Below the pieces are notes generated by a model. The model did no database searches. It was not told the origin of the DNA and worked only from the letters and a program-made list of their open reading frames with translations. DNA of 64,000 bases from Candidatus Accumulibacter phosphatis (lineage in GTDB: Bacteria > Pseudomonadota > Gammaproteobacteria > Burkholderiales > Rhodocyclaceae). Positions 1-64,000 of this stretch are shown here, piece by piece. Position 1 is the first letter of the stretch. Every line of letters starts with the position of its first letter. The DNA is taken from NCBI RefSeq assembly GCF_012939955.1, contig NZ_SPMY01000017.1, positions 62,001-126,000 on the forward strand, written 5' to 3'. Made by a program: the position numbers and the translations under genes.

Positions 1-409
1 CAAGGTACAGGAAGGGGGGCGGCGGTGCCATTGGTGCGAGTGTTCTTGCGGATGTTGCCGAGGTCACGGGCATCGCCGGGGGCAGCGGCGCCCAGCTTAG
101 CGACGGAAACAGATCGCGACTTGCACGCTCATCAGTGGCACCGGGAATCAGTTGCGCGCGCGGAATCAGGGCCGCGATTTCCAACGTCGCGGCGGCATTG
201 CCGGCGCGCGTCGGTGACAGCGCCGAGCGACTGTCGACCGGCCTGCGGGCGGCAAGCCTGCTGTCGGCATTCGGCGCGGACGCTGCGCGCGGCGAAGTCG
301 GCGCAACGACTTCGCCGCGCGAGCTGTCCGACGGCGTCTTGTCGCCAAACAGCGCCAGCCAGGCAGCAAGCAGCAACAGGGCAAGGAGCAGCAAGCGACG
401 CCGGTTCAT
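1..409 (-). CDS. PilP/GspC-like periplasmic protein (partial, runs off left edge)
   Basis: Open reading frame starting at the ATG at 409-407 and still open at base 1, so the C-terminus is missing. The N-terminus is a short Arg stretch (MNRRR) followed by a Leu/Ala-rich membrane anchor. A low-complexity Pro/Ala/Ser periplasmic region follows, with a DLFPSLSW motif and a proline-rich stretch leading into PPFLYL. That DLF...PPxPFxYL pattern is typical of PilP-like and GspC-like proteins that link the inner-membrane platform to the secretin. The start overlaps the stop of the PilO-like gene (ATGA), so it is translationally coupled as the last visible gene of the operon. A secretin gene would be expected just outside the window. 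Function is inferred from pattern and context, not from a firm domain match. Confidence 0.55.
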   Translation of the reverse strand, partial: MNRRRLLLLALLLLAAWLALFGDKTPSDSSRGEVVAPTSPRAASAPNADSRLAARRPVDSRSALSPTRAGNAAATLEIAALIPRAQLIPGATDERASRDLFPSLSWAPLPPAMPVTSATSARTLAPMAPPPPFLYL

Positions 410-1041
410 CGAGGCACCTCATCGGCGCGCTCCGCCGCGTCCGCACCGAGCACGCCAACGCCCTCTGTCGGCCGCGCCCGATGATGCCAGATGGTCAGGC
501 TGACCCTGGCCTCGACCTCGTTGCGAGCAATTTCATCGCGCTTGAATCCCAGTTCATCGACCGCAATGAAGGCCTGCGTGGCCAGGATCTCTTCAATCCA
601 GCGGCGAATATCGGCGTAGCGCCCACGCACCGGCACGATCATCTGCAGGGTGTCAGCTTGCGCCTGCAGGTCACGGCCACGCTGATACTCGGCGCGCGTG
701 CTCAGCAACTGATGACTGGCCACCAGGTCGAGCACCGCCTGGATACTGGCGAGAACCTGACTTTCTTCGGCGAGAACCTCCTGAAACGCCTGGTAGTGGC
801 GTTCGGAGGCCGATTCCGGCGCTCCCGGCGGCGGCTCGCCGTTCGCCGCGCGCGCCTGCAAGGCGCGCAGACTGCCCTGCGCCGCCGCCAGCTCGGCGTG
901 CAGCGCCGGCAGGAGTGTTGCGGCCAGTACAAGCAGCAAGCAGAAGCTCAGCGCCAGAAGCAGCCACCACGGTCCATGCCGGTGCAAGCCAATCTCGGCG
1001 CTCAGGCGCAAGCGGTCGACCAGCAGCGAGATGCGCTTCAC
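406..1041 (-). CDS. PilO/GspM-like inner-membrane assembly protein
   Basis: 211 residues. Residues 1-22 are cytoplasmic, about 23-48 form one Leu-rich transmembrane helix (WWLLLALSFCLLLVLAATLL), and a coiled-coil-prone Ala/Glu-rich segment follows (HAELAAAQGSLRALQARAA). The C-terminal part looks like the small ferredoxin-like fold of PilO/GspM proteins. These proteins heterodimerise with a PilN-type partner to form the periplasmic alignment complex of type IV pilus or type II secretion machines. It overlaps the PilN-like gene upstream and the PilP-like gene downstream by 4 bases each. Sequence identity in this family is always low, so the call rests on topology, size and operon position. Confidence 0.65.
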   Translation of the reverse strand: MKRISLLVDRLRLSAEIGLHRHGPWWLLLALSFCLLLVLAATLLPALHAELAAAQGSLRALQARAANGEPPPGAPESASERHYQAFQEVLAEESQVLASIQAVLDLVASHQLLSTRAEYQRGRDLQAQADTLQMIVPVRGRYADIRRWIEEILATQAFIAVDELGFKRDEIARNEVEARVSLTIWHHRARPTEGVGVLGADAAERADEVPR

Positions 1042-1643
1042 CGGAGCTCCCGGGGACGCGCCTGCGGCGTCGCGCGGTCGCTGGCCGGGCCCTTGCCTGG
1101 CGTATCGTCGAACAGCGCCTCGAAGCTGAAGCGCAGCGGCCGGTTGGGGTCCTTGTCGTTGATTTCCTGTTTGCTCACCAGCGCCCGGGAAAAAGGTGCG
1201 GCCGCCCCCAACGCGGCCAGGTAGTCGAGCATCGTCTGGTGATCCATCGCTTCGGCGACCCCCTTGACCAGGCGCCGCTGGTTATCCGGCTCGATCTGCA
1301 GCAACGCGATGTCGGCGCGGGCCACGCTCTCGAAAGCGTCGAGCAGCGCCGGCCACGGCGTATTCAGTTGCCCGATGGCGCCGTTGACGGCCAGTACCTG
1401 CGCGGCGGACAAGAACAGCGGCGGTCGCGGCGGCGGCGTATGGGCGGCAATTTCCCGGCCGGCCCGAACGATCGCCTGCGCACTTTCAGCGCGCTGCCGT
1501 TCGAGCTGTAGCACTTGCCAGGCCAGCGCTGCGGCAGCCAGCACCGCCACCCCGCCAAGGGCAATCAGAATCGCCCGACTGCGCGTGGCCAGGGGCTGCT
1601 GCCAGGGCGGACGAACGACGAAATCGATGTTCAGGGGCTTCAT
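1038..1643 (-). CDS. PilN-like inner-membrane assembly protein
   Basis: 201 residues from the ATG at 1643-1641 (MKPLNIDFVV), chosen because it overlaps the upstream stop as ATGA and gives the usual PilN start: a short cytoplasmic peptide (NIDFV), then a transmembrane helix at about residues 24-45 and a periplasmic coiled coil plus compact domain. The short N-terminal peptide with an N-[IL]-x-F pattern is the segment by which PilN binds PilM. Its neighbours are PilM-like (upstream) and PilO-like (downstream), the canonical M-N-O order. An in-frame extension further upstream is arginine-rich and overlaps the neighbouring gene, so it was not used. Confidence 0.65.
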   Translation of the reverse strand: MKPLNIDFVVRPPWQQPLATRSRAILIALGGVAVLAAAALAWQVLQLERQRAESAQAIVRAGREIAAHTPPPRPPLFLSAAQVLAVNGAIGQLNTPWPALLDAFESVARADIALLQIEPDNQRRLVKGVAEAMDHQTMLDYLAALGAAAPFSRALVSKQEINDKDPNRPLRFSFEALFDDTPGKGPASDRATPQARPRELR

Positions 1644-2515
1644 GACCGCCTCCCGGCAAGCGCCAGCTGTGTGGCTGCCGAGCCTCCGCCGCCAGGCAGG
1701 CGAATCGTCCGCGACTCGAGGCCGGCCATGCGGCTTGCTAGTGGCAGCCAGTCGGCCGCGCCCGCCCACAACAGCGACTGCTGTTTGCCGCTCGCACCCT
1801 GATCCGGGCTGCGCAGGCGTTCCTGGGCCAACAGGGTTTCCAGGGCGGCGAAATCCGGGACGCTGGGCAAGAGCACGCTGCGCGTACTTGCCACCTGGTC
1901 GTTGCAGATATAGAGCAAACTCAGCCTCTGCCCGAAGCCGACCAGCAAGCAGCCGTCGCTCGGAATCGATGCGCACAGGCGATTGCAGACGCGGACCAGG
2001 GCCGGAGTCATCGAATCGAGGCGCCAGGAATGCGCCTGCGCCCACTGATCGAGCGCCCGATAAAGTACCCGCGGCAACGCGCAGACGACGAACGGGAAGC
2101 TCGCATGCCAGTCGCCAACCAACAGCCAATGCTCGGCCGACTCGCCATAGAGCGCCGCAAAGCGGGCTGCCGCCGTGGCGCGCAATTCGCGCAGCCCTTG
2201 CGCGCCACGTGGCGGCGTGACGACGAAACTCCTGACCAGGCCGTCATCGAGCGTAACGCTCAAAGATGGGGACTGCGCGTCGGAGTGCGTGCCAGCCTGC
2301 GCCTGGTCAGCGGCTGCCAGCGGCGCAGGCTGCAGCGCTGCCAGGGCCGCACCCAGGGCTGCCGTGGCGGCACTGGCTGTTGCCGCGGCGGGGGCGGCGA
2401 CAGCCAGTGCCGCCAGAAGCTGCGGGGTGTCCGTAGTTGCTTCCGGCTCGGCCAGGAGGACGAGGTCGCTTGCGCTGCAGCCGAGCAGCAGTCGTCTAGC
2501 ACGAAAGCGTGACAC
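1640..2515 (-). CDS. PilM/GspL-like cytoplasmic assembly protein
   Basis: 291 residues from a GTG at 2515-2513 that lies inside the end of the ATPase gene (20-base overlap). The protein begins SRFRARRLLLGCSASDLVL, resembling the first strand of the actin-like fold of PilM and the cytoplasmic part of GspL. An Ala-rich linker at about residues 35-75 follows, then a domain with LLVGDWHASFPFVVCALP and GCLLVGFGQRLSLLY. No transmembrane helix is obvious, which favours PilM over GspL. In related machines this protein couples the ATPase to the PilN/PilO complex. Similarity is weak, and position between gspE-like and pilN-like genes carries much of the call. Confidence 0.55.
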   Translation of the reverse strand: MSRFRARRLLLGCSASDLVLLAEPEATTDTPQLLAALAVAAPAAATASAATAALGAALAALQPAPLAAADQAQAGTHSDAQSPSLSVTLDDGLVRSFVVTPPRGAQGLRELRATAAARFAALYGESAEHWLLVGDWHASFPFVVCALPRVLYRALDQWAQAHSWRLDSMTPALVRVCNRLCASIPSDGCLLVGFGQRLSLLYICNDQVASTRSVLLPSVPDFAALETLLAQERLRSPDQGASGKQQSLLWAGAADWLPLASRMAGLESRTIRLPGGGGSAATQLALAGRRS

Positions 2516-4214
2516 GGCGCAGTTCCTCGAGGGTGGTCTCGCCGCTGGCGACCAGACGCAGCGCGGCTTCGGTCAGGCTGCGCGTACCGTTGCGGTAGGC
2601 AACTTCCTTGAGCTGCCTGAGCGGACGTTTTTCGATGATCAACTCGCGCAACTCATCGTTCAGATTCAGAATCTCGGCGATCGCCTTGCGCCCACGATAA
2701 CCGCTACCTCGACAATCGCCACAGCCGCTGCCGCGGCGGAAGTCGAAATCCGCCAGCGCATCGGCGGTGATGACGAAGCGTTCGAGCTCCGCTTCGCCGG
2801 GCGTATAGGCTTCGCTGCAGCGTGCACAGTTAACGCGCAGCAGACGTTGCGCCCAGATACCGTTCAGCGCGGAGGCAAAAGCGTAGGGATCGATGCCCAT
2901 GTGCGTAAAACGACCGAAAACATCGAAGACGTTGTTGGCATGCACGGTGGTCAACACCAGATGCCCGGTCAACGCCGACTGCACGGCGATCTCGGCCGTT
3001 TCGCGGTCACGGATTTCGCCGATCATGATCTTGTCGGGATCGTGGCGCAGAATCGAGCGCAGGCCGCGCGCAAAGGTCAGGCCTTTCTTGTCATTGACCG
3101 GAATCTGCAGGACGCCGGGCAGCTGGTACTCGACCGGGTCTTCGATGGTGATGATCTTGTCGCGACCGCTATTGATCTCGGAAATGGCGCCGTACAGGGT
3201 GGTGGTCTTGCCCGAGCCGGTCGGGCCGGTCACCAGCAACATCCCGTAGGGTTCTTCGACCAGGCGCCGCAGGGCTTTCAGCGAGAGAGCGTCGAAGCCC
3301 AGCAGGTCCAGCGTCAGCGAGCCGTGCGCCTCGATGACGCCACGCTTGTCGAGAATGCGCACGACCGCATCCTCGCCATGAATGCTGGGCATGATCGATA
3401 CCCGCAGGTCAATGTCGCGACCGGCCACCTGGACCCGAAAGCTGCCGTCCTGCGGCGTTCGCCGCTCGCCAATATCGAGTTCGGCGAGCACTTTCAGCCG
3501 CGACACCACCTGCTCGGCGAGGGCCACGCCACTGATCTGCGCGACCGTGTCGAGTACCCCGTCGAGGCGATACTTGATGGTAATGCCAGTCGGCGTGCTC
3601 TCGAGATGCACATCACTCGCCGCCGCCCGTACGGCGTCATAGACGGTGGAATTAACCAGTTTGACAGCCGGGCTCGAGGCTTCACTGAGCGACGCAAAAC
3701 TGAGGACTTCTGCGCTCCGCGAGGGATCGACGGCGCTGCTGCTATCGTGCACCAGGGACTGCACGGCATGCACCGATTCTTCATGTTTCGACAGATAGGC
3801 CTGGATGTCAGCCGTCAGAGCCAGGCAATAGTGCAGCGGTGCAGCGGACAGGCTGCTCAGCCAGACCATGCAATCGCTGTCAAAGGGATCGCCGATGACG
3901 GCAATGAGCCGCGTTTCATCCCCCTCGCCGCCTCCGCCACTGGGCAGCGAGCGCAGCAGCACACAGCCACGCTGCTGCGCCTTGAGCAGCGGCAGCAGGT
4001 CGAAGGCCGCACCACAAGCCAGCATCTCGGTGGTATCCATGACCAGCAGCTGAAAGCGCCGCGCCAGAGCGTCGACCAGCTGGCGCGGTTCATTGGCGGT
4101 CAGCGCTTCGAGTTCGCTGACCAGCGAGCGCCCGGAGCCGCGCGCCAGATTCCTGGCTTTCTGCAGCAGGGCATCGTCAATGCTTTCGCTGCTCGGCTCG
4201 CCGGCAGCGTTCAT
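2496..4214 (-). CDS. GspE/PilB-family assembly ATPase
   Basis: 572 residues, full length for the family. An N-terminal MshEN/GspE-N type region spans about residues 1-160. The ATPase core shows the Walker A motif GPTGSGKTTT at about 330-339, the Asp box (TIEDPVEY), a Walker B-like segment (DKIMIGEIRD) and the His box (TGHLVLTTVHAN). The zinc-binding tetracysteine (CARC at about 463, CGDC at about 498) found in assembly ATPases, but not in PilT retraction ATPases, is present. It powers pseudopilus or pilus assembly at the inner membrane. It overlaps gspF-like (4 bases) and the PilM-like gene (20 bases). Confidence 0.93.
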   Translation of the reverse strand: MNAAGEPSSESIDDALLQKARNLARGSGRSLVSELEALTANEPRQLVDALARRFQLLVMDTTEMLACGAAFDLLPLLKAQQRGCVLLRSLPSGGGGEGDETRLIAVIGDPFDSDCMVWLSSLSAAPLHYCLALTADIQAYLSKHEESVHAVQSLVHDSSSAVDPSRSAEVLSFASLSEASSPAVKLVNSTVYDAVRAAASDVHLESTPTGITIKYRLDGVLDTVAQISGVALAEQVVSRLKVLAELDIGERRTPQDGSFRVQVAGRDIDLRVSIMPSIHGEDAVVRILDKRGVIEAHGSLTLDLLGFDALSLKALRRLVEEPYGMLLVTGPTGSGKTTTLYGAISEINSGRDKIITIEDPVEYQLPGVLQIPVNDKKGLTFARGLRSILRHDPDKIMIGEIRDRETAEIAVQSALTGHLVLTTVHANNVFDVFGRFTHMGIDPYAFASALNGIWAQRLLRVNCARCSEAYTPGEAELERFVITADALADFDFRRGSGCGDCRGSGYRGRKAIAEILNLNDELRELIIEKRPLRQLKEVAYRNGTRSLTEAALRLVASGETTLEELRRVTLSC

Positions 4215-5413
4215 TGCAGCGCACCCGCGAGGTCGAAAATTGGCATGTACAACAGAACCACGATCAGCCCCACCAGGAGGCCGATGGCAGTCATCAGCAG
4301 CGGCTCGAAGACTTTTGCGAAGCGCTCTATCCAGCGCGCACTCTCACCTTCGTAGAACAAGGCCGAGCGCGTCAGCATGGCGCCCATCTGCCCGGACTTT
4401 TCGCCGACGCGCAGCAGGCGCAGGGCAACCGGCGTCGCCAGCCCGCTGCGCTCGAAAGCCTCCGACAAGGCGCCGCCGTCGGAGATGAAGCTGCGCGCAG
4501 TACGCAGTGCGTCGCGCGTTTTCGGAGAAACGGCGTCGCCGACGATATCAAGCGCCGTCAGGATCGGTATCCCCCCTTCGAGCAGCATGCCGGTGGTCAG
4601 GTACAGGCGCGACAACTCGATCACCCGGATGCGCTCGCCGACACCCGGCAGGCGGGTCAGGAAAACGATCCAGCGACCGCTGCGCATGAAGTGCCGCAGC
4701 GAGAAGATAGCCGCCGTGGTCAGCACCAGCAGCCCCCAAAAAACGGCGTCGGCATGCTCGCTGAGCAATTGTCCCCAGTCGAGCAGGCGCTGTGACAACC
4801 AGGGCAGCGAACGACCGCTCCCCTGGTACACGGCAGAAAAACGCGGCACGACGTAAGCCATCAGGAAAACAGTCACCGCAGCGCCGACGGCGAGCAGGAT
4901 GGCCGGGTAAATGGCCGCACTGAGCAACTTGCTGCGCACGGCGTCGAGCCGCGTCTGATAGTCGATATAGCGCGCCAGGGCGTGCGGCAGGTCGCCGGTC
5001 CCTTCGGCAGCCTTGACGATGCCGACGTAAAGGGGTGGGAAGACCCCGGGTTGCAAGGCCAGGGCGGCCGAAAAACGCAGGCCTTCGCGCAGGTGAGTGG
5101 TCAGTCGTTCGAGCACTGCCCGCGAGGTCGGAGAGCTTTCTTTCTCGAGCAATGCGTCGAAGGTCTCGACCAGGCTCAAGCCGGCTTCCAGCAAGGCCAA
5201 CAATTCGGCGCTGAACAAGAGCAGTGAAAACGCTCGGCTGCCGCGCCCCGGCAAGCGCGCCGCCGCGTCACCGACACCACCTGCCGCCTTGATCGACAGC
5301 GGCTGCAGCCGCCGTTGTTGCAGCAACCTGCCTACCTCCCCGGCATCCGCGGCATCAATGCTGTGCGTCTCGATCAGGTTGTCGGAAGATAGGGCACGAA
5401 CCTCAAAGCGCAT
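4211..5413 (-). CDS. GspF/PilC-family inner-membrane platform protein
   Basis: 400 residues, the normal length. Two repeated GspF domains are visible, each with a G-L-S-L-[VL]-x-[TA]-like helix bundle: residues about 68-190 (FSAELLALLEAGLSLVETFD) and about 270-390 (LYLTTGMLLEGGIPILTALD). Three hydrophobic helices lie near 170, 220 and 375. The protein is the inner-membrane platform that the ATPase rotates or pushes to polymerise pilins. It starts at the ATG at 5413, 18 bases after the stop of the pseudopilin gene, and ends in a 4-base overlap with the ATPase gene. Confidence 0.93.
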   Translation of the reverse strand: MRFEVRALSSDNLIETHSIDAADAGEVGRLLQQRRLQPLSIKAAGGVGDAAARLPGRGSRAFSLLLFSAELLALLEAGLSLVETFDALLEKESSPTSRAVLERLTTHLREGLRFSAALALQPGVFPPLYVGIVKAAEGTGDLPHALARYIDYQTRLDAVRSKLLSAAIYPAILLAVGAAVTVFLMAYVVPRFSAVYQGSGRSLPWLSQRLLDWGQLLSEHADAVFWGLLVLTTAAIFSLRHFMRSGRWIVFLTRLPGVGERIRVIELSRLYLTTGMLLEGGIPILTALDIVGDAVSPKTRDALRTARSFISDGGALSEAFERSGLATPVALRLLRVGEKSGQMGAMLTRSALFYEGESARWIERFAKVFEPLLMTAIGLLVGLIVVLLYMPIFDLAGALQ

Positions 5414-5431
5414 CCTCGCTCCGCCAGATTC

Positions 5432-5869
5432 TCATTGATAGGTGACGTCGGCGGCATCGCCGGTCCCTCCGGGCTGGCCGTCCTTGCCATACGAGGTGAT
5501 CTCGAAGTCGCCAGTGCTCCCTGGCGACCGGTAGAGGTAGGCGTGACCCCAGGGATCGTCGGGCACCGCCTTCTGCAGATAAGGGCCGTTCCAGCGGGCG
5601 GCGTTGGCCGGCTTGCTGAGCAAGGCCTCGAGCCCTTCTTCGCTGCTCGGATAGCGGCCGACTTCCAGCCGATAGGTGTCGAGTGCGCGTGCGAAGGCCT
5701 CCACCTGCGCCTTGGCCACCCCCTGCTCGGACCTGCCCAACTGCGAGAAGTACTTCGGGCCAACATAGGCCGCCAACAGGCCGATGATGGTCACTACCAC
5801 GAGCAGTTCGAGCAGGGTGAAGCCGGCGGCGGTGCGCGCCTGGAAAGTACGGTGCAGGGTCCCGCTCAC
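5432..5869 (-). CDS. GspG-type major pseudopilin
   Basis: 145 residues. A class III signal peptide is visible: a short leader followed by the prepilin peptidase site G|FTLLELLVVVTIIGLL, with Glu at +5. The C-terminal half has the GspG signature, including YPSSEEGLEALL and VPDDPWGHAYLYRSPG, then a calcium-loop-like GKDGQPGG. This defines the machine as type II secretion-like rather than a plain type IV pilus. The start is a GTG (5869-5867) overlapping the upstream TGA (GTGA), preceded by a GGGGGAGGG Shine-Dalgarno sequence. It is first of the assembly genes and directly follows a lytic transglycosylase. Confidence 0.93.
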   Translation of the reverse strand: MSGTLHRTFQARTAAGFTLLELLVVVTIIGLLAAYVGPKYFSQLGRSEQGVAKAQVEAFARALDTYRLEVGRYPSSEEGLEALLSKPANAARWNGPYLQKAVPDDPWGHAYLYRSPGSTGDFEITSYGKDGQPGGTGDAADVTYQ

Positions 5870-6486
5870 AGCCCTCCCCCCCTTGCCGCTGCCGCCAGCA
5901 CCGCCGGTACATAAAGCATCGTTTCGCGATAGGGCGGAATGCGGCCGCCGTTCCTGGCCACCGCCCCCTGGCCGGCGTTGTAGGCCGCCAGGGCCAGGGC
6001 GACGTTGCCACCATGCAGGTGGAGCAGGTCCTTGAGATGGCGCACGCCGGCGTCGATGTTCTGCGCCGGATTGGCGGCGTTGGTCACGCCGTAGCGTGCC
6101 GCGGTCGCTGGCATCAGCTGCATCGCACCCACTGCCCCTGCCGGCGAAACAGCGGCGGTGTTGAAGCCGGATTCGACGGCAACTACTGCCGCGACCAATT
6201 CCGGCTCCACCTGATGGAGGTGAGCGAAATGCGCGATCAACGGCGTCAACTGCCGCCGACCCTGTTCCTGGCTGACGTGGCTACGTGTGCTTGGCGCCTT
6301 GCCGCTCTTCGTGCGCACCGTCTCACCGCGAATGAACACGCGGTAACTGGCGTCGAGACGCTGGGTGGCGTAACGGGGGCTGCCATCGACCGCGTAAGAA
6401 ACGAAGACGCGGCCGACGGTCGCTGCGGTTGCCACAGGCGGCAGCAGGCTACCAGCGCACAACGCAGTTGCCACGGCAAGCCGCAT
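5866..6486 (-). CDS. Secreted lytic transglycosylase (SLT domain)
   Basis: About 206 residues from the ATG at 6486; an ATG 9 bases upstream is equally possible and neither has a clear Shine-Dalgarno sequence. The first residues (MRLAVATALC...PPVATAA) form a Sec signal peptide. The C-terminal half is a soluble lytic transglycosylase domain: catalytic Glu in AVVAVESGFN, then SPAGAVGAMQLMPATAARYG and LALAAYNAGQGAV. It cleaves peptidoglycan glycan strands. Four-base coupling to gspG suggests it opens the wall for assembly of the secretion apparatus, as dedicated transglycosylases do for other envelope machines. Confidence 0.88.
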   Translation of the reverse strand: MRLAVATALCAGSLLPPVATAATVGRVFVSYAVDGSPRYATQRLDASYRVFIRGETVRTKSGKAPSTRSHVSQEQGRRQLTPLIAHFAHLHQVEPELVAAVVAVESGFNTAAVSPAGAVGAMQLMPATAARYGVTNAANPAQNIDAGVRHLKDLLHLHGGNVALALAAYNAGQGAVARNGGRIPPYRETMLYVPAVLAAAARGGGL

Positions 6487-6609
6487 GCAGATCATCCGAT
6501 AACGAGGAGAAGTCACTTTCGCCACGATTCTCCCATCAGAACACCCCTCTCCCAGCTGGAGCAGACCACCGTTCGCCAGATGGCCTGCTGCACCGCTCGG
6601 ACCCACAGC

Positions 6610-7243
6610 TTAACGGCAGATGGTGCCTTTGACCGGGGCACCAGCAAACTCGTAGCCAACGATCTCCATTGAAACACTGGCGTTGGAGAATTTCTTGGTA
6701 CCGCCAACACCAATCAGTTGCTCAATAGCCAATGGCCCCCGCTGATCAGTGGCGGGAAGTAAGACGCCGGTATCACGCAGGAATATCTGGCCCAATTCCT
6801 TATCTTTTCTGGGCTCACCGGTGGCAGTAACCGTCACCACCGTTGCCGCAGTAAGCATCTGCGGACAGGGAACAGAGCCGCAACTTGTGCCCCCCGCAAG
6901 AGGGAAGCTATTGACTGTCAGCGCCGACACAGACGTCGCCTCAACCGCACGCCCTCCCAGCGTGGCGCCACTGATTTCTCCCGAGAAGCACATCTGTAGC
7001 GGCAGCGGAGCAGCCAACGGGTATCCTGGTGGCAATTGTTGGTAGTGGAAAACAGCGCCCTCAAAAAAAGCGCTCTTTGCCCTTTATCGCGTCGAAGCCC
7101 TGGCAATCCCCCAGCGTCGGCGACGGATTGAAGGCCAACTTCAGCGTTCCTTGAAACGGTTCACAACGAGAACCCGCCGTCGCCACACCGACACCAGCGC
7201 CCAGCAACAAACCACCCACCACCATAGCTGCAAGTTTTTTCAT
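6610..7243 (-). CDS. Secreted hypothetical protein, frameshifted in a homopolymer
   Basis: The first 60 residues (MKKLAAMVVGG..., signal peptide with cleavage near ATAG|SRC, start preceded by AGAGGG) run into a stop after a T7 tract (A7 at 7063-7069 on the plus strand). Dropping one T joins this frame to the rest, giving about 210 residues that continue EGAVFHYQQLPPGYP and end GAPVKGTICR. Five or six cysteines suggest a disulfide-stabilised extracytoplasmic protein. I do not recognise a domain. It lies upstream of, and on the same strand as, the lytic transglycosylase gene, separated by about 120 bases. The break matches others in this window and is probably an assembly error. Confidence 0.6.
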
Positions 7244-7400
7244 GGTTTTCTTCCCTCTTGATGTTGAGAAACAGGAAACGCCAGCACAGGCCGGCTCGCC
7301 GACCAGTAAAACCCTAAAAAAAACAACGTCTTAGAGAATCGCATCAATTGAACAGGAAAGACAAGAGTATCCGCCGTCGACCTGTTCGCCGTTTGAGGCA

Positions 7401-8249
7401 TCAGCAAGCCTGACCGGCGACCGGCCGCGCCGGGTCACTACACCATTCGCTCCACGAACCGGCATACAGACGTGCGTCATGCAGACCGGCGATTTCCATG
7501 GCCAGGAGGTTGTGACAGGCGGTGACGCCCGAGCCACAGCTCATTACTGCCTGCTTCGGATCGATCCCGGCGAGCAGCGCCAGCAGCTCCCGGCGCAGTT
7601 CGGCGGCGGGGCGAAAACAACCTTCGCTATCGAGATTGTCGCGGAAGAAGCGGTTGCGCGCGCCCGGAATGTGACCACCGACCGGGTCGAGCGTTTCGTT
7701 CTCGCCACGGAAGCGATCCGGGCTGCGGGCGTCAATCAGGCAGAACTGGCCGTTGCTAACATCGGCCAGAACCTCCTGGGTCGTGGCTACCCAGTCACGT
7801 GGCGACCCCTCGAAACGCGCTACGGCAACTTCTGGTGACGCCGTCGACAGCGGCCTGCCCTCTGCGACCCAGCGCTCGATGCCGCCGTCGAGAACAGCGA
7901 CGCGATCGTGGCCCAGCCAACGCAGCAACCACCATAGTCGACTGGCCATCATCCCGCCTGCGTCGTCGTAGGCGACCACCTGCGTTTCGCCTGAAACGCC
8001 GGCCGCGCCCAGCGTGGCGGCGAGAAGCTGTGGGTCGGGCAAGGGATGACGACCGTTGCTGCCATTCATCGGCCCCGACAGGTCGCGATCCAGATGCAGA
8101 AAACTCGCCCCCGGCAGATGCCCGGCGGCGTAGGCGTGGGCACCGGCTTCGGGATCGCTCAGTTGATGGCGACAATCAAAAATTCGCCAGTCGGGATCGT
8201 CGAGATGATGGGCCAGACGAGCGGCACTGACGACCGTCGAGTAGCTCAC
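7401..8249 (-). CDS. sseA: 3-mercaptopyruvate sulfurtransferase (tandem rhodanese)
   Basis: 282 residues from the GTG at 8249-8247, which overlaps the stop of the upstream gene (GTGA). Two rhodanese domains: an inactive N-terminal one (WRIFDCRHQLSDPEAG...YAAGHLPGA, ending GMMASRLWWLLRW) and a catalytic C-terminal one with the active loop CGSGVTA, Cys at about residue 238. The CG[ST]GVT loop is the mercaptopyruvate-type, as opposed to CRKGVT of thiosulfate sulfurtransferases. It transfers sulfur from 3-mercaptopyruvate to thiol acceptors or cyanide. Its coupled partner is a SpoIIAA-like protein. Confidence 0.9.
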   Translation of the reverse strand: MSYSTVVSAARLAHHLDDPDWRIFDCRHQLSDPEAGAHAYAAGHLPGASFLHLDRDLSGPMNGSNGRHPLPDPQLLAATLGAAGVSGETQVVAYDDAGGMMASRLWWLLRWLGHDRVAVLDGGIERWVAEGRPLSTASPEVAVARFEGSPRDWVATTQEVLADVSNGQFCLIDARSPDRFRGENETLDPVGGHIPGARNRFFRDNLDSEGCFRPAAELRRELLALLAGIDPKQAVMSCGSGVTACHNLLAMEIAGLHDARLYAGSWSEWCSDPARPVAGQAC

Positions 8250-8611
8250 GCCAGCCCCTCCCCGTCCCCTTCGGCCAGCCACGCGCGGGCTTCGACTTCT
8301 TCGTCGAAAACGCGCATCTCGGCTTCGACGAAAATCTGAGACAACCAGGCGCTCCACGCCACCCACTGACTTTCGGTGAGCACCGCAATGCGGCTGAAAT
8401 CCTTGGCATGGGCACGCGAAAAGACGATATCTTCCCAGGCCACGTCGAGAGTGAAATCGGCCATCTCGCGCAAGTCGAAAAACAGGTCAACCTGCCCCTC
8501 GAACTGGATGACGTAATTGACGGCGTTTTCGAACTCCTGATAATCGGCGAGCGTGAATTCCGCATAAACCGTGACCTCGACCCGCCTGGGCCGGTTTTCG
8601 ATGACTATCAT
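8246..8611 (-). CDS. SpoIIAA-like (STAS-superfamily) protein
   Basis: 121 residues from the ATG at 8611-8609, preceded by a clear GGGAGG Shine-Dalgarno sequence. It matches the SpoIIAA-like group of small single-domain proteins: alternating strands and helices with DLFFDLREMADFTLDVAWEDI in the middle and a FDEEVEARAWL C-terminus. Proteins of this fold are usually regulatory or lipid/small-ligand binding; no serine phosphorylation site of the anti-anti-sigma type is evident. It is translationally coupled to the sulfurtransferase gene. Confidence 0.75.
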   Translation of the reverse strand: MIVIENRPRRVEVTVYAEFTLADYQEFENAVNYVIQFEGQVDLFFDLREMADFTLDVAWEDIVFSRAHAKDFSRIAVLTESQWVAWSAWLSQIFVEAEMRVFDEEVEARAWLAEGDGEGLA

Positions 8612-8826
8612 GGCATCCTCCCTTTTTTGGTTGCGCAAGTGTAGCACCAGTCCCATCGCCAGCGATTGTGTCACGCTCTGGCCAGAAGCGGGGGCGCGAG
8701 AATGCTTTCCATTTGTTGACCGCGGAGCCACTAATACGCTATTTTCGGCGGTTTGATTCGAGCCTCTCCGATGCCACGACCAAACTCCGAGAAAGCCGTC
8801 GACGCGCCGCACGCGCTTCGGACGCG

Positions 8827-9057
8827 GTGACCATTGGCAAACTGAAATTCGAGGCGGCTCTTGCCGAACTTGAACAGCTAGTCCAGGACATGGAGGGAGG
8901 CCGCCTGCCACTCGAGGAGTCACTGGCGGCATATCGCCGTGGCAGCGAACTATTGACGCACTGCCAACAGCAGCTCAGCAACGCCGAAGCGCAAATCCAG
9001 GTGCTTGAAAACGGCGCGCTGCGCGCTTTCGAGCCCACTGGCGGCGAAGCCAAGTGA
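8827..9057 (+). CDS. xseB: Exodeoxyribonuclease VII small subunit
   Basis: About 76 residues. The core is diagnostic: KFEAALAELEQLVQDMEGG then LPLEESLAAYRRGSELLTHC, the two helices of XseB. With XseA it forms the single-strand-specific exonuclease VII. The start is uncertain: I use GTG at 8827, which leaves a ten-residue leader. An ATG at 8771 opens another frame (MPRPNSEKAVDAPH) that resembles an XseB N-terminus but stops just before the core, so a small frameshift here is possible. It overlaps ispA by 4 bases, the usual xseB-ispA-dxs order. Confidence 0.88.
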   Translation: MTIGKLKFEAALAELEQLVQDMEGGRLPLEESLAAYRRGSELLTHCQQQLSNAEAQIQVLENGALRAFEPTGGEAK

Positions 9058-9983
9058 GCGTGCCGACAGCACTTGCCCCTGCACCAGCGCCAGGGACCCT
9101 AGCCTTCCCGGACTGGATGCGTCGCGTCCAGGTACAGGTCGAAGCGGCCATCGCCGGCAACTTGCCGCCTGCTGAAGCGATTCCGGCTCGCCTGCACCGG
9201 GCGATGCGCTATGCCAGCCTGAATGGTGGCAAACGGATAAGACCGCTGCTCGTTTACGCGGCCGGCGAACTGACAGCGGCCCCGGCGGAACGGCTGCAAG
9301 TGGTGGCCAGCGCAGTCGAGCTGATCCACAGCTATTCGCTGGTCCACGACGACCTGCCGTCAATGGATAACGACGTGCTGCGACGGGGCCGGCCGACCTG
9401 CCACGTGGAGTTCGATGAAGCGACGGCCTTGCTGGTTGGTGACAGCCTGCAGGCGCTGGCCTTCGAACTGCTGGCGCGCAAGGATTTCGGCGAGCCGGGC
9501 CGGCAACTGGAAATGCTGCGCCTGCTAGCCCGCGCCAGCGGCTCGTGTGGCATGGCGGGCGGCCAGTCGATTGACCTCGAAGCGGTCGGCAAGAGCCTCA
9601 ACCAGCCTGAGCTTGAACTGATGCACGCGCTCAAGACCGGTGCCTTGATCCGCGCGGCAGTGCTGCTCGGCGCCCTTTGCGGTGCCGCCTTGAGCGTCGA
9701 CGAAAGCACGTCGCTCGACCGCTTCGCCAAACGTGCCGGCCTGCTTTTTCAGGTCGTCGACGACATCCTCGATTGCACGGCCAGTACCGCGACCCTCGGC
9801 AAGACAGCCGGCAAGGATGCGGCCGCCGAAAAGCCGACCTACGTCAGCCTGATGGGCCTCGAACGCGCCCGCGAGTTTGCCGACGATCTGAGAAAACAGG
9901 CGCTCGAAGCGCTCACACCTTTCGGCGCACGCCGCCAGCGCCTGCTCGAACTCACCGACTTCATTACCCAGCGCAAATTCTAG
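9054..9983 (+). CDS. ispA: Farnesyl diphosphate synthase (geranyltranstransferase)
   Basis: 309 residues from a GTG overlapping the xseB stop (GTGA). It contains the first Asp-rich motif ([10 protein letters not shown]), the second (DDILD), and the [12 protein letters not shown] substrate-binding segment of trans-prenyltransferases. It condenses IPP with DMAPP and GPP to farnesyl diphosphate for quinone and undecaprenyl lipid synthesis. It sits directly before dxs, the first committed enzyme of the pathway that supplies its substrates. Confidence 0.95.
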
Positions 9984-10039
9984 GCGCCGCTTCCGCTCAC
10001 CGCCACCAGCGAGCGCTTCTGCAGGACCCAAACGAGACT

Positions 10040-11932
10040 ATGACCCTTTACCCTCTGCTCGACACCATCAGCGATCCGGCGCAAGTGCGCAAGCTCGACC
10101 GCCGCCAGTTACCACAACTGGCTGACGAGTTGCGTGCCTTTCTGGTCGACTCGGTTTCCCGGACCGGTGGTCACCTCTCGTCGAACCTCGGCACGGTTGA
10201 GCTAACGGTCGCCCTGCATTATGTCTTCGATACGCCGCACGACCGCCTGGTGTGGGACGTCGGCCACCAGACCTATGCGCACAAGACGCTCAGCGGCCGC
10301 CGCGAGGGCATGGCCAAGCTGCGCATGCACGGCGGCATCTCGGGCTTTCCGAAACGCGGCGAAAGCCCGTACGACACTTTCGGCGTCGGTCACTCGTCGA
10401 CATCGATCTCGGCGGCCCTGGGTATGGCGCTGGCCGCCAAGATCAAGCACGAAACCCGCAAAGTGGTGGCCATCATCGGCGATGGCGCGATGTCGGCTGG
10501 GCAGGCCTTTGAAGCCCTCAACAATGCCGGCGTCGCCGACGCCGACATGCTCGTCGTTCTCAACGATAACGACATGTCGATCTCACCGCCGGTGGGAGCG
10601 CTCAACCGCTACCTGGCACGACTCTTTTCCGGTAACACCTTCAACGCCGCGCGCAAGGCAGGCGAGAAGATTCTCGACTTTTCGCCGTCCTTGCTCGAAT
10701 TCGCCAAGCGCGCCGAGGAGCACGTCAAGGGCATGCTGACCCCGGGGACACTGTTCGAGGAACTCGGCCTCAACTACATTGGCCCGATCGACGGCCACGA
10801 TCTCGAATCGCTGGTACCGACGCTGCTCAACCTGAAGAACCTCAAGGGTCCGCAGTTCCTGCACGTGATCACCAAGAAGGGCCAGGGTTACAAACTGGCC
10901 GAGGTCGATCCGATCCTCTACCACGGGGTCTCGAAATTCAAGCCGGAAGTCGGTATCGCCGGCGGCAAACCGGGCGCAAAACCGAGCTACACGCAGGTTT
11001 TTGGCGACTGGCTGTGCGACATGGCGGCCGCGGATCCGAGACTGGTCGGAATCACGCCGGCGATGCGCGAAGGCTCCGGCCTGCTGCGCTTCAGCGAATG
11101 TTACCCGGATCGCTATTACGATGTCGGCATCGCCGAGCAGCACGCCGTCACCTTTGCCGCCGGCCTGGCCTGCGAAGGCATGCGGCCGGTGCTGGCGATC
11201 TACTCTACCTTCCTGCAGCGTGGCTACGATCAGCTGATACACGACGTGGCTTTGCAAAACCTGCCGGTAGTCTTCGCGCTCGACCGTGGCGGCCTGGTTG
11301 GTGCCGACGGCCCGACACACCACGGTGCCTTCGATATTTCCTTCCTGACCTGCATCCCGAACATGGTGCTGATGACGCCGACCGACGAAGACGAGTGCCG
11401 CAAGATGCTGACCACCGCCTATCAGCTGGACGGACCGAGCGCCGTGCGCTACCCGCGGGGCAGCGGCACCGGCGCGCCGATCGACAAGACGCTGCTCGGT
11501 TTGCCGCTCGGCAAAGGTGAAATTCGCCGCCGGGGGGCCGAGGTCGCGCTGCTCGCTTTCGGCAGCATGCTGACGCCGGCGCTCGAAGCGGCTGAAGAAC
11601 TCAACGCCACGGTAGCCAATATGCGCTTCGTCAAACCGATCGACCGCGAGTTGGTCCTCGCCCTGGCAGCAGAACATTCCCTGCTGGTCAGTGTCGAAGA
11701 GAATGCCTTGATCGGTGGTGCCGGTTCCGAGGTCGCGCGCGTCCTCGAGGAAGTTGCCGGCACCACGCGATTCTTGCGCCTGGGAATTCCCGACCGCTTC
11801 ATCGATCATGGCGACCAGGCGCTACTGCTGGCCGAGATCGGCCTCGACCGCGACGGAATCGTCGCCGCAGTGCGCGCCCGGCAAGGCTGCAGCGCGGGCG
11901 AGCCCGAGGAAATCGTTGCGGGCAGCATATAG
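10040..11932 (+). CDS. dxs: 1-deoxy-D-xylulose-5-phosphate synthase
   Basis: 630 residues from the ATG at 10040; a longer in-frame opening upstream lies over ispA in another frame and was discarded. Thiamine diphosphate motif [18 protein letters not shown], the HLSSNLG and [10 protein letters not shown] segments, transketolase central domain [13 protein letters not shown], and the C-terminal transketolase domain are all present. It condenses pyruvate and glyceraldehyde-3-phosphate to DXP, feeding the MEP isoprenoid pathway as well as thiamine and pyridoxal synthesis. It follows ispA by 56 bases and probably shares its transcript. Confidence 0.97.
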
Positions 11933-11952
11933 AACACCCATCAGGAGCAGTA

Positions 11953-12771
11953 ATGAACGCACCAGAAAACCCGCAACCGACCACGATGGTGGACGTCCAG
12001 GGCTCAGCCGATACCCGCCGCATCGCCATCAACAAGGTCGGCATCAAGGCGATACGACACCCGGTCAAGGTGCTCGACAAATCCGGCGGCGTACAGCACA
12101 CGATCGCCGTGTTCAACATGTACGTCAGCCTGCCGCACAACTTCAAAGGCACGCACATGTCGCGCTTCGTGGAAATCCTCAACAGCCACGAACGCGAGAT
12201 TTCCGTCGAGAACTTTCCCGCCATGCTGCGGGACATGGTGGACCGGCTTGAAGCCGAGACCGGGCACATCGAAATGAGCTTTCCGTATTTCATCAACAAG
12301 ACCGCACCGGTGTCGGGGGTGCAGAGCCTGATGGATTACGACGTCACCCTGATTGGCGAGATCGGCCGTGGCGGTATCGCGTCGACGATCAAGGTCGCCG
12401 TTCCGGTCACCAGCCTGTGCCCGTGTTCCAAGGAGATTTCCGAGCGCGGCGCGCACAATCAGCGCTCGCACGTGACCGTCACCGTCAGAATCAACGATCA
12501 CCTGTGGATCGAAGAACTGGTGCAATTCGTCGAAGGGCAGGCGTCCTGCGAACTCTACGGCCTGCTCAAGCGCCCTGACGAGAAATACGTCACCGAACGT
12601 GCCTACGACAATCCGAAGTTCGTCGAAGACATGGTGCGCGATGTGGCTGCGCGCCTCAACACCGAGCAGCGCATCGATGCCTATGTGGTCGAATCCGAGA
12701 ACTTCGAGTCGATCCACAATCATTCGGCGTACGCGCTGATCGAGAAGGACAAGCAGGCTGCGGCGTCCTGA
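11953..12771 (+). CDS. folE2: GTP cyclohydrolase FolE2 (GTP cyclohydrolase I type 2)
   Basis: 272 residues. Family landmarks are visible: [40 protein letters not shown] with the metal-binding Cys, and [13 protein letters not shown] near the C-terminus. It converts GTP to 7,8-dihydroneopterin triphosphate, the first step of folate synthesis. FolE2 can work with metals other than zinc, which is why it often backs up or replaces FolE. It follows dxs closely with AGGAG upstream of the ATG, and a strong hairpin terminator follows the stop. Confidence 0.96.
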
Positions 12772-12803
12772 ACCACTGACCCGCGACCCGGGCGACCCGG
12801 AAA

Positions 12804-12840
12804 GAAAAGTGGCGAAGTCTCCCGACTTCGCCACTTTTTC
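12804..12840. terminator. Bidirectional rho-independent terminator
   Basis: A near-perfect inverted repeat (GAAAAGTGGCGAAGTC, a short CCC-type loop, and its complement) is flanked by A-rich sequence on the left and T-rich on the right. It sits between the converging folE2 and rplS genes and can terminate both. Confidence 0.88.
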
Positions 12841-12863
12841 GTTTACCGCGCCAGCGCCGCGGT

Positions 12864-13229
12864 TCAGCGTTGCTTGCGGACCAGCTTTTCCTTGATCCGC
12901 GCCGACTTGCCCGAACGCTGGCGCAGGTAGTACAGCTTGGCACGACGGACGTCGCCACGACGCTTGACCTCGATCGCCGCGACCAGCGGCGAATAGGTCT
13001 GGAAGGTACGCTCGACGCCCTCGCCCGACGAAACCTTGCGCACGATGAAGCTGGAGTTGAGACCGCGATTGCGCTTGGCAATCACGACGCCTTCATAGGC
13101 CTGCAAACGCTCGCGCGTTCCTTCCCGCACCTTGACCTGGACAACGACGGTGTCGCCCGGGGCGAAGGCGGGAATGACCTTGCCCAGACGGGCAATTTCT
13201 TCTTGTTCAAGCTGCTCGATCAGATTCAT
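12864..13229 (-). CDS. rplS: 50S ribosomal protein L19
   Basis: 121 residues from the ATG at 13229-13227 ([13 protein letters not shown]). Typical L19 sequence: [48 protein letters not shown] and a basic C-terminus. L19 lies at the 30S-50S interface. It closes the rpsP-rimM-trmD-rplS operon. In the sequence as given, the frame is open upstream into trmD, which creates a false TrmD-L19 fusion; this comes from a frameshift inside trmD. Confidence 0.97.
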
Positions 13230-13252
13230 ATTCTTGACTCCATGTATGCGAA

Positions 13253-14036
13253 CTACGCATTCTTGTCCTGACCGCATTGCTCCTGAAACTGCACCAGGAG
13301 TTGCGTTTCCGTTTTCGACAATGAACGCCCCGCCAACAACTCGGGACGCCGCTGCCACGTTCGACCCAGCGCCTGCTGCAAACGCCAGCGTCGTATTTCC
13401 TCGTGATGACCGGACAAAAAGAACATCCGGCACCCGCCGCCCGTTGTACTCCTCGGGCCGCGTATAGTGCGGGCAATCCAGCAAGCCCGCGACAAACGAA
13501 TCCTGTTGTGCCGATTCGGCGTCATTCAGCACGCCCGGCAACTGCCTGACGACGGCATCGATCAGCGCCATCGCCGGAATTTCGCCACCCGAAAGGACGA
13601 AATCGCCAATAGAAATCTCTTCGTCGACGCCGGCATCGATCAGCCGCTCGTCGATCCCTTCGTAACGCCCGCACACTAGAACCAGCGCTTCCTTGCCCTG
13701 TGCCAGCTCGATCACCCGCTGGTGCGTCAGCAACGAGCCCTGCGGCGAGAGACAGATGACGCGGCTGGCCGCCAAGCCAGCGGCCAGCTGTCGTGCCTTG
13801 GCCGCAGTGATCGCCGCCGCCAGCGGCGGCGCCATCATCACCATTCCCGGGCCACCGCCGTAGGGCCGGTCATCGACGGTGCGATGCCGGTCGACGGTGA
13901 AATCACGCGGATTCCACAGCTGCAGAGTCCAGCGCCCGGCTTCCAGCGCCCGACGGGTCACCCCCGAATGGCTCACTGCGGCAAACATTTCGGGAAACAA
14001 GCTCAGCACATCAACGACAAACGCGTTCTCGCGCAC
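13253..14036 (-). CDS. trmD: tRNA (guanine-N1)-methyltransferase, frameshifted
   Basis: The N-terminal part ([57 protein letters not shown]) and the C-terminal part ([19 protein letters not shown], ending CGQDKNA) are in different frames. Removing one base from the A5 run at 13416-13420 (T5 on the coding strand) joins them into a normal 260-residue TrmD. TrmD makes m1G37 in tRNAs and is essential in most bacteria, so a real knockout is unlikely. I use the GTG at 14036 because AGAAGG lies 7 bases upstream; a GTG 6 bases earlier is possible. It belongs to the ribosomal operon. Confidence 0.93.
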
Positions 14037-14064
14037 GGGCACGCCTTCTGGCGAAGTCACCAAG

Positions 14065-14673
14065 TCACCAGTCGAGTTCCCAAGCCACGCGAACACGCGC
14101 CTGCGCCAGCTCAACTTCCAGCACCACAGCGGCGACAAAGGGCAGCAGTCGCTCGGCGTCCTGGCCATCGCCGACGCGCAAAACCGCGCTGGCCGGCGTT
14201 TCGATCAGACCGAGAATCCTGCCCAGCGACTGGCCATGCGTATTGACGACCTCAAGGCCGATCAGATCGGCCCAGTAGTATTCGTCAGCTGCGGTCGGCG
14301 GCAAGGCCTGGTGCGGAACACCAACCAGCAACCCGGCGGCCGCCTCGGCAGCAGACCGATCGGCAACACACTCGAGCTGCGCCAGCAGCATGTCGTTACG
14401 CAGATCGCACTTGATCAGCCGCGTCGGACGCCACAATTCGGCCGCTTCACCCTCGCGGCCCAGCCACCATTGCGGCAGTCGCGCCCAAGCCAGCGGATCA
14501 TCGGCAAACGGATACACGCGCACCACGCCCTGCAAGCCGTGCGGACCAGCGATCTTGCCGAGGACAACGATTTCGCCGCTGACCTGGCCACCTTCGCAGC
14601 CTTCACCATCAGCCGGCGGAACGTCGAGTCCCGCGCCAGCGCCAGTCCCTGCAGACAGCGAACCGGCAGGCAA
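14065..14673 (-). CDS. rimM: 16S rRNA processing protein RimM
   Basis: 202 residues. The RimM N-terminal domain ([20 protein letters not shown]) and the PRC-barrel domain ([21 protein letters not shown]) are clear. A Gly/Ala-rich extension of about 30 residues precedes the domain, so translation may begin at an internal codon. RimM binds S19 and helps mature the 30S head. It sits 3 bases after rpsP and about 28 bases before trmD. Confidence 0.92.
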
Positions 14674-14676
14674 AGC

Positions 14677-14931
14677 TCAGGCTGCTAGCTTGGCGGCCGA
14701 CTGCTTGACCAGGCGGGCACAGGTCATCGACAGTTGTGCTCCCTGCCCCTGCCAGTAGCTGATGCGGTCGGTGGCGATGCGCAGGCTCTCTTCCTTCTCC
14801 GAGGCCAGCGGATTGTAGAAGCCGACGCGCTCGATAAAGCGACCATCGCGGCGTTGGCGTGAATCAGCAACCACCATATTGTAGAAGGGGCGCTTCTTGG
14901 AGCCCCCACGAGCGAGACGAATGACAACCAT
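14677..14931 (-). CDS. rpsP: 30S ribosomal protein S16
   Basis: 84 residues beginning [18 protein letters not shown] with [20 protein letters not shown], the S16 signature. First gene of the rpsP-rimM-trmD-rplS operon, with GGAAGAG upstream of the ATG and a promoter about 35 bases upstream. Confidence 0.97.
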
Positions 14932-14964
14932 GATCAGCTCTTCCGAAATCAGAAAAAGAGGCGG

Positions 14965-14990
14965 ATTATAGCAAAAAAGCGCCCTTTCAA
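14965..14990 (-). promoter_or_regulatory. Probable promoter of the rpsP operon
   Basis: On the minus strand a perfect TATAAT (14970-14965) preceded by TGC gives an extended -10 box. A TTGAAA (14990-14985) lies upstream, but its 14-base spacing is short for a -35 element, so the extended -10 may dominate. It sits about 35 bases before the rpsP start codon. Confidence 0.55.
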
Positions 14991-15234
14991 CATGATCTTG
15001 CTGCACCCTGACTCGACGTCCGCTGGCGAGCGCGGGAGGACAGGAACGCACACGCTTGCCGCTGGCCAGCAGTTGAAACTTGCAGGTTATAATCAAAAGG
15101 GCGAAGGTCGACAGCCAAGATGTTGATTCTGTAATTTCTGGTCGACCGAGCCGTAGTTGCCCATGCGCCGAAAGAGACCAGCTACCAGTCCAACCGACGG
15201 CGTGACGACGCAAACTTGTTTGGCAGGTGGCCAG

Positions 15235-17457
<2,223 letters not shown>

Positions 17458-17458
<1 letters not shown>

Positions 17459-17826
17459 TGATCCGCGCCCTCTACCTGACGGCATGCAGCAGCCTGATTG
17501 CGCTGATTTTCCTGTGCCTCGCCTGGGAGTTACGTCTGGCACCGGTCCTGCCTGGCGGCTCGTGGCTGGCGCTGAAGTGCCTGCCGCTGCTGGCGCCCTT
17601 GTTCGGCATCCTCAACGGCCGCCGCTACTCGTACCAGTGGGCGAGCATGCTGATTCTGCTCTACTTTACCGAGGGCATCGTGCGCGCCACCACCGAGACG
17701 GGGACAGGACAGGCGCTGGCCATTGCCGAAACCATCCTCGCGTTGACCTTCTTCTGCGCCAGCGTCGCCTACGCCAGGCTCACTCGCCCATCAGCGCATC
17801 AATCAGACGCGTCGGCGCGTCCGTAG
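17458..17826 (+). CDS. DUF2069 family membrane protein
   Basis: 122 residues with about four hydrophobic helices (near residues 8-25, 40-50, 58-75 and 88-105). The motif GRRYSYQWASMLILLYFTEGI identifies DUF2069, a small inner-membrane family found next to wrbA in many Beta- and Gammaproteobacteria. Function is unknown; coupling to a quinone reductase suggests a membrane redox or quinone link, which is inference. Confidence 0.85.
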
Positions 17827-17858
17827 CCTTTGCTCTCTCCGTCAAGTCGCGGCGGAGA

Positions 17859-19398
17859 TCAAACGTCCGCCTGCGGGTCGACGCGATCGGGAATCTGCAG
17901 CTTGTTCAAAGCGTTGAGATACGCTTTCGCTGACGCAATGACGATATCGGTATCCGCACCATTGCCGTTCACGATACGACTGCCTTTCCCGAGGCGCACG
18001 GTCACTTCGCCCTGCGCGTCAGTGCCGGTGGTGATCGCATTGACAGAGTAAAGCAACAACTGTGCGCCGCTGCTGGCAACCGACTCGATCGCCTTGAAAG
18101 TCGCGTCGACCGGCCCGCTACCGATCCCCGCCGCTTTTTTTCTCCGCGCCATCGACGCTCAGCGTCACATTCGCAGCCGGCGTTTCACCAGTTTCCGAGC
18201 AGACGCGCGAATAAACCAGCTTGTAGTACTCGCCCTCCTGCGTGAGTTCCTCGTCGGACACCAGTGCCTGCAGGTCTTCGTCAAAAATCTCGTGCTTCTT
18301 GTCCGCCAGTTCCTTGAAACGGGCGAACGCGGCATTCAGCGCCTCTTCGCTATCGAACACGATAGCCAGAGCCGCCAAACGCGACTTGAAGGCGTTGCGT
18401 CCCGAGTGCTTGCCCAGGACCAACTTGTTCTGTGCCCAACCAACGTCCTCGGCGCGCATGATCTCGTAGGTTTCACGGTGTTTGAGGACGCCGTCCTGAT
18501 GAATCCCGGACTCGTGCGCAAAGGCGTTGGCCCCAACGACAGCCTTGTTGGGCTGCACCGGATAGCCGGTGATCTGCGACACCAGCTTGGACGCCGGGAC
18601 AATCTGGGTGGTGTCGATACGCGTCTGCACGGGGAAAAGGTCGCTGCGCGTTCTGACCGCCATCACCACCTCTTCGAGCGAGGCATTACCGGCACGTTCG
18701 CCAAGGCCGTTGATCGTGCATTCGACCTGGCGGGCGCCAGCGAGTACCGCCGACAGCGAATTGGCCACCGCCATTCCCAGGTCGTTGTGGCAGTGCGTAG
18801 ACCACACCACCTGCTCGGCACCTGGCACCCGTTTGATCAGCGTACGCATCAGTTCGCCCCACACCGACGGAACGCTGTAGCCAACCGTATCGGGAACGTT
18901 GATCGTCCGCGCGCCGGCTTTGATCACTTCCTCGAAAACCCGGCACAGGAAGTCAACATCGGAGCGCACCGCGTCTTCCGCCGAAAACTCGACGTCATCG
19001 GTATATTCACGCGCCCAATGCACCGCGCGCACAGCCGACTCGACCACCTGGTCGGGCGTCATGCGCAGCTTCTTCTCCATATGGATCGGGCTGGTCGCGA
19101 TGAACGTATGAATACGGCCGCTCACCGCCGGCTTGATGGCTTCGCCCGCGCGACGAATGTCGTTCTCGTTGGAACGTGCCAGGGAGCACACCGTGGACTC
19201 CCTGATGATCGTAGCAATCGACTTGATGGCGTCGAAGTCGCCGGGCGAGGCGGCGGCAAACCCCGCCTCGATCACATCGACCTGCATGCGCTCGAGCTGC
19301 CGTGCCACGCGCAGCTTTTCTTCCTTGGTCATCGACGCGCCCGGGCTCTGTTCGCCGTCGCGCAAGGTGGTATCGAAAATTACCAGGTGATCTTTCAT
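17859..19398 (-). CDS. leuA: 2-isopropylmalate synthase, frameshifted
   Basis: The N-terminal 420 residues ([20 protein letters not shown], the metal-binding [39 protein letters not shown]) end at a stop soon after the T7 run at 18135-18141. Removing one base continues into [15 protein letters not shown] and the C-terminal leucine-sensing domain, ending at 17859. The repaired protein is 512 residues, normal for LeuA. It condenses 2-oxoisovalerate with acetyl-CoA, starting leucine synthesis; the last domain is the feedback site. It is downstream of pssA and the ilv genes on the same strand. Confidence 0.95.
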
Positions 19399-19439
19399 GT
19401 CCCGACTCCGAAGGTGAGGATGTCAATGCACGCTGTGGG

Positions 19440-19607
19440 TGCCCTACGTTAATGTGAAAGTCGCGCAAGCGACTCACGAAACTCCCTTCTCCCTTGCGGG
19501 AGAAGGGGCAGGGGAAGAGGGAAACGGTCATGACTTTCATGATTTGGGGTGTCTCCACGTGTCATGACCGTTAACGTAAAAGTAGCGTACGCGACTTTTT
19601 ACGTTAA
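19440..19607. repeat. Cluster of palindromic repeats between pssA and leuA
   Basis: Four inverted repeats lie in tandem. First, an imperfect palindrome at about 19454-19477 (GTGAAAGTCGC / GCGACTCAC). Second, a hairpin at 19484-19507 (CCCTTCTCCC TTGC GGGAGAAGGG). Third, an inverted pair CGGTCATGAC (19525-19534) and GTCATGACCG (19561-19570). Fourth, a palindrome at 19571-19607 (TTAACGTAAAAGT ... ACTTTTTACGTTAA). The first closely matches a copy at 24085-24121. This is a REP/BIME-like arrangement. It could stabilise or terminate transcripts between leuA and pssA. Confidence 0.8.
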
Positions 19608-20381
19608 GCGATTGGTGGCGGCGGCGGTGATGATGCCTTGTGCCGAAATCGGCGGCTTAGCGCGAGGACATAACCGGAGAGGGCATAGGCCACGAAAAAG
19701 GCCAAACAGGGCGACCGGCGTGTCGTAGGACACAAAGGCGAAGCCAAGGGCAATGGCGACGATGAAAATGAAGGGCACGCTGCGCCTCAGATTGACGTCT
19801 TTGAAGCTGTAAAACTGGACGTTGGTGACCATCGAGATACCGGCAAAAATAACCAGCGAGCAGGCGCCCCAGCGCACGTCAGCTGCGGCAACATCCTTGT
19901 CGATCATCACCCACAGGAAAGCCGTCACCAGTGCCGCAGCCGCCGGACTCGGCAGGCCCTGGAAGTAACGCTTGTCAATGACTTCCAGCGTGGTATTGAA
20001 GCGCGCCAGGCGCAGGGCCGCACCGGCACAATAGATGAAGGCTGCAATCCAGCCGAGTCGCCCAAGGTCTTTAAGTGCCCAGGCGTAGCTGACCAGAGCC
20101 GGCGCGACGCCAAAGGAAACCATATCCGACAGCGAATCGTACTCGGCACCGAAAGCGCTCTGGGTACGCGTCATTCGCGCCACTCGCCCATCGAGGCCGT
20201 CGAGGACCATGGCCACGAAGATCGCCACGGCCGCCGCCTCGAAGCCGCCCTTCATCGCCTGGACAATGGCAAAGAAGCCGCAAAACAGCGCCGCGGTGGT
20301 AAACAGGTTCGGCAACAGGTAGATCCCTCGGCGCCGCAACTCCGGGTTGAAGAGGGTCTTGCGAGGTTTTATTTCTGGCAT
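19604..20381 (-). CDS. pssA: CDP-diacylglycerol-serine O-phosphatidyltransferase, frameshifted near the end
   Basis: Contains the CDP-alcohol phosphotransferase signature DGLDGRVARMTRTQSAFGAEYDSLSD and several membrane helices. It makes phosphatidylserine, the precursor of phosphatidylethanolamine. As given, the frame after GLF becomes Arg/Pro-rich. Dropping one base of the A5 run at 19695-19699 restores VAYALSGYVLALS, a last helix, and a stop at 19606-19604, giving 258 residues. The restored stop lies inside a palindromic repeat. Position next to ilvC and leuA is the common betaproteobacterial arrangement. Confidence 0.93.
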
Positions 20382-20580
20382 TGCGCTGTTGTCGTTTGGC
20401 CGCGGACTCAGGCCGGTTCAGAGCGAAGGAAAGCCGGGAAAGCAGCTACCCCGACTGAAATCCGATACAGAGAGGGACAAGTCATGAGTGAATCAAAGTC
20501 TCGGTCTTCTTGCCCGTCGGTCGAGCGACCGTGGTCACCCCACCGCCAGGCAAGTGACTGGTGGCTGGTGGCTGCGCCGA

Positions 20581-22118
<1,538 letters not shown>

Positions 22119-22130
22119 CTTGTCTTTCCC

Positions 22131-23843
22131 TTACAGATCTTCGGTCAGAAGCATGTCCGCCAGGCCTTTGCCAGCCGCCACCATCGGGAAAACGTTCGCC
22201 TTCTGATCGGTGATGAAATCGATGAATACCAGGTCGTCCTTGTGCTCGATGAATGCCTTCTTCAGCGCGCCTTCGACGTCTTCGGGCCGTTCGACGCGAA
22301 TGCCGACGTGGCCATAAGCCTCGGCGAGTTTGACGAAGTCGGGCAGCGAGTCCATGTAGGACTCTGAATAACGACTGCCATAGAACATTTCCTGCCACTG
22401 GCGAACCATGCCCAGATAGCGATTGTTGAGGTTGATGATCTTGATCGGCAAACGGAACTGCTTGGCGGTCGACAACTCCTGGATGCACATCTGGATCGAG
22501 CCTTCGCCGGTGACGCAGGCAATCGGCGTTCCCGGGTTGGCCAGCGCCGCGCCCATGGCGTACGGCAGACCGACACCCATCGTCCCGAGGCCACCGGAGT
22601 TGAGCCAGCGGCGCGGTTGATCGAACTTGTAGTACTGTGCAGCCCACATCTGATGCTGACCAACGTCGGAGGTGATGATGGCCTTGCCTTCAGTCACTTC
22701 ATAGAGCTTTTCGATGACGTACTGCGGCATGATGATGCTCTTCTTCTTGCGGTATTTCATGCACTGCTTGGCACGCCACTCCTCGATCTGCTTCCACCAG
22801 CCGGCCAGCACCTCGGCGTCCGGGGCGGCATTGCCGGCATCAAGCAGCTTGAGCAATTCGTCGAGGACGTCCGGGACGTTGCCAACGATCGGCACATCAA
22901 CCTTGACGCGCTTGGAAATCGACGACGGATCAATGTCGATGTGGATGATCTTGCGCGGAATGGACGAAAAGTTCTCTGGATTGCCAATTACCCGGTCGTC
23001 GAAACGCGCGCCGATAGCCAGCAGGACGTCACAGTTCTGCATCGCCAGGTTGGCTTCAACGGTACCGTGCATACCCGGCATGCCGAGAAACTGCTGGTCG
23101 CTTGCCGGATACGCACCGAGACCCATCAAGGTATTGGTAATCGGAAAGCCCAGCCGGCGCACCAGCTTGGTCAACTGTTCGGCACCGTTGGACAGAATGA
23201 CCCCGCCACCGGTATAAACCATCGGCCGCTTGGCCTCGAGCAAGAGGTGTAACGCCTTCTTGATCTGTCCCAGATGCCCCTTGACGACGGGGTTGTAAGA
23301 GCGCAGCTGAATCGTTTCCGGATACTCGAACTTGCACTTGGCGGCGGTGATGTCCTTGGGGATGTCGATGACCACCGGACCGGGACGACCGCTGTTGGCG
23401 ATGAAGAAGGCCTTCTTTATCGTCACTGCCAGATCGTGCACGTCCTTGACCAGGAAGTTGTGCTTCACACAGGGCCGCGTAATGCCGACGGTATCGCATT
23501 CCTGAAAGGCATCCTGACCGATGTACTCGGTCGGCACCTGCCCGGAGATGACCACCAGGGGAATCGAGTCCATGTAGGCCGTCGCGATGCCGGTCACGGC
23601 ATTGGTCGCACCAGGGCCCGAAGTCACCAATGCCACGCCGACCTTGTGGGTCGAACGCGCCAACCCATCGGCAGCATGCACGGCCGCCTGCTCGTGGCGA
23701 ACAAGAATGTGCTTGACCTGATCCTGCTTGAACAGCGCGTCGTACAAATGAAGGACAGCCCCGCCAGGGTAGCCAAACACGTAGTCGACCTTTTCTTCCT
23801 GCAGGCACCTGATTACAATTTCCGCACCGGTCATCATTGTCAT
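22131..23843 (-). CDS. ilvB: Acetolactate synthase large subunit, biosynthetic
   Basis: About 570 residues; I use the ATG at 23843, though ATGs 6 and 9 bases further in are possible. The thiamine diphosphate Glu lies in HEQAAVHAADG. The cofactor-binding loop reads GEGSIQMCIQELSTAKQF ... NLNN, with Glu where many homologues have Asp (GDG). The FAD-domain motif and RYSESYMDSLPDF tail are normal. It makes acetolactate or acetohydroxybutyrate, the first shared step of branched-chain amino acid synthesis. First gene of ilvB-ilvH-ilvC, with the run continuing to pssA and leuA. Confidence 0.96.
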   Translation of the reverse strand: MTMMTGAEIVIRCLQEEKVDYVFGYPGGAVLHLYDALFKQDQVKHILVRHEQAAVHAADGLARSTHKVGVALVTSGPGATNAVTGIATAYMDSIPLVVISGQVPTEYIGQDAFQECDTVGITRPCVKHNFLVKDVHDLAVTIKKAFFIANSGRPGPVVIDIPKDITAAKCKFEYPETIQLRSYNPVVKGHLGQIKKALHLLLEAKRPMVYTGGGVILSNGAEQLTKLVRRLGFPITNTLMGLGAYPASDQQFLGMPGMHGTVEANLAMQNCDVLLAIGARFDDRVIGNPENFSSIPRKIIHIDIDPSSISKRVKVDVPIVGNVPDVLDELLKLLDAGNAAPDAEVLAGWWKQIEEWRAKQCMKYRKKKSIIMPQYVIEKLYEVTEGKAIITSDVGQHQMWAAQYYKFDQPRRWLNSGGLGTMGVGLPYAMGAALANPGTPIACVTGEGSIQMCIQELSTAKQFRLPIKIINLNNRYLGMVRQWQEMFYGSRYSESYMDSLPDFVKLAEAYGHVGIRVERPEDVEGALKKAFIEHKDDLVFIDFITDQKANVFPMVAAGKGLADMLLTEDL

Positions 23844-24178
23844 TACCGTCGCCCCAGCAAGCAAATTGCTCGAAAAAAGTCTGCAACGTTAAAGCTTAGA
23901 CGGAGTTTGGTCAAGGCATTCACCAAACGATCATGGCCTGTCGAGGCCCCCTGGTGATGAATGCCATGACCGCGCCCTCCCTTAGGAGGGCATTCCGGCT
24001 GGCACGCCGGAATTGTTCGACGGGCAGGGAGCATGCCCCCTGAATTCCTCGTCTAACTCCCCGACACTTCTCGCGCCGAGGAAAGAAGGGAGATTCGTGA
24101 GTCGCGGACGCGACTTTCACGGTAAACTGGCGCCTGGGAAAGAAGGCTTCCCGCCCTACAACCGCAAGGATTTCCGCC
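23844..24178. other. Divergent intergenic region between ilvB and the sigma factor gene
   Basis: 335 bases without a supported gene. It contains two small hairpins near 23969-24015 (CCCTCCC TTA GGAGGG and TTCCGGC TGGCA CGCCGGAA), one copy of the palindromic repeat at 24085-24121, and the AAGGA Shine-Dalgarno sequence of the sigma factor gene. No confident promoter or ilv leader peptide was recognised. Confidence 0.6.
24085..24121. repeat. Palindromic repeat, second copy
   Basis: Contains GTGAGTCGCG GA CGCGACTTTCAC (about 24097-24120) preceded by AGAAGGGAGATTC. Its reverse complement matches the repeat at 19454-19490 over roughly 35 bases with few differences (GTGAAAGTCGCG, GCGACTCACGAA, CTCCCTTCT), so the element extends beyond the palindrome itself. 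Confidence 0.8.
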
Positions 24179-24742
24179 CTGGCCAGCCAACGCGAACTGT
24201 CAGACTTTCTTACGGCAGTCGAACGCCGCGCTTTCAAGCAAGCGATGTTCGCAGTGCGCAACGAAGAGTCCGCGCTCGACATCGTCCAGGATGCGATGAT
24301 GAAGCTCGCCGAGAAATACGGAGACCGTCCACCCACAGAGCTGCCGATGCTCTTCCAGCGCATTCTGCAAAACACGATTCGCGACTACTATCGGCGCAGC
24401 AAGGTACGCTCGCTATGGACGACCCTGCTCTCCGCGTTTTCGCCGAACGACGACGAGGATCACGACCCCCTCGAAACCATCAGCAGCGAATCTGACGCCA
24501 ATGGCCCGAAGACGCCACACGGCCAGTTCGAACAGGCACAGGTGATGGGGATGATCGAGAAAGAGATAGAATCTCTGCCTGGGCGTCAACGGGAAGCGTT
24601 TCTTCTGCGTTACTGGGAGGATATGGACGTTGCCGAAACGGCATCGATCATGGGCTGCTCGGAAGGGAGCGTCAAGACACACTGCTCACGTGCCAATCAC
24701 GCTCTTGCGGCTGCACTGAAAGCAAAAGGAATTACCCTATGA
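24179..24742 (+). CDS. ECF-type RNA polymerase sigma factor, probable CTG start
   Basis: 187 residues if started at CTG 24179; the first in-frame ATG is at 24245 and would delete part of the sigma-2 region. Sigma region 2 is AFKQAMFAVRNEESALDIVQDAMMKLAEKYGD and region 4 is LPGRQREAFLLRYWEDMDVAETASIMGCSEGSVKTH. An AAGGA lies 8 bases before the CTG. It heads a four-gene run (sigma, DUF3619, DUF3106, RDD) with overlapping ends. The DUF3619 protein has anti-sigma-like topology. What it responds to cannot be read from the sequence. Confidence 0.88.
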   Translation: MASQRELSDFLTAVERRAFKQAMFAVRNEESALDIVQDAMMKLAEKYGDRPPTELPMLFQRILQNTIRDYYRRSKVRSLWTTLLSAFSPNDDEDHDPLETISSESDANGPKTPHGQFEQAQVMGMIEKEIESLPGRQREAFLLRYWEDMDVAETASIMGCSEGSVKTHCSRANHALAAALKAKGITL

Positions 24743-25116
24743 ACGAAATGCATTTTGTCTTCAAGGTCAGGCAGTACCTGAACAGGGAACTGCATGAACT
24801 ACCACCGTCAACGCACTCGCGTCTGCAAGCGGCGCGCGCGCGCGCGCTGGCTCGTCAAAAAGTAGCCGCCCACCAGTCGATACTGGCGACGGCGGGGAGC
24901 TTCGTTCAAGAGCACACTGAAGGCCTGCGCTTGCGGCAGATTCTCGTGGCACTGGCCCTGGTTGTCGGCGTCACTTCCTACGCTTACTGGCAGGCCGACC
25001 GAAGCATCGCCGAACTCGAGGTCATTGATAGTGCCCTGCTCGCCGACGACTTGCCGATCGCGGCCTTCACCGACCGGGGCTTTGATGCATGGCTGCAAAG
25101 CTCCGCGTCGCACTGA
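24739..25116 (+). CDS. DUF3619 protein, possible anti-sigma partner
   Basis: 125 residues. An N-terminal cytoplasmic stretch of about 70 residues is rich in Arg and Ala, a single helix at about 72-88 (ILVALALVVGVTSYAYW) spans the membrane, and a 35-residue acidic periplasmic tail follows. It starts 4 bases inside the sigma factor gene. The size, single-pass topology and coupling to an ECF sigma gene are what an anti-sigma factor looks like; no zinc HxxxCxxC motif is present. The anti-sigma role is inference. Confidence 0.8.
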   Translation: MNEMHFVFKVRQYLNRELHELPPSTHSRLQAARARALARQKVAAHQSILATAGSFVQEHTEGLRLRQILVALALVVGVTSYAYWQADRSIAELEVIDSALLADDLPIAAFTDRGFDAWLQSSASH

Positions 25117-25685
25117 TTCTCAGCAGCTTCGTAGCCGTCACGAGCTGGGCCGATGTGCTCAGCCCGTCGGCCATTGCCACGCCGGCGCAGCCGCAGTGGA
25201 GCGAGCTCACGGTGGAGCAGAAAACCATCCTCGCACCGCTCAGTTACGACTGGGACGGAATGGACTATGCGCGCCAGAAGAAATGGCTGGGCATCACGCG
25301 ACGTTTCTACAGGATGACCGCTGACGAGCAGCGCAGAGTCCAGGTTCAGATGCAGGACTGGGGAAAGCTGACGCCCCAGCAACGACGACTCGCACGCGAG
25401 AATTTCATCACCGCCAACAAGCTCCCGATCGAAAAGAAACAGGAACTCAGACTGAAGTGGCAGGAGTACTCCAGTCTGCCGGACGAAGAAAAAGAAAGGC
25501 TCAAACAGCAAGCGGCCAACCGGGCGGCACTGAGCACACCCGGACAGCCAGGCAGTAGCGGCGCAGCGGCCAGCCTGATCTCCCCGCCCGCATCCGGAAT
25601 TTTGCCGCTCGGCAGCCATCATCCTGCGCCTGCCCCCAGCAGCAAAGCTGCTGCGCCGGCAACTGCAGCGGATAACAGGGATTGA
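25089..25685 (+). CDS. DUF3106 secreted protein
   Basis: 198 residues with a Sec signal peptide (MAAKLRVALILSSFVAVTSWA). The DUF3106 core carries repeated short helices built on W..L...Q...L (WSELTVEQKTILAPL, WLGITRRFYRMTADEQRRVQ, WGKLTPQQRRLARENF, WQEYSSLPDEEKERLKQQA). A Pro/Ala/Ser-rich tail follows. It overlaps DUF3619 by 28 bases. The repeated WxxLxxxQ pattern resembles periplasmic stress proteins of the Spy/CpxP kind, which supports an envelope-stress role for the operon; this is inference. Confidence 0.82.
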   Translation: MAAKLRVALILSSFVAVTSWADVLSPSAIATPAQPQWSELTVEQKTILAPLSYDWDGMDYARQKKWLGITRRFYRMTADEQRRVQVQMQDWGKLTPQQRRLARENFITANKLPIEKKQELRLKWQEYSSLPDEEKERLKQQAANRAALSTPGQPGSSGAAASLISPPASGILPLGSHHPAPAPSSKAAAPATAADNRD

Positions 25686-26140
25686 CGCCGACCGCGGCTC
25701 CCGTCAGGCGACCGAGCATCACGCGCCGCCTGGCCAGCATGCTGTACGAGTGCTTGTTGTTGTTCGGCATTCTTGCTGCACTGCTGGTCTTGCCACATTT
25801 CCTGCTCGGTGCGCTGGCGCATCGCCTGGTGACGCCGATCATCGTGCAGGCGCATGCCTTTATCGTGCTGCTGGTCTATTGCCTCTGGTTCTGGAGCAAC
25901 GGGCGGCAAACGCTGGCCATGAAGACCTGGCGCATCCGCCTGCTCACCCGTGACGGACAACCGGTCCGGCCGGCGCAGGCGCTACTGCGCTATCTCCTGT
26001 GCTGGCCGAGCATCATCCTGGGTGGTGTTGGCATCCTCTGGGCGCTGGTGGACCGCGAACGCTTGTTTCTGCATGACCGCCTCGCCGGCACGCAACTCGT
26101 ACTGAGTGGAGAATTGGCGAAGCGGCTACCGAGCGGCTAG
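25682..26140 (+). CDS. RDD family membrane protein
   Basis: 152 residues from a TTG that overlaps the DUF3106 stop (TTGA). RDD motifs are visible: ITRRLASMLYECLLLFG with the first Arg, GRQTLAMKTWRIRLLTRDGQP, and a final helix with LVDRERLFLHDRLAGTQLV. Three to four transmembrane helices. RDD proteins are small inner-membrane proteins of mixed or unknown function. Last gene of the sigma factor operon. Confidence 0.87.
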   Translation: MTPTAAPVRRPSITRRLASMLYECLLLFGILAALLVLPHFLLGALAHRLVTPIIVQAHAFIVLLVYCLWFWSNGRQTLAMKTWRIRLLTRDGQPVRPAQALLRYLLCWPSIILGGVGILWALVDRERLFLHDRLAGTQLVLSGELAKRLPSG

Positions 26141-26253
26141 GAAAACGCTCCAAGAACTGGCGTAGACCTGGGCGCTGACCACCGCCTCGATGGTTTTCCC
26201 AGCCTGGTCAAGCGGACTTGCGCACAATGCTGATCAAGGCATGACGCCGCCAA

Positions 26254-27327
26254 TCAGCGTCGCTCGACCCACCAGATCATGGTGATCGCTGCCAGCAGGA
26301 AAAGCGCCGACGGCGTGACCGCGCTGAGTACCGGCGACCAACTGTTGATCGCCCCAAGGTTGGCAAACAGGCCGTTGAGCATGTGGAACAAGATGCCGAT
26401 CATTACCCCGGAGAAGACCTTCAGGCCTACGGCGTCGGAGCGGTAGTGCGCACCTCCGAACGGCAGCGCCAGAGCGACCATCACAAATGCCGCCAGTGGG
26501 TAGACCACTTTTTTCCAGAAGGCAATGTCATAACGGTTGGTCGTCTGGCGATTGTCCGCCAAATGCTTGGTATACGTGGCCAAATGTTGCAGCGACATGC
26601 GATCCGGAGAAACCATCAGCACCGCCAGGATGTCCGGGTTCAGCGCCGACGGCCAGACCAACTCGGGTAGCTTCTGAACATCGGCCCGCTCGGCGTTCAG
26701 GACCGTCTGCAGCACATCGCTCAAGCGCCAACGATCAGGCGCGACGTACTCGCCCTCACTGGCCTCGATAAGCGAGTGTAACTTTGCGTCCTCGTCAAAC
26801 TCGTAAATACGGATCCCCCGCAAGCGCGTATCCGGCAACACCACGCGCACGTTGATGAAACTGGGCTCGTCCTTGACCCACAATCCTGAACGCAAGTCCT
26901 GCCCGATCATTCGCCCCCTGGCTTTCAAGCGCAATTGATTGGCCTCTCTTTCGGCGGTCGGCACCACGTACTCGCCGATCAGGAAAGTGGCGACGGCAAA
27001 CAGGCCCGCGACCAGAAACAGCGCCCGCAACAAGGCTCCCGAAGACAGGCCGGAAACCCGCAGCACGGTGATCTCGGAATGACGAGCCAGCGACGACAAT
27101 GCGTAGAGCGTCCCGATCAGGACGGCAATCGGCATCAACTCGTAGACACGCCCTGGCAGCCGCAGCAGAACGAAAGCAAATGCATGGCGGAGTTGGTAGC
27201 CTCCCCGCCCAATATCCTGGACCTCGCCAAGCAGGTCAAAGAAGGCAAACAATGCCAAGAACGCCAGTAACACCAGGAAAATGGCGCCAGACACCTCGCG
27301 CATCAGGTAGCGACGATAGATCTTCAT
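26254..27327 (-). CDS. lptG: LPS export ABC transporter permease LptG
   Basis: 357 residues of the YjgP/YjgQ family: three N-terminal helices (AIFLVLLAFLALFAFFDLLGE), a periplasmic beta-jellyroll segment, and three C-terminal helices. With LptF and the ATPase LptB it extracts LPS from the inner membrane. It starts in a 4-base overlap with the lptF stop (ATGA). Confidence 0.94.
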   Translation of the reverse strand: MKIYRRYLMREVSGAIFLVLLAFLALFAFFDLLGEVQDIGRGGYQLRHAFAFVLLRLPGRVYELMPIAVLIGTLYALSSLARHSEITVLRVSGLSSGALLRALFLVAGLFAVATFLIGEYVVPTAEREANQLRLKARGRMIGQDLRSGLWVKDEPSFINVRVVLPDTRLRGIRIYEFDEDAKLHSLIEASEGEYVAPDRWRLSDVLQTVLNAERADVQKLPELVWPSALNPDILAVLMVSPDRMSLQHLATYTKHLADNRQTTNRYDIAFWKKVVYPLAAFVMVALALPFGGAHYRSDAVGLKVFSGVMIGILFHMLNGLFANLGAINSWSPVLSAVTPSALFLLAAITMIWWVERR

Positions 27328-28403
27328 CGCCCGAGACGCATGAAAGATGAGACCGCGATACGGTGATAGAAGAGGAACGGCAAGAGAAACAGCATCATCA
27401 GATGGACCACCAGCACGCCGACGGCAAAAGACACCTGGTCATTGGCCACCCAGCCCTGGCTGATGCTCAGCAGATTGTTGTAGATCACATAAACCAGAAT
27501 GGCCAGGAGCATGTTGGCCGAACGCCCCGCACGCGGATTGACGAAGGACAATGGAATTGCCAGCAGAGCCAGCACTGCCGCCGAGAGCGGCATACCGACA
27601 CGCCATAGCAACTCCGCCCGATAGCGAGGCAAGTTGAGCGCCAACAGCTCCAGCGTAGGCATGCTCTTTGGCGTCTGCTTTATGCCATCCGCCTCTCTGG
27701 TCTCCAAACGAACGGCATAGCGCGCATATTCCAGAATTCGAAAACCCACCACGCCGGGCTCAAGCTCGTAACGACGCCCATTCTCCAGGACGATGAAGCG
27801 ATCGCCGTTGGCTGCTGTCTCCTGGTGACCGGTTCTGGCCATCGTTACCCGCAGGCGCTCGGGCTCAGTTTCGCTGACAAACACGTTGCGAACGTGGCTC
27901 GTATCCTCGGCCACGGCCTCGACAAAGACCACCCGGTCCCCCGCCGACGACTCCTGGAAGGTGCCCGGCGAGATCTGCCCGGCATCCTTACGGTTGCTCA
28001 ACTTGCCCCGGTATTCGGCGCTTTGCGACAAGGCCCAGGGTGAGAGAAGCAGCGACAGCGCACCGATGGTGAACACCAGGGGCAGGGCGAAGGTAAGTAC
28101 CGGGCGTACCCAGGCTCTCAGCGACAGCCCGGCAGAGAACCAGACCACCATCTCTGAGTCACGATAGCTACGGGAAATGGACAGCAGAATGGCCACGAAC
28201 AAGGACAGCGACAAGAGTGGCGGGAGATAATTGAGCGAAGCGAAACCAAGCAGGGCGACCACGGCACCCGGGTCGACGTCGCCCTGTGCCGCCTCGTTCA
28301 GCAAGCGAATCAGCTGCGTGGTCACCATGATCGCAAAAAGCGCAATGAAGACACCGGCCGTCGAGTGGGCGAACTCACGTCGGACAGCGCGCTGAAAGAT
28401 CAT
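27324..28403 (-). CDS. lptF: LPS export ABC transporter permease LptF
   Basis: 359 residues beginning MIFQRAVRREFAHSTAGVF, with MVTTQLIRLLNEAAQGDVDPGAVVALLGF typical of LptF. Six transmembrane helices in the family arrangement around a periplasmic domain. Partner of LptG. The gene diverges from pepA, as in many Proteobacteria. A T7 run touches the start codon on its upstream side but does not affect the frame. Confidence 0.95.
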   Translation of the reverse strand: MIFQRAVRREFAHSTAGVFIALFAIMVTTQLIRLLNEAAQGDVDPGAVVALLGFASLNYLPPLLSLSLFVAILLSISRSYRDSEMVVWFSAGLSLRAWVRPVLTFALPLVFTIGALSLLLSPWALSQSAEYRGKLSNRKDAGQISPGTFQESSAGDRVVFVEAVAEDTSHVRNVFVSETEPERLRVTMARTGHQETAANGDRFIVLENGRRYELEPGVVGFRILEYARYAVRLETREADGIKQTPKSMPTLELLALNLPRYRAELLWRVGMPLSAAVLALLAIPLSFVNPRAGRSANMLLAILVYVIYNNLLSISQGWVANDQVSFAVGVLVVHLMMLFLLPFLFYHRIAVSSFMRLGR

Positions 28404-28477
28404 TTTTTTGACTTTGGTGAAAAACTGCAGTGATAATCGGCGTTTTCAACGAAACACGCGGGTCCTCGGGAGGGCGA

Positions 28478-29974
28478 GTGGAATTTAGCATAAAAAGCGG
28501 TAACCCGGAGAAGCAGCGCAGCGCCTGCGTGGTAGTCGGCGTTTTCGAACCTCGCAAGCTGACGCTGGCCGCCGAGCTCATCGACAACGCAGCGCGCAGT
28601 CACCTTTCGGACATCATTCGCCGCGGCGACATGGAGGGCAAGGCGGGCACAACCTTGCTGCTGCACAACGTTCCCGGGACGCTCTGCGACCGCGTGCTGC
28701 TGGTCGGCCTCGGCAAGGAAAAGGAGTTTGGCGATCGGGAATACTGCGACGCGATTCGCAGCGCAGTGAGAACCCTCAACGAAACCGGCTCCTTCGACGG
28801 CACGCTCTTCCTGACCGAAACCAGCGTCCGCAAACGCAGCGCTGCCTGGCGCGTACGCCAGGCAGCGCTTGTCGCCGAGCAGACCGTCTATCGCTTTGAC
28901 CAGTTCAAGAGCAAGAAGGACAAAGTGCGTCGCCCGCTGCGCAAACTGACCTTCATAGTCGATCGCCGCAACGAACTGGCCACCGCAGAAGAAGCGCTGT
29001 GCGAGGGACAAGCCATCGCCGAAGGCATGTCGCTGGCCAAGGATCTGGCCAACCTGCCCGGTAATGTATGCACCCCTAGCTATCTCGCGGAAATCGCGCA
29101 ACAGCTGGCTGACAAGCACAAAATCGAGTGCCAGATTCTCGAACGCGAAGAGATGGCTGCGCTGGGCATGCACGCACTACTCTCGGTAGCGAAGAGCTCA
29201 CACCAGGCGCCGAAGCTCATCATCCTGCAGTACAAGGGTGGCAAGAGCGACGAGAAGCCGGTGGTACTGGTCGGCAAGGGCGTCACCTTCGATAGCGGCG
29301 GCATCTCGCTCAAGCCCGCGGCCGACATGGACGAGATGAAATACGATATGTGCGGCGCTGCCAGCGTACTCGGCACGATCAAAGCCGCGGCTCTGATGAA
29401 ACTACCGCTCAACCTGACGGTGATCGTGCCGAGCACGGAAAACATGCCTGGCGGCGGCGCCAGCCGACCGGGCGACATCGTCACCTCGATGTCCGGACAA
29501 ACCATCGAAATTCTCAACACCGACGCTGAAGGGCGGCTGCTTCTCTGTGATGCGCTGACCTACGCCGCGCGCTTCGAACCGGATACAGTGATCGATGTTG
29601 CCACCCTCACCGGCGCCTGCGTCGTCGCGCTCGGTCACGTCGCCACCGGCCTGTTCGCCAACAACGATACACTGGCCCGGGAACTGGAACATGCCGGTGA
29701 TGAAGCCCATGACCGCGCCTGGCAAATGCCGCTCTGGAACGACTACCAGGAACTGCTCAAGAGTCCCTTCGCCGACATGGCCAACATCGGCGGCCGTTGG
29801 GGCGGCAGCATCACCGCCGCCTGTTTTCTGGCCCGTTTCACAAAAAAATACGCCTGGGCGCACCTCGACATCGCCGGCACCGCGTGGACCTCAGGCGCCG
29901 ACAAAGGAGCCACCGGACGACCGGTGCCGCTACTGATGCACTATTTGCTGAAGCGTGCCGGAAAACTCCAGTGA
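28478..29974 (+). CDS. pepA: Leucyl aminopeptidase (cytosol aminopeptidase)
   Basis: 498 residues from the GTG at 28478 (MEFSIKSGNPEKQRSAC), chosen because GGGAGGG lies just upstream and the N-terminus then matches PepA closely. The metal and catalytic motifs are intact: VGKGVTFDSGGISLKP, MDEMKYDMCGAA, NTDAEGRLLLCDAL. It is a hexameric two-metal peptidase releasing N-terminal residues. An A7 run at 29842-29848 is in frame here, unlike similar runs elsewhere. The stop overlaps the start of holC. Confidence 0.97.
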   Translation: MEFSIKSGNPEKQRSACVVVGVFEPRKLTLAAELIDNAARSHLSDIIRRGDMEGKAGTTLLLHNVPGTLCDRVLLVGLGKEKEFGDREYCDAIRSAVRTLNETGSFDGTLFLTETSVRKRSAAWRVRQAALVAEQTVYRFDQFKSKKDKVRRPLRKLTFIVDRRNELATAEEALCEGQAIAEGMSLAKDLANLPGNVCTPSYLAEIAQQLADKHKIECQILEREEMAALGMHALLSVAKSSHQAPKLIILQYKGGKSDEKPVVLVGKGVTFDSGGISLKPAADMDEMKYDMCGAASVLGTIKAAALMKLPLNLTVIVPSTENMPGGGASRPGDIVTSMSGQTIEILNTDAEGRLLLCDALTYAARFEPDTVIDVATLTGACVVALGHVATGLFANNDTLARELEHAGDEAHDRAWQMPLWNDYQELLKSPFADMANIGGRWGGSITAACFLARFTKKYAWAHLDIAGTAWTSGADKGATGRPVPLLMHYLLKRAGKLQ

Positions 29975-30396
29975 CGCAAGTGTTCTTCTACCACAACGCC
30001 GCGAACCGCATCGGCGCGACCGCCGCCCTGATCGGCAAAGCCTGCGCCCAGAAAAAGGCCTTGCTGGTCTATGCGCCAGACGCTGACATCGCTGCCGCGC
30101 TCGACCGGCAGTTGTGGGCGCAAGCGCCGACGAGCTTCATCCCGCACGTGGCTGCCGACTCGCCGCTGGCCGAGGAAACGCCGGTGCTGATCGCCAGCAG
30201 CCTGGAGTCCGTGCCACACGACGAACGGCTTTTCAACCTCTCCAACGACGTACCGCCAGGCTTTTCGCGCTTTGCGAGCCTGATCGAAATAGTTGGCCAA
30301 GGCGAGGAAGAACGTGCCGACGGCCGCCAGCGTGCCCGCTTCTACAAGAATCGTGGCTATGCTGTCAGATATCTCGATTGCTCAGGAAAAAACTGA
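29971..30396 (+). CDS. holC: DNA polymerase III chi subunit
   Basis: 141 residues from the GTG overlapping the pepA stop (GTGA). Matches HolC: MTQVFFYHNA, ALLVYAPDADIAAALDRQLW, and RLFNLSNDVPPGFSRFASLIEIV near the C-terminus. Chi links the clamp loader to single-stranded DNA-binding protein. The pepA-holC-valS order is conserved. Confidence 0.95.
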   Translation: MTQVFFYHNAANRIGATAALIGKACAQKKALLVYAPDADIAAALDRQLWAQAPTSFIPHVAADSPLAEETPVLIASSLESVPHDERLFNLSNDVPPGFSRFASLIEIVGQGEEERADGRQRARFYKNRGYAVRYLDCSGKN

Positions 30397-30890
30397 TGGC
30401 CAATGACGAAGACCTGCTCAGCCGGGCCAACTCGCTGATCAACGCGGACAACGGGGCGGGGCGCGGCGGACGCCCGAGCAGCCCGCGCCCGATGCGCCGT
30501 AGGCGCAGCTTCCTGGCCTCGCCGGATAGCGATCACGCAGACGGCGGTCAGCGCTTACCCTTCGGGAGCAGCGCAGACGACGACCTGCCGCTATTGACCG
30601 ACGTCGTCGTGACCACGGAACCCGAGCTCGAGCCAAGCGTCGATGATCTCGCTGCGGACCTGCGCCCGACCCTTGCCACCGAGCTTGCGCAACTCATCGA
30701 CCGCCATCTGACTGCGGCCTTGCCGGCACTGGTCGAGGCTGCAGCAGCCGAGGCTGCCGAGCACTTGCGCCAGGGTATCGAAGCAAGCATCGCCATGGCC
30801 GCACGTGACTTCGTCGGCCAGCGCGGGCAACTGCAACTGCCGCTGGACGAGCCAGCCGGCGCCAAAGCGGGCGCAGCCGATCCGGAGTAG
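30396..30890 (+). CDS. Conserved hypothetical protein between holC and valS
   Basis: 164 residues, ATG overlapping the holC stop (TGATG). Residues 1-70 are low-complexity, with a basic Pro/Arg patch (PSSPRPMRRRRSF). Residues 95-150 form an Ala-rich helical segment (LAQLIDRHLTAALPALVEAAA) ending GQRGQLQLPLDEP. No recognised domain and no signal peptide. Translational coupling suggests it is expressed with HolC. I cannot assign a function. Confidence 0.75.
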   Translation: MANDEDLLSRANSLINADNGAGRGGRPSSPRPMRRRRSFLASPDSDHADGGQRLPFGSSADDDLPLLTDVVVTTEPELEPSVDDLAADLRPTLATELAQLIDRHLTAALPALVEAAAAEAAEHLRQGIEASIAMAARDFVGQRGQLQLPLDEPAGAKAGAADPE

Positions 30891-30936
30891 CTCGGACAGG
30901 GTCCGCATCACGGCCCGGAGCCTCAGCGCGATCCGC

Positions 30937-30942
30937 TATAAT
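30937..30942 (+). promoter_or_regulatory. -10 box (TATAAT) upstream of valS
   Basis: A perfect TATAAT lies 33 bases before the valS ATG, within the 85-base gap that follows the small hypothetical gene. No convincing -35 box is found 17 bases upstream, so promoter activity is uncertain. Confidence 0.4.
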
Positions 30943-30975
30943 GCGCGCTCCTGAAATCCACCCGCACCCTCCTCC

Positions 30976-33798
30976 ATGGAACTCGCCAAGAGCTTTGAAC
31001 CGGCTGATATCGAGCGTCGCTGGTACCCCGAATGGGAAGCCAGAGGCTACTTCGGCGCCGGCCTTGATACCGACAAAAAACCCGCAGACGCCTTCTGTAT
31101 TCTGCTGCCGCCGCCAAACGTCACCGGCACCCTGCACATGGGGCACGGCTTCAACCAGGCGATCATGGACGCGCTCACCCGTTACCATCGCATGCGCGGT
31201 GACAACACGCTGTGGCAGCCGGGGACGGATCATGCGGGCATCGCCACCCAGATCGTCGTCGAACGTCAGCTCGACGCACAGGGAATCTCCCGACACGACC
31301 TCGGCCGCGAGAAGTTCCTCGAAAAAGTCTGGCAGTGGAAAGAGTTTTCAGGCAACACCATTACCCGGCAGATGCGTCGCCTTGGTACGTCTCCTGACTG
31401 GAGCCGCGAACGCTTCACGATGGATGCCGGCCTGTCCACGACGGTCACCGAAACTTTCGTCCGCCTCTACCAGGAAGGCCTGATCTACCGCGGCAAACGC
31501 CTGGTCAACTGGGATCCCGTGCTGCAGACCGCGGTCTCCGACCTCGAAGTCGCGCAGGAGGAAGAACAGGGCTATCTCTGGCACATCCGTTATCCGCTGA
31601 GCGACGGCAGCGCGACCTTGACCGTGGCCACGACGCGACCGGAAACGATGCTCGGCGATACCGCCCTGATGGTCCATCCGGAAGACGAGCGTTACCGGCA
31701 CCTGCTCGGCAAGATGGTCAAACTGCCACTTTGCGAGCGCGAGATTCCGATCATTGCCGACGCCTACGTGGATCTCGCGTTTGGCACTGGCTGTGTCAAG
31801 GTCACGCCGGCCCACGACTTCAACGACTACGCGGTCGGCCAGCGTCACCAGCTGCCGATCATCCCGATCCTGACGCTCGACGCGCGCATCAACGAGAATG
31901 CGCCGGCCTGCTACCAGGGTATGGATCGCTTTGCCGCGCGCCAGCAGATCGTTGCCGACCTCGAAAAGCAGGGCTTCCTCGACAAGATCGAGCCGCATAC
32001 CCTGAAAGTACCGCGCGGCGACCGCACCGGCGTGGTCATCGAACCGATGCTCACCGACCAATGGTTCGTAGCCATGAGCAAGGCCGGAGCCGACGGCAGC
32101 AGCATCGCCGGCAAGGCCCTTGAATGCGTGGCCGCGGGTGAAATCAGGTTCTTCCCGGAAAACTGGGTCAACACCTACAACCAGTGGCTGAACAACATCC
32201 AGGACTGGTGCATCTCGCGGCAGTTGTGGTGGGGCCACCAAATCCCCGCCTGGTACGGAGAGGATGGGCGCATCTTCGTTGCCCATGACGAAGGGGAAGC
32301 CAGGGCGCAGGCCGACGAACAGGGCTACAGCGGCCCTCTGACGCGCGACCCCGACGTCCTCGACACCTGGTACTCGTCGGCGCTGTGGCCCTTCTCGACG
32401 CTTGACTGGACGCCGCAATGGCCAGCCGAGACGAATACCGCGCTCGATCTGTATTTGCCGTCTACGGTGCTGGTCACCGGTTTCGACATCATCTTCTTCT
32501 GGGTCGCACGGATGGTGATGATGACCCGCCATATCACCGGAAAAATCCCCTTCAAGCACGTCTACGTGCACGGCCTGATCCGCGATGCCGAAGGCCAGAA
32601 GATGAGCAAGTCGAAAGGCAATGTCCTCGACCCCATCGACCTCATTGACGGTATCGATCTCGACACCCTGATTGGCAAGCGCACCAGCGGCTTGATGAAC
32701 CCCAAGCAGGCGGCGCAGATAGAGAAGCGCACGCGCAAGGAGTTCCCCGACGGCATTCAGGCTTTCGGCACCGACGCCCTGCGTTTCACCTTCCTGTCGC
32801 TGGCCAGCCCCGGTCGCGACATCAAGTTCGACCTCAGCCGCTGCGAAGGCTACCGCAATTTCTGCAACAAGCTGTGGAACGCGACACGCTACGTGCTGAT
32901 GCACACCGCCGAGCATGACCTGGGCCTGGCTGCCTGCACCGCGGAGAGCTGCTCGCCGGCGCTGAGCTTCTCCTTCGCCGACCGCTGGATCGTCAGCAAG
33001 CTGCAGCGCACCGAAGCCGAGGTCGCGCAGCACTTTGCCGACTATCGCTTCGACCTCCTGGCGCGCTCGGTGTACGAGTTCGTCTGGGACGAGTTCTGCG
33101 ACTGGTACGTCGAGCTCTCCAAGGTCCAGTTGCAGCAGGGCAGCGAACAGGAAATCCGCGCCACACGGCGGACCCTGGCACGGGTGCTGGAAACCGTCCT
33201 GCGCCTGGCGCATCCGCTGCTGCCCTTCATTACCGAAGAACTCTGGCAGGCCCTGGCGCCGATTGCCGGCCGCAAGACGCACGACTCGGTGATGCTCGCC
33301 GCCTATCCGCAGGCACAACCGGAGAAGATCGATCTGGCCAGCGAAGCGAGCGTCCAGCAGTTGAAGGATCTGGCCTACGCCTGCCGCAACCTGCGCGGCG
33401 AGATGAATCTCTCGCCAGCGCAAAAAGTGCCGCTGCTCGCCAGTGGCGACAGCGCTGCACTGGCCGCTTTTGCGCCTTACCTGAAGCCGCTCTGCAAACT
33501 TTCCGATATGCAGATCGTCGACGACCTGCCCACCGACGCCAGCGCACCGACCGCCATTCTCGGCCAGACCAGGCTCATGCTGCAGGTCGAAATCGACGCC
33601 GCCGTCGAAGGCGAGCGACTCGACAAGGAAATCGCCCGCCTCGGCGGCGAGATCAGCAAGGCCAGAGCCAAACTCGCCAACGAAAGCTTCGTCGCGCGCG
33701 CACCGGCGGCCGTGGTTGAACAGGAAAAGAAGCGCCTCGACGACTACCTGGCAACGCTGGAGAAACTCACGCCACAACGCGAACGCTTGCGCCGCTAA
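30976..33798 (+). CDS. valS: Valyl-tRNA synthetase
   Basis: 940 residues, full length. Class I signatures [15 protein letters not shown] (HIGH) and KMSKSKGN (KMSKS) are present, as are the editing domain ([12 protein letters not shown] and [15 protein letters not shown]), the anticodon-binding domain and the C-terminal coiled coil ([19 protein letters not shown]). It charges tRNA-Val. Its stop overlaps the convergent pabBC stop by 4 bases. Confidence 0.98.
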
Positions 33799-35582
33799 CC
33801 CGGTTCATCGTCAAGCACCACCGGCAACAGCCCACGCAAGGCGTTGCCGACGTACAAGGCCGGCGCTGTCAGCAGATCCTCGCGGCGCAACACCTGCTCG
33901 ACCGCGCGTCCGGACTCGAGCAGCGTGCGCCGCATGACGCCGGGCAGTAGTCCGCAGGCCAGCGGCGGCGTCAGCAGCACGCCGTCGCGCTCGACAAAAA
34001 CATTGCTGCGCGCACCTTCACACACCTCGCCGCGAGTATTCAGAAAAATGGCGTCGAAGAACACTGGCCGTGCCGCCAGTGCCGCCAGCGTACGGTCGTA
34101 GCGGGCGCGCGCCGTGGTCTTGTGACGCAGCAGGTAGTCGTCGACAGGCAGGGCTTCGGCAGCCAGACAGACGCGCCACCGCTTCGCGGTATCTTCGTGC
34201 AATGCGGCGACCAGGACACGGCAGCCGCCATCGTGTGCCAGGGTCAGACGAACGCGAAACAAGGCTTGCGGTCGCGCCGCCGCGGCGGCGGCCAGCGCCG
34301 CGGAAACCTCCACCAACCGGCAGACAAAACCGAGGCTACGGGCGGACGCCTGCAGGCGCTCGAGATGCAGGTCCAGCAGTGGATACACGCCGCCTTCCAG
34401 GCGCAGCGTTTCGACGAGCTCGAAACCCGGATCGAAAGCCGTCAGAAAGCTCGCTTTCAACAGGCATTCCGCGTACTCGCGCGCCGCATCGGCATCGATC
34501 ACGATACCACTGCCGACACCGAGTCGGGCCTGGCTGTCGGCAGCGACTGCGACGGTACGAATGGCGACATTGAAGCGAGCGTCGCCATTTGGCGCCAGCC
34601 AACCCAGGCTGCCGGTGTACAGCCCGCGCGCTGACGCTTCGAGCTCTGCGATGCGCTGCATGGCCCTGATTTTCGGTGCGCCGGTGATCGAACCGCAGGG
34701 AAACAGGGCCGCAAAAAGGTCGGCGATGCCGACGCCTGGCAGGTCCGCGGCGACCGTAGACACCATCTGCCACAGGGTCGGGTAGGCCTCCGCTTCACAC
34801 AAGGCTTCGACTTGCACCTTGCCGGGCTGCGCCAGGCGTCCCAGGTCGTTACGCAGCAGATCGACGATCATGACGTTTTCTGCCCGCTCCTTGGCCGACG
34901 CCAGCAGAGCCGCCCGATTCGCCTGATCGTCGAGCGCTGTCCGGCCGCGCGGTGCCGTTCCTTTCATCGGCCGGGTCACGACCCGCTCGCCGACACGCTC
35001 GAAAAACAACTCCGGCGAAAAGGAAAGGAGGGTTTCCTCGCCGCAGCCGAGAAAGCCACCGTAGCGAACCGGCTGACGTTCGCGCAAGCGCGCATAGAGC
35101 GCCAGCGGGTGTCCGTAAAGCGCGAAAGTCAGCGGAAAAGTGAGGTTGATCTGGTAGCAATCGCCGTCGCCAATCCAGCGCCGAATCTGGCTGACCTGCG
35201 CAGCGTACTTTTCGGCATCGACCGCCGCAGACACGTCGGCCACCCCGGCCGTCTGTTGGTACTCGGGCAAGGCCGCCAACTGCTCGGCAAGAAAAACGTC
35301 GACCCCCTGCGCATCGAGCAGGCGAGCGTCGGCGAACAGCCAGACCCGCAACACCGGCCGGCCGCAGGGCGCTGGCGGAACCGTCGCCTCGAAGCATGCG
35401 CCCAGCGCGTAGTCGGCCGCCAGAGCGACCCACTGACCAAGCGCGAGCGCCGCTTCAATCGCGCCGAACGCGGCCCGAGGATCGGCGCCAGCATCAACAG
35501 CGAAGGAGCGCTGCAAACCCGTCAGCAGAACGGCGCTGCCGGCGTCGCCGTCAAACAGCGCGAACGGAGGGCCGGCAAGCAT
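33795..35582 (-). CDS. pabBC: Fused aminodeoxychorismate synthase component I / aminodeoxychorismate lyase
   Basis: 595 residues with two domains. Residues 1-360 form the chorismate-binding PabB part ([52 protein letters not shown]). Residues 370-595 form a PLP-dependent PabC part ([20 protein letters not shown], a Lys in [24 protein letters not shown]). Together they turn chorismate and glutamine-derived ammonia into p-aminobenzoate for folate; the glutaminase PabA is not here. Such fusions are common in Betaproteobacteria. Functionally it pairs with folE2 in this window. Confidence 0.93.
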
Positions 35583-35658
35583 CAGTCAGCGCATCGACCG
35601 TGCGTGCAATGCGCGCGCCGCTGAGCCGACTGAAGCGCTACTCCGCAGACACCTGGCT

Positions 35659-35886
35659 CTATTTGCGTTTGAGGTAGAACTCGAAGATCTGATTGCTTTC
35701 GCCGTTCGACAGCAGCTCATTGCCGGTCTGCTTGGCGAAAGCCTGGAAGTCCTTGACCGAACCCGGATCAGTCGCCAGTACGTGCAGCACTTCACCCGGC
35801 GCCATCTCGGATAGCGCCTTCTTCGTCCGCAGAATCGGCAGTGGGCACTTCAACCCCTTGACGTCGAGCTCTCGATCGCAATGCAT
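35659..35886 (-). CDS. TusA-family sulfurtransferase
   Basis: 75 residues: LDVKGLKCPLPILRTKKAL carries the CPxP active-site Cys of the SirA/TusA/YeeD fold, followed by GEVLHVLATDPGSVKDFQAF. It passes persulfide sulfur, for example to tRNA thiolation or molybdopterin synthesis. Nearby genes encode MoaC and a mercaptopyruvate sulfurtransferase is elsewhere in the window, but no operon link is seen, so the exact acceptor is unknown. Confidence 0.88.
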   Translation of the reverse strand: MHCDRELDVKGLKCPLPILRTKKALSEMAPGEVLHVLATDPGSVKDFQAFAKQTGNELLSNGESNQIFEFYLKRK

Positions 35887-35936
35887 GGTCAGGTCCAGAA
35901 CAGAATTGAGGGCGTATTCTAAGCGTTCGAAGCACT

Positions 35937-37400
35937 CTATCCGCCATTAAGCTTCTTCTCTTTCGCCTCTTCGGCCAGCAGCACGCGCAGGTCGCGCAGA
36001 CGCGCGTCGACCGCGGACTTCTCGTAGAAGTCGCCGTCGCCCGCCTGTTGCGCGAACTGCAACTGTTCAACCGCCGCACCCAACTGCCCCTGCAGCAGGT
36101 AGAACTCTGCCTGTGCACGGTGTTGCTGCAGGCGCTTGCCTAGCGCCGCGTAAGTTTTCGCCTGCAAGCCGTAGAGTTTGTAGTCCGAGCTGTAGAGCTG
36201 CAGCTGCGATTCCAGGAACTGCAAGCTCTTTTCGTATTGCCGCCCCGCCAGCAGAGCTTCAGCGTACCCGTAAACCAAAGCCTTGGACTGTGGATAACGT
36301 TGCAGGGCGTCGCGATAGATCTTCGCGGCGCCGGCCTGATTTCCAGCGGCAATTTCCGTTCGTGCCGCCAGCCCGGCGATCAGCGGCGACGACACTTTGA
36401 GCGCCAGCAGCGCGCCAAGCTCTTTCTGCGCAGCGGCGACGTTCTTGGCCTGCAGCAGCGAATACGTGAGACCGTAGCGGGTGGCCATCTCCGAAGCATA
36501 TTTCTTTTCGCGCAACTGCTTGCTGAATTCGCTGACAGCCTCGCCAGGCGGCACCGCTTGCGCCCGCAGCTTGGCGCGCACCAGGTAGAAATCAGCGCCG
36601 TCGGCAACCTGTCGATAGGAGGCATTCTGCGACCGGTTCTGCATGTCGGAGATACGTTCTACAGTCAGCGGATGCGAGCGCAGATAAACCGGCGCGTTGT
36701 TCTCGTACACCCGCCCGGCCAACTGCATGCGGCCAAAGAAGTCGCCCATGCCGCGCACGTCGTAGCCGGCCTTGGCCAGCGTCTGATAGCCCAGCCGATC
36801 GGCCTCACGCTCGAAGTCGCGACTGTAGGCCAATTGCGACTGTATCGACGCCGCCTGCGCCGAAGCGATCGCCGCCGTCGCCACCTGCGAGTTAGAGCGC
36901 GCAGCGAGAACACCAACGGCCATGGCGACCATGGTGGCGATAGAGCTCTGCTTCTCCCTGGCGATCTGCCGGGCAAGGTGACCCTGGCTGACGTGCGAGA
37001 TCTCGTGAGCGATCACGCCGGCCAGCTCGGACTCCGATTGTGCGGTAAGGAGCGTGCCGGTGTTGACCCCGATGAACCCGCCAAACATCGCGAAAGCGTT
37101 CACCGTGTTGTCGCGAATCGCAAAGAAATAGTAATTGCCTGCCGCGTTAGAACTCGCCGCAACCAGCCGGCCGCCAAGGGAATTCAGGTAGTCACTGACT
37201 TCGGGGTCATCAACATAACTCGGTTCATGCGCACGTATCTGATTGAAGATCTGCTCACCGATCTTGCGTTCAAGTTGCGGCGAAAAGTCGACTCGCGACG
37301 CGTCGCCAAGCTCTGGAAGTCCCTCCGCCCGGAGCGGCGAAGAACTGCCCAAAAAAACCGCAACGGTCAAGGACACTGCGGCACAAATCATTCTGATCAC
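35937..37400 (-). CDS. M48 family metalloprotease with TPR repeats (BepA-like)
   Basis: About 487 residues from the GTG at 37400, chosen because GGGAG lies 4-5 bases upstream; an ATG 9 bases further in is possible. A signal peptide (CAAVSLTVAVFLGSSSPLRA) is followed by the peptidase domain with zinc motif HEISH and a third ligand region (FEREADRLGYQTLAKAGYD). The C-terminal half is TPR-like (KIYRDALQRYPQSKALVYGYAEALLAGRQYEKSLQFLESQ). BepA/YfgC proteins act in the periplasm on outer-membrane protein assembly and LptD maturation, fitting the lptF/lptG genes in the window. Confidence 0.9.
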   Translation of the reverse strand: MIRMICAAVSLTVAVFLGSSSPLRAEGLPELGDASRVDFSPQLERKIGEQIFNQIRAHEPSYVDDPEVSDYLNSLGGRLVAASSNAAGNYYFFAIRDNTVNAFAMFGGFIGVNTGTLLTAQSESELAGVIAHEISHVSQGHLARQIAREKQSSIATMVAMAVGVLAARSNSQVATAAIASAQAASIQSQLAYSRDFEREADRLGYQTLAKAGYDVRGMGDFFGRMQLAGRVYENNAPVYLRSHPLTVERISDMQNRSQNASYRQVADGADFYLVRAKLRAQAVPPGEAVSEFSKQLREKKYASEMATRYGLTYSLLQAKNVAAAQKELGALLALKVSSPLIAGLAARTEIAAGNQAGAAKIYRDALQRYPQSKALVYGYAEALLAGRQYEKSLQFLESQLQLYSSDYKLYGLQAKTYAALGKRLQQHRAQAEFYLLQGQLGAAVEQLQFAQQAGDGDFYEKSAVDARLRDLRVLLAEEAKEKKLNGG

Positions 37401-37568
37401 GAGAGCTCCCGGCCGGCCTCGGCGTCCGCCGAGCAAGATTTGCTATCATACCCAATAGTGCTCTGGTAGATTGTTACCAAGCGTTACCACCCGCCCTCTG
37501 CTGCTTGCCAATTGATTCCCTTGGCAGGTATCACCAGCAGCAGCGACTCCCAGGTCTCCCATACCCCT

Positions 37569-38051
37569 ATGTCAGTCAGTCCACTCACCCATTTCAATTC
37601 CGAAGGCCAGGCGCAAATGGTCGACGTCGGCGACAAGGCCGAGACGGCCCGGCAGGCAAGAGCCGCCGGCAGTATCCTGATGCGCCCCGAAACGCTGGCG
37701 CTGATCGTTGCCGGATCGGCGCAGAAGGGCGATGTTCTCGGTGTCGCACGAATTGCCGCCATTCAAGGCGCCAAGCGCACCTCCGAGTTGATTCCCCTGT
37801 GTCATCCACTCGCGCTGAGCAAGGTTTCCGTCGACTTCGAGATCGACGGCAAGGCCAACGCGGTGCATTGCCTGACGCGGGCGGAGTGTGTAGGTCGCAC
37901 CGGCGTCGAGATGGAAGCCCTTTGCGCCGCCAGCATCGGCTTGCTGACCATCTACGACATGTGCAAGGCGGTCGATCGCGGCATGCGTATCGAAAACATC
38001 AGGCTTCTTGAAAAAGTCGGCGGCAAATCAGGGCACTGGACTGCGAGCTGA
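37569..38051 (+). CDS. moaC: Cyclic pyranopterin monophosphate synthase
   Basis: 160 residues from the ATG at 37569. MoaC signatures: [34 protein letters not shown] with catalytic His, [23 protein letters not shown] and KVGGKSGHW at the end. It acts with MoaA to form cPMP in molybdenum cofactor synthesis. It converges with the csp gene, whose terminator lies between them. Confidence 0.96.
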
Positions 38052-38087
38052 CGCCGGCCATCAGACCACGAACCCGAAAAGACCGCG

Positions 38088-38113
38088 AAAAAAAAACCCG
38101 CCGGAGGCGGGTC
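38088..38113 (-). terminator. Rho-independent terminator of the cold-shock gene
   Basis: On the minus strand, ACCCGCC TCC GGCGGGT is followed directly by nine T residues. It lies 23 bases after the csp stop codon. The A9 on the plus-strand side makes it unlikely to act on moaC. Confidence 0.85.
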
Positions 38114-38135
38114 CCTTATTGCACACCCAAAAAAA

Positions 38136-38339
38136 TCAGGCGCGCGCGATATTCGATGCTTGCTTGCCCTTCGGGCCCTGCGTCACGTCGAAGGAAACTT
38201 TCTCGCCCTCTTTGAGGGTCTTGAAACCACCCATGGTGATCGCGGAGAAATGGGCGAAGAGATCTTCACTACCATCATCCGGAGTAATGAAGCCGAAACC
38301 CTTGGCGTCATTGAACCACTTAACTGTACCAGTTGCCAT
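38136..38339 (-). CDS. Cold-shock domain protein
   Basis: 67 residues beginning [22 protein letters not shown], with RNP1 (KGFGFI) and RNP2-like DLFAHF motifs of the CspA nucleic-acid chaperone family. AAGGAAG precedes the ATG at an ideal distance. The long upstream gap to clpS (about 260 bases, divergent) could hold the extended 5' leader common in csp genes. Confidence 0.96.
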
Positions 38340-38599
38340 ATTGCCACTTCCTTGAAAAAAGACTAAATCCGGGCGGAGCCCGACTTGCATGCTTCTGACT
38401 CAAGCACTGTTCTGACGGATATTCAGAAACCGAGACCGCTCAAACAGGGTCTTGAACAAAAACATGGCACCTTTTTACGCGAAGTCAGGCGGGTGCGTCA
38501 AGCGTTTTTATCGTCAGGCGCCTGCCAAGCCGTCCAGCGCGACCGAGAATTGGCGAAGGGCGGTATTGCGCATCCGGAAAGACTGGTTAGAATTCACCC

Positions 38600-38909
38600 A
38601 TGGCGACACAGCATCAGGACAACTCCCTACTCCAAGCGCAGCGCACACAGCTCAAGCCACCACGTCTTTACAAGGTCCTGTTGCTGAACGACGATTTCAC
38701 ACCGATGGATTTCGTGATTGTCGTTCTGCAACGGTTTTTTTCAGATGGATCGAGAACACGCGACGCGAATCATGCTCAAAGTTCACACCGATGGACGAGG
38801 CGTGTGTGGAATCTATCCGCGCGATGTCGCGGCCACCAAAGTTGAACAGGTCACAGCCTTCGCACGAAGCAACCAGCACCCCCTGGCGTGCGTCATGGAG
38901 GAAAACTGA
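38600..38909 (+). CDS. clpS: ATP-dependent Clp protease adaptor ClpS, frameshifted
   Basis: Starts at ATG 38600 ([15 protein letters not shown]). The core [25 protein letters not shown] is followed by the T7 run at 38735-38741. Removing one T continues [30 protein letters not shown] to a stop at 38909, giving a normal 102-residue ClpS that keeps the N-end-rule binding residues. It delivers N-degron substrates to ClpA, encoded immediately downstream. Confidence 0.95.
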
Positions 38910-41169
38910 ATGATTGCGCAGGAACTTGAAGTAAGTTTGCACATGGCCTTCGTCGAGGCACGACAGAAACGTCATGAATTCATCACTGTCGAGCACCTCT
39001 TGCTCGCACTGCTCGACAACCCGTCGGCAGCCGAAGCAATGCGCGCCTGCGGCGCCAGCATCGAGCAACTGCGCAAGGACCTGACGCGCTTCATCAGCGA
39101 ACACACGCCAACCGTCGCGGGCGAAGACGACATCGATACGCAGCCGACGCTCGGCTTCCAGCGGGTCATTCAGCGCGCGATCCTGCACGTCCAGTCATCA
39201 GGCCGCAAGGAGGTCAACGGTGCCAATGTTCTTGTGGCGATCTTTGGCGAAAAAGACTCACACGCGGTCTATTACCTGCAGAAGCAGGGCGTGACGCGTC
39301 TCGATGTGGTCAACTTTATCTCGCACGGCATCAGCAGAATTCCGCAGAGCACACCACGCGGCGAGCCGGAAGTCGAACCCGAAGGCGAACAACAGAGTGC
39401 CGCCGGACCGCTCGAAAGCTACACCATCAACCTCAATGCCCTTGCTCTCCAGGGTAAGATCGACCCGCTGATCGGTCGCGACCGGGAACTCGAACGAGTC
39501 ATCCAGACCCTGTGCCGAAGGCGCAAGAACAACCCCTTGCTGGTCGGCGAAGCCGGGGTCGGCAAGACGGCGATTGCCGAAGGGCTGGCGCGGCGAATCG
39601 TCGAGTGCGACATCCCCGAAATTCTCGGCAAGGCGAACGTCTACTGCCTCGACATGGGGTCCCTGCTCGCCGGCACCAAGTATCGTGGCGACTTCGAACA
39701 ACGCCTGAAGGCGGTTCTCAAGCAGCTCAGCGAGAACCCGGAGGCGATCCTGTTCATTGACGAGATCCACACCTTGATTGGTGCCGGCTCGGCCTCGGGC
39801 GGCACGCTCGACGCGTCCAACCTTCTCAAGCCCGCGCTCTCGTCAGGGCAGCTGAAGTGCATCGGCGCAACCACCTACAACGAATACCGTGGCATTTTCG
39901 AGAAAGACCATGCGCTGTCGCGGCGCTTCCAGAAGATCGACGTCAACGAGCCTTCGAGTGCCGAAGCAGTAGACATTCTCAAGGGCTTGAAATCGCGCTT
40001 CGAAGCCCACCACGGCATCAAATACTCCGCCGCCGCACTGAGTTCGGCGGTCGAGCTGTCGGTGCGCTTCATTACCGACCGCCACCTGCCGGACAAGGCG
40101 ATCGACGTCATCGACGAAGCGGGAGCGGCACAGCGGATCCTGCCCAAGTCCCGGCAGAAAAAAAGTGATTGGCAAGATCGACATCGAGGAAATCGTGGCC
40201 AAAATCGCGCGCATTCCTTCGACGCACGTCTCCTCAGACGACCGCAACAACCTGCGCAACCTCGACCGCGATCTGAAAGCAATCGTTTTTGGCCAGAATT
40301 CGGCCATCGACGCCCTCGCCCGGGCAATCAAGATGGCTCGTTCGGGTCTTGGCAACCCTGCCAAGCCCATCGGCAGCTTCCTCTTTTCGGGCCCCACCGG
40401 CGTCGGCAAGACGGAAGTCGCCAAGCAACTGGCGTACTGCCTCGGTAACGAGCTGTTACGCTTCGACATGTCCGAGTACATGGAGCGGCACGCGGTGTCG
40501 CGGCTGATCGGCGCACCACCCGGCTACGTCGGCTTCGATCAGGGCGGCCTGCTGACCGAAGCCGTTACCAAGAAGCCGTATAGCGTTCTGCTGCTCGACG
40601 AGATCGAAAAGGCGCATCCCGATATCTACAACATCCTGCTACAGGTGATGGATCACGGGACATTGACTGACAACAACGGCCGCAAGGCGGACTTTCGCAA
40701 CGTGATCATTATCATGACCACCAACGCCGGGCAAGAAGCGATCCAGAAAGCAACAATGGGCTTCACCCCCACACGCCAGGCTGGCGATGAAATGGTCGAG
40801 ATCAAGCGCATCTTTACACCCGAGTTTCGTAACCGGCTGGACGCCACGATCTCGTTCAAGTCTCTTGATCACGAAGTCATCCTGAGGGTGGTGGACAAGT
40901 TCCTGATGCAGCTCGAAGCGCAACTGCACGAGAAGAAAGTCGAAGCCGTGTTCACCACGGCCATCAAAGACCACCTGGCGACGCACGGCTTTGACCCGAT
41001 GATGGGCGCACGGCCGATGGCGCGGCTGATTCAGGACACCATCCGCGCCTCGCTGGCTGACGAGTTGCTGTTCGGCCGCCTGGCACACGGCGGCCACGTC
41101 ACGGTCGACCTGGATGAAGAGAAGAAAGTCAAACTGGTCTTCGAAGAAGCGTCAGCGGTCATCGCCTGA
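38910..41169 (+). CDS. clpA: ATP-dependent Clp protease ATP-binding subunit ClpA, frameshifted
   Basis: The first 415 residues hold the Clp N domain ([19 protein letters not shown]) and the first AAA module ([13 protein letters not shown]). The frame breaks at the A7 run at 40158-40164. Removing one A continues [18 protein letters not shown] into the second AAA module ([32 protein letters not shown]) and the D2-small domain. The repaired protein is 752 residues, normal for ClpA. It unfolds substrates for ClpP. Adjacent to clpS with no gap. Confidence 0.96.
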
Positions 41170-41248
41170 CGATGGCAAGCCGCACTGGTCACGGGCAAAT
41201 ACGGCCGCTGCTTGGCCGCACACGAACCGAGCATACGAGGTACACCAC

Positions 41249-41743
41249 ATGAGTTTCAAAACCGCCGACCTCCTCGACGACAATGAAAGCAAGGCGCACG
41301 ACGGTAGCGTCCGCGTCGTCGCGCCCATGTTCAAGCGCTACGGAGGACGACCCGCGTTCAGTGGCCAGATTGCCACGCTGAAGGTATTCGAGGACAACTC
41401 CCTGGTTCGTGAAGCACTCGGTGAAGGCGGCGAAGGCAGGGTGCTGGTCATCGATGGTGGCGGCTCGATGCGCTGCGCACTGGTGGGCGATCAGCTGGCC
41501 ATCCTGGGGCAGCGGAACCGCTGGCAGGGAATCGTCGTTTACGGCTGTATCCGCGACGCGGATGACATTGAGGAAATTGAACTTGGCGTTCGCGCGCTCG
41601 ACACGCACCCGCTGAAGAGTATCAAGAAAGGTATCGGCGAACGCGATCTGCCTGTAAGCTTCGGCGGAGTCACTTTTCGACCCGGTGAATGGATCTATGT
41701 CGATGGCGACGGGCTGGTCGTCAGCGACGAGCCGCTGGCTTGA
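41249..41743 (+). CDS. rraA: Regulator of ribonuclease E activity A (RraA family)
   Basis: 164 residues from the ATG at 41249, with GAGG 8 bases upstream. RraA sequence: MSFKTADLLDDNE, PMFKRYGGRPAFSGQIATLKVFEDNSLVREAL, VLVIDGGGSMRCALVGDQLA, VVYGCIRDADDI. Members inhibit RNase E or act as oxaloacetate/HMG aldolases; the G-x-x-x-D-x20-R-D pattern of aldolase-competent forms is present in part, so either activity is possible. It follows clpA by 79 bases. Confidence 0.92.
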   Translation: MSFKTADLLDDNESKAHDGSVRVVAPMFKRYGGRPAFSGQIATLKVFEDNSLVREALGEGGEGRVLVIDGGGSMRCALVGDQLAILGQRNRWQGIVVYGCIRDADDIEEIELGVRALDTHPLKSIKKGIGERDLPVSFGGVTFRPGEWIYVDGDGLVVSDEPLA

Positions 41744-41984
41744 CAGACGCCGACGCCGGCGACTCAAGAGGAGCTCTGGTGGTCACTTGCGGTGGATATC
41801 GCCGCTGGCGTTTTTTTCCGGCGCGGCGGTGACTGCGTTGCATCGTGAGATCGCGCACGATGGCTTCACAAGATGCTCTCAAACCACCTCAAAACCAACC
41901 CGGCAAGCGTTGACCAGAGTACTGACAGAGAAGATACTGCGCCGGTTAGCTACCGTGGAGTTGCCAAGAAATCGGAGATGAGTT

Positions 41985-42491
41985 GTGACCGCTGCCATTG
42001 ACCTGCTCAAAGCCATCCGGACAGGCCGCCTTCAAGAGGTCAAGACCCTCCTGGACGCCGGGACCCCAGTAGAAATAGAAGATGGCCGGGGAGATCCGGG
42101 CTTGCCGCTTGGTGTTGCCTGTTTCATGGGCCATGTCGATATCGTCCGCGAACTGGTCGGCCGTGGCGCCAAAGTCAATACTGCCGACAACGCACAGATC
42201 ACCTCGCCTTTGTCGATGGCCGTTCGCGGCCGCCGGACCGAGGTCATCAAGGCGCTGATCGAAATGGGCGCCGAAGTCCCGAAGGGCATGGCGACGGGGC
42301 TGACCAACCAAGAAATGCTGATCGCACGCTGGCGAGGGCGGCACTACGAAGCCAGCACGGGAAAACCTGAACAGACTGACGACGAGCACCCGGTGTTCGA
42401 GGAGATCGAGATGGTCCGCTGCTACGGAACGGACACCTCCGTCCTCGATGCCGACCTGATCCGTGCTGCGCGCGACATGGACAAGAAATAG
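41985..42491 (+). CDS. Ankyrin-repeat protein
   Basis: 168 residues from a GTG at 41985 preceded by GGAG. Three ankyrin units are visible: IDLLKAIRTGRLQEVKTLLDAG, LPLGVACFMGHVDIVRELVGRGAKVN and SPLSMAVRGRRTEVIKALIEMGAEV. A charged C-terminal segment contains MVRCYGTDTSVLDADLIRAA. No signal peptide, so probably a cytoplasmic protein-protein interaction module. It is the last gene before a long gap and the polysaccharide locus. Confidence 0.88.
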   Translation: MTAAIDLLKAIRTGRLQEVKTLLDAGTPVEIEDGRGDPGLPLGVACFMGHVDIVRELVGRGAKVNTADNAQITSPLSMAVRGRRTEVIKALIEMGAEVPKGMATGLTNQEMLIARWRGRHYEASTGKPEQTDDEHPVFEEIEMVRCYGTDTSVLDADLIRAARDMDKK

Positions 42492-43201
42492 CCGCTCACC
42501 GCTGACTGATCAAGCGGTGCCCAGCGAGGTCGGTCGTGAACACTGTCCTGTCTGCTGCCTGTCGCCGTGTGGTGGCGCGTGCATTGGCTCTCCCTTCGGT
42601 CAACCGGTAGCCCTTTCCCTTTCCCTTGCTTTTTCCCTTTTCCTATCGCAAGACCGGGCGGAATATTTCGCGCGCATCGCTCTGCGGCCTGCAAGGACTG
42701 CTCGCCGCGGATCACGTGACGCTCCCTCCGGCCGATCCCTGGACGAAATACCAGAGTCACTCGCTGCAAGCGGCCAACGCGCCCCCCTGATCTTCGTACC
42801 GGGGGGTTCGTTTGCGTCAACCAGCACAGCGAGCTGTATCACTTGATCGGCCTCCCCCCCTGACAAGTGATCCGCCAACGACCAGCACGGCGCGCCACAA
42901 TAGCGAGCAATGCAGCGTCGACAGCAACAGAGCGCAAGCGCCAATCGTCGTCAGCTTGCCCGGGATACTTTTGCAAGGCACTCCCGGTCATACGCCGCCA
43001 GAGTCAGCTGCCCGTCATTGGGTCACGCGAAACTGTTCTGGTGGTGTAGTGCAAGGGAGATGGCTGCCTGGTACGACAAGCCATCGCTTTGCAGCAGCAG
43101 TCAATGATGTAACGGAACTCAGGACGGAGATGCTGGCCGGGTGTGCTGGAGCCATCTGCATCAATGTGTGAGAAACCACACGCGCCTAACGGAGAGCAGT
43201 A
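42492..43201 (+). other. Long intergenic region ahead of the polysaccharide locus
   Basis: 710 bases without a gene I can support; open frames here have no recognisable product. A pyrimidine-rich tract lies at about 42609-42647, built from repeats of CCCTTT and CCCTTG. I looked for a sigma-54 promoter (TGGCAC-N5-TTGCA), common upstream of PEP-CTERM/EPS loci, and found no match with correct spacing. GGAGAG precedes the first eps gene at the right end. The region probably holds the promoter and regulatory sites of the locus. Confidence 0.55.
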
Positions 43202-44551
43202 ATGCAAAATGAACCTCAGTTGTTTCACCGGCAGCATCGTTTTGACAATGCCTTGGCAAGACAGACTTCCGACGCCTTGCATAGGCGTAGCTACCCTCTT
43301 GCTTTGGATCGCGAAGGTGTGCGCGAAAAGCGCGCCAAGACCAGGTGGTGTTTTCCACTCATGAATTTCTGTGCGAAGCCTCTGACCATGATTTCCTGTT
43401 GCGCCCTTCTATCCTCGTCACCGCTGTCGGCGGATGAGGCCGATGTGTTCAACTTGACCGCGACGGTGTCTGCGCAGTGGGATGACAACCTTTTCCGCCG
43501 GCCGCCTGACGCCGATCCGCAAGCGGACACCATCACGACCACCACCATCGGCGCCAATCTTGACAAGACCATTGGCGTTCAGCGTCTGATTGCCAACGTG
43601 AATATGGTCGACTACCGCTATCAAACCAACGACTACCTCGACTTTGTCGCTGTCAACTACGATGCCAAATGGTTGTGGTCTGCGGGCAAGCGCCTGACCG
43701 GAACGCTGTCCTTTCTGCGTAGCGAATTGCCTAACGACTACGCCGACAACCGCAGCGCCGGTCGACGAAACGTGCAGACGACGGAAGTCGAGCGTTTCGA
43801 GGCCAACTACTGGTTTCATTCCAGCTGGGCTGCCGTAGCCGGCCTCGTGTCCACCAGCCTCACCAATCAAGTTCCCACGCGCACGGATGGCGACTATGAC
43901 GCAAACGGATACGAGCTCGGTTTGCGTTTTCGCCCCGCGTCCGGAAATACCGCGACGGCCCGCGCTGTTCACCTCGATGGAAACTACTCGAATCGCCTGC
44001 TGAACAGCGTATTCCAGTACGACAACGGATTCACACAGGACAACTACGGCGTCGAGCTTGATTGGCGCCTCACCGGGCACAGTCAGTTACGAGGCCGGCT
44101 CGACTACCTGGACCGTCAGCATCAGCACTTTTCGCAGCGCGACTATGCCGGATGGGTCGGCAACCTGCAGTACCTTTATGCCTACAGCGGCAAGAGTGTT
44201 TTCAGCTTTGGCTACAACCGAAAGCTGGAAGCATACCAGCAACTCACCTCCAGCTACTACGTCCTCGACCAAATCACGCTGGCCGCGCAGTGGGCAGCGA
44301 CCAGCCAGATCACCGTAAATGGGCGGGTCGCTTATGGGCTCCAAGCGTATCGAGGGGCCATCATTCCGCTCCCGGCAGGTCTTGAACAGCGCCAGGACGA
44401 CACTTCCAGCCTAGGCCTCGATGTGGCCTACACGCCAGCGCGCTGGCTGCAACTAAATGCCGGCGTCACACTGACTGATCGCAACTCCAACTACGATGCG
44501 TTCGATTACCGCGACCGCATCGTGTTCATCTCCGCCACCGCAAAATATTGA
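43202..44551 (+). CDS. epsL: EpsL-type outer-membrane beta-barrel protein of exopolysaccharide export
   Basis: 449 residues if started at ATG 43202, which has a good GGAGAG. That leaves 53 residues before what looks like the signal peptide (MNFCAKPLTMISCCALLSSSPLSADE), so ATG 43361 is the alternative. The mature protein is an amphipathic beta-strand array (SAQWDDNLFRRPPDA, ETLRF-like strands) ending in an aromatic residue pair (AKY), as in outer-membrane barrels. It matches the XrtB-associated EpsL group, proposed to be the outer-membrane secretion channel or porin. First gene of the EPS locus. Confidence 0.8.
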   Translation: MQNEPQLFHRQHRFDNALARQTSDALHRRSYPLALDREGVREKRAKTRWCFPLMNFCAKPLTMISCCALLSSSPLSADEADVFNLTATVSAQWDDNLFRRPPDADPQADTITTTTIGANLDKTIGVQRLIANVNMVDYRYQTNDYLDFVAVNYDAKWLWSAGKRLTGTLSFLRSELPNDYADNRSAGRRNVQTTEVERFEANYWFHSSWAAVAGLVSTSLTNQVPTRTDGDYDANGYELGLRFRPASGNTATARAVHLDGNYSNRLLNSVFQYDNGFTQDNYGVELDWRLTGHSQLRGRLDYLDRQHQHFSQRDYAGWVGNLQYLYAYSGKSVFSFGYNRKLEAYQQLTSSYYVLDQITLAAQWAATSQITVNGRVAYGLQAYRGAIIPLPAGLEQRQDDTSSLGLDVAYTPARWLQLNAGVTLTDRNSNYDAFDYRDRIVFISATAKY

Positions 44552-44593
44552 AAGCCTCTGCAAACTGCCATGCTCAGCTCAGGAAGGAAACAC

Positions 44594-45526
44594 ATGAAAA
44601 CCTCGACGACAATTATCGCCGCACTCGTTTCAGCACTCGCAGTCAGTGCCTGCGGCGAATCTGCCTCGGAAAAGAAAGTCGCGACACAAGCGGCGGCGAA
44701 GGTCAATGATGGCGAGATCTCCGTACATCAGATCAATTTCGTTCTTCAGCGAGGGCCGTCCATCCAGGCGGAGCAAGCCGACGCCGCCAGACGACAGGTT
44801 CTGGAAGGGCTGATTGACCAGGAACTGGCTGTACAGCAGGCGCTGGAGGCGAAGCTGGATCGAACGCCGAATGTCATGCAGTTGCTCGAAGCCACGCGTC
44901 GCGAAGTGCTGGCGCGAGCCTACCTGGAGCAGGCGGGCAGCGGTGTTGCCAAACCGACAGCCACGGAGCTGAGAACGTACTACGCCGACCATCCCGACAA
45001 TTTCGCCAATCGCAAGGTTTATCGTCTGGAGGAGCTTGCCTTTATGAGCACCCCGGAAACTCTCGCCAAGGTCAAGGACCAGCTCGCCAAAGGCCAGCCG
45101 GTGGCAGCGATCGCCGACAGCCTCAAGGCCAGCGGCGTTGCCGTGAGTGGCGGTCCCGCGATCAAATCCGCCGAACAGATTTCGCTCGATCTGCTACCCA
45201 GGATTGCCCGGGCCAAGGAAGGGCAGCCGCAGGTCTATGAAGACGCCGGCCGCGCCGCCATCGTCACCGTTCTGGGCACCAAGCCCGAGCCACTCGACGA
45301 GGCGAAAGCATTACCGCTCATTGAAAGCTACCTGACCAACAAGCAAAAGGCCGAGCGCGTGAGCGACGCGGTCAAGCAACTGCGTGGCAAGGCCAAGATC
45401 GAGTATCTCGGTGACTTCTCGGGCAGTGCGCCCGCAGCACCCGCCGAAAAAAATCGCGACGACCCCCCGGCGACGCAGCGATCAACAAAGGCGTTGCCGG
45501 ACTCAAGTAAGCAAAGCGAGCGCTAA
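44594..45526 (+). CDS. epsD: EpsD-family peptidyl-prolyl isomerase-like lipoprotein, C-terminus probably frameshifted
   Basis: Starts at ATG 44594 (AGGAAGG upstream) with a lipoprotein signal peptide ending in the lipobox AVSAC. A SurA-like N-terminal helical domain (VNDGEISVHQINFVLQRG) is followed by a parvulin-like segment. As given it ends after a Ser/Arg/Asp-rich tail at 45526. Removing one base from the A7 run (45447-45453) and one from the C6 run (45463-45468) instead gives PGDAAINKGVAGLK and a stop at 45510, which looks like a natural end for this family. Role: periplasmic chaperone for the export machinery, by family. Confidence 0.82.
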   Translation: MKTSTTIIAALVSALAVSACGESASEKKVATQAAAKVNDGEISVHQINFVLQRGPSIQAEQADAARRQVLEGLIDQELAVQQALEAKLDRTPNVMQLLEATRREVLARAYLEQAGSGVAKPTATELRTYYADHPDNFANRKVYRLEELAFMSTPETLAKVKDQLAKGQPVAAIADSLKASGVAVSGGPAIKSAEQISLDLLPRIARAKEGQPQVYEDAGRAAIVTVLGTKPEPLDEAKALPLIESYLTNKQKAERVSDAVKQLRGKAKIEYLGDFSGSAPAAPAEKNRDDPPATQRSTKALPDSSKQSER

Positions 45527-45528
45527 CC

Positions 45529-46335
45529 ATGAGCTATTTCAAGACACTCCTTCTCTTCATCCTGCTCCCACTGAGCTTCGCGTCCCTTGCGCAGGCTGAG
45601 GACAAATCGGCAGATTACCGCCTCGGGGCTGGCGATGCGATCAGGATAAGCGTCTTCCAGAACCCCGACCTGACCGTGGAATCACGTGTCGCTGACAGCG
45701 GGATCATCACCTATCCCTTGATCGGCGCCGTACAGTTGGGAGATCTCACCCTCCGCGATGCCGAAAAAGCCATCGCCGACAAGCTTCGCGAAGGAGGTTT
45801 CGTCCAGAAACCGCAGGTCAATATTCTGCTGACGCAGGTCAGGGGAAACCAGGTATCCGTGCTCGGGCTGGTCAATCGCCCTGGCCGCTACCCGATCGAA
45901 ACCGGCAACACCCGGCTGACCGACATGCTGGCGACGGCTGGTGGAGCGATTCCCGATGGTTCGGACGTCGTCATCGTCACCGGCATCCGGGACGGGAAGC
46001 CTTTCCGCAAAGAGGTCGACGTGCCTGCCTTGTTCGTGTCGGGAAACAGCGATGAGGACATCGTCGTCGCGGGTGGTGACGTCATCTACGTGCACCGGGC
46101 GCCCGTCTTCTATGTCTATGGTGAAGTCCAGCGCCCCGGCCCCTACCGGATCGAAAGGGGGATGACCGTGCTGCAGGCGCTGGTCCGGGGCGGCGGCCTC
46201 ACGATGCGCGGCACCGAGCGGAGCCTGCGCATTCATCGCCGCACAGCAGATGGCAACCTGGCCGTGATTGCCCCCGAGAAGTTCGATGTTATCCAGCCCG
46301 ACGACGTACTTCACGTCGAGGAAAGCTTCTTCTGA
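45529..46335 (+). CDS. epsE: Polysaccharide export protein EpsE (Wza-like)
   Basis: 268 residues with a signal peptide ending SLAQA. A poly-export domain (YRLGAGDAIRISVFQNPDLT, SGIITYPLIGAVQLGDLT) is followed by two SLBB-type domains (VSVLGLVNRPGRYPI and FYVYGEVQRPGPYRI). Unlike Wza it has no lipobox Cys and no obvious C-terminal amphipathic helix, so another protein, perhaps EpsL, may form the outer-membrane pore. Follows epsD directly. Confidence 0.92.
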   Translation: MSYFKTLLLFILLPLSFASLAQAEDKSADYRLGAGDAIRISVFQNPDLTVESRVADSGIITYPLIGAVQLGDLTLRDAEKAIADKLREGGFVQKPQVNILLTQVRGNQVSVLGLVNRPGRYPIETGNTRLTDMLATAGGAIPDGSDVVIVTGIRDGKPFRKEVDVPALFVSGNSDEDIVVAGGDVIYVHRAPVFYVYGEVQRPGPYRIERGMTVLQALVRGGGLTMRGTERSLRIHRRTADGNLAVIAPEKFDVIQPDDVLHVEESFF

Positions 46336-46360
46336 TCGCCGCGCCAACCGAAAGATCCCC

Positions 46361-47792
46361 ATGACTCTCAACCAGTTTCTCCTGATCCTCTGGGCACGCC
46401 GAACGGTGGCGCTGGCCGTGCTCGGGTTGACCGTTCTGACCACGCTGACGGTCAGTCTGCTGCTGCCGAAGCAATATACGGCAGCAACCTCGGTAGTCGT
46501 CGACGTCAAATCGCCCGACCCGATCGTCGGCATGGTGTTGCCTGGCATGATGGCACCCGGCTACATGGCCACCCAGATCGACATCATCAACAGCGACCGC
46601 ACGGCGCAGCTCGTCGTCAAGTTGTTGCGCATGGACGAAAACCCGCAGATCAAGGAACAATGGCAGGAAGCGACCGACGGCAAGGGCCAGCTCACTGCCT
46701 GGCTGGCGCAGTTGCTGCAAAAGAAGCTTGACGTCCAGCCCGCGCGCGAAAGCAACGTCATCCATATCGGCTTCACAGGACACGACCCGGTCTTCGCAGC
46801 AGCGATCGCCAATGCCTTCGCCCAGGCCTACATCGCTACCAACATCGAGTTGCGCGTCGAGCCGGCTCGCCAGTACGCCGACTGGTTTGATCAGCAGGTC
46901 AAGGCCCAGCGCGAACGCCTCGAGGTGGCGCAAAAGGCACTGTCGGATTTCCAGCAGAAGACCGGCATCATCGCCGCTGACAAGAGCCTTGACTACGAGA
47001 TGCAGAAATACAACGAGCTGTCAGCGCTGCTCACCCAGGCCGAGTCGCAGGGTGCTGATTCCACCAGCAAGCAGAAGATCGACCGCTCGGACACCTTGCA
47101 GGAAGTCATGCAGAACCCGCTGATCAACCAGCTCAAAGCCGATCTCGCACGCCTGGAATCCAGACTCAAGGAACTCTCGGGCAACCTCGGCGAAAACCAC
47201 CCGCAGTACCAGCGCATGCTGGCGGAAATTAACGAACTCAGGACACGCATGCGCAGCGAGACGGCCAAGGTGACCAGAGCCATTGGCACGGCCGGACTGG
47301 TCAGCGAGGCCAAGGAAATCGAGATCCAGGCTGCGATCGAAGCGCAACGGAAAAAAAGTGCTTGATCTCAAGATCCAGCGTGACGAGATCGATGTGCTGG
47401 CGCGTGAAGTGGAAACTGCACAACGGGGCTTCGACGCAATCGGGCAGCGCATGACACAGAGCAAGTTCGAGTCGCAATCGCTGCAGACCAACATCGCGAT
47501 TCTCACGCCAGCCTCGCAGCCACTTGAGCCCTCGAAGCCGAAGCTCCTTCTCAACCTGCTCGTCTCGGTCTTCCTCGGCACACTGCTCGGGATCGGTGCG
47601 GCGCTGTTGCTCGAACTCGCGCAACGACGCGTGCGCTCGGCCGATGATCTCGCGCAGATGCTGGACTTGCCGGTACTCGCCGCGCTTGGCTCGGCGCTCA
47701 CACCGGGTCGGGGCAAAGGCAGGCGTTTCTCGCCCACCTCCCGCGTCGATCGCAACAATCCAGGAACACAGCTAAAGATTTCGGAGGCCTGA
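46361..47792 (+). CDS. epsF: Chain-length determinant protein EpsF (Wzz/PCP-like), frameshifted
   Basis: Starts at ATG 46361 (MTLNQFLLILWARRTVAL). It has an N-terminal membrane helix, the Wzz domain, and a coiled coil with LESRLKELSGNLGENHPQYQRM. The frame breaks at the A7 run 47351-47357; removing one A continues VLDLKIQRDEIDVLAREVE to a second helix (LLLNLLVSVFLGTLLGIGAALLL) and a stop at 47792. The repaired length is 476 residues. It sets polymer length and pairs with the EpsG kinase-like protein. Confidence 0.93.
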
Positions 47793-47798
47793 CCCGTA

Positions 47799-48671
47799 AT
47801 GAACGTAATGACTGAAAAACTCCATCTCGGCCCAGGTCCGTCCATTGGCGCCATGCTGATCGACAGCGGTCGCCTGGCACCCGCGGACGCCGAAAGCATC
47901 CTCAGGCTGCAGAGTGCTCAGGGAATGCGTTTCGGCGACGCCGCCGTCCAGCTCGGGCTGCTCAGCGACGAGGACGTTCAACAGGCCCTGTCGCAGCAGT
48001 ACGACTACCCGTACCTCATGGCGGGCGACGAGTGCGTCAGCGAGGAAGTCGTCGCCGCATTCAAGCCCTTCAGTCCCTTTGTCGAACAACTGCGCGCCCT
48101 GCGCAGCCAGCTGCTGCTGCGCTGGTTCGATGCCGATACGGGTAGCGGCAAGGCTCTGGCCGTGCTCAGCCCGGATTCCGGCGAAGGCCGCAGCTTCATC
48201 GCCGCGAACCTGGCCGTGGTCTTTTCCCAGTTGGGTCAGCGCACCCTGCTGATCGATGCCGATCTGCGCAAACCCCGCCAGCACCAGCTCTTCAGGCTGC
48301 CCAACAAGCTGGGCCTGTCCAGCATTCTCGCCGGCCGGGCAGTGCTTACCGAAGCCATCGGCTGCATCCCTCGCCTCAATGGCCTGTGCGTTCTACCCGC
48401 CGGTGCCGTGCCCCCCAATCCACAGGAACTGCTCAGCCGAGAAGCTTTTGCAAATCTGATGGAGACCCTGCCGGGTCGATACGACGTGATCATCGTCGAT
48501 ACGCCGGCCGCGGCCGAGACTGCCGACCATCAGACAATCGCCGTTCGCGCCCGTGGGAGCCTCGTTGTCGCACGCCGAAACGTCAGCTTCGCGCCACGCC
48601 TGCAAGCGCTTGTCCATTCCGTGCACGATTGCGGCGCCACTGTCGTTGGTTCCGTGCTCAACCAGGGGTAG
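47799..48671 (+). CDS. epsG: EpsG, chain-length determinant tyrosine kinase-like ATPase
   Basis: 290 residues. An N-terminal helical part (GAMLIDSGRLAPADAESIL, a GspE-N-like fold) precedes a CpsD/CapB-type P-loop domain with Walker A-like SPDSGEGRSFIAANLA, Walker A' LLIDADLRKPRQ and Walker B VIIVDTPAA. The Walker A Lys is Arg (GEGRS), and the protein ends VVGSVLNQG without a tyrosine cluster. I recall the same Arg in other EpsG proteins. It probably regulates EpsF, but a BY-kinase autophosphorylation tail is missing. Confidence 0.88.
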   Translation: MNVMTEKLHLGPGPSIGAMLIDSGRLAPADAESILRLQSAQGMRFGDAAVQLGLLSDEDVQQALSQQYDYPYLMAGDECVSEEVVAAFKPFSPFVEQLRALRSQLLLRWFDADTGSGKALAVLSPDSGEGRSFIAANLAVVFSQLGQRTLLIDADLRKPRQHQLFRLPNKLGLSSILAGRAVLTEAIGCIPRLNGLCVLPAGAVPPNPQELLSREAFANLMETLPGRYDVIIVDTPAAAETADHQTIAVRARGSLVVARRNVSFAPRLQALVHSVHDCGATVVGSVLNQG

Positions 48672-48787
48672 AACTGATGCCGGTCTGCGCATTCCCTGTC
48701 GACCCAGCCGCCTTCGTGTCGGCAACACACAACGCGCATTCCGGCAGCGAGCAGGCAATCGACGACAGCCAGCTGACTTCCCGCCGC

Positions 48788-49183
48788 TCAACTGCCGGCA
48801 CGCCCGGCAAGACCCAGCCGGGCGAGGGCGAAAACGCCAAGCAGCGCACCGAACGCGTCAGCAAGAAAATCGTCCCATCCGGCGGAACGACCGGGCAGGA
48901 AGGCTTGATGCGCTTCGTCCAGCATGCCCACCAAGGTCGTGAGGACAAAGGCCAGCAGCAGCAGGGCAACGCCATGCAGACGCAGCAGTCCGGCAGACAG
49001 CGCGATCAGAATCGCCAGCAGCATGCACAACGCAAGGTGTGCCAGCTTGTCCCACGGCACTGGAACAAGGCCGACAGCAATTGGCTGCGCGCCAAGCACA
49101 AACACACCCGGCACCAGAACCAGCAACAGCACCAGCGAAGCAATACGCAGCTGCTGCAATCGGGCGGGGAGTAGACACGGCAT
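48788..49183 (-). CDS. VanZ-like membrane protein, antiparallel in the EPS locus
   Basis: 131 residues with four hydrophobic helices (LVLLLVLVPGVFVLG, WDKLAHLALCMLLAILIAL, VALLLLAFVLTTLVGMLDE, GALLGVFALARLGL). The motif WDKLAHL ... DEAHQ..LPGR..GWDDFLAD is the VanZ/phosphotransbutyrylase-like signature. It is the only minus-strand gene of the locus. Its start codon and that of exosortase B share the palindrome CATG (49181-49184). VanZ-like genes occur in XrtB-type loci; the function is unknown. Confidence 0.85.
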   Translation of the reverse strand: MPCLLPARLQQLRIASLVLLLVLVPGVFVLGAQPIAVGLVPVPWDKLAHLALCMLLAILIALSAGLLRLHGVALLLLAFVLTTLVGMLDEAHQAFLPGRSAGWDDFLADAFGALLGVFALARLGLAGRAGS

Positions 49184-50086
49184 GGGAATGGTCGCTCCAG
49201 CAATTCCGCGCGCGTCGCGGCAGGCGCTTGCGCAGTGGTTGGCATGGCTGCCGATTATCGCAGGACTGATGGTCCTTTACCTGCCAAGCTTTCTTGACCT
49301 GTTTCGAACCATTTGGGCAACCGACGAGCAAAAGCACGGCCCGATCGTTCTGTCCGTCGCCTGCTGGCTGGCCTGGCGAAATTGGCCAAACATGTGGCTG
49401 GCCAGTCACGGCCAGCAGACCAGTACCTGGGGCTGGCCGATCTTCATCGTCGGGCTGCTGCTCTACATCATCGGGCGCTCGCAGGACATCCTCCTCTTCG
49501 AAGTCGGTTCCATCATCTGGCTGCTGGTCGCCATTCTGTTGCTCACACGCGGAACGGCGGCACTGAAGGCGCAGTGGTTTGCACTGTTCTTCATGCTGTT
49601 CATGATCCCGTTACCCGGTGCGCTTGTCGATGCGCTGACCATGCCGATGAAGACGGCCGTCTCCTTCGTCGCCGAACACATTCTCTTCTCGGCGGGCTAC
49701 CCCATCGCCCGCAGCGGCGTAGTCCTGCAGATCGGCCAGTACAAGCTGCTGGTGGCCGATGCCTGCGCCGGTCTGCACACCCTGTTCACCCTGGAAGCGC
49801 TGGGTCTGCTTTACCTCAACATCATCCGCAGCGACTCACTGCTGCGCAACGTCACGCTGGCCATCCTGATCGTGCCGATCTCCTTCACCGCCAACGTCAT
49901 CCGCGTGATGGTGCTGACGCTGATTACCTACACTTCGGGGACGAAGCGGGGCAAGGCTTCCTGCATGCCTTTGCCGGCATGGTCCTGTTCCTGAGTGCGC
50001 TGCTGCTGATCATTGCCGTCGATTCGCTGCTGCAATATGCCGTCAGGTGGCGGCATCGTCGCGCTGCGCGGGGGGCAAGACAGTGA
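49182..50086 (+). CDS. xrtB: Exosortase B, frameshifted before the catalytic His
   Basis: From ATG 49182 (or ATG 49188): eight hydrophobic helices. The catalytic Cys is in ADACAGLHT (Cys about 195) and the Arg in [10 protein letters not shown] (about 241). At about 49930-49936 the frame goes astray and stops at 49994; the overlapping frame continues [16 protein letters not shown], with the catalytic His, and a last helix to 50086. Joining needs one added or two removed bases, so this is not the usual homopolymer pattern. Exosortases cleave PEP-CTERM sorting signals in the inner membrane. Confidence 0.9.
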
Positions 50087-50769
50087 AGCTCTGGCTGAGA
50101 AACGTCCTCCTGCTTGCACTCATGCTCGCAGCATCTGGCCTGGCGATGGCCTTGCGGCCAACTGAAAAGATTGCCGACCAGGGTGCGCGTATGGATATCG
50201 CGCGAATATTTCCTGAGCAGTTTGCCGACTGGCGAGTCGCTCCCGGCATCGTGCCGGCCCTGGTCAGCCCCGACGTCAAGGAAAAGCTCGACGCCCTCTA
50301 TGACCAAACGCTTTCCCGCACCTACGTCAACGACGACGGGCAACGCATCATGCTCTCCATCGCCTACGGCGGCGACCAGAGTGGCGACAAGACACAGGTA
50401 CATCGGCCGGAGTTCTGTTATGCGGCGCAGGGCTTTCAGTTGAGCAATAACCGCGAAAGCCAGATCACGACCGAGAGCGGCGTCCTGCCGGTGCGACGCC
50501 TTGAAGCGGTTCAAGGCAGCCGGAATGAACCGATCACCTACTGGATCACCATCGGTGACGAGGTGACGCTGCCCGGTCTGGGCCGCAAGTTGATCCAGCT
50601 GCGCTACGGACTCACCGGAAAAGTACCCGACGGCATGCTGGTGCGCGTGTCGTCGATCGATCAGGACGTTAGCAAGGCCTACCAACTGCAAGACCACTTC
50701 GTTCGCGACATGCTTGCCGCCATCAATGCGCAAGATCGCATTCGCGTCGCCGGTCGTTTGATTCCGTAA
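50083..50769 (+). CDS. epsI: EpsI family protein
   Basis: 228 residues from a GTG (50083) overlapping the exosortase stop (GTGA), with GGGGGGCAAG upstream. One N-terminal helix ([15 protein letters not shown]) anchors a periplasmic domain containing FADWRVAPG, the conserved [12 protein letters not shown] with its Cys, and [21 protein letters not shown]. EpsI domains are found next to or fused with exosortases and are thought to take part in polymer export or modification. It closes the export module. Confidence 0.93.
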
Positions 50770-50789
50770 CTCCCTGAACAGGCAAAGTC

Positions 50790-51875
50790 ATGACAAAAAC
50801 AGCACTGATTACCGGCGTCACCGGCCAGGACGGCGCCTACCTCGCCGAATTCCTGCTCAACAAGGGCTACATCGTGCACGGCATCAAGCGCCGCGCCTCG
50901 CTCTTCAACACCGACCGCATCGACCACCTGTACCAGGACCCACATGTCAACAACCGCAACTTCATCCTGCATCACGGTGACCTTACCGACTCGACCAACC
51001 TGATTCGCATCATCCAGCACGTCCAGCCCGACGAAATCTACAACCTCGCCGCGATGAGCCACGTGGCCGTCAGCTTCGAAACCCCCGAATACACGGCCAA
51101 CGCCGACGGTATCGGCACCCTGCGCATCCTCGAAGCCATCCGCATTCTCGGTCTCGAAAAGAAGGCCCGCTTCTACCAGGCCAGCACTTCCGAACTCTAT
51201 GGCCTCGTCCAGGAAACCCCGCAGAAGGAAACCACCCCCTTCTACCCGCGCAGCCCTTACGCCGTCGCCAAAATGTACGCCTACTGGATCACGGTCAATT
51301 ACCGGGAAGCCTACGGCCTCTATGCCTGTAACGGCATTCTGTTCAATCACGAATCACCGCTGCGCGGCGAAACCTTTGTCACCCGCAAAATCACCCGTGC
51401 GCTGGCACGAATCAAGCTCAAGCTGCAGGACTGCCTCTACCTTGGCAACATGGACTCCCTCCGCGACTGGGGCCATGCCAAGGACTACGTCGAAATGCAA
51501 TGGCTGATGCTGCAGCAGGACCAGCCCGACGACTTCGTCATTGCCACCGGCGTCCAATACAGCGTGCGCCAGTTCGTCGATACCGCCGCGCGCGAACTCG
51601 GCATCGAGATCACCTGGCAAGGGCGAGGCGTTGAAGAAACAGGGACCGACCAGAACGGCAACATCATCGTCAGGGTCGATCCGCGTTACTTCCGCCCCAC
51701 CGAAGTCGAAACCCTGCTTGGCGACCCGACCAAGGCCCGGGAAAAGCTTGGCTGGACACCGAAAACCACCTTCGCCGAACTGGTTGCCGAAATGGTTCGT
51801 GAAGACCTGAAGAGTGCCGAACGTGACGAACTGGTCAAGAAACACGGCTACGCCGCCTTCGATCACCACGAGTAA
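50790..51875 (+). CDS. gmd: GDP-mannose 4,6-dehydratase
   Basis: 361 residues. Extended SDR fold with cofactor motif [16 protein letters not shown], the catalytic Thr/Ser-Glu and YxxxK ([10 protein letters not shown]), and [16 protein letters not shown]. It converts GDP-D-mannose to GDP-4-keto-6-deoxymannose, the substrate of the enzyme encoded next. Codon use matches the flanking chromosome. Confidence 0.97.
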
Positions 51876-51887
51876 AGCAGGCCGGGT

Positions 51888-52868
51888 ATGGACAAGAACG
51901 CAAAAATCTACATCGCCGGCCACCGCGGCCTGGTTGGTTCCGCCATCGTGCGCAACCTCCAGGCGCATGGCTACAACCAGCTCATCACCCGCACCCATGC
52001 CGAGCTCGACCTCACCCGGCAGGAAGCGACTGAAGCCCTGTTCGCCAAGGAAAAGCCCGATTACGTTTTCCTCGCCGCTGCAAAAGTGGGCGGCATCCAC
52101 GCCAACAATGCCTACCCGGCCGACTTCATTGCGTCCAACCTGGCCATCCAGAGCAACGTCATCAACGCTGCCTACCGCAACAGGGTCAAGCGCCTGCTGT
52201 TTCTCGGTTCCAGCTGCATCTACCCCAAGCTCGCCCCGCAGCCGCTCAAGGAAGAATCACTGCTCACCGGCCCGCTCGAAGCCACCAACCGGCCCTATGC
52301 GCTGGCCAAGATCGCCGGCATCGAAATGTGCTGGAGCTACAACCGGCAATATGGCACCCGCTTTGTCGCCGCGATGCCCACCAATCTCTACGGCCCCGGC
52401 GACAACTACCACCCAGATGACTCCCATGTCATCCCAGCACTAATTCGCAAGTTTCATGAAGCCAAGCAAGCCAAGGCACCCACGGTAAGCGTCTGGGGCA
52501 CCGGCACACCACGCCGCGAATTCATGTACAGCGAAGACATGGCCGATGCCTGCATTTACCTCATGACCCTCCCCGATGACACCTTCAACACGCTGCTCGG
52601 CAGTGAGGAAGCAGCGACGGGAATCTTCATGCCACCGGTCGTAAATATCGGCGTCGGTGACGACCTGACCATCAAGGAACTGGCCGAAACGGTCAAGAGC
52701 GTGGTCGGCTACGAAGGGAATACCGAGTTTGATGATAGCAAGCCGGATGGCACGCCGCGCAAGCTGATGGATGTTTCCAGGTTGCGTTCTCTGGGATGGC
52801 AAGCGAAAACGAGCCTGCAAGCGGGTCTGGCCAAGGCCTGTCACGATTTTCAAGCGGGTTTGCCGTGA
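51888..52868 (+). CDS. fcl: GDP-L-fucose synthase
   Basis: 326 residues. SDR motif [17 protein letters not shown], catalytic Ser in [10 protein letters not shown], YxxxK in [10 protein letters not shown], and the family segment [27 protein letters not shown]. It epimerises and reduces the Gmd product to GDP-L-fucose, so the polymer made here most likely contains fucose or a derivative. Last 4 bases overlap the next gene. Confidence 0.97.
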
Positions 52869-54262
52869 ATCAAGCAGACCAAATGAACGTCGCGGCGTCG
52901 GCACAGCCCTCCCCAGACGATGCGTCTACGGTTGCTGTGGAAGCGGTGCGCAAACAGATGTTTCTCGACTTCTGCGCCGCGCTCGATGCGCATGCCATGC
53001 CTTATGTGATTTTATCTGGCTACAGCGGCTATCCGGACAGAATCGATTCGGACATTGATTTCATGGTCTCCGAAGCCGATTTCCTGCGCCTGCCGGCGCT
53101 TTTCAATGACGCCAGCAGCGTGCCTGGCGCGCGGCTGGTACAGGCAGTCCAGCACGGCCCCTCGGCGTGCTGCTACGCGCTCGCGAGCCATACTGGCCAT
53201 CGTATTGCCTACCTGCATCCCGACTCCACCGCCAGCTATCGGAGCAAGGGGCGGCTCTGGTTGCGCGGCCAAGCGGTCCTCGCCAGCCGCCGGAAGGCGG
53301 CGGCCGGCTTCTGGATTCCTGCGGCGGCGGTCGAATTCGAGTATTACTTCGTCAAGCGGTGCGACAAGGGTGTGGTCGAAGCGCATCACATCGACACCTT
53401 TGCCACCCTGTTGGCGGAAGACCCGGTAGGCTGTCGCGCCGTGCTGGCGCGGCTTGCGCCGTTACCCCTGTCAGACGAGCTGGAGTCCGCAATTAGCAAG
53501 GGCAACGTGGCGTGGTTTGAGCAACACCGCCAGCAATTGCAGCTCGCCTTGAGCGACAGCATGCCCCGCGAAGCCTTCGTCGGGCGGCTGCTCAGCCGAG
53601 CCAGCGAGATACTGCGCCGCGCGCGCCGCATCCTGCGCCCAACCGGCCTCGTCATCGCCGTTCTGGGCCCGGATGGCAGCGGTAAAACCACCGTCATCGA
53701 GCATCTCGAACGTGAGCTAGCGCCGGTCTTTCGGCGGGTACGCCGCTTCCATCTGCGCCCGCATTTCGGCGCAGCCCTCGGCAGTACTGTCGTCACGGAT
53801 CCACATGGCGAAAAACCGCGTGGCCACCTCGCCAGTGCCGCGAAAGTCGGCCTGTTCATGATCGACTACTGGATGGGATGGCTGCGCTGGGTGTATCCGG
53901 CCAAGGTGCGCTCGAACCTGATCGTGTTCGATCGCTACTACCACGACATGCTGGTTGACCCGGCCAGATACCGCTTGCCACGCGGCAGTTTTCTCCAGCG
54001 TCTGCTCGTCGACCTGGTGCCAAAGCCGGATATCTGGCTGATTCTGCACGCCCCTCCCGAGCTGCTGGTGGCAAGAAAAGGCGAAATCACCCTGGAGGCC
54101 GCTCAAGTTCTTTCCAAAGATTACGCCCATCTTGCCTTTCAACTGCACGCCATCTCGATCGATACCGGCCGTGGATTAAAAGAGACTCTCGCCGCGGCAG
54201 TTGCCGCACCGCTCGAGTACCTCGCTACGCGTACCTCGGCCCGCATCGGAGCCGCACGATGA
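52865..54262 (+). CDS. Two-domain protein: nucleotidyltransferase-like plus thymidylate-kinase-like P-loop domain
   Basis: 465 residues from the GTG overlapping fcl (GTGA); an ATG at 52883 is an alternative. Residues about 35-230 resemble a nucleotidyltransferase or Pol-beta-like fold, with [20 protein letters not shown] supplying a D-x-D pair. Residues about 255-440 form a P-loop kinase domain with Walker [18 protein letters not shown], then [17 protein letters not shown] as in thymidylate kinases. Such fusions occur in EPS and LPS loci and are annotated as thymidylate kinase, but the substrate is unlikely to be dTMP. It probably phosphorylates or activates a sugar or lipid; unproven. Confidence 0.78.
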
Positions 54263-55566
54263 GCGACTCTCCCCGCAAATCCTTGCGTATCCTGCTTTCC
54301 GCCTACGCCTGCGAGCCCGGCAAAGGCTCCGAACCCGGCGTTGGCTGGAACTGGGCGCTGGCATTGGCGCGGCGCGGGCATGAAATCTGGGTGCTGACCC
54401 GTCGCAACAACCAGGAGACCATCGAGCCCGAATATCGGCGCCTTGAGCCCGCCCTCAAAGCGCGGCTGCATTTTACCTATTACGACTTGCCCAAATGGGC
54501 GAGTTGGTGGAAGAAGGGCGGGCGGGGCGTTCACCTTTACTATCTGCTTTGGCAGTGGGGTGCGTATCAGGTCGCGAAGAAACAGCATGCCGAGAACAAG
54601 TTTGACCGCGTTCAGCACGCCACTTTTGTCAGCGTTCGGCAGCCGAGCTTCATGGGCGGGCTGGGTATCCCCTTCATCTTTGGCCCTGTCGCGGGCGGTG
54701 AGCGCGCACCGTGGCGCCTGCGCTCTGGTTACGGCTGGCGAGGCTGGTTGCTGGACGCCGCACGAGACGCAGCCAATGCGCTGGTGAAAGTCGATCCCTT
54801 GATGTGGCGGACGTTCGCACAGGCAGAGCGGATCTATGTCACGTCGGGACAAACGAAAAATCTCGTGCCGCGTCGGTATTGGCCCAAGACCCAGATCAAG
54901 CTGGCGATCGCTCTTGATGGCCCGGAAGCAGTCCGCCCGCATGAATCACACGGAGTACCGTCGCCACGTATTCTTTATCTGGGGCGTTTCCTCTATTGGA
55001 AGGGCATGCATCTCGGGCTGGCCAGTTTCTCCCGCCTTCTCAAGAGCCTTCCCGACGCAAGACTTTCGATGATCGGCTGCGGTCCCGACGAAGCACGCTG
55101 GCGCCAATTGGCGAATCAACTCGGCATGACAGACAGCATCGACTGGATACCGTGGGTCGGTCAATCCGAGCTCCCTGCCCTGTACCGCAATCATGACGTC
55201 CTGCTGTTTCCCAGTCTGCATGACTCCGGCGGCATGGTTGTACTGGAAGCGATGCAGAACGGCCTACCCGTTGTTTGCCTGAAACTGGGCGGGCCAGGGG
55301 TCTTGGTCGACGAAACCGGCGGCGTAGCCCTGGATCCAGACGGCCATTCGAAATGCAGCCTGATCGATGCCGTGGCCCATCGCCTGACCGGCTTATGCCT
55401 CGATCGCAAGGCGCTGGCACAAAAGTCGACAGGTGCGCGAAAGCGCGCACTTGAATATGGCCCCGATGCATTGGCGGCCGCCATCTACGCCCCGATCGAA
55501 ACCGAACAAGCTGTGATAGTTGCAAGAAATCCGCTCAAAGACAGAGAACCTGTAGTGGCAGCATGA
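54259..55566 (+). CDS. GT4-family glycosyltransferase
   Basis: 435 residues, overlapping its neighbour by 4 bases. N-terminal Rossmann half: ILLSAYACEPGKGSEPGVGWNWALALARRGHEIWVLTR. C-terminal half: ILYLGRFLYWKGMHLGLASF, then PSLHDSGGMVVLEAMQNGLPVVCL, the E-x7-E nucleotide-sugar motif of GT-B retaining enzymes. It adds a sugar to the lipid-linked repeat unit on the cytoplasmic face. Donor and acceptor cannot be read from the sequence. Confidence 0.93.
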   Translation: MSDSPRKSLRILLSAYACEPGKGSEPGVGWNWALALARRGHEIWVLTRRNNQETIEPEYRRLEPALKARLHFTYYDLPKWASWWKKGGRGVHLYYLLWQWGAYQVAKKQHAENKFDRVQHATFVSVRQPSFMGGLGIPFIFGPVAGGERAPWRLRSGYGWRGWLLDAARDAANALVKVDPLMWRTFAQAERIYVTSGQTKNLVPRRYWPKTQIKLAIALDGPEAVRPHESHGVPSPRILYLGRFLYWKGMHLGLASFSRLLKSLPDARLSMIGCGPDEARWRQLANQLGMTDSIDWIPWVGQSELPALYRNHDVLLFPSLHDSGGMVVLEAMQNGLPVVCLKLGGPGVLVDETGGVALDPDGHSKCSLIDAVAHRLTGLCLDRKALAQKSTGARKRALEYGPDALAAAIYAPIETEQAVIVARNPLKDREPVVAA

Positions 55567-57922
55567 CAAAACTCTTTCCCCCCTCGCACTCCCACCTATG
55601 GTCTCTGGGCGACCAAGCTCTGGTGAGTGGCAGCAATTTCATCACCGGAGTGTTGCTCGCCCGCGTGATGGGACTTGAAGCGTTTGGTGCGTACGTTGTG
55701 GCGCAAGCCTATCTCCTCTACGCCAACACGTTCCAGGCGTCGCTGGTCGTCGCACCCATGATGACGGCAGTCCCTGCGGAATCCGACAAGGAGATTCAGC
55801 GCAAGCAACTACGCGGCTTTTTTGGATATACCTTGCTGGTGTTGTGTGTGACGCTCGGCGGGGTGCAGTTCATCGCATGGTTGATGGGGTGGTGGTCCGA
55901 GCACCTTAGCCTAGGGCCGATGATCTGGCCGTTGGCCTTTGCCATGGCCGGATACCAGTTACAGGACTGGCTGCGGCGCGCACTGTACGTGAAGGTAGCG
56001 AATCGCGCCGTCTTTTTCAGTGATTTGCTCGCCTATGGTGGCCAGTTAGCCATCTTGGCCTGGTTGATCTACTCGAATAACCTGACGCCCAACGCCGCTC
56101 TGCTGGCGCTTGCCCTTGCTTTTTCGGGTTCAGCCCTGGTGACCGCCGCAAGCCATGGCTTACGTCCGAGTTATGCCGAGGCGGTCATCGTGATTAAGCA
56201 GCACTGGTCAGCGAGCAGGGATTTCCTCCTAACATGGCAGTTGCAATGGTTGGCTTCGCAAGGCGTCATACTTCTCGGAGCAGGCATGATTGGTCAGCAA
56301 GCCGCAGGCGCGATCCGAGCTGCCCAGAATCTGCTGGGCCCGGTCAACGTTGCCTTCCAGTGGATGGACAACATCGTACCGGTGCGCGCAGCACTGCATC
56401 TCCGGGATCGGGGACGACATTCGCTGATCACCTATCTGGGACGACTGGGGCTCACAGGCGGCGTCGCCCTCGGCGTATTCGCCCTGCTCTTGCTGCCCAT
56501 AGACGAGTGGCTGATGACATTACTGTACGGTGAGGAATATCGTCCGTTCGCAATTCTGGTGGTCTTTCAAGCGCTTTACTATTTCTTTGGCTACGGCTAT
56601 CGTATGGCGGCTTATTATCACCGCGCCATGGGTGAAACCCGGCTCCTGGCACATGCCAGCGCCTGCTGGGCAGTGCTTTCTGTCGCACTGGCATTGCTGA
56701 CTGTGCGCGTGTTCGGCGAACGCGGCATCATGCTTGCACTGGTTTCCGGAGAGGTGACGGCGCTGGTCTATCTTGCATGGTCCTGGCGCGACAGATTCAC
56801 CGCGTCGGCCGCTCGAGCCGACAGGGCCGGCAAACCCGCTTATGTTGTACATCGGCGGCGCGATGGGAGTGTCCATCTGGTGCTGCCTCTTGCGAATAAC
56901 CGGGTTTTGAAGTCCACTTTGCGTATGTACTACCCCTCCCGCTGGACAGGACACCTCTATCGCCAAACTCTGGCGGCCACCTTGCCGCTGCGAATATGGT
57001 TCGGTTGGGTGGAATCCGTGGGAACCCTCACACATCTTTGCCAAAAACTTGCGCCTATAATGAACGCCGTACCGGGAGCAACCCCTGCGTACGTCGGCGG
57101 ACTCAAGGGCATGCCCGGGCCACGTGCGAAACTGACGCTCAAAATAATGGATGCTGATGGCAATAGTCTGGCCTACGCACGCATTGCTGATTCCCCGGCC
57201 GCGGCAAGAGCATTACGGCACGAGGCGCAGATGCTGACAGAAGCAGCCAAACTGGAATCCTCTTTGCCGCGCGTGATAAAACAGGGCGAATTCAACCGTC
57301 CGCATACCTATTTCCTCGTCGAATCCGCTGGTCCCGAACAGACACTCGAACCCGTGCTCACGAAGCGACACTTTGCCTTTTTGATTCGAATGCTCGGGAA
57401 AGATACGGTTGCCTGGACTTCGCTTGTCGACCGCGTGGAGAACGACATTATTGATCTATCTCGCGAGCCTAATCTATCCGATCTGTTAGCGAGGGCTTTT
57501 GTCGTCTTGCGACGCAACCCAAACCACGAGGTTCTGACCTGTATTGAGCACGGGGATTTTGTTCCCTGGAATATACGCACGGACGACAAGGGCGACGAAC
57601 TGTTCATACTGGACTGGGAACATGCACGGAAGGACGGTTGGCCATGGCTTGACGCTCTACATTTTTTCTTATCAGACTGCAGTATTGGTTCGCCGGCGAT
57701 CGCCGAAAGAAGTTCTAACGGAGCTCTTCGCCGTTTTTTTCCCTACCGGCCGCACATGATTACGCCAAGAATTTTCCTATCACAGCCAACCACGCCAAAA
57801 ACTGGATTACCGTCTATCTGCTTCGTATTTTGGCTGTCGGGGCCAGTGAAGGCTATTCAACGACAGAACAGCACCAAGCTATCCGCTGCAAGATGCTTCA
57901 ACAACTTCTGAATACCTATTAA
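55563..57922 (+). CDS. Wzx-like flippase fused to an aminoglycoside-phosphotransferase-like kinase domain, frameshifted near the end
   Basis: Residues 1 to about 425 form a MATE/PST-type flippase with about 12 helices (SLGDQALVSGSNFITGVLLA at the start). Without any stop the frame continues through a linker into a kinase-like domain. It shows AALRHEAQML-type early helices, the Brenner loop IEHGDFVPWN (His about 663) and the metal-binding DWE (about 684). As given the frame then degrades. Removing one T from the T6 run 57662-57667 and one from the T7 run 57734-57740 gives SYQTAVLVRRRSPKEV, then FPITANHAKNWITVYLLRI, and a stop at 57920-57922, for 785 residues. The flippase would move the lipid-linked unit; the kinase may phosphorylate a sugar. 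Confidence 0.82.
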
Positions 57923-58025
57923 TGACATATATCTTCCACGAAACCGGGTTTTCCGCGGGCATCGTCGGCTGGCATAACGCGACTCACCATCGCCGCTAGA
58001 GCCATCCAAGGCACTTGCCATCAAA

Positions 58026-59551
58026 ATGAAAATAGCACAAATCAACAACAACACTCTGCAAAGGGCATTGGCCAAGCTTCCAGCAGTGCTGCTGGTCTCG
58101 TTTTCTGCTGTGTTTCTCGGAATACTGTCAGCGGTTGAACCTACCCTTGCAATTGTTTTTTTCCATTTTTGTTGCAGCGCTTGCCACACTTTTAGTCGGT
58201 TATAAGTGGGCATACCACATCGCCGCGGGCAATGGACAGCTGGCGCTTTACATATTATTGCTTTGGGTCTGGTCGGTCAACATGCCATCTATTATGGCTT
58301 TCGACACTAGCGGAATTACGAAGCCTGATATGTTGAACCCTCAGTCCATAAGCCGCATTACAATGTTCTTTCTGGTGGGGTCATGTTTTATCTTCAACCT
58401 CTTCAATACCAACCGCCTGCAAGTCGCGCCCACGCCAAGAATTCGGCCGCCCCTCACTTTACCCATGCTTATTTTTGGCTGGTATCTGATCGACGCTTTT
58501 CTGGTGCTACGAGGGCAAGATCTGCTGCTTGCCATGTACCGACTTGCAGAGTGGATACTATTGTTGTTTCTCATCGCAACCGTGGTAACGCGAGCGCCAA
58601 CCAGTCTTCCCGATCGGGAGAACTGGGTATTGCGGGTGGTCTTCCCCATTTTGCTGCTTATGCTACTGCTAACGCTTATTCTACTTCCGATCGCGCCCAG
58701 ATTAGTATATTCTATAGGCCAGAATGGAGCAGGCCGCTTGGGAAACCCCTTCGCACACCCGAACACTCTCGGGGTGCTGGCCGGTATGGCCTTTTTCTAC
58801 TTCCTGGAGCTTAAACCACGTCTCTTTCGCCTTGGCCTGTTGCTTTCATTCTGTGTCATGGCGGCCACCTATTCACGGGGTGCCTGGGCTGGATTTTTTC
58901 TGGCTACATGCTTCTTTGTTTTTCTCAAGCCTCGCGCAATGTACGGCCGTTTCTTTGCCGCCGCGGCAATTATTTTACTGGCTTGCATGGCATGGATTGC
59001 CCAAGACCTCCTAACCGATACGGTAGGAAAGTTTCTCGCCCGAGGTGGCTCGGTCAGCAGCTTAGCAACCGCTTCAGAACGGACGGAAGTGTGGCAGGCA
59101 TCCCGCCATCTGATCGCTGAGGCGCCATTACTGGGCCATGGATATATCGCTGGCCCCAAAAAATTGAATGAAATCATGGCCAGTGGCGTATCTGCCGCGT
59201 ATTTCCGAGCAGTCCATGCACATAATGAATTCGTTCAAACTCAGATCAACGGCGGAGTCGTCGCAACGTTGTTGCTCGTTATCTTTTTACTACGAACAGT
59301 GTATCTTTTTGGGACTCTGGGTGGCCATGTGACCCCGCGTTTTTTTCCGGTGCACGAGCGCGTGGGCTATAATGCTCTGGACTTTTGGCATGCTAACGCC
59401 AAATATTAGTGGCCAGCTATTGATAATTGGTGCGCTGCTACTCTACGTTTACGTCGTCCTGGAAATGATTCATGGGGAAATGCGTGCCGCCACATGTCTG
59501 AACGTGAGAAGCACGGCCCACCTAGCAATTGGAGTCAAAGCAAAGCGATGA
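58026..59551 (+). CDS. O-antigen ligase/polymerase-like protein (Wzy_C family), two frameshifts
   Basis: Repaired length 507 residues, with 10-12 helices. ATG 58026 starts KIAQINNNTLQRALAKLP and a first helix. Removing one T from the T7 run 58156-58162 continues SIFVAALATLLVGYKW. The Wzy_C core has GRLGNPFAHPNTLG, ATYSRGAWAGFF and VHAHNEFVQTQINGG. Removing one T from the T7 run 59340-59346 replaces a short odd tail with two more helices (AWAIMLWTFGML, LLIIGALLLYVYVVL) and a stop at 59551 that overlaps the next ATG (ATGA). It polymerises the repeat units or ligates the polymer. Confidence 0.85.
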
Positions 59552-61706
59552 TGCGCGCACGCGGATTATTTTTTTTTATTTATGCTGGTAGTTGTCGCTC
59601 TGGTTGAGACAGGCTTCGCCAACGCGACGAGTGGCGAAATTGCTGTGCCCTTGTTACCCCGACCGAGCACCACTACCTATGTTGTGGTGCGTGATGGGCA
59701 TTTTTTTTCTTGGTAAGCAGCGCATTCGCTTCTGGGGATTCAATGTCCAGTCAGGGGTTTTTCCTTCGTATGATGAAATCACTCACGCAGTTGAACGTCT
59801 TGCCCTGTTGGGGGTGAACGCGGTTCGTCTCTGGCCTACGCAAGGGACTTTTTACGACCGCCGCTCGTTGATTGAGTGGCGCTTCCCCCGGTCCACCATG
59901 CACGATGGCTCACTACTCGATCGCTACGATTTCTTTATCGCGGAACTTAAACGCAAGGGAATTTTTGTCCAGAACCCTGCTCTTCACTATCCAGATTTTG
60001 ACGCGATACGCAGTTGGCCAGACCCGGAAGTACGAGCCATTCTCGGCCAGCACGCCACTGATGGCGATATCCGTAGCCTGCACGGAATCGCAGCGTATCT
60101 TTCTGAGGGATGGGAAGCGATGCTGACTGCCCATATCCGTAACTACCTGACCCATTTTAATCCGTACGCCGGGCGCACCTACGCGGATGACCCTGTCTTC
60201 TCTGGCTGGGAACTAGCTAACGAAAGCCAGTTCGTTTATTGCGCTTTGCGGCGATCCTGCGTATCTGGCCTGCCTTCTTCACTGCGTCGTCAAGTGAATC
60301 GGCTTTGGCAGGATTTTTGGCGGCAGAACGGCGGCAAGTCCATGGTGGATCTGCCAATCTACGATGGCGACTGGGATATCGCCGACAAGCCAGAACATGC
60401 CGCCTATCGCCAGTTTATATTTGAGCGCTTCGTGAGCGTGAGTCAACGCCTTGAACGTGTTGCTCGCGGAATGGCTACTCCCGGAAGAGGAATCGCGGTG
60501 CAACCGTTCACCTATTCGACACAGGCTGGTGATCCACTGTTGGTCGCGCGAGCAGCCTATTCCGCTGGAGACTATTCTGCGATAGGAGCGTACCAAACGC
60601 CATTGAACGATGGCAGGAAAAGCCCATTCTTCCCATTTCGCTTGAATCTCTCGAACCCTGTCTACTACAATTTCAATTACGGCGGCGTTCAGGGAAAACC
60701 GACCGTGGTGTATGAGAACAGCTTCTTCCGACCGTACCCTTATCGTGCGGAGTGGCCCTGGGCGCTTTTATTTCTGGCCGAAACCCAGGATTGGGATGGG
60801 GTTTTTTTGTACACTTATGGCCAACCTTGGGCAATCTACGACGTTGGTGCAGAAGGGTCACCAAAATATGGCGGGAAGCCATTGCCGACCCCGTCTAACC
60901 CTCTGGATTCGGCGCCCCGTGGCGTGTATCTCGGACTGCATCACGGTGGGGATGAAGTCACTATTGCCGCGTGGTCGGCGGCGGGTTTGGTTTTTCTAGG
61001 AGGAGAACTGTCTCCGGAGGATCAACCGCGAACTTATCAATTTTTCGCCGTTGCAGATTTTTGGGCCCGCACCCGGCTATTGTTCCCGACCTCAAGGATG
61101 CGGGACTGGCGCTAGACACATTATAGCGGAGATGAACGTCGCTTCATTGAGTACGCCAATCCGATTGAAGTGGTCGACGACCAGTGACCACACAACCGCT
61201 AGTTCTAAGTCGCAGCTAGACAATAGGCCAAGTGGTGCACTGTTACTGGATCGTGCTACGCCGCGACTAACCATCGACACCCCTCACAACAAGGTCGTCG
61301 CGGGTGTTCTCGAGGGAAACGTGCAGTTCGATGGCGGGGTTTTGGTGACCTTCCCTAGGCGCCAGTTTGGGTTTGTTTCGCTGCAAACTGCCGATGGTAG
61401 AAGCTGGCAGACAAGTCAGGATAAGCGCGTATTCGCGTCAGGCATGTCAGCCAATCATGACTACGATTTTGATCCGGATGGTGCAAACTTTAGAAAAGCG
61501 ACCGGGGTAGTGGAAGGTGTGCGCAACGCTGGCCGGATACCCATTGTTTTTCAGCGGGTCGAGTTCTCGGTAGCATTTGCTAAAACTATTTTACGATTTC
61601 AGAAATTTGATTTCAATTTCCGTGAATATCAGACGACAAAAGGAGAACGTCATCTATTTTTTTAGGGCTGACGAGCCGTTTTTTTACTGGAATGATCACA
61701 GAGTGA
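59548..61706 (+). CDS. Secreted glycoside hydrolase (clan GH-A, cellulase-like), several frameshifts
   Basis: The ATG at 59548 overlaps the upstream stop. Removing one T from the T9 run 59569-59577 gives a signal peptide (MMRARGLFF, LFMLVVVALVETGFANA). Removing one from the T8 run 59701-59708 joins it to the catalytic TIM barrel (RFWGFNVQSGVFP, GVNAVRLWPTQGTF, acid/base Glu in WELANESQF, a likely nucleophile in VVYENSFF). At 61060-61200 the frame changes three times, recovering pieces such as VPDLKDAGLALD and YSGDERRFIEYANPIEVVDD. A beta-sandwich domain follows (RLTIDTPHNKVVAG, FGFVSLQTADGRSW). With the T7 runs at 61657 and 61679 shortened, it ends at 61706. It probably trims the exported polymer. 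Confidence 0.75.
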
Positions 61707-62875
61707 TTGGAATATTTCGAGTTCTCGTCGTTCATTGCGCTTACCAGCAGTGGGGTGGCGAGGACTCGGTCGTAGCGGAAGAGATTGCACTTCTCGAATC
61801 ACGGGGCCACCAAGTGGGCACCTATTTCCGCCATAACAATGCTATCCCGGACCTTTCATTAGTTGCAGCGGCGAGGCAAACGCTCTGGTCTTCGCGCACG
61901 ACACGTGATATGGCGGAGGAAATCCGCCGTTTCCGGCCACACGTAATTCACGTACACAACACTCTCCCTCTTATTTCACCCTCGGTTTACTGGGCGGCAG
62001 ATCGCGCCGGGATACCTGTAGTGCAGACTTTGCATAACTTTCGCCTGATGTGCCTGAACGCGTTGTTCTTACGCGATAAGGAGGTGTGCGAGGACTGCAT
62101 TGGGCATGTGCCTTGGCGCGGGGTAGCACGGACGTGTTACCGGGGATCGCGCTCGGCATCGGTGGCAATGGCGGGGATGCTGACTCTGCACCGTGTGCTC
62201 GGGACGTATCGGGGAAAGGTGGCTCGCTATATTGCGTTGAGTGATTTTTCTCGTGCGAAGTTCATTGAGGGTGGTTTGCCTGCGGAGCGAGTGGTGGTGA
62301 AGCCGAATTTTGCAGATTTTTCTGAGCCAGAGGATATCCCGCGTGCGGATTTTCTTTTTGTTGGCCGATTGTCGGCCGAGAAGGGAACTACAACCCTAGT
62401 TGGAGCCATGGCTCGCCTCCCAACTGCGCGGTTGCGTGTGGCGGGAGACGGCCCAGAAGCGGCCTTGATCGAGAAGGTATGCGGTTTGACTAGCTTAGGC
62501 TCTTTGTCGAGCGAATTAGTCCGACGAGAAATGAATGGTGCGTTAGCACTGATAGTGTCAAGCATCTGCTATGAAAACTTTCCCCGCACCATTGTGGAGG
62601 CTTTCGCGTGTGGCTTGCCAGTGATTGCCAGCCGTATGGGTTCAATGGCTGAAATTGTGACAGATGGCGAAACCGGACTGCTGTTCGAGCCGGGCAATCC
62701 GCGCGATCTGGCCGACAAGATGGCGTGGGCGCTGGCGCATCCCGAGGAGATGGGGGAGATGGGGCGTAAGGCCCGGGCGCAGTACGAAGCCGAGTTTTCT
62801 GCCGAGGTGAATTACCGGCGCCTGATGACCATCTATCAGGAAGCGATCGACGAAGTGAGAGGCCAGCGTGGCTGA
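61703..62875 (+). CDS. GT4-family glycosyltransferase
   Basis: 390 residues from the GTG at 61703, chosen because it overlaps the repaired hydrolase stop (GTGA) and gives a normal GT4 N-terminus (RVLVVHCAYQQWGGEDSVVAEE). It also has HVIHVHNTLPLISPSVYW, a Cys pair in CEDCIGHVPW, FLFVGRLSAEKGTTTLVGAM, and the E-x7-E motif in YENFPRTIVEAFACGLPVIAS. Early codons are AT-richer than those near the C-terminus, where composition returns to that of the chromosome. Substrates unknown. Confidence 0.92.
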   Translation: MIGIFRVLVVHCAYQQWGGEDSVVAEEIALLESRGHQVGTYFRHNNAIPDLSLVAAARQTLWSSRTTRDMAEEIRRFRPHVIHVHNTLPLISPSVYWAADRAGIPVVQTLHNFRLMCLNALFLRDKEVCEDCIGHVPWRGVARTCYRGSRSASVAMAGMLTLHRVLGTYRGKVARYIALSDFSRAKFIEGGLPAERVVVKPNFADFSEPEDIPRADFLFVGRLSAEKGTTTLVGAMARLPTARLRVAGDGPEAALIEKVCGLTSLGSLSSELVRREMNGALALIVSSICYENFPRTIVEAFACGLPVIASRMGSMAEIVTDGETGLLFEPGNPRDLADKMAWALAHPEEMGEMGRKARAQYEAEFSAEVNYRRLMTIYQEAIDEVRGQRG

Positions 62876-63638
62876 CGAGCGCCTTACCGGCCGGGTTCTC
62901 GGCGTACCGATTGACGCTATCCGCTGGGCGCAGGCGCTTGAGCGCATTCGCCAGTGGGGGCTAGGGTATGAAAGCCGCTACGTGTGCATCTGCAATGTCC
63001 ATTCGGTGGTGACTGCCGGGCAAGACGCAGAGTTTGGTCGCGTTGTCGCGGAAGCCGACATGGCGACGCCCGACGGCGCACCCGTGGCCTGGATGCTGCG
63101 CAGACTGGGTTTCGCCGAGCAGAAGCGAATCAACGGCCCGGACCTGATGTGGAAGTATTGCGCGCAAGCTGCGGGACGCGACGAGTCGATCTTTCTCTAC
63201 GGCAGCAGCGACGAGACGCTGGCGACTTTGCAGCAGCGCTTGCGGGAAGCCTTCCCAAGTTTGAAAGTGGCCGGTGCGATTTCGCCACCCTTCCGTCCGC
63301 TCTCGGCGGAGGAGGATGCGACGGACGTTGCGCGCATCAATGCTTCTGGTGCGGGCACGGTTTGGGTGAGCCTGGGTTGCCCGAAGCAGGAAAAGTGGAT
63401 GGCGGCGCATCGCGGGCGAATCAACGCGGTGATGATCGGCGTCGGTGCGGCTTTTGACTACCACGCCGGCACCATCAAGCGCGCGCCGCTCTGGATGCAG
63501 CGTTATGGGCTCGAGTGGCTGCATCGGCTGTTTTCCGAGCCGGGCCGTCTATGGAAGCGCTACCTGCTCACAAATACCATGTTCGTCTTGCTGGCGCTTC
63601 GCCAGTTGTTGTGCCGACGCAAGGAATCAACACGTTGA
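62868..63638 (+). CDS. WecG/TagA/CpsF-family glycosyltransferase (GT26)
   Basis: 256 residues from a GTG that overlaps the previous gene by 8 bases. Family motifs: ICNVHSVVTAGQDAEF, ADMATPDGAPVAWMLRR, RINGPDLMWKYC, FLYGSSDETL, VSLGCPKQEKWMAAHRG and GVGAAFDYHAGTIKRAPLWMQRYGLEWLHRL. These enzymes are membrane-associated and usually add the second sugar (for example ManNAc or glucose-type residues) to an undecaprenyl-linked primer. Last gene of the locus seen here. No WbaP-type priming transferase is in the window. Confidence 0.94.
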   Translation: MADERLTGRVLGVPIDAIRWAQALERIRQWGLGYESRYVCICNVHSVVTAGQDAEFGRVVAEADMATPDGAPVAWMLRRLGFAEQKRINGPDLMWKYCAQAAGRDESIFLYGSSDETLATLQQRLREAFPSLKVAGAISPPFRPLSAEEDATDVARINASGAGTVWVSLGCPKQEKWMAAHRGRINAVMIGVGAAFDYHAGTIKRAPLWMQRYGLEWLHRLFSEPGRLWKRYLLTNTMFVLLALRQLLCRRKESTR

Positions 63639-64000
63639 TCGAGCGGGCACTCGTCCTGGTCGCGCAGCGCGCCAAGCCACCCCGTCTGCCATAGCCGACA
63701 CGGTTCGCCTTCCTTCGGCAATGCTAGACGCGACCAGCGCGCCATCTCGACCAGGACACCGCCAGGCAAAAAAGGCGGAACGAGAGCAGCCGAGCCTGCG
63801 ACTGCCCCGCCACGTCGCTACTCCATTCGTTGAACCCAAGAGCAGCGCCGACTGAGCCTTACCGGCAGGGCATCCCTTTCGTCGCCAGGATATGGATTCA
63901 ATCCCTGCAACAACCTCAGGGACACGACGAATTACGGCAGGGCGGTCGACCGCTTCGCTTCTGGCAATAGTCCGTTTGGACTAAGCATAATCTCCGCCGA
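63639..64000 (+). other. Right-edge region without a supported gene
   Basis: 362 bases after the last glycosyltransferase. Short open frames on both strands are compositionally biased (Arg/Ala/Pro-rich) and have no recognisable product. A fragment of another gene starting at or beyond the right edge cannot be excluded. Confidence 0.5.

Follow-up and report, generated by a model that had tools for sequence, protein, structure and literature searches.

A CTG start codon conserved across Burkholderiales in an ECF sigma factor gene that overlaps a DUF3619 gene: a candidate sigma/anti-sigma switch

The CnrYXH system of Cupriavidus metallidurans combines a membrane anti-sigma factor (CnrY), a periplasmic sensor (CnrX) and a sigma factor (CnrH). 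On the translational side, pcnB is one of the genes that need a noncanonical start codon. Few such genes are known, others being infC and sigR (PMC5472188). Streptomyces sigR has a GTC start repressed by IF3, ATGA coupling to rsrA and an excess of the partner RsrA, and that its translation is held below that of rsrA was demonstrated experimentally (PMC5472188). Initiation complexes on CUG are less stable than those on AUG, GUG or UUG (PMC11497404). Class I anti-sigma factors (ASDI; RseA, RsiW and ChrR) are often single-pass membrane proteins with N-terminal cytoplasmic helices, and their genes adjoin that of the sigma factor (PMC7406223).

The window, i.e., the whole stretch of 64,000 nucleotides from Candidatus Accumulibacter phosphatis that was analyzed, contains on its plus strand four genes with overlapping ends, at the positions where the earlier note had placed them. 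These encode an ECF sigma factor of the PRK09047 family (24179..24742, 187 amino acids), a DUF3619 protein that is probably an anti-sigma factor (24739..25116, 125 amino acids), a probably exported, all-helical DUF3106 protein (25089..25685, 198 amino acids) and an RDD-family membrane protein with a TTG start (25682..26140; PF06271, E 2.5e-17). The sequence shows an ATGA overlap between sigma stop and DUF3619 start (24739..24742), a 28-bp overlap between DUF3619 and DUF3106 (25089-25116) and one of 4 bp between the DUF3106 stop and RDD (25682-25685). The sigma factor belongs to the NCBIfam equivalog NF006550/PRK09047 (277.9 bits, curated cut-off 173), which is described merely as ‘RNA polymerase sigma factor’. 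It matches the ECF superfamily TIGR02937 (2.1e-20), Sigma70_r2 (2e-5) and Sigma70_r4_2 (6.5e-17), and with regions 2 and 4, no match to a region 3 family and a size of about 20 kDa it is an ECF (group IV) sigma factor. Structural searches with an AlphaFold model of a sigma-DUF3619 read-through returned ECF sigma chains; a PDB sequence search with the sigma factor gave no chain at E <= 1e-5.

As in Streptomyces sigR-rsrA, an ECF sigma factor gene with a conserved noncanonical start and ribosome binding site is joined by an ATGA overlap to a partner whose own ribosome binding site lies inside the sigma gene, and as for sigR the sigma start is likely misannotated (PMC5472188). Unlike there, the lineage is an unrelated one, the codon is CTG instead of GTC, and it is conserved across families of an order, whereas the sigR start was found in 32 of 34 Streptomyces (PMC5472188). 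RsrA is a zinc-dependent redox anti-sigma factor but DUF3619 is a membrane protein, without HxxxCxxC in all 229 proteins, which places the pair outside the SigR-RsrA family proper. The locus shares with CnrYXH its three parts, namely a sigma factor, a short single-pass membrane protein and a (here probably) periplasmic helical protein. However, the two show no common sequence family, and CnrX was not among the matches listed when the PDB was searched with the model of DUF3106. The gene order of CnrYXH also differs from sigma-DUF3619-DUF3106.

Among 399 sampled genomes, 283 had both sigma factor and DUF3619, four the sigma factor only, two DUF3619 only and 110 neither (printed match lists, compared by eye). 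The two genes were adjacent in 229 of 231 loci. Since DUF3619 adjoined in 78 of the 80 loci found via the sigma factor, and the sigma factor in all 150 found via DUF3619, this pairing is not due to chance. A four-base overlap (ATGA or GTGA) was present in 209 of 229 loci, with DUF3619 and DUF3106 starts picked by a script that favours positions near the overlap. DUF3106 came next in 226 of 229 loci and the three misses were all at contig ends. In the order Burkholderiales, sigma factor, DUF3619 and DUF3106 form a nearly strict unit. The RDD gene is separable from this core: it was not found in 11 of the 140 loci with enough flank, and in two genomes (L082 and L084, two events on the tree) DUF3619 and DUF3106 are gone together while sigma factor and RDD are kept. 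The earlier note had suggested that the arrangement of the four genes looks like a signal-transduction unit (periplasmic sensor or chaperone, anti-sigma, sigma). The conserved, overlapping arrangement of a sigma factor with a membrane protein of one pass and a helical protein that is probably exported, the joint loss of the latter two and a start layout favouring DUF3619 speak for this, but the inclusion of RDD was not borne out, as it stays where the other two are lost. The note also called it a possible undescribed envelope-stress circuit. Envelope stress would be a hypothetical signal and DUF3106 a hypothetical sensor; that the circuit is undescribed agrees with full-text searches for DUF3619, DUF3106 and PRK09047, which found no paper in the literature collection used. 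Among the matches listed, no title or abstract opening describes the operon or a CTG-start sigma factor (the search did not extend to the 2021 ECF re-classification), and passages of PMC8103513, PMC7406223 and PMC9045368 gave nothing on the unit.

On balance we favor the view that the unit is an order-wide Burkholderiales sigma/anti-sigma switch with a weakly initiated sigma factor and DUF3619 in excess. DUF3619 would hold the sigma factor through a cytoplasmic N-terminal helical part and expose its conserved tail to the periplasm, where DUF3106 would act on that tail as a probable co-regulator; RDD would be co-transcribed yet separable. A weak initiation site, mostly CTG and often accompanied by a Shine-Dalgarno (SD) sequence, elsewhere ATG without one, would keep sigma synthesis low. 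DUF3619 would be made in excess because it starts with ATG or GTG and, in most loci, carries an SD of its own inside the sigma gene.

The DUF3619 protein is a member of PF12279 (104.4 bits, gathering cut-off 22.2; E 8e-30). It was described in the earlier note as a single-pass membrane protein without a zinc motif, and both points hold for the family. There is one hydrophobic stretch, whose best 19-residue Kyte-Doolittle mean is at least 1.6 in 191 of 229 proteins (minimum 1.29), and HxxxCxxC occurs in none of the 229, so that these are not zinc-binding class I anti-sigma factors. From family hydropathy (median start at residue 68) the transmembrane segment of the window protein is predicted at about residues 68-84 (24940..24990, plus strand, position read from the sequence). 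The N-terminal part presumably faces the cytoplasm, and the conserved tail IDSALLADDLPIAAFTDRGFDAWL (25024..25095, plus strand; family pattern D.aLL.DDLP..AY.D.GF..WL) the periplasm. An AlphaFold model of one relative (L056) has two longer and one short helix before the transmembrane helix. DUF3619 thus resembles ASDI in its single pass, its apparently cytoplasmic N-terminal helices and its position next to the sigma gene (PMC7406223), but differs in the missing zinc motif, the helix arrangement of the L056 model and the lack of a convincing profile match. Because topology, coupling and joint loss fit, DUF3619 is likely an anti-sigma factor.

A different explanation is that DUF3619 and DUF3106 make up a sigma-dependent or accessory envelope module with no anti-sigma function, and that the sigma factor is controlled mainly by its low synthesis. 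No convincing profile link between DUF3619 and anti-sigma families emerged, which fits this view. None of the 25 families listed out of 36 in Pfam searches with DUF3619 members was an anti-sigma family. Membership in the NCBIfam antisigma family NF052375 (cut-off 100 bits) was considered and rejected: three of 60 DUF3619 members matched at E <= 0.5 (best 0.0045), the window protein did not match, and hhalign gave a probability of 0.8%. RseA_N was not found in the source genome, and the best PDB sequence match of DUF3619 had an E of 0.19. Modelling and coevolution gave no clear contact signal either. The read-through model (pTM 0.41) carries no docking information. In direct coupling analysis the top sigma-DUF3619 couplings (Z 7.7, 7.3 and 6.6) all exceeded 12 clade-wise shuffles (maximum 6.27), which cover this pair only, but sigma-DUF3106 pairs expected not to touch scored equally high (Z 7.5 and 7.1). 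Between DUF3619 and DUF3106, the two top couplings are probably a product of the overlap of their reading frames. A search for further in-frame loci for the read-through alignment yielded none beyond the set already in use. Moreover, the sigma factor survives without DUF3619 in two genomes. Against this stand the 209 four-base overlaps, the near-perfect co-occurrence, the single-pass topology and the SD pattern favouring DUF3619, which are traits of sigma/anti-sigma pairs, and we therefore regard an accessory module as rather unlikely.

DUF3106 of the window is a member of PF11304 (103.7 bits, gathering cut-off 24.3; E 8.6e-30). Of the earlier description as a secreted protein with WxxLxxxQ helices, the repeats are visible (WSELTVEQ and WGKLTPQQ) and the AlphaFold model is helical, with pLDDT block means of 88-97 over residues 31-150; secretion is probable, based on an N-terminal signal predicted from the sequence. 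The LTPEQR motifs suggested a Spy/CpxP/CnrX fold, but none was among the PDB matches listed, and what remains are weak profile hints. These would suit a CnrYXH-like system in which DUF3106 is a periplasmic Metal_resist/LTXXQ-type sensor comparable to CnrX, DUF3619 corresponds to CnrY and the sigma factor to CnrH, with metal or periplasmic misfolding as signal. In Pfam searches with 60 DUF3106 members, weak matches recurred to Metal_resist (10 members, best 0.0091) and LTXXQ (5 members, best 0.0023), and these point in this direction, as does an hhalign comparison with 26 Metal_resist proteins (32% probability, E 4.8e-4; the other eight pairs at most 1.4%, three short rows, L270, L272 and L296, being left out). 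However, TetR_C_24 (22 of 60) and KRAB (16 of 60) matched more often, so helical composition may explain the hits. Although the model is confident over residues 31-150, it found no counterpart in the PDB (Foldseek best E 3.3; VIA best Z 3.5 among 40 chains), and a PDB sequence search gave a best E of 0.55. DUF3106 may weakly resemble Metal_resist/LTXXQ proteins, but a CnrYXH-like system seems improbable to us. If the sigma/anti-sigma switch is correct, two families of unknown function, DUF3619 and DUF3106, gain a testable role.

The strangest feature of the locus is the CTG start of the sigma gene, which the earlier note missed: it began the gene at 24179 without remarking on the codon. The list of open reading frames, which allowed ATG, GTG and TTG only, starts the gene 22 codons later (24245), and the window by itself would also allow initiation at an in-frame ATT (24170). 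Comparison with relatives fixes the start at the CTG (24179-24181). In 183 non-redundant loci the start codon is CTG (128), ATG (38), TTG (14) or GTG (3) and nothing else, so NTG in 183 of 183 and never CTC, CTT, CTA or TTA, and sequence conservation begins at this codon, with none upstream apart from the SD. CTG occurs in 26 of 33 family codes, in 23 of them alone (126 whole-genome loci), and is never mixed with ATG inside one family. Within 12 codons on either side, CTG was the sole NTG codon in 95 of 183 sigma genes, against 4 of 159 for ilvI, 0 of 130 for ilvH, 0 of 95 for lptF, 3 of 157 for DUF3106 and 7 of 164 for RDD. As controls for the start column we relied on ilvH (ATG in 126 of 130, CTG in 1 of 130) and lptF (CTG in 3 of 98) only; pepA was a poor control, and the columns of DUF3106, RDD and ilvI pinned no single start.

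The ribosome binding sites add to this pattern. The sigma SD AAGGA (24166..24170, plus strand) lies 8 nt 5' of the CTG with a duplex energy of -5.2, and the DUF3619 SD AAAAGGA (24724..24730, plus strand) lies within the 3' end of the sigma gene, in the codons around K-G-I. Taking a duplex energy of -5 kcal/mol or lower as strong, the sigma SD was strong in 74 of 128 CTG loci versus 1 of 38 ATG loci, and that of DUF3619 in 148 of 183 loci (81%), i.e., in 97 of 128 with a CTG and 36 of 38 with an ATG sigma start. Conversely, 54 of the 128 CTG sigma starts lacked a strong SD, versus 31 DUF3619 starts in the same loci. Codon and binding sites thus have the layout of a SigR-type throttle, and sigma translation looks to be held below that of DUF3619. 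The absence of an SD is not peculiar to sigma, since lptF is also poor in strong SDs (6 of 83 and 0 of 4 loci). The trade-off between start codon and SD rests on about two events, because ATG and CTG switch just twice on the tree, and in a phylogeny-aware test the two independent pairs were too few. Folding energy around the start did not separate CTG from ATG loci.

By analogy with sigR, IF3 may repress the CTG start. It is conceivable, though we hold it only tentatively, that an order-wide CUG start is kept as a regulatory device independently of sigR, so that IF3 and initiator tRNA would set the sigma:anti-sigma ratio and may couple translation status to a stress response under new families of anti-sigma factors (DUF3619) and periplasmic regulators (DUF3106). 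If so, start-codon weakness would recur as a way of building sigma/anti-sigma switches, and IF3 might act on them as a hidden input. The codon could also be an ancestral accident that became frozen and has no regulatory meaning. The two ATG/CTG switches agree with that, and L082 and L084 keep the CTG without DUF3619, so partner stoichiometry cannot be the whole explanation. The contrast in C/T exchange with internal leucine codons is modest as well: parsimony on one tree gave 9 changes at the start codon versus 54-85 at ten conserved leucine codons, a contrast that in part just reflects the fixed third base of start codons. In CTG/TTG rows only, the leucine codons changed 4-25 times in 46-115 rows; the start codon changed 7 times in 145 non-ATG rows (GTG included), the lowest rate per row but by a small margin over two of the ten. 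On the other hand, CTG persists in 26 families unmixed with ATG, although a single transition would turn it into TTG, and the ATG lineages have no sigma SD while DUF3619 keeps its own. We therefore doubt that the codon is an accident.

That the true start is an upstream ATG or GTG and the leucine codon internal is very improbable: the NF006550 model does align seven positions before the CTG, probably from annotated upstream starts, and in 55 of the 128 CTG loci the stretch from the upstream in-frame stop to the CTG contains an ATG, GTG or TTG, but 73 have none, 45 of these also lack ATT, ATC and ATA and hence any possible upstream start, and the invariant NTG comes without conservation upstream of the SD. 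If the CTG start is right, gene callers limited to ATG, GTG and TTG misplace the N-terminus of this sigma factor in many species.

The 183 regions upstream of sigma yielded no conserved autoregulatory promoter of the ECF type. One strong and conserved motif, TTGGTCAAG, was considered for this role but reads instead as the divergent ilvI promoter (23886..23915, minus strand), with a putative -35 TTGACC (23909-23914) and -10 TAACGT (23886-23891); GGTCAA occurs upstream in 141 of the 183 loci, and the -10 is conserved at a constant distance from it. Another motif, TTGCTA, is weaker (49 of 183 regions versus 7.0 expected) and may represent an extended -10 of the sigma gene. No RNA family reached its gathering score in 23700-26300. 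A dispersed 120-bp genomic repeat (24002..24121, no strand assigned), which is no part of the circuit, lies between the ilvI promoter and sigma; besides the window copy there are 40 matches about 114-135 bp long and four shorter ones. Of the loci compared, the window and its duplicate L238 alone carry a full copy, and L062 has a 36-bp piece.

The genes for the ECF sigma factor, DUF3619 (PF12279) and DUF3106 (PF11304) form a near-strict unit. The 231 loci examined comprise the window (present twice, the duplicate being L238), 30 loci from a DUF3619 search, 80 from a sigma factor search and 120 regions fetched by place, with the places taken from the listing of the DUF3619 search. This sample is non-random: the DUF3619 set is the best-scoring part of the matches and the sigma factor set is nearest to the window. 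The sigma factor gene is directly followed by DUF3619 in 229/231 loci; this holds for 78 of the 80 loci from the sigma factor search, and the sigma factor precedes DUF3619 in all 150 DUF3619-derived loci. DUF3106 comes next in 226/229, the three exceptions being loci at contig ends. The 229 loci that carry DUF3619 collapsed to 183 non-redundant ones when clustered at 90% identity, and most counts are based on these. The sigma factor stop and the DUF3619 start (ATG 165/183, GTG 18/183) share a four-base overlap in 209/229 loci and the DUF3106 start precedes the end of DUF3619 in 136/180, where starts were picked by a script preferring positions close to the overlap.

The earlier note's description of four genes in the window, including the RDD protein gene, agrees with what we find. 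Of the 140 non-redundant loci that extend 3.4 kb or more downstream, 129 carry RDD and 104 carry lptF on the opposite strand; of the 151 that extend 1.5 kb or more upstream, 130 carry a divergent ilvI. In the window, the divergent upstream genes are presumably ilvI, ilvH and ilvC. We take the two opposite-strand permease genes downstream to be lptF/lptG and the gene beyond, on the sigma factor strand, to be pepA. The nearest locus found was L059 of Candidatus Accumulibacter adiacens (98% sigma factor identity over the whole query), which makes this genus the probable source of the window.

Of 399 Burkholderiales genomes, 287 carry the sigma factor (E ≤ 1e-40) and 285 carry DUF3619 (E ≤ 0.001). 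When the printed lists were compared by eye, 283 genomes had both and 110 had neither; the sigma factor stood alone in four (G001, G004, G096, G326) and DUF3619 in two (G123, G216). The four with the sigma factor alone come from families f2 and f5. Since DUF3619 matches in other members of these families are mostly weak (1e-15 to 1e-4), DUF3619 may have diverged in these four genomes rather than been lost. A phylum-wide survey found DUF3619 in 22/349 genomes; all but two of the 22 belong to the order, and the two exceptions have weak matches (3e-4).

The surprising part, which is open to direct test, is the conserved CTG start codon of the sigma factor (window 24179-24742, CTG at 24179-24181). 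With the conserved ERRAF block as the anchor for locating the first codon, the 183 non-redundant loci had CTG in 128, ATG in 38, TTG in 14 and GTG in 3, and no other codon (the count stood at 125/38/14/3 of 180 until three rows whose anchor contains D were included). Family codes, available for 126 whole-genome loci, show CTG in 26 of 33 families (23 of them with no other codon) and ATG in five, none of which also has CTG. Nucleotide conservation sets in at the start codon; further upstream only the Shine-Dalgarno (SD) sequence at -12 to -9 is prominent. In 73 of the 128 loci with CTG, the stretch from the upstream in-frame stop to the CTG is free of ATG, GTG and TTG, and in 45 it is also free of ATT, ATC and ATA; downstream, the next ATG, GTG or TTG comes at a median of 22 codons into the gene. 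In the window an in-frame ATT at 24170 is available as a possible start instead, so there the assignment to CTG rests on relatives. The curated family model NF006550 aligns, at its positions 1-7, with seven residues upstream of CTG. Several genome matches extend into these positions and carry one stop codon, so that for many species the publicly recorded N-terminus of this family's proteins is probably incorrect.

CTG was the sole NTG within 12 codons either side of the start in 95/183 sigma factor genes, compared with ilvI 4/159, ilvH 0/130, lptF 0/95, DUF3106 3/157, RDD 7/164 and pepA 6/97, the pepA start being misplaced there. Pinned start columns gave ATG in 126/130 and CTG in 1/130 for ilvH, and CTG in 3/98 for lptF. 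On one tree the sigma factor start codon changed 9 times versus 54-85 times at ten conserved Leu codons of the same gene, but much of this contrast comes from the invariable third base of a start codon. Within CTG/TTG rows only, the Leu codons changed 4-25 times in 46-115 rows, and the start codon 7 times in 145 non-ATG rows (GTG included); its changes per row are the lowest, by a small margin over two of the ten.

A strong SD (≤ -5 kcal/mol) precedes the sigma factor in 74/128 CTG, 1/38 ATG, 3/14 TTG and 0/3 GTG loci, and precedes DUF3619 in 97/128, 36/38, 12/14 and 3/3 of the same loci. In most loci, therefore, the start of the sigma factor is weak and that of DUF3619 is stronger. This should not be over-read: the tree has just two switches between ATG and CTG, so relatedness is disregarded by the Mann-Whitney p of 1e-16. 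SDs are also scarce at lptF (6/83 and 0/4), which calls for caution, and not scarce at ilvH (52/104 and 13/20). A conserved K-G-I near the sigma factor C-terminus coincides with the DUF3619 SD (window 24724-24730); part of the protein conservation there may therefore be RNA-level.

Feeney et al. (2017; PMC5472188) showed for Streptomyces sigR a GTC start repressed by IF3, an ATGA overlap with rsrA, an excess of RsrA that stems from a promoter and RBS of its own, and a constitutive regulon when sigR has canonical start codons. The authors also suggest wider relevance to other sigma-antisigma pairs, which the Burkholderiales unit fits, although its sigma factor is different and so is the codon (CTG versus GTC). 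CUG initiation is described in PMC11497404 as inefficient, with initiation complexes of lower stability.

Two loci, L082 and L084 (genomes G722 and G723), lack both DUF3619 and DUF3106 and keep the sigma factor, its CTG start and RDD. In L084, ATGAACGAA is still present after the sigma factor and resembles the initial codons of DUF3619. Searches found no DUF3619 in either genome, no DUF3106 in G723 and only a weak partial DUF3106 match in G722 (5e-5). Starred branches on the tree force two separate events and the loci were joined in 0% of 200 bootstrap trees, but a single clade was not rejected by the AU test (p 0.081); the joint losses are apparently independent. The branch of L082 (0.51) is longer than for most neighbours. 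These losses suggest that DUF3619 and DUF3106 function as a pair, show that a sigma factor without them is tolerated, and set RDD apart. A purely stoichiometric reason for CTG, balancing sigma factor against DUF3619, is counted against, as both loci keep CTG without DUF3619.

DUF3619 is likely an anti-sigma factor, to judge from topology, overlap, co-occurrence, start-site layout and joint loss. Against this, or neutral, is that no zinc motif was found in DUF3619. Profile comparison with anti-sigma families gave no convincing match. A read-through AlphaFold model of sigma factor and DUF3619 (pLDDT 72.5, pTM 0.41) had structural matches for the sigma part only, and docking cannot be judged from it. 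Direct coupling analysis (DCA) of the two was above clade-wise shuffles, yet no better than for a pair not expected to touch. The possible envelope-stress circuit proposed in the earlier note, with a sigma factor, a putative anti-sigma factor that would bind it and a periplasmic protein that may act as sensor or chaperone, is plausible, and the gene unit behind it is real and order-wide. For DUF3106 the predicted structure is confident (pLDDT block means 88-97, residues 31-150); PDB searches with it gave no match of note, and profile hints to Metal_resist/LTXXQ were weak and no commoner than some unlikely families. Among control genomes, the PF11304 search gave a below-cut-off match in Escherichia coli.

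The strongest upstream motif, CTTGACC ... TAACGT (window 23886-23915; 141/183 upstream regions), reads as an ilvI promoter strongly conserved across the order. TTGCTA, present upstream of the sigma factor in 49/183 loci (expected 7.0), may be an extended -10 of housekeeping type for this gene. The 183 upstream regions yielded no ECF autoregulation motif, and therefore we predict no regulon. Lastly, a dispersed 120-bp repeat (window 24002-24121) lies between the ilvI promoter and the sigma factor gene; its single-strand folding is unremarkable (z -0.38). Among 302 first-look candidates, of which 40 were scored, its own genome holds at least 40 further matches of about 114-135 bp (82-87% identity) and at least four shorter ones, and a partial copy lies on the other strand at window 19454-19513.
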